Below, piece after piece: positions 1 through 64,000 of a stretch of 64,000 bases of DNA. Position numbers and translations under genes: made by a program. Within the stretch, counting starts at the first letter, position 1. Every line of letters starts with the position of its first letter. This stretch comes from Protonemura montana (Eukaryota > Arthropoda > Insecta > Plecoptera > Nemouridae): contig OX387608.1 in NCBI GenBank assembly GCA_947568835.1, positions 5,122,001-5,186,000 on the forward strand. The letters are read 5' to 3'. The notes below the pieces were generated by a model. That model was not told the DNA's origin. It saw only the letters and a program-made list of their open reading frames with translations, and ran no database searches.

Positions 1-627
1 TGTCCGTGTGTGGTCATCAGAGTAATCCTCCACGTCACGACACGTGCATTGATCGCTCGAAAACTAAACTCTTTCGCTTAAAGAGAGACGGCAAAAAGCC
101 ACGTCAAATTAATGTTGTCTTTTGCTCTTTTAAAACTGTAAGCAGCTCTCGTATTCCTATGACTAGCCAAACAATTCGCTATTATATTTCCTTACGAGGA
201 TAGTCCAGTTCAATATCAGGGAGTTTTAGGTTCCTCATTGTCTCATTTTTTGGTTCTTTTGAGCGTTCCATTAGTGTGGTTTTCAAGAATTTGATTCTTA
301 ATACCAAATAAGGCGTAGCTCGGGTGTATTTAAAGTTAACAGACAGGAGGGAGTGTGCGAAAGTTGGGGCAAAAATCAGACGATTGGCACATGTCAGATG
401 ACCCCATCAAGGTCTGTATGAAGACCGCGGATCAGTGAACTTTACCGAAATTCTCACCGCTTTTTTTTTTAAGACAGAGAATCACCAACATTCCCCAACT
501 TAATGTCTACTGGAAGTTGTCCCTTCAAGGTTTTGTTCACCATTGTTACACTGCGCATCCCTGCGCATCCTGGATCCAATGACAGCTCTGACAGCTCGCT
601 ATTATTTCTAAACACCCTGTTACCTTG
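1..627. other. Presumed upstream RhoGEF intron, no gene seen
   Basis: Short ORFs on both strands look random. From about 540 there are scattered copies of TGACAGCTCT that continue to about 920 on both sides of an inserted MITE. The RhoGEF must continue upstream, so this is most simply an intron. Confidence 0.5.
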
Positions 628-940
628 GGCAGGATCCTCAAAGCAGAGTTCACACTTAAACTCCCATAAATTTGGGAGTAAAGTTTTTATCATCATGGTA
701 ACAACTCCTCAAAATCTGGAAACGCTGCGATTGACTGATCAATTTTGAACTCTGAGGTTAAATACTCTACTTTGAGGATGTTGCTCTTGGGTGCTTTGAC
801 ACCTAAGACAGCTCTCAAGCTCTCTAGCATTTCTGGGCACCTTCATAGGTACTGTGACAGCTCTAACAGCTGTCTGGGCACCGTCACGTGTACACTGACA
901 GCTCTGGTACCTCTCTGGGACCCTGCTAGCCATGATACCC
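540..940. repeat. Degenerate repeat with GACAGCTCT and TCTGGGCACC units
   Basis: GACAGCTCT recurs near 580, 591, 809, 857 and 897, and TCTGGGCACC recurs near 830 and 872. The spacing is irregular. A family E MITE (628-780) splits the block. Confidence 0.45.
628..780. mobile_element. Family E MITE, copy 1
   Basis: The sequence starts GATCCTCAAAGCAGAGT and ends with the near inverse ACTCTACTTTGAGGAT. Its core (GTAAAG...ATGGTAAcAACTCCTcAAAATCTGGAAAC) matches two other copies at 38.8 and 42.1 kb. No coding capacity. Confidence 0.65.
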
Positions 941-995
941 TTCAACCGTTACAGCTTTGCCACCCTATTGAAGAGTTTCCTCGTATTGCCACCAG

Positions 996-1136
996 GTGCC
1001 CGTGCAGCGCGTGACGAAATACCCGCTGCTGCTGGCGCGACTGCACAAGGTAACGCCTGCGCATCATGCTGCCCAGAGGGAGCTGCTCAAGCAGGCGCAG
1101 CACAAGATCGAGCTGCACCTAGAGCATATGAACTCG
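996..1136 (+). CDS. RhoGEF exon 1 in window: DH domain C-terminal helices
   Basis: The exon has 141 bp (47 codons) and starts after CACCAG with VPVQRVTKYPLLLARL. It ends at AACTCG before the donor GTGAGT. The frame reads through an internal GGTAAC at about 1048. Keeping that segment gives the continuous helix (VTPAHHAAQRELLKQAQHKIELHLEHMNS) expected of DH domains, so the downstream donor was chosen. GC content is clearly higher than in the flanks. Confidence 0.88.
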
Positions 1137-4100
1137 GTGAGTAATGCGTTGCTGCATAAGAGGTTGGGCAGCCAAAGCTCGGGTGATATGTAAAGGAACT
1201 TATTTGGTGGTCAACAATAGTTGGGTTAATTAGATGCGACAGAGCCTTGTTTGAAGTACGCTAGGTGGGCGCAGGTTGAAGATGAAATTAATTTTTAAGG
1301 ATACCTTGGTTTCTTCGTTTAAAGATAGAAAAAAAGTTGACAAAAATATGAGGTTCAAAATAGAAAAATGATGTTCTTACCACGGCCGACTCTGAAAAGT
1401 GAAAATAAACGTTTTTCTCGCATATTTTCCTCTCAATTCATGAGTTAAAATTAATTTTTCATAAGTTGTTTGGAAGACGCGTACGAAGCTTACTTAAAGA
1501 AAATTAAGATATTTTGACACCTTCGAAAAAGAGCAGGGAAATCTGTATTGTAGACTCTCATTATGGAAAAAGGAGACGATTTGCAGAAAAAGGCTATTTG
1601 AAGGGGAAACATTGGGGAAAGCATCTTTTGGTTTGTGTTGCTACCAGTGAAATTATGGCTAATGTGAAGTTTTCTTGAAAATTGACCCTTGTTTTCTCTC
1701 CCAATGCAGGTGGCCAAGGATTTTAGCTCGACCAAGCTGTGGCGAAGAATATCCATCGCGAATGGACGCCGCTCGAGCAGCGAGATCGACATGATTAACA
1801 TCAAACTGCGAAAGGTATTTCAATTGCCGACGATACAATGGAGAGACTCACTAACTGGCATGCTACTGCAGGGAAAAAACAATCTGCAATATCAGCATGT
1901 TATGGGTTTTCTTATATTAAAATTGACTTGTAAAGCGACGATTTGCTCCAAAATTCGTCATATGGCACTATTCATTTTCATTCGATTGTCCAATCTTAGT
2001 CTCGATATTTTGACAACTTCTCGTGCGATGTGACGAATACGATTTTGACTTTCATTTTTTAATCTTTTTTCCTAATGTTCCATTGAGCTTGCGAAGTGGA
2101 ACTACCATATTTTGCTCTTGGCACGTTATCCGTACCAGCAGCTAATTGTACCTATTCAAAAGAACCAAAAGACCTTACCTTTTACCTGTCACATCCAGGA
2201 TCGCATTTGTCTTCTTTACAAAGCAGTTGTATACTTCCTGGAGTAGGAGTACAATAATTACTCCACAGCTACTTGCAGATACTTCTGGGCTATAAATTCA
2301 GTGTTCAGGTTCACCGCGTTCCGCGGATTTCCACTCTCGCTGCGTCGTTTGTCTGCGCTAAGAGGACTCGAAGGCTGGTTTCGCTTTTAGTAGATAAATA
2401 ATCAACTGTCTTGGGAAACGTCGTGACCTTTGTCTAGTGACTTGAAGTCAAGGTGATTGATAACGAGAATGGTTTTTCTTTGTTCTTTAGCAAGAAAGTT
2501 GATATCGGTGTCATGTTGGATTTTCTTTTCTGTGCCAATAGATTGACGATACAAACATTTTGTAAGATATCCAAATTTCCTCCAGCCCAGGTCAAATTTT
2601 TCCGTTATCCAAGGACTAGTTTTTAAAACGGCTTTTTCAACTTAAGCTAGCAACTTTTCTAATGGAAAGAAAGCTTTTAAGTTTAGAGAAAATTCAACTT
2701 TTCCACTTTCGTCTTCAACTAGCTTAAAAGTTGCTGGGAAAACAGTAATATTTTTCATTTAGCAGTTGGATAGCATCGATAGATGTTTATCAATCGTTGA
2801 GCTAAGCAGTAATAAAGATTAATTGAGTGTAAACCAGTCTCAAATGCGAGTAATCTGCGAGTAATAACGTAATAAAATTTCTCAACACTCATAGTGACTC
2901 TACCTAGCAGCAACTACCATTTTGTCGGTAGAATTATTGACAAAAATTTAACAGTAGCACCATTGAACTAATCCAAAATACCCATTTAAACCATGAAAAT
3001 CTTTCTTCCAACGACCGCGTAGCGAAAATAGTGCCAATTTAGGTTCCTTTTCGTGATGCTCCGTCTTTCGATGTCCAACTACGTTCGCAGCGTGCTAGTT
3101 TCGCTGAAGTAACATAAGAGCGGTCACGCGAGAGATGCTGTATACCCGGACATCTCCTCATACCTTTTAGCATCGTATTTCTAGTGTCGTGCTGCGACGG
3201 TCATGTTTCTCATGTATATGTAACAGCATGCTTCTGGGGCGATCTAATGAGCAAGAGAATTCGGAGTCCGCAAGTCCGTTGTTTGAAATCTAGAAACAAC
3301 TACTTACACTTTCGTTACGATCTCATTTAATGGGCTTTGAACGAATTTGTAGTTGCTCAAAAACAAGTCATTATTTTGGCACGTTACATAACTATTTTCT
3401 TCAAATGAGGATCGTCAGCTTTCTGAATACAATGACTATAGATTCTGACCTCACGAAGTTGCATGTTAGATTATAGAGAATATAGACCTCCTGGGAATAT
3501 TTATCCACTTTCCATTTAAATTCAGAACATTGCTTGGGTGCAGTCATTTCTAATGTGGACCATGCCTTTATCTTGTATTTTTTATACATGATATTTAAAA
3601 CGATGTCTACGCAGTCTACGCAGTGATATAGTGGCCAATGTACTCGGGTGTATGCAGTCCACTCAGTGATGTTGTGGTCAATGCACGCGGGTGTACGCAG
3701 TCCACCCAGTGATGTTGTGGCCAATGCACGCGGGTGTACGCAGTCTACGCAGTGATGTAGTGGCCAATGCACGCGGGTGTACGCAGTCCACCCAGTGATG
3801 TAGTGGCCAATGCACGTGGGTGAACGCAGTCCACCCAGTGATGTAGTGGTCAATGCACGCGGGTGAACGCAGTCCACCCAGTGATGTAGTGGTCAATGCA
3901 TGCGGGTGTACGCAGTCCACCCAGTGATGTAGTGGTCAATGCACGCGGGTGTACGCAGTCCACCCAGTGATGTAGTGGCCAATGCACGTGGGTGAACGCA
4001 GTCCACCCAGTGATGTAGTGGTCAATGCACGCGGGTGAACGCAGTCCACCCAGTGATGTAGTGGTCAATGCATGCGGGTGTACGCAGTCCACCCAGTGAT

Positions 4101-7100
4101 GTAGTGGTCAATGCACACGGGTGTACGCAGTCCACCTAGTGATGTAGTGGTCAATGCATGCGGGTGTACACAGTCCACCCAGTGATGTAGTGGTCAATGC
4201 ACGCGGGTGTACGCAGTCCACCCAGTGATGTAGTGGTCAATGCAAGCGAAAACTAAATACGAAAACTCACTATAAAAACTAAATTTTGCTATGAAAACTC
4301 TGAAAATGGCATACATTTTTAATCTTCCCCCTCCCCCCACTTCCTTGTCGACGGAGCATAATCGTATCCACATTTTCAGCACAAAATCCCTGGCTATTTT
4401 CTTGTATTGGCAGAGAATCAAAGCATAGCCACTTGAGGAATGTGAGAGGCTTTTTTCATCGTGTACTAATATCAAAGAATCGTCTAATTGCAAGAACTAA
4501 TTGATACCTGTTTGCCCTGAATGCTGCATGTTTCACCAAGGACTTGATTGAGGTTTCAGGATCAGGATTGCCACGACGTGACCAAGGACGATGACGTGAC
4601 GACTGACGGACTACCAGGACTTTGAGGATGCACGGACCTTTGTGACAAAACTAACAGACACATGACTTGGAGACACAGAGGCTAACAGATAGTTAACTAA
4701 CCATGGATTACCTGACGAGTACTTTGTGAGGTTGGGGAAATTATTTGATAAAAATGCATTTTTTGACAGATTGAGATTTCTGGTAGGGGGGGGGGGGGGG
4801 GAATGGGTCCACTTTGTTGTGAACAGTTTTGACAAATCGTTTTCATAAATTGTTTATGTTTTTATTCTTTTGGAATACAGCTTGAAATGTACTAAATTGA
4901 CAGCTTGGTTTTGGAATTAGGAATGGTTAGACTTTTTGAGACAGTTGAAAAAAAAAACAGCAAACGTAAATTGCTATCAATGGGCAATTGCTGATTCAGT
5001 CAAAGGAAGAAAATATTCACAAATTAAAAAGAAATATCAAACAATGTCAAACCTAACTTTTTCTCCAGAAGTAAAAAGATCTTGACCATGGCATGTGAGA
5101 TCTTTCTGAGGGAAATTTGCTGATTTTGCTGAAATATAAACAATTCAAAAGTATTTACCTGGTATGAACTCATCCATATCATCTTGAGAAGAAGCAGCTG
5201 CAAAAATTCTGTACAACAATTCGAAAAGTCAACCCCCATCGAAGCTCAATGCATAATTGTTAATGTAACACTTTTTTTTTTCTCTCGATGACCTGTAAAG
5301 ATTCCCACATCGTCACAAAATAAAATGAAATAAAACTAGATGGTAAAAAAAGTCAATACGGCCCAAACTCCCTACTATCAGGTCAGTACCCACTGCCCCT
5401 GTCTTGACCGTAATCTCGTATCCTTCTTGCAGATGGCCGTCGACGTGCTAGAGTGGAATCACGACGAGGTCAAGTTCGCGATGGAAGGACGCATGCTGTA
5501 CACCAACCCCACCGACAACAACTGGAGAAAGGGACGCACCATCAAGCTGAACCCTATCAACGCATTGTTGGTCACCAACGGCAAGGTAACCGTGATCATC
5601 CAGGTCATAGCACGTCTTCATTGTCATTCCAACACCTTTGCAAGGTGGTGAACCAGTTCCACATCTCGGGGTAAGAGATGCTCAAAGGAAAGTTAATGGT
5701 GGACTGGAGGATAGGATGCCTGTTTTAGTGTGTTGATATTGGTCCAAATGAAGGTTTTGCATTTTTATGAGCATGGTTATAACACAGGTATCCTCATTCG
5801 GACTAATGACAAACCAATATTTTGTATTTGATCCCTTTGGAAATAAAATCATTATAATTATTATTAGGACAGTTTGCTAACGTTTCTCCCGTTATAACGC
5901 AGATATCTTCTGGGTTGTGTTCAACTGGTTTCAGTCCCAGATGTCTCGGGCTTTATTATTCTGCCTACATTTGACCCGAGTCCCAGTTGGTTTATGCCCA
6001 TGATCAAGAAATGTGCCATGTTTTACTTGATCTACGATGAATCGGGTGCATTAATGCCTAGCTAACGACCCGTTAAGACTGAAAGCGTGACACCGAATTC
6101 TTGTTTTGCTAACGAATTGTTGTCCCGTTGTCCAGCAAACCGAAGACTACCGTCCCGAAGACGAGCTGCTTCTGTTTCCGAGGAAGACGGGCGTCAAGGA
6201 GGCGACCCTCCTGCTAGTCAAGGAGAAGTGTGGGAGGTACTCGCTGCTGAGGGTAAGTTCTTTGTACAAATTTCGCTTAAAATGGTGAGCTCGAGAAGTG
6301 GTAAATGGAAGGGGGTATGCTTCCGAGAAGCCCTTGTTGTAATCGAACTGCGCTGAGTCAGGTATTGGATGGGTGACCATCATACACATGACCAGCTCTG
6401 TTTGGGAGAGAGGTTGGAGGGATGAAAGTTAAGCAACACTGCGCTGGGTCAGGTATTGGATGGGTGATCATCATACACATGACCAGTTCTGTTCGGGAGA
6501 GAGGTTGGAGGGATGAAAGTTAAGCAACACTGCGCTGGGTCAGGTATTGGATGGGTGATCATCATACACATGACCAGTTCTGTTCGGGAGAGAGGTTGAA
6601 GGGATGAAAGTTAGTACAGCAACTTTACTCGCCTTGCTTATCAACCTCTCGACAGCATGGATTTGTGGAGGAATCCTGTTGTTCGCGTTCTACCGTCCTT
6701 TGAAAGGGGCTCTTAAGCTAGTGGTCCCCTTGGTGCTCTTCAACGGAGTAGGCTACGTGCCGGCATCGGGTTCACAAACATTTTCGATTCTATTTCCTTA
6801 CAAAATCTTGAAATTAGGAAAATCACTATTGGGGCCTACTTTGGCCTCCCCAAGGGAGTATTTGGAGAGCTATTCGGAAAATATTCAGGAAATTGTCGGG
6901 ACTGCTTTAACCCTTGATAAAGTATTAGGTACAAGTTACGAAACGTTAGGAAATTTAGTTTTTCTCACTTAGCATTCAAACCCCAGTTGAAACATGTGTA
7001 AACATGTGTAAAGCTAAAACAATGTTTTCTATGCCATGACAATTTTAAATGGACATCATCACCAAGCCCTCGGGTTTTGTAGTTGGCCAGCTCAAGTCGA

Positions 7101-9493
7101 TATTCTTGTCAAGGAAAAAATTCTCCTGCCATGAAATGACATCTAAAACCCGGATATCTTTGCAGGACCCTCTCTACCTGGACAAATGCATCGTGTGCTG
7201 CGAGACGGAATGGGAGGACTACATCGAGGTCCAGGAGCTCGCCTCCAAAGACACTTTCATTTTCAAGGTACGTCTTTACGCCACTCGGGTGCCAGAGTCG
7301 GGATTTGGAGCTCCAGACTTTGAAGCCATACTTTTTCGTTCACAGCCAAACGCTCTCCCTTAACTCTGAATGAAGTATTTTTTCCGTGGGAAACTTAGCT
7401 CTTATGAGCATGTATTTCAATCCAGTAGCCAAGTCTGCTAGTAGGTATGTCCTGCCACAAGAACAAGGGGTCTTTTCTAACTCTAAGCCAGTGCCACTAG
7501 ACAGAGAAAAAAAAATCCTGGCAGTTTCAGTAATATTGTTGTCCTTGCAGTGAAGTCCACGGATAATCAAAAAGAGACAAAGCTTCCCGGAACTGTTCAG
7601 GACAATTGCTTCACTTACAGTTGCAAAATGATTTCAAATTGTAAAATTTGAGTCAATAACAATAGCAGCAATAGCAGTAAAGAAACGAATTTCAATTAAT
7701 GAGTTAGAGGATATATTTACTATCATAAAATGTCTTGTCAATTTTATGTTTCGAACAATAAATTACCTAACATTTTATTCCGTTTGTCCGCAATCATTTT
7801 TATGATGCGAGATGTAATTATCGAGAACTCATTTTCGCACATTGTAAATCGATTGTAAATGAGAACGATTGTAAAAACAACATATTTCCGTGAATTTCCT
7901 CACCTTTCACAGAATAAAAAGCTGTAGCCACTCACCTTTCAAAATGGGATACTTAAAAAAAATACCTACATGGCTGTGTACACCAATTGCAGCTAACAAG
8001 GTATCCATGGACTAAACCCACGTGGGCGTATTATTTTAATTTCACACATGTCATGGTTTAATAACTCGTGTGCGTAGGTGGATGACAGGTATAGGAGTTG
8101 AGTCACGGGTTTGAATCTCGGGTAGAGCTGTTTTCGTGACATTTACAAGGATGGGTGTTGCTTTTCGTGCGTCCGTGCTGCTTGGATCTGATTCGAATTC
8201 CTCGGGGGAAAGGTTAATTTTTAATGTATGCATATGCTTGTGTTTTATTCCTTCAGCAAGCACATGGCATTACCTGAAAGTTTACTTCTAAGTCTAGTTC
8301 TGATTTGCTAGCATCGCATTACTGATCAAATCCAAGCGTATCATTGCTAAATTATTTTTATTGGTCACTTCAAAACAGATCATTAACTTGGGAAGAAAAA
8401 TGTTAAATGTCAAGGTTTTTTTGTTTTGCTTATGACGGGTCAACCTTTACAGCAAGCTTAGGTGTAACCAATCTGGTCCATGTAATGGTAATTTTCATTT
8501 TCTAATTATATTATTATCCGACTGCAAAGGGAGTTTGTTTGACATCCCCACCCTAACCATATGTCAAAATTATGACTAATTCATTTGGTTTGTCTCAAAG
8601 CATACAAATCAAGTTCAATTCAAGTATTTTAAACGGGTATCTAAAATTGCACGAATCCCACGTTTTTTTTTTAGGAAGTGATGAATTTGGGAAGACTAAA
8701 GCGAGAATTAATTAAAAGAGAATTGAGGTTATGCATTATGGAGCTAACGAAACTCTCAGGGTTGAATTTGCACAAATTTTTGCAACTTATTCAATCAAAT
8801 CGGGTGGTAAGGGCATGGTAAGAAAAGACTCTTTCTTGCTTATGGATTTACGAATCAAGCCTTCTTCATCTAACACTAGCACTAGTGAAAAAAAAAAAAA
8901 AAAACAGTTTTTTTAACTGTTTGTGGAAAAACTACCATCAGCGTAGGTTTTTTTACGGACTCAAATCATTGTAAACTATCCTATGTGAATCCAAAAGTTT
9001 TTGAAAGTTTGCGCAATGCAGCGTTGGCTAATTGTTGAAATAATGGCAAATAATCTCACCCCAAGTACCATTTTTTCCCCAAAATCAATGCTAAGAAAGT
9101 CCCAGAAACAACAAGACTTTGTCACTATCGCCCTAACCTCATAGAATGTGGAAACTGTTTTAATTCAATGCTCAAATTAATCAGAAATATCTTCGGACTT
9201 CCTAGAACTCGAGACGAAAGTTGTAATCAATGTTAAAATATTTGAGATCGATACCTAGGTCCATAAAAAACAAATTTTTAACGTCTCTTGACAAAGTAAA
9301 AGAAGAAAAGTTGCAATTTGATTTCTTGTGGATTAAAATCTATCTTTTGTGCTATTTTCAGGCAGAGGACAGCGAACGGACAAAGCTGTGGTACCGTCAA
9401 TTGCAATATCACTCACAAGGGCTGGGAGCTTGGCGACGACGACGAAACGCTCTTGCGAACATCATGATCAACGGCATGATGACAAGAAGCTAA
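996..9493 (+). CDS. Dbl-family Rho guanine-nucleotide exchange factor, 3' part (six exons)
   Basis: The six exons are 996-1136, 1710-1814, 5433-5585, 6136-6252, 7166-7267 and 9362-9493. All are phase 0 and bounded by AG/GT, and they encode 249 residues plus a stop. The first exon carries PVQRVTKYPLLL, the signature of the last conserved helix region of DH domains, followed by the long helix QHKIELHLEHMN. Exon 2 is the DH-PH linker. Exons 3 to 6 form a PH domain: EGRMLYT in an early strand, and LWYRQLQYHSQ as the C-terminal helix with the typical Trp. A basic tail, AWRRRRNALANIMINGMMTRS, ends the protein. By family, it should catalyse GDP/GTP exchange on a Rho GTPase at membranes or actin. The DH N-terminal half and everything upstream lie outside the window. 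It resembles the insect GEFmeso/PLEKHG-like group, but I cannot settle the orthologue, so no symbol is given. Confidence 0.9.
1137..1709 (+). other. RhoGEF intron
   Basis: Intron of 573 bp between GTGAGT and TGCAG. AT-rich, no recognisable repeat. Confidence 0.8.
1710..1814 (+). CDS. RhoGEF exon 2: DH-PH linker
   Basis: The exon has 105 bp (35 codons). The acceptor follows a pyrimidine tract (TTTTCTCTCCCAATGCAG) and the donor is AAG|GTATTT. It encodes VAKDFSSTKLWRRISIANG and then RRSSSEIDMINIKLRK. A Ser-rich, basic linker of this kind between the DH and PH domains is typical. The donor is the weakest of the set. Confidence 0.82.
2745..3000 (+). mobile_element. Family C MITE, partial copy 1
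   Basis: The sequence shares the family core GTAAACCAGTCTCAAATGCG, the ATCGATA..TGTTTATCAATCGTTGAG segment and the TTTAACAGTAGC-type terminus. The 5' inverted end is lost. Confidence 0.75.
3613..4243. repeat. 43-bp minisatellite with 172-bp higher-order period
   Basis: About 14.6 tandem copies of a 43-bp unit (AGTGGTCAATGCACGCGGGT, then GTACGCAGTCCACCCAGTGAT). The variants recur every four units: 3678-3920 and 3850-4092 are almost identical at a 172-bp offset. It lies inside a RhoGEF intron. The minus strand has no stop in any frame over most of the array, because 43 is not a multiple of three and the unit lacks minus-strand stops. The minus-strand ORFs are therefore probably artefacts. Confidence 0.95.
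4786..4801 (+). repeat. G16 homopolymer
   Basis: Sixteen consecutive G on the + strand within a RhoGEF intron. May form G-quadruplexes or reflect slippage. Confidence 0.9.
5433..5585 (+). CDS. RhoGEF exon 3: PH domain start
   Basis: The exon has 153 bp (51 codons), with acceptor TTCTTGCAG and donor AAG|GTAACC. The peptide runs from MAVDVLEWNHDEVKFAMEG to NPINALLVTNGK. EGRMLYT matches an early beta strand of PH domains. The initial Met is internal, not a start codon, because the phase joins exon 2 cleanly. Confidence 0.88.
5586..6135 (+). other. RhoGEF intron
   Basis: Intron of 550 bp between GTAACC and GTCCAG. No repeat family recognised. Confidence 0.8.
6136..6252 (+). CDS. RhoGEF exon 4: PH domain middle
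   Basis: The exon has 117 bp (39 codons), with acceptor TTGTCCAG and strong donor AGG|GTAAGT. The peptide starts QTEDYRPEDELLLFPRKTG and ends KCGRYSLLR. The alternating hydrophobic strands fit PH-domain sheets. Confidence 0.87.
6347..6770 (+). mobile_element. 5S-derived SINE (family A), copy 1, with head triplication
   Basis: The 5S-like segment ACTGCGCTGGGTCAGGTATTGG...GGGAGAGAGGTTGGAGGGATGAAAGTTAAGCA occurs three times in tandem with an exact 91-bp period (starts 6347, 6438, 6529). The normal SINE body follows (CTCGACAGCATGGATTTGTG...CGGAGTAGGCTACGTGCCGG). The copy stops at about 6770, so its 3' tail is missing. It lies in a RhoGEF intron in the sense direction. Confidence 0.88.
6890..7000 (+). 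mobile_element. Family B element, copy 1, with hammerhead-like motif
   Basis: GTCGGGACTGCTTTAACCC, then TTGATAAAG, a short hairpin and GTTACGAAACGTTAGG (motif at 6911-6950), then AGCATTCAAACCCCAGTTGAAA. It matches copies at 14.6, 46.5-46.9, 49.0 and 50.9 kb. It lies in the intron before RhoGEF exon 5. Confidence 0.7.
7166..7267 (+). CDS. RhoGEF exon 5: PH domain later strands
   Basis: The exon has 102 bp (34 codons), with acceptor TCTTTGCAG and donor AAG|GTACGT. The peptide begins DPLYLDKCIVCCETEWEDY and ends LASKDTFIFK, a pattern like the strand just before the C-terminal PH helix. Confidence 0.87.
7268..9361 (+). other. RhoGEF intron, 2.1 kb
   Basis: AT-rich intron with a possible tRNA-derived SINE at 8068-8240 and an A tract at 8887-8904. 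No exon signals seen. Confidence 0.75.
8068..8240 (+). mobile_element. Possible tRNA-derived SINE
   Basis: GTGCGTAGGTGG resembles an A box and GGGTTTGAATCTC a B box about 35 bp later, as in tRNA-headed SINEs. The acceptor arm is not recognisable and no second copy was found in this window. Confidence 0.3.
9362..9493 (+). CDS. RhoGEF terminal exon: PH C-terminal helix and stop
   Basis: The exon has 132 bp including TAA at 9491-9493, with acceptor GTGCTATTTTCAG. It starts AEDSERTKLWYRQLQYHSQ, the amphipathic last PH helix with its conserved Trp, and ends with a basic tail. The 3' UTR follows directly. Confidence 0.87.
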   Translation, partial: AEDSERTKLWYRQLQYHSQGLGAWRRRRNALANIMINGMMTRS

Positions 9494-10030
9494 GACAATT
9501 GTCTGAGATCTCTCGAAGAAGATAGTTGGATCCGTGCGCTGGTTTTACATCCCTCGTGTTTCTGGTTATTTTCGTGGATGCCGTGACCCGCGTTGAATTC
9601 AAACCGTTGTGGATCACACCGGACGCTGGCGCCACCTGGCAGCGAGCCAGCCAACTAGACGAGAAATATATTATTGTGAACACTGTGATAATTCACCAAC
9701 AATTTCCTGATTAACATAACTGAAAATGAACGAGAGAAACGGATAAAGAGAGAGCAAAAGAGAGAGGCAGAGAAATATGTTATTCGCAATGATTATTATT
9801 TGAAATGTAGGCGGTAATTTAATTGTTGTTTCGTTGAAAATAAACACACAAGTATTTTTTTTTAGTTATAAATTATAATAATAAGTTAGATCAACTGTAT
9901 TTTATCAAAATGTTAAAGTGTTTGTTCGTTTTTAAGGATAGAGTGTGCGAGTACTCTGTCACACGATAGAAAGTAATTTTATTGATTGGAAAATAAAATT
10001 GGAAATAAAATTCTTGTGAGATAATTAACC
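9494..10030 (+). promoter_or_regulatory. RhoGEF 3' UTR with poly(A) signals
   Basis: The AT-rich sequence after the stop has an AATAAA at 9839-9844 and a cluster of two at 9992-10009. Either could set the mRNA 3' end. The strong cluster near 10.0 kb is the likelier main site, but this is inferred from sequence only. Confidence 0.6.
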
Positions 10031-10235
10031 TATTTCTCGTCCATGATGATTCCTATCCACGATCACGGGCTGGAGCAAAGTTGTATAGGTAATACCACTT
10101 TCTAACAATAGAGCAGATTTTCTAGCTTTTTCTAGCTCAACGTCATGATAACATTAACTTCGTTCTACTCCTTTTTGGTCGGTTAGAATTTGTTCGAAAA
10201 ATCGTTTGAATCTGGCGGCACGTTCTTTTACCGAC

Positions 10236-10376
10236 ATGGCACGAAAGAGTTTACATGAACGACGACAGGTGGCAGCAGTAGTGACTCAGCTCTACTTCCA
10301 CTGTTCCCGCAACGTTTGGAAGATGTTACGAATGCCGATCGTTACTAACTATCAATTAAAGACTGATTTGGCTGAA
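10236..10376 (+). CDS. Possible first coding exon, unknown protein
   Basis: I do not recognise this peptide. The ATG has G at -3 and G at +4. It opens 47 codons (MARKSLHERRQVAAVVTQLY, then a Cys/Arg/Lys-containing stretch ending NYQLKTDLAE) and stops exactly at a consensus donor, GAA|GTAAGTTG; the frame closes two codons into the intron. It begins about 200 bp after the RhoGEF poly(A) cluster. Codon use is neutral and no downstream exon could be matched, so this may be chance. Confidence 0.22.
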
Positions 10377-10399
10377 GTAAGTTGATTAATAGTGTTTTG

Positions 10400-12534
10400 C
10401 GTGTGTATATGAGAATATTTTCTGTTTCGGCCTACTGATCAAGGTATTTACGTTTCTGTCTAGTTAGTTTATAATACAATTACCAGTGGGTTAACAATGC
10501 CTTGTGGTATTGGTTATGGTATCAATCCGCATTGCCTAGCCTAGTGTATAATATTTTTAGGTATACCCAACCATTCTATTGTATTTGACCTCCCAATTAG
10601 TTTACCAGTATGAACCCCGGAAATATGACAACGCACTACCGACAACTTTATGCCCACCTTAGCTTAACTTCTCACATTCAAAGCTCATATGCTCGCTTCG
10701 AGGGTTAATTCTCACCCATCTATTTTAATTGTGAGTACAGAAAAATGAAATTTACATACGTAACTACGGAATGAAGCGTCATCTGCACAACTACATTACA
10801 ATTCACAACATTTGTAAAGTCACCGTCCGAAATCTGCCCCGGATAAACAGCGCGCGGTCCTTGCCAGCAAATTCTGAGTCATACTAGATGACCACGTGCC
10901 ATGATGTGCGTCTACTGCATACGATTAGGGAAGACTCGAATGTTTGGCTTGCTAGTTATTTTAACTCTTTGCACCTGTACGTTGTGGACTGCGGATGACA
11001 CGTTTCTACAAATGTTGCCCAAACTATTTCCTATGATAATGGGTTTATTGTAATGATTGCTTAGCGTTTGTTCGCTCGTTTTGAGTACGTAGATGAACTT
11101 GAAGTAGGAACTACGGTTACACACCCAAGGTTCAATTCGACTCCAATATTTGATGTTTGTTTATTTGGTACATAGCGAACGATGGGTGGCATTGGCATTT
11201 AATAACATGTTATTTGAGGGAAACGAAATTATTGATTCGTTTACCTATGGTTGCTCTGTTGATGTGGTTGAATGAATTATTTGTCTCCGGGCTAGAATCA
11301 AATTGGTTGTTATTTAGCATCGTTGGAAATATTTCTGGACTTTGTTTTATCAGTTATAATATTTGGTTTGTTAAAAGCATGTTCGGAATGTCCTATACCC
11401 TAAATACCATTAACCTTTCCCAGTGGATTGCATGCTTAATTACTGAATATTAATTACTATTAAACTATGTACAGTCGGCTAAATTTGTTGAATAGATACT
11501 TAGATTCGGTTTTACCAACATCTGGCCTCCTAGTTGAATTGTTTGTTAAAAAATATTGCCATGACGACTTCCATCACATGCAGTGCAATTCATGTGTCTG
11601 TGGGTTAGATATCCAACTTATAGTTGACATTTTTGGTAAAAGTGGACCTGCGCTAATCTTAGAAGAAGATATTTTTATTATTTTGACAAATTTGACTGCT
11701 GAAAGGTGAAATAAATGAGCTTAAGCAAGCGATCAAGCATTAAGTCTACCAATGAACCTAAGCTACCTATAAGCAATAAACTACGTTCGATGCATCGATC
11801 TCAGAGACATGCAGAATATCCTACTGGCACATATATCTTGTTTGCGATTAAAGTTGAGTTCCAAGCAAGCTCGAGGGATATCAAACCATAGTTCCACCCC
11901 ATAAATAAGTCCAAGACGATCATCCTTTGTGAACGTATAGAATAAATACATCCTCCATTTCTCTCGCTCTCGGTGGTTACCATTTTGTCACCAACAGACC
12001 GATATATTTTTGTATTTTTTCAAAGCACCGTACAATTTTTTTCCACCTTAATGTCACTCGAAGAATGTGCCTTTGTTTCTACCCGCGTGAATTTATTTAC
12101 GAGTTCGCGTCTCTGTGTTTTTTTTTTTACGTTTGTTTGCTCGCGTTGAATTTGTTTCGATTCTCTAGTTGTCTATGTTTTTTGTTACGTTTGGCATCCT
12201 AGCTTCATACTCTGTCATTGGTATACCATAGCGTATTCACGGAGACCTCCAATACAGAATACACGACTTTGGTACCTATATCTTCGAAATACCTTTCTGA
12301 CTTCTGAATAATGCTACACTTCATTATTGTTCGAGTCTAGCAGGCGACATTAGGAAAGTATGCACTTAGACAAATAGACAAATTGCCTTTCCAAAAACAG
12401 ATCTTCAAAATACATCTTCCAAAAATGGGTTCAGATAGCATTTCGCTCGGCCGACATGTTTCGACAGCGACGATTTGAAACTCAGCTACGGCTAAATTAA
12501 TAATTGCATTGAGTTTCTAGGTATAGTAAGAAGG
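10400..12534. other. Gene-poor stretch, nothing recognised
   Basis: Open frames at 11157-11453 and 11467-11709 (+) are hydrophobic and AT-driven, with no motif. No repeat family from this window occurs here. Confidence 0.5.
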
Positions 12535-12880
12535 CCAGCGTTTATTTTAAGCGTTCGGCTGAGAAAACGAGCCGGCAACACGTGGTAACGGTAGGTGCTA
12601 CTCGATGGCGAACTCGAATTTATACTATAATATTATTTATAACTCAAAATATCGACACATGTTTATTAATTGTGGCGGATAGAAGAAATTAATTCAGCGT
12701 AAACCAGTCTCAAATGCGAGAAATAAAAAACGAAATTTCTTAAGACTCGAAACGACGGTGACTCCATCTTGAAGCAACTCCCATTTTTGCCGGTATAGTA
12801 AGCATCGGTCGGTATTTTTCTCAAAGTTATTTTAACATTAGCGCTGAGCCTCATGACTAAACCAATAAACTCGATGATAA
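12535..12880 (+). mobile_element. Family C MITE, copy 2
   Basis: A nearly complete copy: AGCGTTCGGCTGAGAAAACG, GCCGGCAACACGTGGTAACG, the ATCGACACATG core, GCGTAAACCAGTCTCAAATG and the terminal TTTAACATTAGCGCTGAG..CTAAACCAATAAACTCGATG. Confidence 0.82.
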
Positions 12881-13374
12881 AAAAAACTCTCCTAATATCT
12901 AAATGATCCTCCCACATCCGAAAGGCTATAAGTCGATAAAAAAAAACCACATCATCACTTTTACAATCTTCATCTCGTGACATACGATGATTGGTGACAC
13001 GAGTCAAGTCACGCTTTTGGAACACACCTTGTCAAGTAATTTGTCCCTCCGGAGACAAATAATTCATCAATACCGTGGCATCGATGACGTGCTCGCATAG
13101 ACCTCCGTTCCCGACCGCAGAACAATGATGACGAAGTCAAACAAAGATCATGAGATAATTCAACTCGATCCACACACACATGTGACACATATAATTCCGC
13201 CCATTTAGATGCAAAATTGCGCTGGCTGGCAGCGAGTTGGCAAGCAGCCTGCTTCGTCGGAACTACGAGCGTTCATGAGCAGTCAGAGTTGGTTGTTGCT
13301 TGATGCTAGATGATGGGCTATATAACTACACAGTATGTGGCTTGTAATTCTACAACTATGTTGCTAACGGCACA

Positions 13375-13672
13375 CGTTCTTTTAACTGTTTTCGCGAAAA
13401 ATGACTGCCAAATGACTTCTTAAATACATAAAGAGAGGATGCTACAAGGTTGAGAAATTTCATTTTGTTATTTCTCGCAGATTACTCGCATTTGAGACTG
13501 GTTTACGCTCGATTAATATTTATTGATGCTAACCTCAACGATTGATAAACGTGTATCGATATTTTGATTCGTTTTCATTTAATTGTAGAGGTTTGTTGAA
13601 AAGGATGGCCGCAAGCGCCATCGAGTGGCACCTACCGTTACCACGTGTTGCATCACGTGTTGCCCTAATACT
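13375..13672 (-). mobile_element. Family C MITE, copy 3 (reverse)
   Basis: TTCTCGCAGATTACTCGCAT, TGAGACTGGTTTACGCTCGA and GTGGCACCTACCGTTACCAC in reverse orientation. Both outer termini are eroded. Confidence 0.8.
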
Positions 13673-13727
13673 AATTATATTTGTACACTAAACGGTTCTA
13701 TACTTTCCGGTAATATTTTCTTATTAT

Positions 13728-13935
13728 GATAAAAGATGGAATCCTGTTGTTCGAGTCATACCGTGCTTCGAGAGGATCATTTAAAATAACCAGTCTACAG
13801 GCACGCACCGGGTTTTCCCTTCTAGGCTAGGCTAAGATCATCATCACCAAAACATTCACCGACGCCATTATAATAGTGCCATAGAACCCGTTGGCAAAAC
13901 AGTGCGTCGTTAAAGCCCACGAGTAACCCATTCAA
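13728..13935 (+). mobile_element. Family A SINE, alternative-head subfamily
   Basis: The 3' body and tail are normal (CACCGGGTTTTCCCTTCTAG, ATTCACCGACGCCATTATAA, AGTGCGTCGTTAAA). The 5' part is TTATTATGATAAAAGATGGA followed by ATCCTGTTGTTCGAG, instead of the 5S-like head. The copy at 19.7-19.9 kb has the same alternative start. Confidence 0.75.
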
Positions 13936-14607
13936 TATTTCTGGGGTAAGTGAAATCGGAGATTCCACTCCTTTCGTTCACTCGTTACGCTTTAAAAAAA
14001 TAAAAAATGCATATTTATATTTTTTTGGACATCAAAGAAAGTCATAGTGCTTTTGACACCTCATTGAATTTTGACACTGCCTGTATGTCTACAGACCTAG
14101 AACTAAATTTAATTTATTTTTTTTTAATTTTGAATTATAATTCGCACAGCTTTTTCCTAATTATAAATCAAGTCAAGGTGCCAGCATGTACAGCTACATC
14201 TAATTACTCCACCAGGATGAGTTGTAAAGAAATAATCCAGGCTATAAAATTGTTTTTTCTGTAAGGAATATTGCTAGCCTATTTTTGAAGGCTATGCAAT
14301 CTTAAAAAAAAAATTATGGATAGGCCATTCCTTTCTCTAGGTTGCAATCTTTGCCGTCTTTAATTACTACTGGTAGCTTGTTGTTAACTTTCCTGCCCTC
14401 GTTGAGAATGTACCTTTGAATGTCGTCGAGTCAAGACAGCATTTGCCGGTCCTATCTCAACCCGCATCGCTGATCGAGCTTGTGTGTGGTAATAATTAGC
14501 ATACAAACGAAATACTGAAGAGGATGTGGTTAGGATTATTGGCAGATGATCAAGCCAACACGGTTATGTCACTCGATTTAAATTATAAAACTATTCGATT
14601 GGTTTAT

Positions 14608-14816
14608 GATGGTTTTTAGACTCATGTCTACTTGATTTATCCTAAGCACTTGCTTTAACAAAAACTATTTGAAATGGGTTTTGAATGCTAAGGCTAAGTA
14701 AAGGACAACTAAATTTCCCGACGTTTCGTAACGTACTAGTTACTTCTTCAAGGGTTAGAGCTTATGAGAAAATAATACGGGTAACCCGTATTATTTTCTC
14801 TAAGATTAGAGCAGTC
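14608..14816 (-). mobile_element. Family B element, copy 2 (reverse), interrupted by a palindrome
   Basis: GGTTTTTAGACTCATGTCTA, the GAATGCTAAG segment, and the hammerhead-like motif on the minus strand at 14717-14755. A 35-bp near-perfect palindrome (14766-14800) sits between two TTAGAG copies in the promoter-proximal part. Confidence 0.78.
14766..14800. repeat. Palindrome with 17-bp arms
   Basis: GAGAAAATAATACGGGT, one A, then its exact inverse complement. It is flanked by GTTAGAG and ATTAGAG, consistent with a small hairpin inserted into the family B copy. Confidence 0.9.
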
Positions 14817-15299
14817 TTTTCGATTGCTATTCAGAGCTATTCGATCGGTGATCACTGCAAGATTAAATCACAATACGATTATTTTTGTCCGTGATCGTTT
14901 GCTGGTAATGTAATTCAGTCCACGACCGGTGATAATTTCTATTTATATCTTATGTGATTAAAATGCGTGTCAGCTGATTGGTTATTTCACATCGGTGACA
15001 CCAGGGGGTGATTGTGTCTTCATTGGAATTGTGACTGGAGTATGACTTAATCAGTTGATTAAATTAGCATAAACCCACACTCTTAACGATGGCGTCATTA
15101 CGCGTGTAATGCTAGTGTCGTCTTGGGCAGATTACTGGAAAGAGATATGGACTACGTTTAATGTTCTAACGACATGTGGAGATGAATGGTTTATTAAACA
15201 GAGAAAATGTGCATACTGCATGTTTAATTTTAAAACATATGTTTTAGATTGTACAAATACCATCATATGACTTCCACTTGGATTTATTCTCAGATTAAT
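14817..15299. other. Intergenic, nothing recognised
   Basis: No ORF, repeat family or RNA fold stands out between the family B copy and the TTAGG array. Confidence 0.5.
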
Positions 15300-15660
15300 T
15301 TACCCAACCAAGCCTTACCTAACCTAAACTAACCTTACCTAACCTAAACTAGCCGAATCTAACCTTACCTAACCTAAACTAACCTTACCTAACCTAAACT
15401 AGCCGAATCTAACCTTACCTAACCTAACCTAACCTAACCTAACCTAACCTAAACTAACCTTACCTTACCTTTACCTTACCTCACCTTACCTTACCTAACC
15501 TTACCTTAAAACTAACCTAACCTTAGCTACTTAAATAATTGCTACCAATCCTAACCTAACCTAAACTAACCTTTCCTAACCTTACCTAACCTTATCTAAC
15601 CTAACCTAATATAACCTAACCTACCTAATCTAATCTGACCTAACCTTACCTTTCCTAAAC
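15300..15660 (-). repeat. Interstitial telomere-like (TTAGG)n array
   Basis: The + strand is about 360 bp of CCTAA, CCTTA and CTAAA variants. About seven perfect CCTAA units lie at 15415-15451. A 50-bp higher-order unit marked by AGCCGAATCT repeats at 15351 and 15401. TTAGG is the common insect telomere unit, so the G-rich strand is the minus strand. Confidence 0.9.
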
Positions 15661-17324
15661 TAACCACTTAGAAAACCCCCAAACAAGCATTGATTGCAAG
15701 AATTTAATACTTTGATAATAATCGAGCATTTAATCCGCTCATTTTGATGCTACTTTTAGGTCAATTTTGTGTGTAAAAATGTTCAAATTTGGTAAAAAAC
15801 GTGTTTTCTTTGCGGTTTTCGGTCGTGATTTTTTGCATTTTTTCCCAACTGAGAGTTGGTATATAGCATTTTTCTTTGCCCGCTGGTATTCCTCGTTCAA
15901 TTTCTTATAAGAATCAACCATCGTAACTTGGCAAAAATATTGGCACATTGGCTTCATCGGCAATTCACACGTTCAATGTGTAAAATGCCACAGAAAGAAC
16001 GAACGACCATCACTCATCATCCCTGGCAAACAAAAATTTGAAAGCCCGTCACTTTGCATGAATTTGGTAGCTACTTTTGTGGCAAAAATTAGTCTTAAGG
16101 TGGTTTTAATTAGCAATCAGTTATTTATTAAACCCTATAAGCACATAAACACACGAATTTGTCCCAAAATTCTGTAAACCTAATTTAAACATGTTTTATA
16201 AAACTGTAGAAATTTGAGATTTTACCCGATTTTACCAAGATACAAAATATCTGTTCCATCTGATTTTTAGCCCGCACAGAATCAGTCGATGACAAATTAC
16301 TTGGAAGGCCACGAAACAAAAGTCCACATTTTGTTGTTGTCAATGGCAGTCGCAGACGTTTCTCTCACCGCATGATCAGTTCATAATATCAACTCCCCGC
16401 AAAGCAACTAAGTAAATAACCAGAAGAGTGTATATTCGCAAAGAGATTGTTATTTCTGCAATCATTTCTCATCAAAGGAAAAAGTGAACTGATGTTTTTT
16501 TTACGCGTCGCTTGACTCTGAGAGCAACAAGCGATCGGCCATTAGCTTCGCTTTGTTTATATGTTCGTGTCCAACTTAGAAAATATCCTCGCCGTCTCGC
16601 CTGTTTTTTATTTCCCTCCAGATGCAAGGAAAGTACAAGTACGCTAGTGCAAGCCAATGTGTGCAATCTCAAGCAATCTGAAATTACTTGCTTATGAATC
16701 GGCTTCCTTTTGATTCAAAGATGTGCAGCAAATAAAAGCATGATGACTTGATTTTTATTGTGATTGTTTTTTTATGGTCGCTGGACCAACCGGTGGAAAC
16801 GTGGGGTGTTATTCTTAGGTCTGGTGTACGGGGTCAACGCAGGGCGGCTGTTAAACGGGGAATTTTAATTTTGATTACCTTAGAATAAGCACAGCTGTGT
16901 TAGGAACTAGGGGGACTAATTGATGGATGTCAATCTATTTGTTATTTTCAGTTTTGGGTCGAATTTTTTAAAATGTTTACATGCTCAATTCTATGTTTGC
17001 GACATTTGATTTTTAAGGCCAAGAACACCATGTTTTAGCTGCTTGACTTTAGTTTGAAGTGAAGAACTTTGATAAAACTTGGCCTGAAATGTTTAAATGG
17101 CCCACACAGGCAAAATAAAGCCCAACAACTCTCGTGGGGGCAAAGCTATACGAGAAAAATACAGATGTAAAGTCTAGAGATGGCCTATTAGATGGGCAGC
17201 ATGGGGTCCACATTTTGGTAACAGCAGGCTCCAATTTTGCTTGGGTCTGCAAATTTAAATTGTGCCAACTTTGGGTTTAAAGGTTTAGTCAGAGTCGCAT
17301 CGCTAAGGAAACCGACCAATCGAC
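15661..17324. other. Intergenic, nothing recognised
   Basis: AT-rich sequence. The ORFs at 15739-15963 (-) and 16472-16697 (both strands) overlap shadows without motifs. Confidence 0.5.
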
Positions 17325-17500
17325 CAAACTTTTTCGCGATTTGAGACATAGTTTACGCTCAAATGCCTTTACTATTGCTAATCTAAACGATTTAAAAACA
17401 TATTTTGTTATTTTGAGTCGTTATTATTTAATTGTAGTGGCTTGTTAAAAAGGACCATCGGAAGGCAGCTTCCATTGACCCACAGATACCAATGACTTGT
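17325..17500 (-). mobile_element. Family C MITE, decayed copy 4
   Basis: TTTGAGACATAGTTTACGCT, the GAGTCGTTATTATTTAATTG core and GGCTTGTTAAAAAGGACCAT match family C in reverse, with many changes. Confidence 0.65.
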
Positions 17501-19436
17501 AACAAAGTTCATCAGCTTCATATCTCCCACATCGACGGCATCGACCCTTCCCCGACAGGCAAAATCGCCTCGAGAAACCTCCAAATCACTCCAAACAACA
17601 ACCTCTGCACTGCCGACCCAAACTCATAATTTCACTTCGATCTAAAATTATCCCAAATCATCAAATTAGCATCCCACGTCTCCGAGAGACACGCCCAAAC
17701 CTAGAATCGCCCCACCAAATCTGCACAAACCACGATAACTCTTCGTGGCCGAGCGGTCGAAATCGTTTATCGCGTCGCGGCGCTCGCCGGCTGATTTGTG
17801 TGCCATTGTGCGTGCATGGCTTTACACCGCTGCGTCGATGACATGTCCCGGTCACATGAGATCATCCTCACATTTGGTCTAACGCACACTATTACATGGC
17901 AGCCACCACCCAGCGAGCGCGACTATAATTCCCGGCCATCTTGCTACCGCTACACGCCCAGTTAATCTACGATCTTGTCCGATTTTTACATGAAATTACC
18001 TGTGTAGAAGCTAACTTCATTCTCATGTGAATGGGATCTGAGACGGTGGCTATGGGAATGAATGGCTGCGATTACCTTATTTGGGACATAAATTATGAGA
18101 TTGGTGATTTATAACGATTGGTGAGGAGGTTGTTTGCATGGTTTGGTTTTTTGGTGAATGTCAGAGATCCTACATGATGATTTTTTGCGGGCTTGCCGCT
18201 CAGCCAGGGGTAAGGATCGCTTTGACAGATATCCCGCAGTATATTGCAAGTACAGAGCATTTTTCGCCTCATAATTAGTAGGTACTTTTTCGTCTATTTC
18301 TTCTGATTTGATTAGCAAAGATCGCTCATGATTTTGATAACAAATCTGTCAATTACCTCACTTATTTTGAACCTCCTTGACCAAATTTGAGACACTCGAT
18401 TTGAGCGTTCTTATCTCAGTGTGCAACACTTTTATATAAGAATCGTCAGCACTTTAAAGAAGATACCAATTGTTTCTTGCACCGACGTTAGGGATAGGAA
18501 TTTTATAATTTGAGTAAGTTCTAAATTGATTAAAAACTGGAAAGAAAACGAATCAAACTAAAAATATAACCGAGGGCGCCTCAGGATGTAGTTGATTATT
18601 GACCAAAAATTAGTCTTAAAAAGGTTTTACATCGTTTTAGTAGAACTCATCAATGAAATAAAAGACAGGCTAGCTTGGACTGACCACAAAATGTACCCAA
18701 AGTATTATAGAATCTAAATCAGGACTCAGCGATTCCCATAACAGATTCTGCATATTATTCAAGGACTGATTTGACGTGTTCTACAGTTTTACTCTGAATA
18801 GAGGAGGTCCTAAAGGAATTATACTGAAGAAATGATCCTTCTCCTGAAGATGGCGAGCCTTGCTGCACCGAAACGCCAAGATTTTAAACCCTTTTAGGGT
18901 CTCAAACTTGTTCTATCTAAAGCAAAACCGTCAAAAACGTAAAATCATCATACACTTATCCAATGATTACAACTAAAACTAAAATTCTGTGCTAATCTTC
19001 ATCGTGACAAACACACGTTACGCAACGCAGAGTGCAAAACGTGGTTGAAAAAACACAAACATTAAAGATTTTGCAGACAAACTCGCCGCTAGTAATATCG
19101 TGCCCGTACGTACTATTGTACCGGGAGGGTTACACTGGGAGAATAACAATCTTTGAGTACCTAATTTGCACAGCACACTTGTATTGTGTACAGACGGCCG
19201 GTGCATCGTAAAGTGAATTTTTTTCTCTTCTTTTATTATTGATATTAACATTTCAACCGCATGCGTTCTTCACGCCGACGGTGGCGATCCTGGAATAAAT
19301 CACTGGTACTTTGTGCAACAGTCTGGCGGAAGTGTGGTGAAGTCATTGTTTTAATTTTGTGTTCAATTCATGACGCGAGTGAGATTCACCGCGAGCGCCT
19401 AAAACGGGTAATTACCTGAAAAATGCTTTTTACATA
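17501..19436. other. Intergenic, mostly unrecognised
   Basis: Contains a CpG-rich stretch at 17660-17900 and a second CTGAAGA...GAAACG motif at 18845-18880. No exon could be justified. Confidence 0.45.
18845..18880 (+). ncRNA. Isolated hammerhead-core-like motif
   Basis: CTGAAGATGG, a GC-rich spacer, then CACCGAAACGCC: CTGANGA and GAAAC in the right order. The intervening helix pairs poorly and the surroundings do not match family B. A decayed Penelope-type terminus is possible; activity is unlikely. Confidence 0.25.
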
Positions 19437-19575
19437 AGTTGTTAACTAGTTTTTTTATTAGGGAAAATTATGTGTATTTTAGTTATCATTAAAAAACCTA
19501 GTTTTAAATAGTATTTTTGCTGCAAAACTGTAGTGCTAGGGTTAGATAAAGCAGACGTGTCTAAAAACCATAACA
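19437..19575 (+). mobile_element. Family B element, 3' fragment
   Basis: TTGTTAACTAG, then AAACCTAGTTTTAAATAGTA, a gap, and the terminus GATAAAGCAGACGTGTCTAA, AAACCATAA. This matches the 3' half of other family B copies. The hairpin motif is gone. Confidence 0.55.
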
Positions 19576-19704
19576 TGATTACATTTTTTAAGCCTGATTA
19601 TACGTGGGCTCAGTATTTGTAGAACCCTTGGGTGTAAAAATAATAACTACAAAAAAATAGATTGTGTCATTTCCAAGCTTTGCATTACCTGTGTTGAATA
19701 GGTT

Positions 19705-19925
19705 ATTCGAGGGGTTTAACGGCGCACAGTTTTCCCATCGGGTCCTATGGTATTACTTGCATGGCGTCGGAAAATGTGTGGGTAATGATGATCGTAGCCT
19801 AGCCTAGGAGGGGAAACCCAGTGCGTGCTGATGCGTGCTGGTGCGTGCAAATGTTCCTCCCAAAGTAGGTACGGTGTGATTCGAACAACAGAATTCCATC
19901 TTTTATCATAATTTGAAAGATCCAA
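19705..19925 (-). mobile_element. Family A SINE, alternative-head subfamily (reverse)
   Basis: Reverse copy with tail GGTTTAACGGCGCACAGTTT and 5' part ending GAATTCCATCTTTTATCATA, as in 13728-13935. It contains a short ATGCGTGCTGGTGCGTGC triplication. Confidence 0.75.
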
Positions 19926-20395
19926 TAAACTGATCTCAGCTATAAGTCTCAACCTTTGATAGTATTTTCTTATATTCTTGGATTTTCATTTCAAGGAGAA
20001 ATCCTTTTTAGGACCAGTCCTTTTTATTGTCAATCCAGAACCATACCCTACACTTAACCGAATCAAAGACCCATTGCAGCAATTTCTTTGCGACGAGAAC
20101 TGAGGTTATGGTACAATTGAGTTGTGAGTTAGTTTGTTTATTATTAGATACACTGATTAGCACTCAAAAATTGATCTCTAAAGTTCCAAACGAACACTTG
20201 AACCTTGATCTCCACATAAAGTCTTTACAGGTTAAAGTACCTCTTTTTTTTAATCAGGAAACTTCCGAAGTACGCAGATCCACAAATGGAATAATTTTAC
20301 AAGCTTTAACCAAGATAGTGTAATAGTGCACATGATAGTGCAAAGTAGTGTTATTTGTAATTATTTCTGAATTCGTTCCTTATTAGAGCTCTGAC

Positions 20396-20844
20396 AACGA
20401 ATGGTTTGGCGTGTTGGAAACACCGGGCTTCGTGAGATCACCGAAGTTAAACAACACTGCGCTGGGTCAGGTACCATCACAGTGAGGGTACCACCATACA
20501 CAAGACCAGTTCTGTTTGGGAGAGAGGTCGTAGTGATGAAAGTTAGTACAGCAACTTCACTCGCCTTGCTTATCAACCTCTCGACGGCATGGATTTGTGG
20601 AGGAATCCTGTTCGCGTTCTACCGTGATTCGGAAGGGACGTTATGCCGGTGGTCCCCTTGGTGCTATTCGACAGGAGTAGGCTACGTGCCGGCACCGGGT
20701 TTTCCCTCCTCTCTTCTAGACTAAGTTAGGTTCATCATCATCCTCATCATCACCCTCTCATTCACCGACGCCTTTTGACTAGTGTCACAGGGCCAGTTGT
20801 CAAACCAGTGCGTCTTTAAACACCACGAACAAATCAATCGAAGG
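20396..20844 (+). mobile_element. 5S-derived SINE (family A), full-length copy
   Basis: The head GGTTTGGCGTGTTGGAAACA, then GATCACCGAAGTTAAACAAC, resembles the 5S rRNA internal promoter region. The body contains CTCGACGGCATGGATTTGTG and CCCCTTGGTGCTATTCGACA. The tail ends GTCTTTAAACACCACGAACA before AAATCAATCG. TCTGAC at 20390-20395 and 20845-20850 may be a target duplication. An ORF through it (20401-20724) is not conserved in frame among copies. Confidence 0.88.
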
Positions 20845-21060
20845 TCTGACCATCGTCCAGCAAGAAATATTTGATACCTTTTAAATCAAAAGTATGATTT
20901 TAGAAAACCATCCAAAAAAAATTCGTATAGCTTTTTACCAATCGAGTCATTTTACGCAATTGCAAGTCATTATCAAATCCATCAAAAACCGACAGAACAT
21001 TGTGGTGGGCGGTTTGATAGCTGTGTCGAGCGTGCGTATACGATTCGCAGAGTTAAGCTC
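20845..21060. other. Spacer before the TATA/CpG block, nothing recognised
   Basis: AT-rich sequence without ORF or repeat similarity. Confidence 0.4.
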
Positions 21061-21065
21061 TGACC

Positions 21066-21260
21066 TATAAATAGTGGACGCAATGTCCCGAGGGACAGAC
21101 CGAGCTCGCCGTGGTTGCATCCAATTTACAGCTTCCAGCGCACGCGAGCCCAACCGAGGCGCCTGGCCACCCATGTTTGTGACCACCAACGCAAGCCCCG
21201 TGCCCTAGGTTGTTCGCCCTCGAGGCACTGTTCCTTTTTGCCAGAGAAATAAGACGAGAA
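21066..21260 (+). promoter_or_regulatory. TATAAATA box and CpG-rich block, possible promoter or LTR piece
   Basis: CCTATAAATAGTGGACGC at 21063-21080 is a good TATA element and is followed by about 190 bp of unusually GC-rich sequence. It could be a Pol II promoter or a solo LTR fragment. Paired LTR ends were not found, and no transcript is supported. Confidence 0.3.
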
Positions 21261-21299
21261 ACCAAAAATGTTTCCGTCTCATCTCATCTCATCTCTTTT

Positions 21300-21560
21300 T
21301 TACAAAAAATAAATAAAAAACCCGCACTCCTTGGTGCCCCAATGGGCCCATACGATGAGTCCAGTGGTCCACAGGGCCCTTAAGGTGCCCTGATGTATTC
21401 ATGTGGCCCTTAAGGTACGCTGATTGGTACACAGAGCCCTTAAGATGCTCCGCTTTGCCCTCAATATTCTCTGTTTGGAATACGGGACCCACAACGTGCC
21501 CTGGGTGGGCCGTAGGGCCCGTTAAATATATATAGAGTGGTTCACGGGCCCTGAAGAGTG
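21300..21560 (-). repeat. 30-bp GGGCCC-rich tandem repeat, minus frame open
   Basis: GGGCCCTTAAGGTG-type units recur at exactly 30 bp (21371, 21401, 21431) and more loosely to 21556. On the minus strand the frame 21289-21492 stays open and gives a ten-residue repeat with LKG (LKGSVYQSAY, LKGHMNTSGH, LKGPVDHWTH). Because 30 is a multiple of three, this could be a remnant of a repeat-containing coding region. No splice sites or homology support that. Confidence 0.6.
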
Positions 21561-22029
21561 ATACCGAAGGAAAGGTTTCTTTGTTGAGAAAGGAGTTTGC
21601 TATTTGCGGAATTACTAACTGGAGTTATGAAATTACTGATGAGCGACAACTGCTGAAAACCAAGGATTATTTCGAAGAAGTTGGCGGCACGGTACACAGG
21701 ACTTTTTTATTTTTGGCTATCATTTTGGATAACTCGGTTCTTGCAGTATGTTCTCGTTATGTTTGAAAGTGAGTGCAGAGGAACTCAATGAAAAATAAAA
21801 AATATATACATCTTGGTCGAGGAGATTATCTGTCAGCTCACAAAAGATTAAAAAAAGTTTAAATCACGCGAAGACCTACGCGTGAATGGATTTTTTAATC
21901 GACATTTTGCATGATAATTCGTTATCACAAACCAATAAATATTTATTTTTTTAATACACAATCTGAAAAAAAAGCATGAAATTACGTCAAACAATTTGTA
22001 TAACTAGTGCTTAAAAAAAAACGTATGAT

Positions 22030-22402
22030 AGTTGAGTTTATAGGTCTTATCAGAGCGCCGTCTTTAATATTAAGCTTTCTGCTGAGCAAACGAGACCGGC
22101 AACACGTGGTCACGGTGTATGCCACCCGATGGCGTTTGTGGTCGTTTTTAACAAACCTCTATAATTATAAAATTACGATTTTAAATATCGATACATGTTT
22201 ATCAATCGCTGAGGTGGGCTTTAATAGTTTTTTATTGATCGTAAACCAGTCTCAAATGCGAATAATCTGCAGGAAATAACGACATACATTTTTTTTTTGA
22301 GGACGGTGACTCCATCTATAGTAGCATCCCCTATTTTCGTCGCGGAAAAAGCAGTTATTTGGCGGCAATTCTTCGCGAAGATAGTTTTAACTTTAGCACG
22401 AC
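22030..22402 (+). mobile_element. Family C MITE, copy 5
   Basis: Nearly full length: GAGTTTATAGGTCTTATCAG at the 5' terminus, GGCAACACGTGGTCACGG, GATCGTAAACCAGTCTCAAA, and TAGTTTTAACTTTAGCAC at the 3' terminus. Confidence 0.82.
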
Positions 22403-22404
22403 TT

Positions 22405-22560
22405 CCTTGTGTTCGACTGGTGGCTGCAGATTTCCTCCACGCACTTATTTCGAGCTCTTCACAGCGTTATTGGCACGCTTTACGTTCTTGCAATTCGCCG
22501 TGTGCAACATGTGCGGGTTCGATTCCCCTCGGTCCCGTTTTCTCCAATCTTGCCCATTCC
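22405..22560 (+). mobile_element. Possible tRNA-derived SINE fragment
   Basis: GGGTTCGATTCCCC at about 22510-22523 is an excellent B box, and TTATTGGCACGC about 50 bp earlier is a poor A box. It lies against the 3' end of the family C copy. Confidence 0.3.
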
Positions 22561-23006
22561 TAGAATGCATTAATCTTTTTATAATTGACATCATTCATCT
22601 ATTAATAAAACCATATGATTACTTTTTGCTGAAATTGCTTATGAGTTTTCAGTTTTGCAACCAACGAAGCTATGAAATCATCGCGAACAAAAAAGGAATT
22701 CGATGAAAAACAAAACTGTTTGAAACTGCTGATGACTAGATGTCCTAATTGCAGAAACTAACGAACATACATATATATACTTACCTTGTGTACGGGTCGA
22801 ACTAATATCTATATGATCGTTAACTGACAATTGATAGTATGCATAATTAACTAGGACTGCTTTTGAAAGCACCGGACCATTTAACCTGAATAAACCCTAT
22901 AAATAACAATCGGTACTGGGTCATGAGCCAGCGGTGCACGGGGAAAATGTATTTAGCCATTATGTTTTGGATGCTGCATTTTAGCGCCAAGGAATTTGGT
23001 CATTTT

Positions 23007-23465
23007 GGTCATTTAGTTATTATTATTATTTGTGGTGTTTAACGACGCACTGTTTTGACATCTGGCCATGCGGCACTGGTCTGATGGCGTCGGTGAATGA
23101 GTGGATGATGATGAAGATGATGAACCTAACCTAGCTTAAAAGGGAGGAGGGGAAACCCGGTGCCGGCACGTAGCCTACTCCTGTCGAAAAGCACCAAGGG
23201 GACCACCGGCTTCACGTCCCTTCCGAAGGACGGTACAACTCGAACAGCAGGATTCCTCCACAAATCCATGCTGTCGAGAGGTTGATAAGCGAGGCGAATG
23301 AAGTTGCTGTACTAACTTTCATCCCTCCAACCTCTCTCCCGAACAGAACTGGCCATGTGTTTGACGGTCACCCATTCAATACCTGACTCAGCGCAGTGTT
23401 GCTTAACTGCGGTGATCTAACGAGAACCGGTGTTTCCAACACGCCAAACCGTTCGGTGGTCATTT
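23007..23465 (-). mobile_element. 5S-derived SINE (family A), full-length reverse copy with TSD
   Basis: The element spans about 23015-23457. The tail reads TTATTATTATTATTTGTGGT then GTTTAACGACGCACTG. The head is at the right end (GAGAACCGGTGTTTCCAACA, CGCCAAACCGTTCG). GGTCATTT occurs at both edges (23007-23014 and 23458-23465), which fits a retroposition target-site duplication. Confidence 0.9.
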
Positions 23466-23577
23466 GGTATTTTGTGTTGTTGAAGAAGAAGAAATGTAGG
23501 ACAAGGTCATCGTCGTTTTTACCATGAATCAAACTTTTATGAAAAAACATTAAAGCTTTGATTTTGTATTTTGTCTC

Positions 23578-23905
23578 GGTGAAAAATACCGGTCAATTAA
23601 ATACCGACTATTTCATCGACGAATATGGTAGTTGCCACTAGGTGCAGTCACCGTCGTTTCGAGTGTTAAGAAATTTAATTTCCTTATTTCTCGCAGATTA
23701 CTCGCAATTGAGACTGGTTTACGCTCAATTAGTCTTTATTAATGCTTACCTCAACGATTGATAAACATGTATCGATGATTTGAGTCGTAATTATTTAATT
23801 GTAGAGGCTTGTTAAATAGGTCGGCCGCAAGCGCCATCGAGTGGCACCTACCGTTACCGCTTGCAGAAAGTTTAACATTAGTGCTGGGGCTTCGACATAA
23901 TTGGA
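23578..23905 (-). mobile_element. Family C MITE, copy 6 (reverse)
   Basis: GCAGTCACCGTCGTTTCGAG, TTGAGACTGGTTTACGCTCA, GCCATCGAGTGGCACCTACC and the terminal AGTTTAACATTAGTGCTGGG. Confidence 0.82.
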
Positions 23906-24411
23906 AAACCCAAAGTTAAAAACTTTTTAATGTTACCTTCACGTATTTCTTAACTTTAAAGGATCTCGTTAAATCATTAAAATGCAGAAAATTAAGTTTT
24001 AGACTCCTTATTTCTGCATCTTGAAAGTAAATCTACAACTGCACGAGAAACATGAACCACAACAATTGCACCACATTTACAAACATCTCACCTTTTATCG
24101 TTTCCATCGCTAAACATTTTTCACACACAAATGAAAAGCCGCTGACAATCGTAATCGTAAGCGTCTAGCGATATGAATGAGTGGTGCTGAGCTCGAAATT
24201 GCATCCCGTTGCACTTGAGCTTGCACTGCTTGCCGCAAGAGGCGTGCGTTTCAAATTACAATTGACACATAGTTATTTGTAGATGTAATCGCTCTACATC
24301 TCGGTACACACACTCTCGGTACATGACAAGTACAAACAAAACAAGTGTCGTTACATTACACTCACTCTTGTCATCACAGCTCGAAACTTTCAAGGTCTGA
24401 GTGCTTCATTA

Positions 24412-24752
24412 TTGTGTTTAACGAAGCACTGTTTTGACAACAGACTCTGGGGCACTGGTCTGATGGCGTCGATGAATGAGTGGATGATGATGAACCTAAC
24501 CTAGTTTAGAAGGGAGGGGAAACTCGGTGCCGGCACGTAGCCTACTCCTGTCGAATATCACCAAGGGGACCATCGGCTTAACGTCCCTTCCGAAGGACGG
24601 TACAACTCGAACAGCAGGATTCCTCCACAAATCCATGCTGTTGAGAGGTTGATAAGCAAGGTGAATGAAGTTGTACTAACTTTCATCCCTTCAGCCTCTC
24701 TCCCGAACAGAACTGGTCTTAGGTATAATAGTTACCCATTAAAACCTGGCAA
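24412..24752 (-). mobile_element. 5S-derived SINE (family A), reverse copy, head truncated
   Basis: GTGTTTAACGAAGCACTGTT at the tail, then the body in reverse to TCTCTCCCGAACAGAACTGG. The sequence ends in a diverged GTTACCCATTAAAACCTGGC. The outermost 5S-like part is missing. Confidence 0.82.
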
Positions 24753-25141
24753 AGTTGAAGGTCTGGGTCAGTGCTAGAGGAAATGAGACGAGAAGGTGCG
24801 GATGTGAGCTTTGCGAAAATGTTCGTTAGAGAGAATGACAGCGATTTTATGTTGTTGTCGGTACATTATATTCGCTCCGTTAGTGCACTATTATTTGTTT
24901 ACAGGTACCTGTTGTCCGTAAAGTGCAATCTACTTGTTGGTGTGCCTTTTTTATCTTATGCGTTGAAGTTGAAGCAAATCTCCATGGTGCAACAGTAACT
25001 GTTTGTTAAACTATGCTGCAAATTTTTACAGAGCGATAGGAAATTATCTGCTCGTTGAGCATTAGCGAAAACTTTTATCTGATTATCTGATTTTCATCGT
25101 CATAAACCGCTGCAGCTCCATACTTTTTCAGTTCCTCGATT

Positions 25142-25797
25142 GATTGTGGCAGTGGCGTAGCCGGGATATCGGGATTGGTTGACGGTAATAGAAAATAAAG
25201 AGCGACAAATCCTGTGAAATTTGATTGAAATCGTGTTTTAAATTTTTTGTCAGACCGTTTTATAAATATTAGCAATTTGCATTTTTTTGTCTGTCCGGAT
25301 TTACCAAACAGTACGTGACATGTCATCCTATGTGTTATGAAAAGTCGACTCTTGGTTTTGACAGAAAACGCAGAAAAACTGGAGGAAAAATGTGTACATA
25401 TATTTTGGAACAAATCTACGCATTTCAAGCCAAGATTTGAAACTCTTCTGAGTATTCTCATGCCTGTTACGTAATATCAAGATTGTTTGGCATTTAATTT
25501 GATTGTTCGCTTGAACCTTTGCGCAGATTTTATTTTTCGGATCCTCGAGAGAGAAAAAAGAGGAGATCTCTAAACTAGGCTATATAAATTTGCAGATTTC
25601 CATTCGCTCCATTCTTCCCATTATTCCATTCTTTTGGCACCCGGTATAGAGGCTCTTAATTATTTATACAGTTTTATTATATTTTTTCAACAAATTACAG
25701 ATGAAAGAAATGAAGCTGTGTTTTTTCCTGTACCGAAAGCAAAACAGGAACGCCGCACCTATCTGCCCGACCACTTGGCTACGCCACTGCATTGTGG
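25142..25797. mobile_element. hAT-like non-autonomous DNA transposon, 640 bp
   Basis: The termini are CAGTGGCGTAGCC at 25150 and its exact inverse GGCTACGCCACTG ending at 25789. Flanking octamers GATTGTGG (25142-25149) and CATTGTGG (25790-25797) differ at one base. That is consistent with an 8-bp target duplication, the hAT hallmark. The interior has no transposase; a minus-strand frame running through the left terminus (25075-25461) is a shadow. Confidence 0.72.
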
Positions 25798-26817
25798 TTT
25801 ATGATAGAGAAATAATTAGTGAAGAAATTATCCATTACGTTGCACTTTCTTCGAGATCAAATGCAAGGAGTGCATCTTGAGCTGTTTACTAATTGGATTG
25901 CAGTTTAACTTTATAACAATGAAGCCATGTGCATCAACCTCATGGCACACCCTTCTCGGATAAACAGAGGTCCATGAACCAAGCACCATCTGAGATTGTC
26001 GGGGAGGATTTCGTAATGAAAGTGGAACTCATTCCAAGTATTCGCAAATTAAACGCGTGAGGCAATGATGCGTGAAAGTATTTCATATGGGAGATTCATG
26101 TGTGTTTGTAGGAGAGTTTTCTTTTCATAAAGTGAGTAAGAAAATATTTTATGAAAATGTAGCGACACGAGAAATTTGCTGGTGATACTTGACTGGATTG
26201 CAGGATTTTCAAATCATGTCTTGCTGGTTGGATTCTCTTGATGTTTTTTCACTTGTACCTATACGCAAGCTACGGGAAAACAAGGAAATGGCATTGCTAG
26301 GAGCGATTGAATGGGTATTGCATACCTTTAGTGATTTTTATTAAAGTTGGAATTGAATTGCTGGCTGCGAATAGTTAACACAAGGCTGAGAAATGTTCGA
26401 GCAATGCTTTTCAGATTTTTAGTTTTGTACTTCAAAAAAGTAATTATGTGGAACGTAGATTACATATTTTTAAGTGTATTGCTTAAATAATCAATCTTTT
26501 AGGGGAAAAAAACAGCTGTAATTTTGCCGACTACGATTGGTAAATTACAACGATACTGTCTCAAAGTAAAAGATTAAAAAAAATATGACTGTTACTCGAA
26601 ATTTTGCTAATTCTCTTAAAAATGGTTCAGAACTAGGTTCAAAATATCAATTTTTCGGTGCCTAATTTTGAGAGATTGAAAGGTAAAATGAATTTACATT
26701 CACTCAATTCACTTTGAATCAACATTCACTCAATTATTGTGGTTTCAGAACTCATCTTGGCACTAGTTTACATAAATTAATACTTCAATATTTGAACCAA
26801 TCTTCCCCAATGTCAGC
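25798..26817. other. Intergenic, nothing recognised
   Basis: AT-rich, without family repeats or convincing ORFs. Confidence 0.5.
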
Positions 26818-27115
26818 AATATCTTCCCCAACAGATTGCAATAGAGCCACGGTGCTACACCGGCTGGCAAGAGTGGGCGCTTGGATACCTCTCTGCCAGT
26901 CGGCCTGGCTGATCGCAACGGGATGGGGGGCACCACGGTATGGGGGCACCGGCCGACTGCTCAAAATGCCGCGCTCTCCTCTCAGCCAGTACTCGTCTGG
27001 CTCTCATGCCGGTCACATCTTCCTCCCAACGTAGCCGACAAAACGCACCCAACCCACAACACGTGCTCGTCGCAATACGCGACCGATACCAGTCAACGCG
27101 ACCGAACACCAAATT
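26818..27115. other. GC- and CpG-rich island
   Basis: This 300-bp block is far more GC-rich than its surroundings. Long frames are open on both strands (26881-27201 +, 26940-27176 +, 26855-27124 -), as expected from few AT-rich stops. No product is recognised. It could be a promoter with 5' UTR, perhaps for the plus-strand gene at 40.7 kb, or an unrecognised element. Confidence 0.35.
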
Positions 27116-28300
27116 ACATTCCAAAAACTGTTTTAACGATTTTCATTTATTATTCACGTGGTTTTTTTTTTTTTAGTGCTAACAACGTGTTTTTTTTTTA
27201 ATAATTTTTATTTTGTTGTTTTTTTTGCGATAATTTGCATATTAATTACACCTTGTAATTGTGTTGTGATGTTCATGTTACGGACCAATTGGTGAAATCG
27301 ATCAGACGTGACGGTGCCGGTAGACATATCAATGGGAAAGCTTTATTTAGCTAATCGGAGATGGTATATGCATCGACCAGAATGAATCACAGGTAAATTG
27401 ACGACCTCTCTTTCTCCCCTCTGACCTCTCTCCTCTATCTATCTATATATATATATTTTGGTGAAACTTTTTGAGCGGTAATGAAATTTATTGTATTCTC
27501 GTTTTGCCATTTTCTGGTGTCTGATTATGCAATTGCGACCGTTTTATCGACGGCTTTTCGTGTTTGCCGAAATGATTCGGGTGGTGGCGAGGGGGCCAAT
27601 TGGGGCGTGTCAGATTGGAGCCAGCAATGTGTGGCCAAATAATCTCGCAAGTTATTAATTGCATATGGACCAGCGATTAGAAGCTGTATAGGTCACATTA
27701 AAAAAAATAAATAAATAAATCGCACTCGAAACCTCGTGCAAATACAGTTTTGCGGCTTATCGCTATTTCCTATTACCGATGACCGTGGCATTGAGAGCCA
27801 AGTTCAAAGAACTGACTCCACTGGTCGTTACGTTTGTTTGCACAAAATATCAAACCGTTTTAAAATTAGGTGACGCGAAAGTCTTTCGTGCAATTTGTTC
27901 CTTTTTTTTGGCACGTATAGGTAGGTACATCAATTTTATTTCGCGCGCTCGTATACACAAGTGTGGGCAACGACACTTAAGTAATTGGCTGTTGTTTTTA
28001 AAGAGCTTACCTGCGAGTGCATCTAAGAATAAATCGCAGGCTGACTTCATGTGTGTTCCGTCTTGCAGGCACGCCAGATAGCAATCGCTGAAGATGTTAT
28101 TCGCATTTCTCACATTCGCGCGCTAATGCGGTTCGTGCCAAAATTGATCGATGTTCGTTGAGATGTCGATCAGGGAACTATTTTGACAAGGATTTGGCAC
28201 TATTTTGACAATTGCACTATTTTAATAAGAGCTTTTTTTGGAATATGTACTAAATTGATCAGGGTGCTATTTTTGCGAGACCACTTTTTCGACCAGAACA
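27116..28300. other. Intergenic with simple repeats
   Basis: T tracts at 27160-27200, (TATC)n/(TA)n at about 27434-27460 and (AAAT)n at 27701-27720. No gene seen. Confidence 0.5.
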
Positions 28301-28310
28301 CCATTTGACA

Positions 28311-28560
28311 TTTTATTATTATCTACACTATAACCGTCTCAAAAATTGATGCTTAAACGGGGACTCGAACCTCGATCTCCACCTATCGCGGGTGTTGCTC
28401 TGAACCATTGAGCTATTTTGGACACTGGACGATTTTAGTGTATTTGATGAGAATGACAGTTCTCTAATGACAAGTCCCCATTTGGGCATCAATTTTTGAG
28501 ACGTTTATAGTGTTGATAATAATAAAATACCCGCGCATTGCAAGCGTTTGCAATTTAAAT
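28311..28560. mobile_element. Inverted-repeat element enclosing a tRNA-like core
   Basis: Arms of about 55 bp: 28311-28365 (TATCTACACTATAACCGTCT, CAAAAATTGATGC) and its inverse at 28474-28528. Between them, on the minus strand from about 28425 to 28352, is a tRNA-like sequence. It has a GCTC..GAGC D stem, CACC/GGTG anticodon stem with a 7-nt loop, and the perfect B box GGTTCGAGTCC. The acceptor stem pairs poorly, so it is not a functional tRNA. A related piece lies at 55345-55445. Confidence 0.7.
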
Positions 28561-31500
28561 AAGATTTCATCCTAAAACCGTTTGACATGCCCCGTATTTG
28601 GACCAGACTACTATTGCAATATACTATTGTACTATACAAAAGAGCCATATTTTGACCAAAGCGCCATGGTTTTTGAGCGAACTGACTTCGTGTTTCTGAG
28701 TTCCCAAGTGTACAACTTCACCTTTCAAAAGCTCATGAGCGCCACACAAAGGCAAAATACATTCGTACTTTCGGCGTGACTAAAACTCAAATAGAATCGG
28801 CGAACGATCCAAGCTAATATCGTATTTGAACCAAAGATATTGGCTGAAGACGCTTATGTAAGTATTCGCCTTGGTCTTTTGTCGCATACCCTTATGCGGC
28901 TATCGAGAAAATATGAACAGGTTCTATTAAAATATATATTTTATTATTAAGACGTTTGTCTGTTGCAGCGTAAAGACTTGTCACCGATGTTTAACTCATG
29001 TGACCCAGGTGCACGGCGCCGCTTCGATACCCTAATTTGGTCGACGAAACGGTCTTTCGGTCGCTGTCAGAAACCTTTCTTGACATAAAGGCTATCTCTT
29101 ACTCATCCGCACATCCTTTTCGGATAAAATCGTAGATAGATTGTAACCAAGGAGAATGCCAGCGTGTATAAGGATGAGAAATTGTGCTTTAATAAAAGAT
29201 ACCTCGCTAAACAATTGCCCACGAATGAGGTTAAAATGCTGTTTCTTTGGTCCTAAACACACATGGAAAAAAAAAGAGTGGATGGAATGGATATACATTC
29301 TGTGTACCTACAAGAGATGTTTGGCTATTAGAATATGAGAACGGACGTATTCAGGTGGTAAAATCTCGCCACGAAATTAGATAAGCGAAAGTCATAAATG
29401 TGTGATTGTGTGTTAGTCTTCTTGTATGTTTTGTTACTTTGTGAGGTTAGGTTGTTCTCTAAAATCTGTGCAGGGCTTTGAAAAACACTCTTAGCGTGAT
29501 GTTAAAAGCTTAAAATGCGTTACAGCGTATCTAAATAAGATTGTGGGTATTCATCGAAATGTTCGTGTCATTTTTGATTCACCCCAAAACGCTTTGTTTA
29601 GGTTAGCGTGGGGATATCTTTTTTTTTGCAGTGTCATCCCTGGAGTAGCATAACCTTACTATCGCGAAAACAAACATGAGTTTCGACACAATCATGTTAT
29701 AACCATGGGCAAGGCAACATTGAATTCTGTACAAACAAACATGACAATTTGTTGGTTTTTTTCAAAGACTTGCGTCAACATCCCTGCAAACTTTTAGGGA
29801 CGAATTTTCCTTGTCGAATACATGGTCAACAGTATTCCAGAAAGTAAACATAGCGATACCAGTAACAGAATGTCTTCCGCTGTGAATTTCCCTAAAACCC
29901 TTCGGTCATTTCTTGCCCAACTTGTCAAAGTCATAACAGAGCAATGCCCTTTTATTTTGTACACCCCCACTCCCAATACAACATCGGGACCAAATGTAAA
30001 ACTTAAATAATATTTATGCTTCTTTTATGGATAGAAATTATGACAGATAAAAACGCCCTTATTAACCCTTTTATTCCTTTCAGTATCTTAAGACCACAAC
30101 ACATTCATTGTGAACATACCGATTGGACGACAGTGAACCAAGTAACCACTCATTAGGAAATCGACGAAATTAATGGGCGATCACCCACATGGATCGATTT
30201 TTTTTTTTTTTTTTTTTTCTAGATGTTTAAACATCTAAGAATTGCCGTTTTCAAATCGATAATTAAATTTACTCACCCCTGGCCATGAATCCCATCAGCT
30301 AAAATACGGAACACAACATTTGAAACCCGTAAGGTTAAACTTCTTCGCTGGCGTGCGGACCGGTTTCCCTCGAATCGAAAGCAAAATCTTCTAACACATA
30401 AATAGCCATATCCTGTAAACTATTAGAAGAGGGCCTGTGATATTTGTGTGAATATCACAGCGTGGTATGAGGTGTATGCATGGTTTATTGAACGGTGTTG
30501 ACACTATTCTTATTCGTGAGTCTAATGACAATGGTGGGCCACCAGGTGTGTTGGGTTGAGCTGGAAGCACTGGCGAACTGGACGCGTTCGCACGTGCTAG
30601 CAAAATTGTTTGGAGAGGCTACGTATGACCAGAGAGTGGCCATCTCTAAGCTAGGGACGCCATTTTTTCGGCTTTTTTTTTAGCTATTATGATAAAAAAA
30701 TTTAAGCTTTTTCAAAAATATTAAGATTGATGGGTTCCCCAATGTTTCATACTACCAGAAAATTTGCAAAATTGTTAGACTTTATTTATAACATGCAAAT
30801 CATCGAATTGTACAGCTAAAGAATGGGAAGATCAATTAGACAATACGTTGCATTTTTTATGCAACAGGGTTTTATTTTCATTTAGTTTGCAAATAAGCCA
30901 TCGAAGAAATTGCCATGAATTTTGTATTCAGATTTTAGGACACTTTTAACTAGGAAGTTTGTATTATGGTCTTTGAAAATGTTCATTTAGGAAGCTAAGT
31001 ACTAGGATTTTATCAAATTCTCCATTCGGAAGTTAGGATTTTATTGAATTTGTACCTAATTAAGGAAAAGAATGGAAATTTTCTTCGGTAACTGGTCTTA
31101 AAACCAAAAAATATCACCGAAAACCATGCTATGATTTGAAATAAAACATGGCTGCCATTCAGAGAGGACCACTCTCAAACAACACCGACGCTCTCTCACT
31201 TTGACGGGAACCGGCTGAGCTATTACTGGCTTTATTTCAGTGCATAATCAATTTACAATCAGCTTTGTTTAAATAATTCATAAGAGGTATGGGACGACAT
31301 TGTCTAGAGTAGGCTTGATTGTTTTTTTCCCCTCTCATTCGCGTGAGACTGGCATGACAGGCCTGCTGACGTTAGACACCTTAACGCAGTAAAGAGAATC
31401 CAAACTGTGCGCCCGTTTTAGAAGTGGATGCCCAAAACGAGAGGAATCTTTCCCATTACACACAAGTCGCTCAGGCATGGGATTAAATAAATAATTGAAT

Positions 31501-32380
31501 TTGATTAGGCGTTTTACTCTGTTTTACTTTGGGTGGGGTGAGTCTCCGGTGAGATGGACGGTAAGTTTGAAGATGTCTTCTTGAAGAAGATCTTCTAGTG
31601 TTCCTGGTCTAGTCTAAATCGAGTGATACTGGCAGGAAGACAGCATTTGTTTCGCTTAATAAACAAAGGTCTGTGTTAGTTTGTTTTCTTGGAATATTTT
31701 GCATGTATGGAAGTGTCCGTTATCGAAACTGCTAGATGATTTATTGTCTACCTATAGCAATGCTAAATGACAGAATGGTTATTTTTCAATTTATGATTAT
31801 ATTGTTTTAAGTAATTCAACGTTGGTAATTGAGGCGGTTTTTCAGTAACACTTTAGGTGATTAACAGGCCGTTAAACAAACTAAACGTATCTTCTGATTG
31901 GCTGTTGCCAAGCAAATAAAAAATGTATGGGCTGTTAGATACTTAACGGACCACTGAAATATCTGTGAAGTGATTTAAAAAATATAATAACAATGGAAAT
32001 AACTTACAGTGCAGATTTTACCAAAAAGAAACTGAACATAGCTCTAAAAATCATGTCCCAAGATCAGTATTTCACTGATTTGGTTGATGAGAAAAGCCAA
32101 CGAATTCTTCAGTTTTGCTCTTTCCAAAAAAAGCCTCCTGATCCTGGTAATATGTTAAAAAAAAATGCTAAAATGTTAACAATTAATTTAAAAATGATCT
32201 TAAAGATCATAGTGATCTTAATGATTTAATCTTAAAGTTTGGTTAAAAAATATGCCCAATAACACCTTAACGGGAGGAATTTCAACATCGACTCCATCTT
32301 CCCAGAAGCATTCCTTCTCGAAGCCACATTATTTACAATTGTTGTCATAGTCACACATCTTCGAAAAAAAAAGTCAAGAC
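28561..32380. other. Gene-poor stretch, no repeat family recognised
   Basis: Contains a T22 tract at about 30199-30220 and a few short frames. The minus frame around 30500-30603 (LARANASSSPVLPAQPNT) looks compositionally coding but lacks a clear donor. Confidence 0.45.
31993..32229 (+). CDS. Short ORF, unknown
   Basis: The frame has 78 codons starting MEITYSADFTKKKLNIALK. Its first two thirds are mixed polar residues with an amphipathic look; the end is AT-driven and hydrophobic. It may be an exon or a decayed transposon fragment. I do not recognise it, and chance is likely. Confidence 0.15.
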   Translation: MEITYSADFTKKKLNIALKIMSQDQYFTDLVDEKSQRILQFCSFQKKPPDPGNMLKKNAKMLTINLKMILKIIVILMI

Positions 32381-32499
32381 CATGACACTCAATAAGCGCC
32401 TGCTGTCAATCACAGCGACCTTTGAAACGTCGACGCTTACTCATCTCAAGGGGCGACAATAAGGCCGGGGGAAAATATTGACAGTTGACACGTCCATTC

Positions 32500-32545
32500 A
32501 AGTCCCCCCCACACACCCCCTCGTCGCCCCCCACCCCCCGCCCAC
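32500..32545 (-). repeat. C-rich tract, G-quadruplex potential on minus strand
   Basis: At least four runs of five or more C (CCCCCC, CCCCC, CCCCCC, CCCCCC) within about 40 bp. The minus strand would be strongly G-quadruplex-prone. It sits in a GC-rich block (32440-32660). Confidence 0.7.
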
Positions 32546-32872
32546 GCCATTGTCTGGCCGAGTTCATCAATGTCTGGACCGCCACCTCGGTCGAAGATAA
32601 GATCTGGTCTCGCAAGATCTATGACCGCTGCTGTGTTATCGCGGCTCGTGATCGTGACTGTCCTCTAAGTGGTCAGTGATCAGGGAAGGAGGCCTTTTTT
32701 TTGGCACGTCGCTCCAGGATTTTTGTACGCGTTTTTTTTTTTAGGAGTACAGAAAAAACGGGCGCACTTTTGAGTGTTTTCAAACACAATTGTAACAAAT
32801 AATTCATTCGTTTCTTTGCGTCCAAAAGTCTCTGTACAAATACAAATCAAATGAACAGTTAGAAATCGTTAC

Positions 32873-33302
32873 CGAACGGTTTGGCGTGTTGGAAACACCG
32901 GTTCTCATGATATCACCGAAGTTAAGCAACACTGCGCTGAGTCAGATATTGGATGGATGACCATCATACACATGACCAGTTCGGTTTAGGAGAGAGATTG
33001 GTGGGATGAAAGTTAGTACAGCAACTTCACTCGCCTTGCTTATCAACCTCTCGACAGCATGGATATGTGGAGGAATCCTGTTGTTCACATTGTACCGTCC
33101 TTCGGAAGGGACGTGAAGCCGGTGGTCCTCTTGGTGCTCTTCTACAGGAGTAGGCTATGTCCAGACACCGGGTTTCCTCTCCTCCCTTCTAGGCTAGGTT
33201 AGGTTAATCATCATCCATTCCTTCACTGACGCCATTACACCAGTGCCACAGAGCCTGATGTCAAAACAGTGCGTCGTTAAACACAACAATCAATCAATCA
33301 AA
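32873..33302 (+). mobile_element. 5S-derived SINE (family A), full-length copy
   Basis: AACGGTTTGGCGTGTTGGAA, the ATCACCGAAGTTAAGCAACA head, the full body with GTGGAGGAATCCTGTTGTTC, and tail GTGCGTCGTTAAACACAACA followed by (ATCA)n. Confidence 0.9.
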
Positions 33303-33721
33303 AAATGCGTGAGCCTATGCGTCTACCTATTGGTAGAAATCAATGCATCTGAGCCCTTGGGATGTATTTTATTTCTACATAAGAAAAGGTTTATTTCTCT
33401 GATGTGAACCTAGCACATGTTACAAATGTCAAACATTGACCACTTGTGATTTCAAACGCCTCCACCCCTTGTGGTTATACCCAACAGTATTATCCTCAAA
33501 ACGCACAAAAACAGGACAGTAGACAGAAAAAGTCAAATGAAACCAATAATCTTTTTTCAGAACGACTTCCTAAAGCATTCGTCTCACACCTTCATTATTT
33601 CACAGTACATATCTCACTGAAATAACCGGGGAGTGTTAAAATATTCGCCGGTTTTTTTTGCCAGCTGGCTTGCAAGTTTTTTTGCGTTACTCGTTGACGG
33701 ACCTATATTCCATTAAGTTTC

Positions 33722-34080
33722 TGGTAAGAGTACCAGCGCTAATGTTCAACTGTATTCGCGAAAATTACCGACCGATTACTTTTTAACCGACAAAAATTGG
33801 TGTTCGCCTAGAGATGGAGTCTTATTCACCGTCGTTAGAGTCTTATTTTTTCTTATTTTTTGCAGGTTTCTCACATTTGAGACTGGTTTACGCTCAATTA
33901 ATCTTTATTAGTGCTATCCCCAACAATTGATAAACACGTATCGATGTTTTGAGCCGTAATTGCTTAATTTTAAAGGTTTGTTAAAAAGGACAGCCGTAAC
34001 CACGTGTTGTCGGGTCGTTAGCTCAGCATGACATTTATCATTAGCGCTGGGACTCTGACTAAACCTATAAACTCAACGCT
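33722..34080 (-). mobile_element. Family C MITE, copy 7, both termini present
   Basis: The ends read AGAGTACCAGCGCTAATGTT and CATTAGCGCTGGGACTCTGA, which are inverse of each other. The interior carries TTGAGACTGGTTTACGCTCA and GTTGTCGGGTCGTTAGCTCA. It defines the roughly 350-bp family length. Confidence 0.85.
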
Positions 34081-34973
34081 GTACGCTACGGATCGCTAAA
34101 GTTTAGTTTACTAGATGAAACGAGAACGAGGGATTGACTTGACGATGTCAACCTTCAAAAATTCCTCGCGAATTGTGCCAAGATCAACGTCGAGAATGGA
34201 TCGGCTAGTCGAGTCGGCACGAAAGGTATATATTTACGACTTGCTAATTGTACAACTTCATTAGGGACAGAAATCGTAAAGATCACATTGATTTTTTTTT
34301 TTTTTTGAGAGTGTAATTCGATTTTTACGATCGACGATGCTTAACGAGATCTTTGCAATTTTATGAGATCGGCCGCGTGATCGGCGTAGGCTAGAAAGTC
34401 GCGTGCCTGCTGGAGGAAAGAGATTGGATGAGGATTAATTCGAGTTGTGCCTGGTGATCATCTTAACGTTCTTCGTATAGTCTCGAGATGGATATGATAA
34501 AAATTCTGTCCGGCTTTATGTGGATTGCTGAGACGCCTAAATATGTGTGACTTTACTTTGGCTAAATGAGGGATTCAGGTTATTCGGGCCTATTCGCACG
34601 ATATCGTTCTGGCGGCTTTGAGACACATTTTTTTTTCATTTGAATAGACTCATCGATTCAGGCCCACCTCTGTGTTTTTGTGGACATTTTTAGCAGCTAT
34701 CTAACGAGTTTGTGTACTTATTTGTGTTTGCCGATCAAAATACCGACCACAAGTATTTTTTTTTTGGTTTTTTATACACTTGAATTTGGAAAAAAATATT
34801 TTCTGAGACCATGCTTTTTTTTTTAAATCATGCAACTGTCATAGGGATCTAGGTTTTTTTTATAAACTGAAGAAATGTTGATAAAAAATGTTCAAATAAT
34901 AAGTATGTTGCATTTAATTATTTGAGAAAGAATAGAAAAATTAGAGGTAATTTTGCTCAATTGTCACTGAATA

Positions 34974-35198
34974 TTGAAAATTGATAATACTTCTAAAAAA
35001 GACGTGGCGCTGCACCCGCAAGCAGAGAGCGGATCGCGCCAAGGTAAAGCCACCTTAAAATACACCGAATTGAATGAATTTGCAAATGAGCGAGCAGCCC
35101 TGATCGCCTCCAACTCTGACTCTGACTCGCACAAGCAGCTTATGCTTTTTGGTTTCGCCAGCCGAACAGACATGCACTTGACTGATTATCTAGTTTGA
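34974..35198 (+). CDS. Short ORF with coding-like composition, unknown
   Basis: The frame has 74 codons, MKIDNTSKKDVALHPQAESG, later LNEFANERAALIASNSDSDS, and ends LTDYLV. Its GC content and amino-acid balance exceed those of its surroundings, and a stop closes it in AT-rich sequence. It might be a terminal exon or a transposase relic. No family is recognised. Confidence 0.28.
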   Translation: MKIDNTSKKDVALHPQAESGSRQGKATLKYTELNEFANERAALIASNSDSDSHKQLMLFGFASRTDMHLTDYLV

Positions 35199-35819
35199 AT
35201 TTGACTAATTACAATATTATATTATCAGCGCTCTCATGGGGGGGGCACGGGGGATGGTGGAAAACCAGTCTAGCCATGGCAAGCACCAGGTCGGCAATAG
35301 CATTTATTTAATTTATTAGCCTTTGAAGCATATTGATGTGTTGAGTTTTTTTATTATTATTTTTCTGAAAATGGCGCATACACCTATTACGGCGTTATAG
35401 TTCTGTTAAATTAAGGATCCTGTGACGTAGATACTTTTGTTGTTCATATCGGACTTGCTCTGTTGAGATTGGCTTGTGGTCCTAAAAAGGATCTAAAAAG
35501 TCGACGTTGCGTCGGTGGTGGCACCGACATCTTCAGGACTTCAGGGCTTTTGTCAAGATCTTTTTGATTTTATTTACTGGCTGATTCGAAACTAGTGTCT
35601 ACAGGTAACCATGAAATAAATACAGGAGCTTTTAAAATGTCGAAACATCATACTACATGCATGATCACTTTCATGTTTGTTTTCTTTACAATCATTGTTC
35701 ATGTCCCCTGCATAATGCAGTAATGAACTCATACTGTCTTGCAGGGTAAAACAAACTCAAAAATATAATTCCGAATCGGTAGTAGACCATGCGTTAATAA
35801 TAAGAATATTGCCATCTCT

Positions 35820-36003
35820 CAACCGTTTGGCGTGTTGGAAACACCGGTCCTCCTGAGATCACTGAAGTTAAGCAACACTGCGCTGGGTCCAGTATTGGAT
35901 GAATGATCATCATACTCTTCAACTTTGGAAGAGAATTCAGCACCAGATTTGCTTCCTCTTTTCAAGCTTTGACCAGTGCCTCAGGGCCAAAGAAATTAAT
36001 CAA
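35820..36003 (+). mobile_element. 5S-derived SINE (family A), internally deleted
   Basis: The intact head (CCGTTTGGCGTGTTGGAAAC to ATTGGATGAATGATCATCAT) is joined directly to tail-region sequence (TTTGACCAGTGCCTCAGGGC). Confidence 0.8.
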
Positions 36004-36035
36004 AAACCTGTGAAACCTTAGACGATTCTGATTAA

Positions 36036-36100
36036 CAGAGTTTGACGACGCACTGCTTTGACAGCGGTCTCTGCGGCACTGGTCTCGACAATTCTAGATC
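36036..36100 (-). mobile_element. Family A SINE tail fragment (reverse)
   Basis: GTTTGACGACGCACTGCTTT then GACAGCGGTCTCTGCGGCAC match the 3' end in reverse. Confidence 0.65.
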
Positions 36101-38785
36101 CAGCACTCTTAAAGTCCACGTCTTGAAAAATTTTTTTTTTATAAGACCTGGTCTTTCACGGTAGCTGGTGCCTAGTGGTTAATGGCTACGGTAATAGAGT
36201 GACCAACATTTTAGCATGGTGCTGTCTGCGAAATACATTACCATGGGCTGGTTGATTGCCCGCCGGGTGTCTTGAGTGTGATGAAATCAACTGTTATGCC
36301 CTCCGGCGTTCGACTTGGATGCCACACGTAATGTTGATTGATAGAGACTGGCGACTCGGGGAGTGTTTTTTTTTTTAGTTTTTGCACCTTGCAGATAGGT
36401 TATTGCTGGGAGGTGTAGCAGATTTGTGCAAGTGCTATAGAGGTGTATGGAAGATGTTGAAATGTTTTGAATTTTATATTAGGTATGGTCATGAAATCTG
36501 ATTTTTTTTTTTCTTGTGTAGTACAGATTGCGAAAGCGATATTTGATGTACCTATGGATAAAATCTGGATTTCACACGGTTCGTTTGGTGCGGTTATGGG
36601 TTGATACAAAATTGAATTTAAACATAAAAACATAGCTTGGTGATTTTGTAAATCTAGTTTTTTTTTTAGCCCAAAAAAGCCCCATGGGTGAGGATTTTAG
36701 CATTATTTACCATCACGAATAACGCATATTCGTGTAATAATAAAATGTAATTTAATAAAATGAATATTTTAAGCCGGATAATAAAGAAATAAATAAAATT
36801 AAATAAACCCCAAGCTCATGGTATTATCGTAATGAAATTTGTGTGGGCTTGGTCGGATTTTATTCCTGCTTCGTTTCCAGGATCAAGATCGGGATGATTT
36901 TTTGTCTCAATTTCGTTTATGACCTAATTAGTTGTTTAGAGAATGAAATTATCGCTAGAGAAACATCGGTTTTTCTCTAAAACTCGGTCTTTTCAACAAC
37001 ATGAAAGCCTCGGCTAAAATTTAACATTATCCACATTTTTAACCGTACAGAAAATCAAGCTGAAATTTAAATTGGTTTCGACTTTATTAGCATGGTATTA
37101 GTTGGTGTTAAGGTGCCTTGACCGGGTGCTGTTCAGGAACCCTACATTTCTCCTACATGCCAAATTTTGCTAAATTCTGCCAGGTATGTTCTGGTTTAAC
37201 TGGTTTTCAAAATTCTAGTGAAATTTACTGGTTTTATGATTGCTGCAGTAACTTTCTTTTCTTTTCTGAAATCAGTTTTCCTGAAATTTTGATAGAAGAT
37301 AGGGAAAAAATGGAGTAGAGTAGAATGAAACTGGATGATCTAATGTTTATGATTATAATTTAATTTTATGTTATTATCAAAATCCTACATGAGAGTACAA
37401 CAGATAATGTGAATAAATGTATTTCAAAATAGCATCTGCTAAATAAAATATTACATACATTCTGTGATGGAAGTTTCGGGACTCGTGAACTTAAGTAATT
37501 ACACTAGGTAATTTTTTCCGTAGTATTATCTGTCGACCTTGGTGAGTCCTTAACCCATATGAGAGTCAGCTGACAGTTTTCCTGAAATGATTCAAGAGGA
37601 AAAAACCCCCTGTGATTTTTACCCAATTTTTCCAGAAATTTTCTGGGTGTAAAGTTGGAGTAATTTCAATAAGTTGTGTATAAACGATTTCACTTTGGAA
37701 GGACGGAATTCTTTTTTAGAAATATTTCCTCCACTTGGCTAAATGGATCTTGCCTGCTGACAAAAATTGAAGTCAGGCAATCCATTGCTGGCTGAGGGCT
37801 GCACGAAATTCAAGATAAATAAACAAAATAGGTAAATACTGCAGGTGTTTATGTCACGGATCCAGTAAGGTGTGCACGTAGTTCTGAAATTGGAACCTAG
37901 ATGTTCGTTAAGTTTTCGAAAACTATCAGTCAAATAGTTTTTTGTAAAGCCTGGCGTCAAAACGTGGGCAAATATCCCACCGTTTTGAAATAAATTAATC
38001 TAAAAATAAAAAACTGCATAAATGGCCACGCGGACTAAAGAAGTACAAGGATCTAGGTCCCTGAAAAACACGGACGGTACTCGCCTAACTTTTCCGCGCC
38101 AACTTTCAGATTTTCCTTGCATAGGAAATAAAATTGCAATTTTTGAAATTGGCTCCCCTATACAGAAACATAACCTCGTTTGCAAAGCTCGATCCTAAAT
38201 AGCGCGACCACTAAATGCGTTTAGCATTTCACAGTGTTTCACAAAGTGCAAGGATTGAAGTGCAGACCTCAAAGCCCCAATCATATGCGAATGTTGTTTG
38301 TCAGGGCGCGCGAACGATACAAAGTTTTCAACTCAATTTTGTCCGGTGACAACTAGCGCTGCATCGCGCTATCCAATTTCATAGCGGCGGCGAGTTTGAC
38401 TACTAAAAACTAATCATACTTTTGTATAATGAAATCAGTCTTTGGTGTTGTGTGATTCCGATGGGGCGATGAGGGTGAGGCGAGTGGTTATTGAGTATAC
38501 TGGCAGATAGATAATGTAGAAATCTGTGATGTTCTGGCGAGGCCAAAGTCTGCAAAAATCTAAATTTTTAAATTTGTTGGTACATAAATTGCTCATTTTG
38601 GCAAAAAACTCGCTGTGATTTCTTCAGTACACCAAGAACTTATAATACCACTTTTGATCGTTGTCAATGATATAACCACTAGCTATAAAATTAAGAAATT
38701 CTATAAAATTATTGTAAAATAATAAGCTATTGGCCAAAAATAGGTGAACCGTAACTTTTTTACGGCTTATTAACGACCGGACCAA
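36101..38785. other. Gene-poor stretch, nothing firm
   Basis: AT-rich with several T tracts. TGCCTAGTGGTTAATGGCT near 36170 resembles a tRNA A box but has no B box partner. Confidence 0.45.
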
Positions 38786-38955
38786 GGACCGGATGTGCAA
38801 AGCTAAAGTTAAGCTTAATCCCCACAAACTTGGGGGTAAAGTTGTTGTCACCATGGTAATAATCTCTGATAATCTGACAACACAGTTTGTGATTAACTGA
38901 TCATCTTTAAACTCTAAGGTTAAACTTAAATTCAGCTTTGTAGATCAGGCCTTTA
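38786..38955. mobile_element. Family E MITE, copy 2
   Basis: GGATGTGCAAAGCTAAAGTT, the core GGGGGTAAAGTTGTTGTCAC and ATGGTAATAATCTCTGATAA, ending TTAAATTCAGCTTTGTAGAT, the near inverse of the start. Confidence 0.68.
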
Positions 38956-40673
38956 GAATTTAATGCTCAGAAAATGTAAAATTCTTTTCTTTATGAAGGG
39001 TTTCAACTGTATATACTGCAAAAATTTCCAGAATTTCTAATGCAACTAGCTTGAAAATCCAAAAAAACCAATCATAAAATGTATCTTCCCAAGTCAATGA
39101 CTATTTGAAAATACACGTGCCAGCCATTCCACTGGAATTCAAATCACATCCTTTCTCGCTACTCTTTAATGGTATTCACAGGAAATATAATTACAGCGAG
39201 AACCATCGACAACTTTATTAATTCCAAAATAGAAAACGCGCAGCGACTAATTTTACAAAAAAAAAATATCTGCTCGACTTCTTTTATCATTCAGTATATA
39301 CACACACGGTCATGTAAACACAATTCAAATTCAGCACGTTCGAACAATTTCTGGCAAAATAATAACGCAGAGGGTTTTGCATGCCAACTCGAATATCTCT
39401 GTAATACGACCAGTCTATATCTCTCCGGCGTTTTATCTAGTAAAACAACTTTATTTCGGAATGCACTGACTCGTTACGACGGGGCCCAGACCGCTCAGTC
39501 TGAATTCAAAATTGATACTTAAACGCGTACCATGAATAGATATTGCGTAGACTGAATTACCAACTAACAATAAAATGAACCACTTTCATAGGGGACTGAA
39601 AGCCATGGACTCGGGAAATGTGATTTCGGGCGAAAGTTCTTGGCTTATAATTCGGTTTTCCGGTAGTCGCTTTACGGGTTTGGAGTCAAGAAATGCTTCG
39701 GCTGGGTATTAACACTAATAAAAATCAAATTTGTAGCGATTTTGGTCTGCTGTTTTTTTTTTTGTTTTTGGGCCATCCAAATAAATAGTTATCGCTCGGC
39801 TATGAAACGTGCGGCTGCAATGTAGCGGTTTTATTTTCTTGAAATATATTCAAAGAGTCGCCGAGGTGAGTTATAAAAATAAACTTAAAACGCGTAAAAG
39901 CACTTGGTTCTTCTGTTCTTGCACCTTCTTTTGAGAGCTGTTAGCAAAACATTGTCTTATGTTCACTTTAAAAGCTGTGTCGTTTCTCATTTTGTTGTTC
40001 ATATAACTTCCGCTGTTGATTCTGGTCGCGTTTGATTGTTGTGTTTAACGACGCACTGTTTTGACAACGGGCACTGTGCCGGTCTTGTTTGCTATCTTCG
40101 TGTAGGTCTATTAAAATTGAGACAACTTGGACTTCTTTAATTATATTTCTTACCTCAGTTCACTACTTTTTTACATTTTGGGTCATAAATAATCTAAGAT
40201 TTCTTGTTGATTTCAAAATGACTTCTTATTCTAATTTGAATTTAGCTTTATGTATATAACTAAATACTAACTTTTTCACTTTGAGCAGATAAGGATTTAA
40301 AAAATATTAATAGCACAATTGTGATTTCTGTTCTTAGAAAGAATTTACATGGATTTATATATTTTTTTATAGCTGGATGTGGACCCGGGATGAAAATTGT
40401 GTTCATCACATTTTAAGCATTGTGAACTTGCCCATTTAGCCTCTCTATGGAATGGACTCTAAGCCTGGCCCTCTAAGCCTCTTCAGCCCTCTACGCCACT
40501 CTTATTCCTGACCGCCGATAAAACTAACCTAAAATCGGACTACCAAATTCTTTTGCAGTTATTCAACATCAAAGCTAATAAAAGCAATCGCTCCAATGGT
40601 CGAAATACTACGAATATAACGCGCTATGTTCATGTCGAGAGGTCCTGACCGCGCTCTTTGGTGTTCGTTGCAG
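38956..40673. other. AT-rich stretch upstream of the signal-peptide exon
   Basis: It holds one family A SINE tail fragment (40039-40096, reverse: GTGTTTAACGACGCACTGTT). The ORF 39169-39522 (+) has no motif and is rejected. An upstream exon with the ATG was not found here. Confidence 0.45.
40039..40096 (-). mobile_element. Family A SINE tail fragment (reverse)
   Basis: GTGTTTAACGACGCACTGTT then TTGACAACGGGCACTGTGCC. Confidence 0.6.
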
Positions 40674-40771
40674 GATACGGCTCGTCCTGACAGCGGTGGT
40701 GTTCTTTGGCAGCCTCCAGGACGCCCAGGGAGAGTCGGGCTTCGGCTCAAGACTGTCAGGATCAGGAGCAG
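40674..40771 (+). CDS. Signal-peptide exon
   Basis: Acceptor GTGTTCGTTGCAG and donor GCAG|GTAAGA. In frame: IRLVLTAVVFFGSLQDAQGE then SGFGSRLSGSGA. The Arg followed by about nine hydrophobic residues and small residues (DAQG) suits a signal peptide with cleavage near Gly19. The frame has no in-frame ATG upstream, so the start is in an earlier exon. An overlapping minus-strand frame here (40559-40750) is a shadow. Confidence 0.62.
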
Positions 40772-43700
40772 GTAAGAAACGTCATCATTATTTGATTGCT
40801 GTTTGTCAGTTCATTTCCCTGGGTCGAAAAGGCAATTAGAATAGATGGGAAATAGAAAAAATCGTGTTTCCGGAAAAGCTATGTTCATAAAGATGAAATT
40901 AAAGAAAAATATTGATTGGATTAAACTTGTGGGAACATGTTTGTTTTAGTTTTTAAGGACAAAGCAGCATTATTTTTTTCGTTTTCTGTGTAACGAGTTT
41001 TCTGCCATTGCGGATATTGGATAAGATGTTCTGCATCTCCCGACTGCAAGATAGTTCAGCTGGGTACACTACAATAGTTGGCTGTCTACTGATTTTATGT
41101 GTTGGCGAAATCTTATTTTTAAGTTACAATTTATGCAGCTGCTCGGTCGAGTATGTGATCGCGGGCTCGAGAATCGAGTGATTTTCTTGGTAAAGTTAGC
41201 TGATCTTACAAACAGCTTGAAAGCCTGCATGGCAGAGAAATCGTTGACGGCAAGCCTGGATTGAACCCCAGACTTCCAGGAAAAGCGCGTAAGATCTTGC
41301 GTCATCGTTTGGCACATGTCTTTTCGATCGATTCCTTCCTCCCAACAAATCCTCCAATCCTTCTACAAATAAATGTGCGGAAAGAAAATTTCGAGGAAAA
41401 CTGAAATATACGATGGACCTTTCACACTATGAATAGTTTAACTGAAATTAATCATTGACCTCGTGCCTCCACTAATGTACCCTTGCCAACAAAGTGAAAA
41501 TATTTTTCAAAACCAGGAAAATTATTTTTCCCTATTTTCTCATTCTTCCGGCACCCACGAGACAGGTCGTTCTGATTGTTACCCCTTCATTAGTGCGTGT
41601 TTACGTTCTCGGGTTCATTGTAGATCCTTCCAGTTTCCTAATCGTTTCAATTTTGACGTCACGCGATCGTCAGAACTGTCATAACAGCACTCCGTTCAGT
41701 TCCCGGTTGTTCCGATTTATTGCTCCCTTTTTTCTGCTACAATACAAACGCCATGCCGCGGGGTGCCCGTCGCGGCACTTCCTTCGAGTCTTGTGAAACT
41801 ACCAGGCTGTTGCTTTTGAACGAAGCCGCAGACTTGTTCTCGGACGCTGATGTCAAATCAATCTTAAGAATCTGATGGTCTTTTACCAGTTCTCAAATCC
41901 CAATTTGCTTCCAAAACTTACTGATGAGCGAGGATAATCTTAAATCTCACGAGACTACATTTAAAAAAAAAGTTCTAGTGTGTATTTTTTGTTTGCCCTC
42001 TCCTGGCAAAACGGTAGTTCCGATTTTGATGAAATTTTCAGGATACCTGCTCGTGTTTTGAAATTTTCCGAGTGGCTGGATCCCTAGAGCAGAGTTTTAG
42101 CTTAGTTCTCATAAATGTGAGGTTAAAGTTGTTGTCACTATGGTAAAAACCCCTGAAAATCTGGAAACACTGTCTGCGATTGGTAGATCATCTTTTAACT
42201 TTAGAATTTAAACTCTGTTTTGTGGATGTGACCCATTGCAAATGTATCATAATTTAAAAAATAAACATTTTCACTGTAGTCGTCATAGTAGGTAAAGGGC
42301 ACACAAATTAATACATAGCTTTTCATATTTTTTGTACTGTCAGTGAAATTAAAGATTATCTTCTCTCGCTACGTTATTTTTAAATCTTGAATACTCTCAT
42401 GGTATCAGTGGGTCAGAAGTGTTTGTATACATCTTGCAGCGCTCGAGATGGCAGAACTATGTCCATCATCGGTAGCACTCGACTGGAGCCGACAGCTCTC
42501 TGATTTCAATGTCCGCCAAAATCCAGATGGTTCACGAAACTGTTCGTCGTTACGCTTTATCGCCTTCTCCAGCGATCGATTATTGAAGCCAATCAAAAGT
42601 TCGAAGAAATCTTGAGAGAATTTCATCTGAGTAATTGATTTACAAGCACGTGAAATTAAAATTGAAATTTCGCCATAAAGAACAAGTGGTTTGTGCACTT
42701 TATAAAATTGATAACTATAGTTTGATCAACGAGTTAAACTACATTTCAGAATGAGAATTAAAGTCCATACAACCAACGGACCTGTTAGCTGTAATCATTG
42801 GGTTCGTATAGTTTTGGCCAGAGTACCAGCGCTAATGTTAAACTGCTTGCTCGCTAATTGGGTTCGTATAGTTTTGGCCAGAGTACCAGCGCTAATGTTA
42901 ACCTGCTTGCTCGCTAATTGCCGACAATTAACTACTATGCTGGCAAAAATGGTAATCACCGAGAGATGGAGTCACCGTCGTTTTGAAAGTTGAGAAATTT
43001 CTTTCCGTTATTTCTCGCATTTGAGACTGGTTTACGCTCAATTGATATTTTTCAATGCAAATCTAGCAAAGATTGATATGTATCAATATTTCGAGTCGTA
43101 ATTATTTAATTGTAGGGATTTTTTTTAAGGACGCCCGCAAGCGCCACCGGTTGGCATCTACTGTTACCACGTGTTGTCGGCTCGTTTGCTCAGCAGAACG
43201 TTTAAAATTAACGCTGGGTCTTTACATATAAATGTTGATTGCCATTTTTAATTGGGTCCTTTAAATATATTAGGCAATCTCCCTGTTGACCGTTTCTTTG
43301 TTAAAAATTAGAGATCCTTTTGTAATGATTGATTAATCAATTCCGTGTGTCGTCGATTCATAGCCTATCTGCATAATGCCTCGTAATTAGCATATGTGTA
43401 CCATACATACTCTAGCCGGTCTCAGATTTTAGTGCGGCCCCCAAATTGATTAACCCCCACGCAATTCGATTCTCATCGCACCACTCCCCTATATAATTAT
43501 CGAATAATTAAATTGTAGACACGTGCTTTAGAATGAAACATAAAATTTTATTACCTCCTGGCCGACATTTGAATACAATGCGCTGTCATTTCGCCGGTCG
43601 TGATATTGTCATGCATACCTTACAGGGAGCACACGCATTGCGTGGGTCGAGATGGATTTTAGACAACAGAGAATGCGTAGGATATTCCCCTTAGGGCAGT

Positions 43701-46700
43701 GTTAATTGGTAATATTATCTTTCTATAAAGTGATTTCTATTTTAATCAAAAGTTTGTTTATGAGCGGTGTGCTTATTGCTAGGTCGGCTCGTTTCAGGTA
43801 GCCAGCTTGTGATTGGCGTGCCATTTGAAACTGTAAAGGCGTGGACGGTAGATTGAGATCCCGTAACATGGGGAACCTAAGACTTTACCTGTAGGTTTCA
43901 GGGAATTGGATTTGGAAATGACAGATTTTGAGGCAAAGGGATTTTTGTGTTTCTCTTATTGGAAAAATAATTTGAATTTTCTCCAAATTTTCATTGAGAA
44001 ACCTGGGATGTAGCAGCGACTAAAAAGTATGCCTTACCAAGAGAAAAATAAAATCAAACAAATATTAAATACTCGCCGCCCTAATACGTATTAAATCTTT
44101 AGCCCAGTTCGGTTATTATAATCACACCGATCCTCTGATATCCTTTGCCTCCACTAGTTGCTACTTAGCGAGCTTTAATCGTCTCTCACGCATTCCGCAA
44201 CGTCAGTCCGTCACATTCCATAGCGATGCGTCGTTAAACCTGTCCCGTCAGACAACAAGCCGAGCCGGGCCGGGCGCGATCGATAGCTATCAAATAGATC
44301 GATTTAATTGATGAAACGCCGAACAATACGGTGACTGGCACTATAGCCGGCCCACGCCGAACAGCTGTTGCGTAGGGACTAGGGTACGAGTTGATTGAGA
44401 TGGTGTTAGTCTGGTAGGGCAGATGTCGAAAGGGCAGTGGAGGACCGATATGGTTTAGTACTTGCTAGCGATCCTGCTTGTTGGACTAGGTTAAGCAATA
44501 TTGAGACAGGTTGGGGATTGGATGGGCGACCGTAAGTGGATTACGGAACTGATTGAGATTACTCTCCTAGGGTGTCGTTGTTTTAGTGCTTGTTAGACAA
44601 CGTACGTTTGTGTTGGAGAGTTGAGTTGAGCAACATTGGAACAGGCTGGATATTGGATGGGTGACCGGTAGCAAGTAAATCGCTTAGAGTATTTCTGCCT
44701 ACAGTTACGCAGCCGATTCGCAACGAAAAGTATTTTTCTTGTGGTTTTTAGACTCATGTCTACTTTATCTAACCTTAGCACTAGTTTTGAAAACAACTGC
44801 TTTAGGGGAAAGATTCCTGCATTTTTTTATTTTTTTGTTTATTTGACGCACACTTTGTGCGGCCATAATTCTCACCACTATTGTAGAAGGGAATTTGTTT
44901 ATTTGTTTGTTTGTTGCCCCCCTTTGTTTATAACATTTCTATGTGCGGGTTCTTAACTCAAAGTAATCTGCTTTCCGAGAAAATGCTGAGTGATAAAGGT
45001 TCTAGGAATTACAATTAGATACCTGTTTGATTATTTATCTAATTAAACTCTTACATTTGAATTTGTCTGACCAAATAAATGACCGGCAAGCTTGAATGGA
45101 AGTTCTCGTGTCATATTTAGCCCATGTTCCAGCGCCAACTCTAGGTTCTTATTGCAGCTCGTTTGTAATGCCCCACTGAGAAAATGTTGAGGTAATTTTA
45201 ACTATCGTAACTGGCCACTGACGAACACATTGTTGCGTGCCTACCAGTGACGTGAATATATTGGAGAACGAAGTCGCGTTTAATGAGAGTGCAACTATCA
45301 AGAAACAGACCAAAATTTCGACAGGTTTCCTGGCCGCAGCGTTCAAGTTAGAATTCTAGAAATCAAAGATGTTGTAGACAAAGAATTAAACTTCTGAACA
45401 ACAGGTTTATTTTTTCAAAAATGTGTTTTGTTTGCCTTGTGCGCTCTCGTCACTTTTGGCAAAAAAAAATAATTTCGAAAAAAGAACCCTGTTTTTAATA
45501 ATTTTAATTCTTTATCTACAACTTACTCGATTTCTAGAGTTCTAACTTGAACGGTGCGGCCAGGAAACATGTCGAAAGATTGGTCTGAAATCGGTGGAAA
45601 CCTTTACCTTAAAATTTGATTTTTGAACGCTAAGTAAAAACACCTAATTTTTCCCCACGTTTCTCAACTTGTACCTGTTAATTCATAAAAAAAGGTTGAA
45701 AGCATAAGTCGCGAAACGTCGGGAAAAATATATTTTTTTACCAATGATTCAAAAATCCAGTTTTAAATAGGTTTTTCAGTATTTTTCTTGCGTAAGGAGC
45801 ATAACTCTCAATTAATTTTATCTATATTTTATGAATCAAACACCTTGAGCATAAAAATGACAGCTAGCTTTATACCTAGCTATTTATATGATCGACCATG
45901 CTTACCTGTAAAAAATAAAGACAGATCTCCTGTAAAGCCAGTAATGCCAGTAAATACACTACTAACTGACATAGCTGAGGGTCAAAATTATCATCTGAAT
46001 TCCCATAACTCGCGTTTATAACCGAACATATCGATAACCTTGATCACAGAAATCAATAAAGTTAATTGCAAAGCTCACCGCGTGCTCACTTGATAAGAAA
46101 CTCTTTTACAATAACAGACAAATTGCCAATACTTCCAGGGGCTACTTCAAGACGTTTGATGTAAAAGATGACAAGGCGTTCGAATCTCTGACAAGGCTCG
46201 CGGCATTGCACGGATTTTTCATAAATCTTCATTGTCGCCAAAAGGCGATTCCACTTTACTAAACTGATCACCGTCGATCACCGGCCACGTCGAGTGTCCA
46301 CTTGACTTACCCGCGTTGCGTCAGGGGAACTCGCGGTGCGTGGCGTGCGTGAGATTGATAGTTCAGAGTTAGGCTGTCAAATCTTCAGATGTATCGTAGC
46401 CTCGAAACTACATTTCACTCCAAGACGGAGAGACACGAGCTTCAGAACTAAGGGAAATTTCGTTTTTATGTTTTTCGTTTCGGTTTTTTTTCTTCTATTT
46501 TTTAACGAAATTTACGCGTATGATGGTTTTTAGACTCATGTCTACTTGATTTATCATTAGCACTAGTTTTAAGAAAAACTATTTGAAATGGGATTTGAAT
46601 GCTAAGTAAAGGACAACTAAAATTTTCCGACGTTTCGTAACATGTACTAGTTACTTCTTCAAGGTTTAGAGCAGTCCTGACAATTTTCCAATCAGAAAAG

Positions 46701-49700
46701 AACCACACAAAATTATAACAATTACCTAGTTCAAGCACCTAGTTCAAGTTCATGCTTGAACTAGATAATTGTTATAATTTTATGTGGTTCTTTTGTCATC
46801 GGAAAATTGTCAGGACTGCTTTAACCCTTGAAAAAGTAGCTAGTACATGTTACGAAACGTCGGGAAATTTTAGTTGTCCTTTACTTAGCATTCAAAACCC
46901 AGTTCAAATAGTTTTTCTTAAATTTACGTGTAGTTTCTTAAAAATGCGGCGAAGCGTTGCTTTCTGCCAAAATCAGTGCAGTCACTAGTTCATAAGTTTG
47001 TTCAATCGTACATCGTGGTAAGAAAAGTAAAGTCTTTGTTAATTGTCTTAAGAATGTCTTTGAATGTACAGATATGTCATCGGTAGGTACTTAAAATTAA
47101 TTTTTTATTACATTCTATATTCTATTTAAGAGACAATCAAATTAATTCTAGAACATCAGTTGAGTCCTTAATTACAAAGACCTGTGTATTGACCAAAAGG
47201 TATCAAATTTTTTAGTTCATAAGCTAATATATTGTGGTAAAACATCTTGATGGAGTCCTCTCGGTGTCGGGCGTAAGTGGCGACAGCTTCTTTGTACCAC
47301 CCGTTAATTGCGTCGACACCTATGAATCTGTTACCTATCTGTTACCTCCACAACCTGGGAGTTCATGATCTGCTACAGCCCATGGTGTGGTACAGCCCAT
47401 GGTACAACCCTTCTTTGTTCGAAACCTCATCGCTGTATGGAACATTGTCTCAGGTCGTGGAGCTGGGCGCTGTGCATTCCTTCACTCCCAGCTCACCGTT
47501 CAAAGACAAAAGAGGAATTAAAAGAAAAAAATATGTTTTTGAAAGTATATTTTGAATGTCAAGAAGAGTATATTTTCCCAGCGTTTCGAAGCATGCATGT
47601 AACATGTTACTTTATCAGGGGTAAAAGCTCCCTTGTAGACTTAACTTCTCTTAAAAAAGAACGCTATACCAAAGTAAAACAACCATAAACATAAAGTAAC
47701 AAAACTCCTCCCTAAATTTTATAAAATTCAATACCAAATTTGGAAATCGTATTTTTCAAGCTCCTGAGTCTTAAAAACGTTTGAACAAAGAGGGTTCCTT
47801 GCCCTCCCTCCCCCACCTTGTTTCTTGTGGGAGGCACACGGCCACGCGGTAATGGTGACACGCGGGAGGGGCGTGTTTTTCAATTGTTGCCCTGCACAGG
47901 TACCTACAATTGGAGACGTAATTCGATCACGTACCGGCGACAACCGGCGTACCGGCGGAATTGGAAAAAGGAGATTCGACGCTTGTTTTTCTTCATATCC
48001 CGCGCTAGGAACAACGCTGTTGAAAAATGTGGAACATTTTCATAAAGTATTGGAGCTGTGGTCGCAAGTGATGCAGATTGCTGCACAGTGATAACCTAAA
48101 ATCGAGCTAATTTTTTAATGGTTCTGTCATTGTATTTTTGATCAACGAAAAAATATCGGTTTCATCGCGTTTTTTTCTTTTGTGCCGCTTAGATTTCTGT
48201 GTCGATACATTGATCAAGAAGAGTTTGATTGTTCTGGCCGAGTCGTTTCGCGCGCATAAATATAGCATCTTTCATCTCGCAGAAAGAAATATTCTTGCCA
48301 ACGGTAATCTGAAACGGAAAAAAAAGGATCGCTTTGGAAGTGATTTACGATGTATCGACGTATTTGGAGCGGGATGGCTTCAATTTCGTTTTGTGCAGAT
48401 TCGCATTCTGATTAGAATAACAGTTTGTTACATATACCTACCCCCCGTCGGTTGTTTGATCTGAAAATATCTACCGCCCTGAACGAGCTGAGAATTTATG
48501 TATACCTATGGACAAAATGTATACAATTGTTTTGTCATTTTAAAAAGTATATGTATTATTGTTTCTGAAAAATGCCCGTATTTGTTAAATTATGATTTTG
48601 ATTTCATTTTCCAGTTTGTTTTGTGAGTAATTGTATTTGTATTTTTTAAGCGTAACGAACTATATTCCAGGCAATGGTTCTCTTTTTTTTTTACCAAAGC
48701 TAATATGTTTATAAGTACTTATTGAGATTTCATTTATAGGCTGTGGTATGCCCCTTCATTTGTCACGGCTCTTCATTGTCTTCCGTGGTTCTCTACCATC
48801 CCATGCCTTTCTTGGTCTTCAACTTCACGCCGTTTTCACTTCTCTCTTCCACATCTTCTCGCACTTTTCCCACCCATCATCCTCTTGGTCTTCCTTTTCA
48901 CCTTTTCTAGTATTCTACGTTCAAACTCTTTCTTGAAAATAATATAATAATATCGTTTATTGTCATAAAAAACACTTCTGACTGCTCTTACCTTTGATAA
49001 AGTAACAGGCACAAGTTACGAAACGTTGAGCAAATCAGTTGTTCTTCACTTGGCATTCAAAACCCAGTTTTCATTGATAAAGTAGACATGAGTCTGAAAA
49101 CCATAATCCTTCCCGTTCATTTTCATACATTCCCAAATCGAGTTGTATTGACATTGCAATTAAAATCATGTGCTATTCTTAAGATGAATCGAAATCACCG
49201 TGATTTCCTCAACATAACAAATTACTAACATCAACATCAGTATCTCATTACACATCGCTTCGAAAAACACACATTGTCATTAAAATATGCTTATGTCCAT
49301 CTTTTTTTGGGCTTTTTTTTTTGTGAATGACCGTCAGTATAAAAATTAAATTGGCTTCGTATATAGGTAAGATAATGGGTGAAGACACAAGTGGGGTAGT
49401 GATCACGAGAAGGAATTATCCACGGCTGGCCCCGAAACCCATACTTATGATCGGCAATGTTGATTAGGAAATTCATCCAGCTTTATGAGTTTGTTTATAA
49501 TTATGCTTTAGATCTCTCGACGGAGATAGCAAAGTGTACCGAAGTTTCTCTTCGAAAGCTTATATGGAAACAATCGCAGTGTTTTCGAATGCAGGCGAGA
49601 AAATTACTTAATTAAAACGAAACGTTTAAATACATAACTATTACCGAAGAAATTAATGAATGTTTAATCGGTGAAATCTCGGAATAATATTCCATGCCTT

Positions 49701-52700
49701 GCTTTGGTTGACTCGATGAATGAAAAGGCTTCGCAAAGGAGACTGAACCGTCGCGCAAGTCGCACCTTGTAACATAGAAAACTATATTTTAGTGATATGG
49801 TTAAAAAAAAAGGACACAGTTTTTATGAAAAAAATCGTGAGAAGTTATTTTTGCTTTAAATAAATGTAAAAATTCGGCAACAGGATCTTAGGAAATCAAC
49901 AGAAAAATTAGAATTGTATTTAATTATTTAAGTAATAAATTGAATAAATTTTTATTTTAAACATACTGCGAGTTGAACCACATTGTACAATTCAATTAAA
50001 TTACACATAATCACGGACTTGCATAGGTTTGTATCGTTCAATATCTGTGGTTCAATATTCTTGCTTGTGGAGAAATGTACATACAATTATCATTGAAACA
50101 TACGTCGAATTAGCCACCTTAAAAGTGCATTGACCAACGCAAATACATCACAAAAAAAAGAAGCCCAAAAAATAAACTTGCCAATTTCTGTGATGACTCA
50201 ATTCCAATTTCTCATCTGTTCAAAAGTAATTATCACATCGCTTCGATCAAAGTTGGTCGCCACCGAAAACAAAAAAAGCCCTTGAACTAATTGGTTCTTG
50301 TACGGCGGTCTTATCAGATGGTCTAGTTTGCTCAGCGGACGGACGAGTCAAAGAAGCCGAAATAAGTAACCGTGGCCGAGACAGATTATTATATAATAAC
50401 GCCATGGTTGTCTGTCGCCGGGTCCATCTTGAGTGGTCTTGCCGAGTGGCACCCATCGCGTATGTAACACCTGTGATGTTGGGCCAGCGGTGCACACGAG
50501 GGAGATATCAAATCATGAACCTAAGAAAGAACTAAGTGGGGTTTGAACGCCCACTCAAGTACTATTCGTTTGTTTGAAAATAGTTTGAAGCATCTCTTGA
50601 TGCTTGACATGGGCGAAAACTTTGAAAACCTTGATTTACGGTAAGATGGGCAGTCTAGTTTCAAAAGTATCCAAAACAGGAAATTTTAATTGTATCACAT
50701 AACGTTAGGACAACCTCGAAAAATTGGCGTTTTTTCCATACACATAATTAGTTAGTTAGTAAAAAGCGCCAATGTGTTCGGGATTTATTTCAGAAAATAC
50801 ATAATACATTAGTTTTTAAGTTATTGACCCTGATTATTTTATTTAGATGCATTTAGGATGCTTGAACTAGGTAATTGTTATAATTTTATGTGGTTCTTTT
50901 GTGATTGTAAAATTGTCAGGACTGCTCTAACCCTTGAAAAAGTAGCTAGTACATGTTACGAAACGTCGGGAAATTTTAGTTGCCCTTTACTTAGCATTCA
51001 AAACCTATTTAAAATAGTTTTTCTCAAAGTTTCAAAACTGTTGGATTATTTCTAAAGCAGGTGTGGGACCTCGCAGAAGATAAAATCTGTCTCAATTTTT
51101 TCCAGTTACATGGAGTTGATGTGAATGCGAACCAATCAAATACTTAGCACACTAAATCCGATAGACAGGAACTTATTTAAACACACAGTTTCTTGTCGCT
51201 TCATGAAACCGAACCCTAGGAGACAATTGCTTAGTTGCAGTTAACTTTATACAAATCAGGCGTCATTGACTCACTGTAATAAAAATTGGGATCAAGGTTA
51301 AGCCTGATGGTGTTAGTTCATAATAACGCTGTCGTCTCTATTTACCAATCATACCACAATCCACTGGAGTACCACAAGGTAAATTTACCGGTCCCTGTCG
51401 TGTACCGATAACGCCGCCACTGTGCCAAGCCTCGACCAGGATAATCACGATCACTTCCTCTCCTCGGCTAGTCTCATCTCGAAGTGGTCCACCCGCTGTA
51501 GCCGTATCTTCGCGTCAGCAACCTTGTGCCTGTATCGCCCATGCCGCCCCAGACACAGTGGCGACAGAGCTCATACGCTCGATTCACTGATTTCATTATC
51601 ACGCATCGCGAAACAAATAGCTAATAATGAATGTCAGCTTCTCTTGTGAGAGGGTTCACCGAACTTGTCGACTTTTTGACAAGTGACAGGTGACAAATTT
51701 CCACCTGATTGTGATTTCTCGAGTGTTTTAGTCGTAATTTCTTAGAAATTCGTGATTTTCTTGTCCTGGATCGATAAAAAAAAGGTTCAAGAAGGTGTTG
51801 GCAAGAATTTGTTGCTTGTTGTTTCACACCTATCTTAAAATTAAGAGAAATACGTGTCAACAAAAGAGTTACATGCTGCTTAGCATTTTGTCATGCCCAA
51901 AAATTAAACTTATTTAATTAGTACAAAAAAAACGCAAATCCACACTAAAACCGACCTTAACGCTGATGAGCCATACTCTTACATTCCATTGCTTTACCCT
52001 TTAAAGATCAAACAAACCTATTTTCAATCGCAATCTGTCAGAATCATTGAAAACTAAACAAGAACACAAAAAATAACGTTCCAATATAACCTCTTTCCAA
52101 CCTGCACAAGCTTTCAAAAGTATTCATGTCAAAATGAAGACGTACAATATAAATAGGAATCCCGTAGACCGCCACTAACATCTTACCATCCCACTCAACG
52201 TCTCATAACTTTCAGCATCCCGCCGTGGACCGAGCATCTACCTGTCTCCTTATGTCTGCATTTTCATCTCATACCTAGCCTTTTCATCGCTTTCTAAAGT
52301 AACAATCGTCCATTGTGTCACCGTGCTTCGGATGATTTGTCTAGACAGATATAGTAGTTGGAGGAGGACGCATATTGTGAGACTTCATCGCTATGTTTAG
52401 CATACAATAGTAATATAACAGGGCACACTTACCTGTGCCCGCTCTAGGGCAGCGTCGAAGCGGTCTCTGCTATCAGATCGCTGTTAGAGGATGTGGAGGT
52501 GTCAGACTCTACTTTTGATATCTTTTCATCTGTGCGGCATGCAGTGAGTTATTGGGACGAGCGTGAGGTATTGCGAATTTTACGCGCTTGGGGGTGGAAT
52601 ATTTTAAGAATATTGCCAGTGGGTGCAATCGAGTGATTTAAATCCGAGTTGGATTTCGGCAGCAATTATTGTTTTGTAAAGTCGGCAAGTTATGAATTTT

Positions 52701-55700
52701 TTTATGAGCATTGTCTATTTGATTAATTGTTGAGGCCATATTGAAAACGTGAAAACTGATTTGTTGGAAATTTGCCATGAGTCGACAGAAGGAAGTCACC
52801 GAGTGCCACTTTACCAAATATTCGCAAAGTTTCTCGGGTGAACGACTTCATTTTGAATGCAGACAATCTCAGTTTCTGTCGTAATAATAACTGCCGACAC
52901 AGACACCACCGAATTAAACTATATCAACTCCACTCAAAACTTAACTGTTATAATTGTTATTACTGTTTCAACTTTTCTTTGGGGTGTAAAACTTCCACGT
53001 TTGACACTGTTAAACATAATGGGTGTGTATCATCGTAATTGGACTAATTACCTCCAAGGGAGCATTTCGTATTGCGCCGTAGGTATTTTGGGAGACAGGT
53101 TCATCATTGCCATTGTGCCATTGCTAGAAGATATGGGTTAGATTTCTGGTGTCCCTCTATTTGCAGAGGACATTGAGATAAGGTTGGCTTATGGCAGAGT
53201 CCCAGGGGCCCAGTAAAGCTGACTTTTTATCCGCAAAGGTACAGTTAACTTTAGGCCATACCAGATAACTTTGCAAGAAGGATAGCGCTTGAATATAGGG
53301 ACGAATTTGAATCACGACAAAATTTTTGCACAAGCGGAAAAGGAAATTTTTAGGGGAAGCTCACGTTGTTGATTGTTTGATGTATTTTTTAAGAGTGGGT
53401 GCAGGAAGTGGGCGATGGCGTTAGATATTTTTAATTAATTTTATGGAGCAGTCATTTTTTAAGCCCTGTGGCTTAAAAAGGCTTTTTTTTACCTGTTGAA
53501 GTCCAGTACTTCCTGTGGACTTCCGACAAAATTAAAAATCTCTGGCAAATGTGTTCTTCTTGTAATACGAAATTAATCCTTTACAGCGAGTGTTCCATTT
53601 CAATTTCCTCTAGCTCTGGGTTCCTTTGGCGTCCAGAATACGAACCATCCATCTTGAGCGATTTTATCTCTCGGCGGTCGTGGGCCGATACCAAAAAAGA
53701 CAATTCGTGCAGCAAAATCTTGATGCATCGCTAGCGACCTTTTCAGCCTTGTGGCGATCAAAAACCGTTTTTATATGTACCCCTGTATCACGACGAAGAT
53801 GGCTCATATTTATTCAAGGAAGCAAAAAAGTATGAACGTTTCATATAATAGCTTTGGGAATACATGCTACACCTCTATATGGTTTTATGGACCTATGTAA
53901 AATATTGAGATATTATTAAGAATGCAAAAAAATGTGTATATCTCTTATCTTTTGAGAAAGTGTGACGCATAAAATGTGATTAAGATAAGAGGACAAAATG
54001 TGAGATCCTCTAGAAGGAAAGAAATCCACCACCACCGGTTTAGCAAATCTGATCTTTCTTGAGTTGCATTTTCGATGGACCTATTTAAGGAACGTATGCT
54101 AATTGAGTTTTGCAAAAACAAAGATGCGAGAAGGTCGTGGCTAGCAGGAAAAAATACGCATTTTGCTGTAATAGTCAATTTACAAGATTGTCTCACTTAA
54201 AGTCTTGACGGTAATATGAACTGAGGGGGACAAAAACTAATTACAAAATCTCATTATCAGCCTTAGCGCTAAAATATTAACAGAGAGCGAGACGAGGGGA
54301 AATAAGTAACGTCTTCGGAGGAAGAAAAAGTGTTGGTAATGTGTCAGTGACTCGATGGTTGCTCGTCTTTCACACATCCTCCATTAAAAGTTGATGCACT
54401 GACGTTGTTTTACGATCTCACGTGGTCTGAAGCCACAGAAGTAAAAATATTTAATTTACAAAGCATTTCCTAAACAAGTAAAAGTGATAAAAACCACATC
54501 CCTGAAATATGTCTGCCCGTTTTACAACTTTGACCTAATAATTCTGTCATCGTCACGTCTTCATCGACGGACGGCAGTCACTTCCGTGATGCATTTTTTT
54601 TTTTGGATCTGTGTTTACTTTAAATTAACTGAAATCCGGTCTAGATCCCGACTTTATATAGTTTATAGAAATTCAGACAAGTAGTTAATATTGGTAGCCA
54701 AAAAAGTAAGGAGAAAGAAATTAGAAATATTCTTGAACTTTACTCATTTCTGTAATCGTATTAAAGCCACATGTCTTGTGTATTACTTTTCAAATTATCG
54801 AAGATAGTGTTATCGAAACATGACTCATTATTAGCGTTTTTGTTCGAGCTTCTATTGGGTGAATTGTGGCAATTTGGGGGTTTAAATTTCCCCCAATGCC
54901 TGAATTTTTTGTTGTAAGTTTTAGCTCGTGTTATTCCTCTTTGTTGTACGAGAATGGGACTCCTGAATAGCCGTGTTTGTGGTCAGAATAAACCCTAGAT
55001 TAGCTTCTGGACTTTTTTACCACAGTTTGTGGTTACTAATTTTTCAGCGGCTCTCTGTGTGTTACACAATCGAAACGTAATAACGACAGTACAGCATCCC
55101 GTGCAATTATAGCATTGCACATTTTGCTATCACCATATCAAATTACAAGACTGAAATGTTTAAGCGGTCAGTTTGTGGCTAATGTCATTTAAAATCATTC
55201 ATCATTAAAAAACATATTTCATATCGGCTACATACTATTATCTTCGTATAACACCGCTGAGTGCTATGTCTGTCCAGATTCTACAACTATTTTTGCAATA
55301 GCTAGGATATTACAACACAAATAAAACATATTAAATATGTGACGTATGATTTAAATTGCAAACGCTTGCAGTGCGCGGGGTATTTTTTTTTTATCATGAA
55401 CACGACTACCCTTTGAAAAATTGATGCCCAAACGGGAGCTTGGTAGTGTATATCTCATTGACTGTGACCGGTTATATTTTTGATAATTTGCAGGTTAACT
55501 TGAGAATCATAACGAATTAATTAAACGTGTTTCTTTATTTTTCAGATACACCCTACTTCGAAGCACTAACCAAAAAGTTTGAAGGTAAGTGTCAACCATA
55601 TAATGTCAATCGCTACTTAATCTGTCGGAAAGTCCGTCACCCTATATTCCCAACTCATACGAAAGCTGAAACGAATTATTTTGTTAATTTTACACAGTAA

Positions 55701-58700
55701 AGTCATTTTTTTACTTTCTATTAAGAACCTTTTCTCAAAATATTGTATGCATGATTTTTTTTTTAATCACGGAACCTGATAATCGTAAAATTCTCAGCCA
55801 AATGTTACCAACTTAAAGGTATTGGCATTTGATTTAAATTCTAAGTCTTGTAGTTACGGTTTTCATCACCCGATGGCGCTTGCGGCCGTCCTTTTAGACA
55901 AACCTCTACAATTAAATAATTCCGACTCAAAATATCAATACATGTTTATCAATCGTTAAGGTAAACGTCAATAAAGATTAATTGGGCCCAAACCAGTCTC
56001 AAACGCGAGTAATCTGCGAGAAATTAAATTTCTGAACACTCAAAACGACGGCGTCTCCACCTAGTAGCATTCTATATTTTTGTTTCGGTTATAATCTCAT
56101 TGTTCGGCAATGTTCGCGAATTCATTTTTCCATAACCGCTGAAACTCTGACAAAACCTTTAAACCCAATGGTATCTCACTAACCACACACAGTGACTAAA
56201 GACTCGGCGAGACTAGCGCCGTACGGCGGTTGACATCGCACCAACTGAATTATTCATTGGCTAGAGACTGCGTAGACTTGAACAAGATTGTTGGAGTGGC
56301 CATATTGAAGCGAGAGGGATTGCACTATGAAAAGAATTGATCGGTCCAGCGGACCTTAGCCTCGCAATTGCCGCCTGCTCTAAGTCGAGGGGGTAGGGAA
56401 AGCGTTTTACTCTCTATCTGCACACATAGCTAAACACTGGGGAATTCACGTCGCCTGCGTTTGATAGCTTGCTGTCATCAGTGGATTCATATTTGTGTTT
56501 GTAAGCTTTGCAAACTTTGGTTCAATGTTTGCAGGCAATATTTTTAATGGGTCAACGTGTCATAAACCCATTTTTAGGGTTTTTTTACGCGACTCGGTTT
56601 TCAGCAATTTGGCATTATAAAAAAAAGTTAGGATGCAAAAGTTAGGATGCGAAGTGAAGCAACACTTTATTGGGTCAGGTTTTGGATAGGTGACCATCAT
56701 ACACATGACCAGTTCTGTTTGGGAGAGAGGTTGGAGGGATGAAAGTTAAAACAGCAACTTCATTCGCTTTGATTTTCAATCTCTCGACAGCATGGATTTG
56801 TGGAGGAATCCTGTTGCTCGCGTTGTACCGTCCTTCGGAAGGGACGTTAAGCCGGTGGTCCCCTTGGTCAAAACACTGCTTCTTTATAAAAACAAAACAC
56901 TCAATCTCGATAAAATTATTATATAATACAAGAAATTCTTATTCTATTAATGATGATCCTGTTATCTGTTCGTGAGGGGTCGCAATTCGATAAGATATCT
57001 GCATCTGATGTTTTATACGCCATCTTCATCATCATCATCTTCATCAAAATCCTCATCTTCTACAATTTCCCATCCAAGCTTCTAACACAAGCCGACGCTG
57101 ATCCTTGTGTACATTTGTTTATTTCTCGATGTTAATGCTCCATTTGGCCGCGTCAGGGCGCTAATTGTCCTAGCAGACAGTCATGAATAAACGCGCTCCT
57201 AATTTCTCTACTAGAGAACAAACACACTAAACAGCCTCTAGCCTGAAACGGAGCCAATTCACAGTCTCGTGCAAGGCGCACGGAGGGTTGGGCGGGAAAA
57301 ACAAACAACAGGTAACTTTACTTAAAATCGCTGTTTTAATCGCTGAAATATTTGTCGCTCGAGATCACCCAGATGTTGCCACCGGAATATGTATTGTCAG
57401 ATCGCTTCCGGTTGCGCGCACACTATTACATTATATATTTGCATTACAGTTGGCTGCGTTTTATCTCGAAAGGTTTCGAGACATGGCTCTTTGTAAGGTA
57501 CAAGGGAGAATTTCTTCGATGAGCAACTTTACATGCTGCATGCACCTGTTTATTTTTTCCTCTTATCGTATGATTCTCACGTGAACTGGTATTTTTCGAT
57601 AGAGAAATGTCAGGCATTCGCCGACTTTAAAATGTTGCATGCTCTGCAAGAAAGAATCGAGCACTAGCGTTAGGTATTGACTTTGAGTGAGTTTCTCTTT
57701 GGTATGCCGTCTTGAGATGTTGTTGACTAGGAGTGATCATCTGCAAATACAGACGTCTGAGCTGCTTACATTATTTTTGCGATATTTTCTTGATTTATAA
57801 ACATTAGCAAGCGGCGACGAAATACAAGAGAACGTTCATATGTTGCGTTATCGATTACAATTGGAAATATCTTTATCTTTATTGATCTATTATTTGGTGC
57901 GCGAACGTGGTGGGAAGAAAAATTCACTTTTTAACTCAGGTTTAATTTAATCAAGCTTCAAAGGCCAACTCTGACTTTTTACTTAGACCTTACAGGGAAG
58001 GGTGTGCTTGAGGTAAATGAAAGACAAATTTGGGGTTTACGTGTATTTTTGTGAGGACACATCATTGTAAAAGTGAATTAAATTATTTTGCGGTGCTGAT
58101 AAGTTTCAAACTTTATACTTAAGTAGGGTAGGACCTTTATAGGGTAGGATTAAGCCGTTTTCTTGAGGGATGTGCCGAATTTGAGTTGTTTTGATTCTTA
58201 TCGAAAAAGCTGACGAGAATCTTCACTTAACTCAACCAGAGGGCGTATTCCGTCACTCATCTGTGCACGCAAAAATATATCAAATTGATAAGCACAATCG
58301 TATAGAAAAACTTTAATAATGTCAGAACATATTAAAAGAAAACAGGATTTCCGTTCAGCCTCACAGATATTAGCTTAAAAGTTTCGAATCGATTCACAAA
58401 AATGAAGTGAACAACAAACAAAACGACCATCCTCAACTTACTTTCCCAGTCGCGACAGCCAACCTCTTAAAAAAGTGAAACCCCATCGAAAAAAAAAACT
58501 CAAAATTCATCCAGCAGAGTGCAAGGCAAAGTCCTTCACCCCCGCACATACACGCATGCGTACACCCACACGCACTTTACAATCCTGACGACAATAATGA
58601 GCCAGTCGTCTGAAATCGGCCAAATTGCTCACAAAAGCATAGCACGGTCACGAGGTATACTAGATTAGTATTCACAGAGCGAGTTATGCCTGCGGAATCC

Positions 58701-61700
58701 AACGTGCCCCCAAAACACACACACACCCGTTTAGATGCACCCCCTACCCCCCTTCCACCCCCTTGGAATCCACACAATCGCAGGGCGCGTGTTTTGGGTA
58801 TTCAGTAGGCAGACCTGTGGGCCCGTCGTGCACCTGGGGGTAGCGAGAGACACTTTGAAATGATATCTGCCGACCTTAGATTGGTGCTATTGGGAGGCTG
58901 AAGCCGACAAACGGATCTGTAACGTGTCGGCGGTGTGGTAGGGTGACGGGTATTGGGGGGGGGGGGGGGGGGGCAGTGGCGTAGGTTGGATGTCCATCGA
59001 GTTGCAGTTTTGAATTGGACTTGAGAAGTGGTTTTCGTTTTTTTGGTTAAGTTATTTTGGGAAACAGACTACGCCTATCATACATTATCCACTACCTACT
59101 TGAGGAATAAGATTTTATGGAAGCGCAGAGTTATTCCGATTTTTCTTCAATTTGTGTGTTTTTCTAGCTACTTTTTTCATACCAGCTTGTTTCAAAACTT
59201 CTTTACCTAAGTGTGGGTGAAAGCCCCATAGAAGAGAAATAATAAACCCAATTTTAAGAAAAGATTTTCTCTGTGCCTTTGATTCTATTATCCATGATCT
59301 ACATAGATGCAATGAATTATCGCAGTAAATTTCAGTACGTTACTTGGATGCAATGCCAGGGGCTAGGGATTTGGACATGTGTGAACATGACATTTATAGT
59401 GAGAGGTCCGCATGCTGGGATGGGGTGGTTTGTCGTGGACCCCCGCAGCTGCGCCACTGGTTGTGTCTACCGACGCAAGGTGAGGCCGCTCGTCGACCGA
59501 GACCGTGAAAACTCCCTCAAGTTGAAGGCCAGTGGCGGTCGGGCGTTTCTCTCGAATTTGGGCCGGAAAGCAGTGGGACTCGAGAGCAACTGCTTAGATG
59601 CAGGCGATGCGACGAAGTGAAATGGGATGAGAAATCTTATTTTCTCTATGATCTCGTTAACAATCATCACCAATCGTAATATTTAACGCTTCAGAAATTA
59701 CAAATAGTTTTTATATTTTAAATTTCTGCGGAATTATTTTTCTTATCAACCTTTCAACAGCATGGATTTGTAGAGGAATCCTGTTGTTCGCGTTGTACCG
59801 TCCTTCGGAAGGGTCGTTAAGCCGGTGGTCCCCTTAGTGCTCTTCGACAGGAGTAGACTACGCACTGACACTAAGTTTCCAAGACTCCCTTCTAGTCTAG
59901 GTTAAGCTCATCATCCTCATCATCATCCAATCATCCACCGACGCTATTAACCAGTGCAACATGGCCCGTTGTCAAAGCAGTGCGTCGCCAGAACCATCTA
60001 ATCAAGTAAACAATATTTTTCAATTTAAGTCCACATTCACAAAAAGGTTAAAAAACAAATTTTGATCACAGCAGCCAATTTAAAATCCGATTTTTGGTTC
60101 ATGCTTTTAAGATACCTTTGGGATGCGAATGTTTGGAATTATTACCTGGTAAAGTTATACCCGGAATCAACACAAGGTATGCATCTGGCTACAAAATCTG
60201 TGCATCATTTGCATTCAACAGTTTTAAACGCAGCCTGAAAAGCTGAAGACACAAAAACGCGCGCACACAAATTACAACATAATGCGTATCGTGGTTCTTC
60301 AATCATTTTCACTGGAACGCCACTGAGCGGCATGTGCAATGTGTGAAAGCCCACTCGCAAGTCGGTTGGCTTTAAATCGGTTGTTTGCCAGATTTATGAG
60401 ATCCAAGGAATACCGGTATTGAAGATGTACGGAGTTGAATGCAGATATTGTGTTACAAGTTCGATCTTTGTGCACGGCAGAATGCTAACTATGCTACGCC
60501 CTACATAGGTTCTTGAACCAAATCCATTGTGGCTTTGTCAAGGTGATACTGATCAATAGGAATTAGTTCGGGAGTTCAGGTACATTGTTAAAATGTCGGG
60601 TTTACCTGGAGTGGTAAAAGTTAAAATGGGGGATTGTGTGAACTTTAGGCTTTTGTGGACGCAATTTTGAGTTGCGTTGTAAGTGAGCGTATTTTTTGTC
60701 CTTTATTTTTGTATTTTTTCTCTGTAATTGGGTACTTATCATGATTTGTTTGGTACGTTCGGTTCGCTAAAGTCAAATTTCGCTTTGAAATGAAGATTTT
60801 TAGACAGATTTTGTTTAAACTTGATTTAAAATGCAAATATTTAGCCTTGTGTTTCCAAAAAAGATAGCAGATGTAAGTTAAGAAATTTCAAAGGTGTCGT
60901 GTAAATTTGATTCTTGTTGGTACAGCCGTTTGGTCGGTAGAAAATAAATACTGGTTTTTGTCCTGATAATACTATACGAGGTATTTTAATCTGGAAATGT
61001 AGCAGAATTGTAGCAAATGTTAAATAGAATATAGACGTGATTTTTAATTGTGAATTTATCATCTACGTTTCAATCATGTTTATAGAGTAAAAAACGACAT
61101 GACGCAGATGAAAACTCTGTTTATGAAACGTGCAACACGCGGTGTCATACGATTTTCCCGGCGTACGAAATGCCATTGCGTAATTACGTTTTCATATACC
61201 AGGAAGTGGTTTCGGAGCTGGGATCGGTAAACTAAGAAGTGAGAGCGCCTGCAAACATCCTCTGTGAGCGTAAATCACACAATTACTGAGCCACACACGA
61301 CGATATCCGACCACAGTAAGGAATGTACACGGGTTTATTCAAATCTCAAAGTAATTCCACGTCTCAGTCATTTTGTGCGGAGCGGGCTCGTCACCTTTTT
61401 ACCAGGAAAAACAGGAACTTTGATACACCTAAGCGTTCAATTAAGCTCTCGGGTAATTATATAGCGAGTGCGTGTAAAACGTAATTGGGGTTGAAGTGGC
61501 TGCACCAAGGCGGTGGGTACATGATATGAATTATTTATAGGTTTGTGTCGAAGTCTTTTTAATTTAAGGGAGGCTACACCACCGTGACAAAAAGGTTGAC
61601 AAATTATCCCGGCAGGAAATTCTAGACAGGTGAACAGAACTGGCAATTAAGAATAGTGATAAGGCGGTTTATCTTTTTTATTTTATTTTTTTTTGAAAAT

Positions 61701-62741
61701 TTACTATAACAAGTTTATTTTTTATTTTTTTCTGTGTGCGTGTGGAAAAATGTTTATGTTGTTTGGTAATCAATCAAGGTGTGCAAGGTGGGAATCGTGA
61801 TGGGGTTTTAGTAAAGGGTTGGAATTTAATTTATTCTGGGCGTTTAGCATCCCCGGCTGCAGTCTATTCACTGATTGAAACACAATTTAATTAAAGGCAA
61901 CGTACTTTGACCAGAAGGGTTGCTACTTGGTGTCTCTACTATCTATTGAAGATTTTTAATTGATTTATTTTCTTATCTCCGTTGTAGATGTTGGATTAAT
62001 CACGTTCTGACAGCGCTATATGTGGATACGCTGAGACGTTTTTTTCCCCTATTTTTACGCATCGCTGTTTAATTATTTTATCGTCAATTAAGAATCAATG
62101 GAGGAAAGAACCGACAACTTTTAGAAGGTGAATTCGTTATTTTGCTTTTCGATATCATCTGTGAGCGGCGTAGTCAGGGACACACTTGGAGGGAAACATG
62201 CCAAGAGCTTTGCTAATGATTTTCGAAACGCATTGCATTCGTGTACGGGCTAGTTTTGCCGTTTTTCTAAACTTTGGGTTAAATAATCGTTTTGTAACAT
62301 AAAATGCCAATTATTTAATAGATTATTATTCATCAGGTCGTTCATATGTAGACTTTTTTATTTACCACTTCATGTCCGACCTTGACTTGACTTTAATTGT
62401 TGCCATATTGACCACAATAAAGGTCTATGAATAGACGACAGTTTTTATAAACAAAAGATGCCTTTAAGGCAAAACGAATTTGGCGTTTGCGGCAATCAGC
62501 TTCAGTTTTCCCAGCGCAAAACAACTGCGTCCCAGTACCTAACAAACCGAACTCCCCCGACAACAACCTTACTAAATACTTCAAAAATCTCACGTCTCTC
62601 CCCCCCTCGCGGCCCACTCCAGCCCGTCGCCTCTTCGAACCAAGTCTCAACTATGAGCCGTACAAAACTCTGCCCCCCTTCTGCCCCACCCCCCATGTAC
62701 AATCGAAGCGACGGCATCGTTCCCCTAAGTCACGAGCCGAG
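40674..62741 (+). CDS. Secreted proprotein gene, three internal exons (unknown family)
   Basis: The exons are 40674-40771, 55546-55584 and 62515-62741. Phases match: the first ends GCA G|, the second is AT..GAA G| and the third is CG CAA... The joins therefore give Asp and then Ala codons. The first exon encodes a hydrophobic signal peptide. The second adds TPYFEALTKKFE. The third is rich in Pro, Asn and Ser with two Cys, and ends near a polybasic SKRRHR that resembles a furin-type site. I infer an extracellular proprotein, for example a neuropeptide precursor or a cystine-knot ligand prodomain, but I recognise no family. The start codon and the 3' exons are not in view. The 14.8-kb and 6.9-kb introns are full of repeats. 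The grouping is by phase and splice sites only. Confidence 0.55.
40772..42075 (+). other. Start of the 14.8-kb intron, mostly unrecognised
   Basis: A possible tRNA-related piece lies at 41250-41320 on the minus strand (B-box-like GGGGTTCAATCC). The frames at 41463-41796 lack motifs. Confidence 0.4.
42076..42238. mobile_element. Family E MITE, copy 3
   Basis: GGATCCCTAGAGCAGAGTTT, the core GAGGTTAAAGTTGTTGTCAC and ATGGTAAAAACCCCTGAAAA, ending AAACTCTGTTTTGTGGATG. Confidence 0.68.
42795..43225 (-). mobile_element. Family C MITE, copy 8, with duplicated terminus
   Basis: The terminus GGTTCGTATAGTTTTGGCCA, GAGTACCAGCGCTAATGTTA occurs twice with an exact 60-bp period (42801 and 42861). The normal interior and the opposite end AAATTAACGCTGGGTC follow. 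Confidence 0.85.
43226..44459. other. Intronic, nothing recognised
   Basis: No ORF or family repeat; mildly GC-rich near 44210-44360. Confidence 0.45.
44460..44690 (+). repeat. Tandem pair of diverged 5S-like segments
   Basis: TAGGTTAAGCAATATTGAGA..GGATTGGATGGGCGACCG at about 44490-44535, and GTTGAGCAACATTGG..ATATTGGATGGGTGACCG at about 44620-44672, roughly 130 bp apart. Both resemble the 5S rRNA internal control region, but the family A SINE body is absent. They look like 5S pseudogenes or another 5S-derived repeat. Confidence 0.55.
44737..44810 (-). mobile_element. Family B element, terminal fragment (reverse)
   Basis: TGGTTTTTAGACTCATGTCT, ACTTTATCTAACCTTAGCAC, TAGTTTTGAAAACAACT match the 3' terminus in reverse. 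Confidence 0.6.
45303..45592. mobile_element. Foldback element with arms of about 100 bp
   Basis: GACCAAAATTTCGACAGGTT, TCCTGGCCGCAGCGTTCAAG and TTAGAATTCTAGAAATC at 45309-45365 reappear as the inverse complement at 45530-45590, and TTGTAGACAAAGAATTAAA is likewise inverted. The loop is about 80 bp. No ORF. Confidence 0.75.
45688..45790 (+). mobile_element. Family B element, partial copy
   Basis: AGTCGCGAAACGTCGGGAAA, then ATTCAAAAATCCAGTTTTAA and TAGGTTTTT. The hairpin before GAAACGTC is shortened. Confidence 0.5.
46520..46735 (-). mobile_element. Family B element (reverse), half of an inverted pair
   Basis: ATGGTTTTTAGACTCATGTC to the motif at 46627-46666 on the minus strand (TTGAAGAAGTAAC, loop, GTTACGAAACGTCGG), ending TAATTACCTAGTTCAAGC... 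The frame through it (46502-46738) reads MLELGNCYNFVWFF, as in two other copies; this reflects shared DNA, not proven coding. Confidence 0.78.
46740..46925 (+). mobile_element. Family B element (forward), other half of the inverted pair
   Basis: CTTGAACTAGATAATTGTTA, TTTTATGTGGTTCTTTT, CAGGACTGCTTTAACCC, and motif 46825-46864. It is head-to-head with the preceding copy across about 25 bp, so a long hairpin could form. Confidence 0.78.
46926..47560. other. Intronic, nothing firm
   Basis: The ORF 47277-47555 (+) has a mixed composition (MATASLYHPLIASTPMNLL) but no motif or splice support. It directly precedes a family B-like motif, so it may be part of a decayed retroelement. Confidence 0.35.
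47561..47640 (-). mobile_element. Family B-related motif (reverse)
   Basis: On the minus strand, CCCCTGATAAAGTAACATGT, an extended spacer, then GAAACGCTGGG (47577-47621). It keeps the C of CUGA that the other copies have changed, but has A in place of the G of CUGAUGA. Confidence 0.5.
47641..48965. other. Intronic, nothing recognised
   Basis: Overlapping short frames near 47730-48090 on both strands reflect a locally GC-rich patch. No repeat family match. Confidence 0.4.
48966..49108 (+). mobile_element. Family B element, copy with hammerhead-like motif
   Basis: CTGACTGCTCTTACC, then TTGATAAAGTAACAGGCACA and AGTTACGAAACGTTGAG (48991-49030), ending AAGTAGACATGAGTCTGAAA, ACCATAAT. The GTAAC/GTTAC hairpin is intact. 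Confidence 0.72.
49109..50854. other. Intronic, nothing recognised
   Basis: AT-rich; short frames only. Confidence 0.4.
50855..51035 (+). mobile_element. Family B element, forward copy
   Basis: GATGCTTGAACTAGGTAATT, the same GTCAGGACTGCTCTAACCC segment and motif 50931-50970, then AGCATTCAAAACC. It is very similar to 46740-46925. Confidence 0.78.
51036..55344. other. Intronic, gene-poor
   Basis: A GC-richer patch at 51380-51600 has an open plus frame with no motif. The frames near 52838-53141 and 53549-53835 are unremarkable. No member of the families seen elsewhere was recognised. Confidence 0.4.
55345..55445 (-). mobile_element. Fragment related to the tRNA-core inverted-repeat element
   Basis: GATTTAAATTGCAAACGCTT, GCAGTGCGCGGGGTATT and AAATTGATGCCCAAACGGGA match the right-hand end of the 28.3-28.56 kb element in reverse. 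Confidence 0.55.
55546..55584 (+). CDS. 39-bp microexon of the secreted-protein gene
   Basis: Acceptor TTTCTTTATTTTTCAG and donor GAAG|GTAAGT are both strong. In the only phase compatible with the signal-peptide exon it reads (D)TPYFEALTKKFE. It is a symmetric phase 1-1 exon. Confidence 0.6.
55855..56178 (+). mobile_element. Family C MITE, copy 9
   Basis: CACCCGATGGCGCTTGCGGC, TCAATACATGTTTATCAATC, AAACCAGTCTCAAACGCGAG, and the terminal CGCTGAAACTCTGACAAAAC, CTTTAAACCCAATG. It starts about 270 bp after the 39-bp exon. Confidence 0.8.
56650..56872 (+). mobile_element. 5S-derived SINE (family A), partial
   Basis: GAAGCAACACTTTATTGGGT, TGGATAGGTGACCATCATAC, the body with CTCGACAGCATGGATTTGTG, ending abruptly at GTGGTCCCCTTGGTC. 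Both ends are truncated. Confidence 0.82.
56873..58954. other. Intronic, simple repeats only
   Basis: (CAT/CTT)n near 57017-57060 and C/A-rich sequence at 58545-58770. No exon recognised. Confidence 0.4.
58955..58973 (+). repeat. G19 homopolymer
   Basis: Nineteen consecutive G, immediately followed by CAGTGGCGTAGG, a sequence like the hAT-type terminus at 25150. Confidence 0.88.
58974..59459. mobile_element. Possible DNA-transposon remnant with CAGTGGCG ends
   Basis: CAGTGGCGTAG at 58974 and its near inverse CTGCGCCACTG ending at about 59459 bracket 485 bp. Only about 11 bp match, and no target duplication is visible. Confidence 0.3.
59736..60008 (+). mobile_element. 5S-derived SINE (family A), 3' part
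   Basis: TTATCAACCTTTCAACAGCA, TGTTGTTCGCGTTGTACCGT, CATCATCATCCAATCATC, ending AGTGCGTCGCCAGAACCATC. The 5S-like head is absent. Confidence 0.82.
60009..62514. other. Intronic, nothing recognised
   Basis: A short shared phrase, GCGTTGTAAGTGAGCGTA near 60672, resembles GCGTTGTTAGATGAACGTAG near 63735. No gene. Confidence 0.4.
62515..62741 (+). CDS. Pro-rich exon with polybasic site
   Basis: Acceptor CTTCAGTTTTCCCAG and donor CGAG|GTAACT. The chosen frame starts QNNCVPVPNKPNSPDNNLTK, contains NYEPYKTLPPFCPTPHVQ and ends SKRRHRSPKSRAE. NNLT is an N-glycosylation sequon. Third codon positions are GC-rich against an AT-rich background, which supports coding. Two shadow frames overlap; only this one fits the phase of the upstream exon. 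Confidence 0.62.
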
Positions 62742-63537
62742 GTAACTTTGCCGCCTCTCCTCCCCTCGACGGTAGCAGATCTCCAGTCACTTGACTAACT
62801 GGTAAGTCAAACATGGAGCTCCTTGTCCCGTGCTACGATCGGCCAATACAGATGACAATGCCTGTGCGAGGACAAGGGTTTGCAACGGGAAGCATGTTAT
62901 AACTTTTTTTTTGTGGAAATAAACTGTTGGGTCGCTGAAACGTTCAAATCTGTAATCTCAGTGAAAATTCACTCATCGTTGCATCCAATTATTTGATTCA
63001 AGTCACTGTGTTACTGGTGTTACTCTTCAAGGTCGAGTGCATTTGCATCTTCTAGCATGACCTGCCGGCTGCTTTACATGCTCTGCTGAAAGTTACAAGA
63101 ACGTCGTGCCATTCTTTGAGGCGGCAAAGATGCAGTCGTAAAACGGTCGGTGTTTGACTGGCACAACCAGTTACACGTCTTAGAAGATGCAAGTTCCCAC
63201 GCATTTTATTTTCTGAAATAAACTACAGAGAGACAAAAATAAGCACACGTCAGACTATGGCCAGCAATCATCAGTGAAACGAGATGAGATCTTCTATTTG
63301 GTTAAAATTACCAATATCTTTTACAAATGACGGGAATTGTCTCATTGAATTGAGAGCAAGATTAAATTAAAGCGATCCAGAGAGCGTCAATGCAAGCAAA
63401 GCGCACTTTTCTCACATTTGCTTAGTGAATTTGTCATCACCAATGATGAAAGGGTAAATAAAAGAGACGCTCGGCTTACCACAAGGTAACGCAGTTGGTC
63501 TTTGCGCCCTTGCTTGCGTCTCGAAGTCGTTCTATCG
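62742..63537 (+). other. Sequence after the last recognised exon
   Basis: Starts with the donor GTAACT. No further plus-strand exon could be identified before the window ends. Confidence 0.4.
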
Positions 63538-63706
63538 GATATTGTCACGGTAGGGTGAGTGGGAGGATTCAGAGGTCTCACTCCCCCTTAAACACTTGTG
63601 CGCCGTGTCATCACCCCTTACCAAGTCATCCACACCCAGCCCCTTCAACCCCAACTCAGGTGCGGTGGTGACAGCAGTAGGATTGTTTGTGTTATCTACA
63701 CTGCAA
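63538..63706 (-). CDS. Possible minus-strand terminal exon, unknown
   Basis: Reading the minus strand, AGCCCTAGTTGCAG is an acceptor. The frame that follows gives VDNTNNPTAVTTAPELGLKG, LGVDDLVRGDDTAHKCLRG and ends SHSPYRDNIR and a stop. Composition is balanced, but an internal GTAAGG donor and lack of homology leave it unproven. Longer ORF calls through this frame run into a family C MITE. Confidence 0.22.
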
Positions 63707-63789
63707 CTAGGGCTTTGCGAGCGCAATTTAAGTTGCGTTGTTAGATGAACGTAGTGATATCTAAGGATGATAAAATCGTTAATTTTGCA

Positions 63790-64000
63790 AGTTATAGGTA
63801 GAGGCAGAACGTTAATGTTAAAGTTTCTGCGTGAAAGATAGGCGCCAAAAGACTTCTTTATCGACAAAAATGGAGAGTACCGGAACACGCCGGTAAGGGG
63901 AGTCACTGTAGTATGAAATTTAATTTCGATATTTCTCGTAGGCTCTCGTATACTCACTTTTGGATATCATTACGTGTGTATCAATCGTTGAGGTACAAAT
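63790..64000 (-). mobile_element. Family C MITE, copy 10 (cut by window edge)
   Basis: GCAGAACGTTAATGTTAAAG, the GGGAGTCACTGTAGTATGAA segment and TGTGTATCAATCGTTGAGGT are diverged family C sequence in reverse, running off the end. Confidence 0.62.

Follow-up and report, generated by a model that had tools for sequence, protein, structure and literature searches.

Minimal hammerhead-like motifs in probable truncated Penelope-like element insertions of the stonefly Protonemura montana

Motif copies and surrounding repeats in the window

The window, by which we mean the whole 64,000-nucleotide stretch of DNA analyzed here, carries seven copies of a short motif that an earlier note had read as a hammerhead-ribozyme-like structure of the kind known from Penelope-like elements (PLEs). 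Direct reading and alignment found all seven stretches in the sequence as described, with the consensus CCC-YUGANRA-A-GUAAC-loop-GUUAC-GAAACGUY-GGG, from which single copies depart. Six of the positions were exact; the remaining one, given as 46627-46666 on the minus strand, was off by one, the true motif being 46626-46665 (Table 1). The stem II hairpin GTAAC/GTTAC is kept with wobbles, as had been noted, and with some mismatches too, and the CCC/GGG pairing of stem I holds in general, being imperfect in the copies at 6911, 46627, and 48991. Each copy had been said to carry either a C3 to U or a G8 to A change. A core change is indeed present in all seven, and in four of them both positions have changed, giving a U3-A8 pair. 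None of the seven fits the strict CUGANGA...GAA core with a cleavage triplet NUH. The window copies are dead fragments. The doubt that had been cast on their activity is justified, since stem I is imperfect in three of them and every copy is a fragment; U3-A8 itself is no ground for it.

Table 1. Motif copies, PLE-derived fragments, and target-site duplications in the window
Feature	Position	Strand	Remarks
Putative hammerhead motif	6911..6950	+	U3/A8; stem I imperfect
Putative hammerhead motif	14717..14755	-	U3/G8; loop 2 nt shorter
Putative hammerhead motif	46626..46665	-	U3/G8; stem I imperfect
Putative hammerhead motif	46825..46864	+	U3/A8
Putative hammerhead motif	48991..49030	+	U3/A8; stem I imperfect
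Putative hammerhead motif	50931..50970	+	U3/A8
Diverged motif relative	47577..47621	-	C3/A8; longer hairpin; without significant match to PLE pLTR
Probable 5'-truncated PLE insertion	46517..46919		Head-to-head pLTR fragments, long end left, short end right
Left target-site duplication AAATTTACG	46508..46516		9-mer repeated at 46920-46928
Right target-site duplication AAATTTACG	46920..46928		Second occurrence of left 9-mer
PLE pLTR fragment, short end	50678..51028	+	91.5% over 352 columns to L093 pLTR
pLTR end fragment, long end	14604..14761	-	85% over 160 columns to L093
Older pLTR fragment	6890..6992	+	77% to L093 pLTR
Older pLTR fragment	48980..49107	+	77% to L093 pLTR; long-end piece 49077-49107, 87%
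Decayed pLTR fragment	45621..45684	-	77% to L093 pLTR
PLE long-end (tail) fragment	44742..44798	-	86% to L093 2854-2910

By BLAST, six of the copies sit inside longer repeats, which are 77 to 91% identical to the pLTR of a PLE elsewhere in the same genome (locus L093, described below), and the seventh (47577) matches only itself. A head-to-head pair lies at 46568-46922, and its inverted arms, 46568-46737 and 46753-46922, are 93% complementary. The corresponding insertion is about 91% identical to the L093 pLTR, its ends falling at positions 143 and 94, and the 9-mer flanking it, AAATTTACG, has just two occurrences within the window. A tblastn search of the window with the L093 PLE protein gave no match at E ≤ 1.

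Other stretches of the window have structure or similarity of their own. At 14766-14800, a pLTR fragment is adjoined by an inverted repeat, the perfect 17-nt arms of which enclose a single base; an inverted pLTR piece comes next. At 46666-46823, the inverted PLE arms give subthreshold hits to several microRNA models; these hits most likely reflect the inverted arms, which makes such arms a possible source of false microRNA annotation. Four stretches resembling 5S rRNA (20397-20520, 23338-23456, 32871-32986, and 35819-35903) are perhaps members of a 5S-derived SINE family.

Intact motifs and full-length elements in the genome

We searched the 258.5-Mb genome (34 contigs) for intact motifs, taking the reversed pattern as a control. 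The strict intact core CTGANGAAN{8,38}CGAAACGTC had 729 genomic matches versus 3 for the reversed control, and the motif is therefore not a chance pattern. The intact core together with the cleavage triplet NUH is found in these 729 matches and in the PLE loci L092, L093, and L094. From the observation that different copies keep different core bases, the earlier note had argued for an intact ancestor. Intact relatives do exist at these 729 places, linked to reverse transcriptase (RT) and endonuclease (EN) coding sequence, so the inference stood; the pattern from which it was drawn mostly reflects subfamilies. A canonical full-core pattern in which stem II follows straight after A9, with no extra base allowed, gave no match. 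The extra A before stem II had been counted as a defect, but intact copies linked to RT have an extra base there too, as does a second PLE family; it is therefore a family feature and not a sign of decay.

The Rfam hammerhead models gave no match in the window, even at E ≤ 10, and none in the PLE loci L092, L093, L094, L001, and L061, missing the intact-core PLE motifs in all four such loci scanned (L092, L093, L094, and L001). RF00008 had no match genome-wide, a result that shows little, since the search was silent in the control genomes as well.

At L014, coding sequence upstream of the motif resembles the endonuclease end of L092 (22 of 58 identities). A genome search with this stretch of 60 residues returned at least 150 matches (150 of 234 candidates scored), among which the longest open frames had 856 and 696 amino acids. 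The 696-aa copy, L093 (C11:2180500-2183700; open frame 429-2516), is arranged in the order target duplication, inverted pLTR, RT/GIY-YIG-like frame, pLTR, and target duplication. Its two pLTRs, the inverted one at 57-475 and the other at 2450-2867, are 99% identical, and each contains an intact motif; the 12-nt target duplication AAGTTTAATTAT stands at 45-56 and 2915-2926. The L093 protein has an RT domain (RVT_1, PF00078, 7.8e-13) and a YVDD motif. The Pfam GIY-YIG model (PF01541) had no match in the L093 protein, and a putative GIY-YIG domain was assigned by a motif spotted by eye, GVYEVSC..YIGETGR, and by 43% identity to the L092 protein over residues 217-665. The 856-aa copy was represented by 801 bases at the start of its frame (L094), the N terminus of which we take to be PLE-like. 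The pLTR seen there is the upstream one, in sense, and its intact motif, also in sense orientation, lies 122 nt before the ATG, which follows the GUC by 88 nt. In the stretches analyzed, no single ORF was seen between two pLTRs of like orientation. The suspected link to a Penelope-type reverse transcriptase is thus supported by L093, with its RT domain and intact motifs, and by the intact motif upstream of the L094 frame. Over the whole genome, 88 RT matches reached E ≤ 1e-10 (126 of 126 candidates scored). PLE ORF pieces adjoin C3/G8 copies, U3/G8 copies, and one U3/A8 copy (L063), but no PLE ORF was seen next to U3/A8 copies of the AGGTACAAG-loop subfamily.

Close to the ends of several contigs, PLE RT matches turn up repeatedly with the same score (for example, C5:9461-9880, C2:150042-150461, C12:132763-133182, and C14:13008751-13009170), a recurrence that suggests subtelomeric duplications carrying PLE copies.

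L092 (C5:298700-303200) belongs to a second PLE family with a separate RT/GIY-YIG frame, 43% identical to that of L093. Its protein matches PF00078 at 8e-13 and PF01541 below the cut-off (0.0021; 18.7 of 22.6 bits). An intact motif begins where this frame stops, CTC-CTGAAGA-T-GACAAG...CTTGTC-GAAACGTC-GAG, again with a single additional base separating A9 from stem II. Just downstream of the motif, inside a 70-bp stretch, there is a hairpin resembling the histone 3' stem-loop (L092:746-791, minus strand; RF00032, 24.9 bits, below the gathering score of 34), and this 70-bp stretch recurs, identical but inverted, on the 5' side of the frame, which is truncated there. The window holds a further motif at 18841-18880 on the plus strand, CTC-CTGAAGA-T-GGCGAG...-GAAACGCC, which resembles the L092 hammerhead. 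Its C3 and G8 are intact, its stem II and GUC are damaged, and its flanks gave no BLAST match to L092; it may be a chance occurrence or an old remnant.

The reading as a PLE-type hammerhead agrees with these findings: intact genomic copies and a linked RT exist, and the pLTR of L093 matches the window repeats. Judging from the sequence comparisons, the repeats around the motif (family B of the earlier note) are very probably 5'-truncated insertions of an endogenous PLE, whose pLTR has this motif as its minimal hammerhead.

Insertion ends, stems, and folding

To describe the anatomy of the insertions, we took 92 motif copies (loci plus window, L094 not counted), of which 82 aligned to the L094 reference. 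The loci were not drawn at random: the first 30 of the 729 places, which all lie on contig C1, make up one set, the 30 loci most similar to window 46752-46925 make up another, and 10 came from each of three other core-pattern searches. Counted from the motif start, the copy ends are bimodal, with 36 of 82 at +85 to +99, 41 at +135 to +154, and 5 elsewhere. Hence, 77 of the aligned copies finish at one of two alternative points (the tail), about 50 nt apart. With the ATG at +122, the long end falls slightly inside the ORF. The head-to-head arrangement of the window pair is seen in many other genomic copies. Twenty head-to-head neighbors were found, one of which (window 47580/49027) is not a real pair. 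Among the 19 that are left, 18 combine one short and one long end, and L017 combines a long end with an end at +59. Flank words of 9 nt or longer are common to both sides in 13 of the 20 pairs versus 1 of 380 mismatched pairs; the L003 pair shares no such word.

Three loci that have 1.5 kb in common (L067, L068, and L070) were considered as full-length elements and rejected. Because L091 shows the pair sitting in a larger repeat, with no long RT-like frame among the frames examined there, these three of the 19 pairs appear to be copies of one insertion. Tandem repeats of about 91 bp (L091:3307-4221 and 7484-8000) form inverted arrays around this larger repeat, which contains a U3-A8 pLTR pair.

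Could the repeats be a separate non-autonomous family, similar to the retrozymes, hammerhead elements that move via small circular RNAs, and not truncated PLEs at all? Most of the 94 loci have no coding sequence beside the motif, PLE pieces being found in L093, L094, and 13 others, among them L092, and hammerhead retroelements of a non-autonomous kind have been reported from animals (PMC7229834). However, copies with and without RT/EN pieces have the same ends and the same head-to-head pairing, and the motif sequence is without a proper stem III. Animal retrozymes carry classical type I motifs, with a proper stem III, unlike the motif here. We regard a retrozyme-like origin as very improbable and hold to truncated PLE insertions.

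Evidence for RNA stems differs between the window copies and a wider set. For the seven window motifs alone, none of the eight stem pairs has changed on both sides. In a nine-motif set with the second PLE family (9 rows, 7 distinct; window motifs 14717 and 47577 left out), 92.9% of the cells in stems I and II are paired. Four of its eight pairs have changed on both sides, a value reached by 1 of 500 shuffles, with the changes coming mainly from a single row, L092. Core positions 3 and 8 pair in all seven distinct rows. When nine motifs were folded as single strands, five showed both drawn stems, I and II, at once. The intact L093 motif was one of the other four, and on its own it folds with CUGA paired to UCGG in place of the hammerhead stem I. 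Stem III is represented by the ACGU palindrome only, and its pairing is possible between two motifs. The absence of covariation among the window copies, the failure of Rfam to recognize the motif, and the fold of the L093 motif would suit a chance pattern or a block conserved purely at the DNA level, such as a promoter or a protein-binding site. Such a block is nevertheless highly unlikely to be the explanation, given the excess of the strict core over its reversed control, the same core with different yet complementary stems in the second PLE family, and the location of the motif in the PLE pLTR, where hammerheads have been published (PMC6155905 and PMC11167929).

If the repeats are truncated PLE insertions, as we favor, reverse transcription of the element RNA would start internally, at either of two sites close to where pLTR and ORF meet, and these two starts would give rise to the short and long copy ends. 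Many copies would then break off inside the pLTR, so that just the part with the hammerhead is left. Because there is no stem III beyond the ACGU palindrome, the hammerhead would be weak on its own and would cleave after GUC in two-pLTR transcripts or with the element protein. By analogy with published PLE hammerheads, the most likely role of the motif would be weak cleavage of multimeric element RNA, assisted by protein or by dimer formation.

Core-pair subfamilies and known PLE hammerheads

The genome-wide counts of the four states of core pair 3-8 are uneven. With patterns that demand the extra A and GTC, so that GTT copies (6911 and 48991) and the L092 type are uncounted, C3/G8 has the 729 matches given above, U3/G8 has 924 (control, 7), U3/A8 has 278 (control, 9), and C3/A8 has 25 (control, 4), of which 13 look like family members by eye. 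The strong two-by-two association of these counts is what speaks for U3.G8 and U3-A8 having arisen repeatedly, by compensating mutation of single copies that had already inserted. As a yardstick of decay we used G5A, a plain core loss, which has 23 matches (control, 10) on C3 and 52 (control, 15) on U3. G8A has 25 (control, 4) on C3 and about 36 on U3 with the CTAG loop, the latter figure being scaled from the 13 of 100 listed U3/A8 rows that have the CTAG-type loop of the other classes, as counted by eye. Most of the remaining U3/A8 rows listed share a common CAGG-type loop, which marks a U3-A8 subfamily. Once this distinct subfamily is set aside, G5A is about as frequent as G8A. Since G8A is not clearly above G5A on either background, the excess of U3-A8 seems to reflect the state in which a subfamily was founded and gives no evidence for many compensations. 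Repeated compensation at pair 3-8 is therefore unlikely and was set aside on the G5 controls.

The core changes thus appear, from sequence counts, to be largely subfamily states of pair 3-8. It is possible, though we put it forward tentatively, that the PLE lineage amplified through C3-G8, U3.G8 (the most numerous), and U3-A8. Such cores might still work with the assistance of protein, or strict catalysis might be dispensable for mobility, with the 3-8 pair kept for folding or protein binding. The 1,956 pattern matches, split by core state, make it possible to ask whether core activity predicts amplification. In the titles and abstracts surveyed we found nothing on core-state subfamilies of PLE hammerheads.

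A change of C3-G8 to U3-A8 by natural covariation is described for other hammerheads by Perreault et al. 2011 (PMC3088659), and such RNAs are reported to be active in vitro. Both studies have C3-G8 covarying to U3-A8. That report speaks of "several" examples, whereas the matches here number 278, most of them with the same type of loop, in addition to the 924 for U3/G8.

Hammerheads of PLEs are already published; the element described here adds a new PLE, and the core-pair subfamilies are the interesting part. According to PMC6155905, PLE hammerheads are minimal, usually lack helix III, and recur in PLEs. The minimal PLE-pLTR hammerheads without helix III of Cervera and de la Pena 2014, compared via the citing papers PMC6155905 and PMC11167929, resemble the motif here, and what differs in that comparison is the presence here of large subfamilies with U.G or U-A at pair 3-8. 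The hammerhead of an Anolis PLE cleaves only when its protein is added, and catalytic mutants leave insertion in vitro unaffected (PMC11167929). The recurrence of hammerheads in PLEs, set against the sparing of in vitro insertion by catalytic mutants, raises the question of what they do for PLEs.

The same source (PMC11167929) describes two RT start sites and a genomic "tail" for PLEs, and the bimodal end anatomy found here agrees with the two internal start sites of the Anolis element. PAc, this Poseidon-type PLE of Anolis carolinensis, has an RT and GIY-YIG frame, to which the RT and GIY-YIG-like frame here corresponds, and its copies in the genome have two alternative ends, close to each other and to the pLTR-ORF junction, as here (PMC11167929). 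The two differ in layout: in PAc the ORF starts at stem II and the cut site lies 26 bp after the start codon, whereas the ATG here comes 88 nt after the GUC. The tail interval is about 50 nt here, compared to 30 to 40 bp in the Penelope of Drosophila virilis (cited in PMC11167929).
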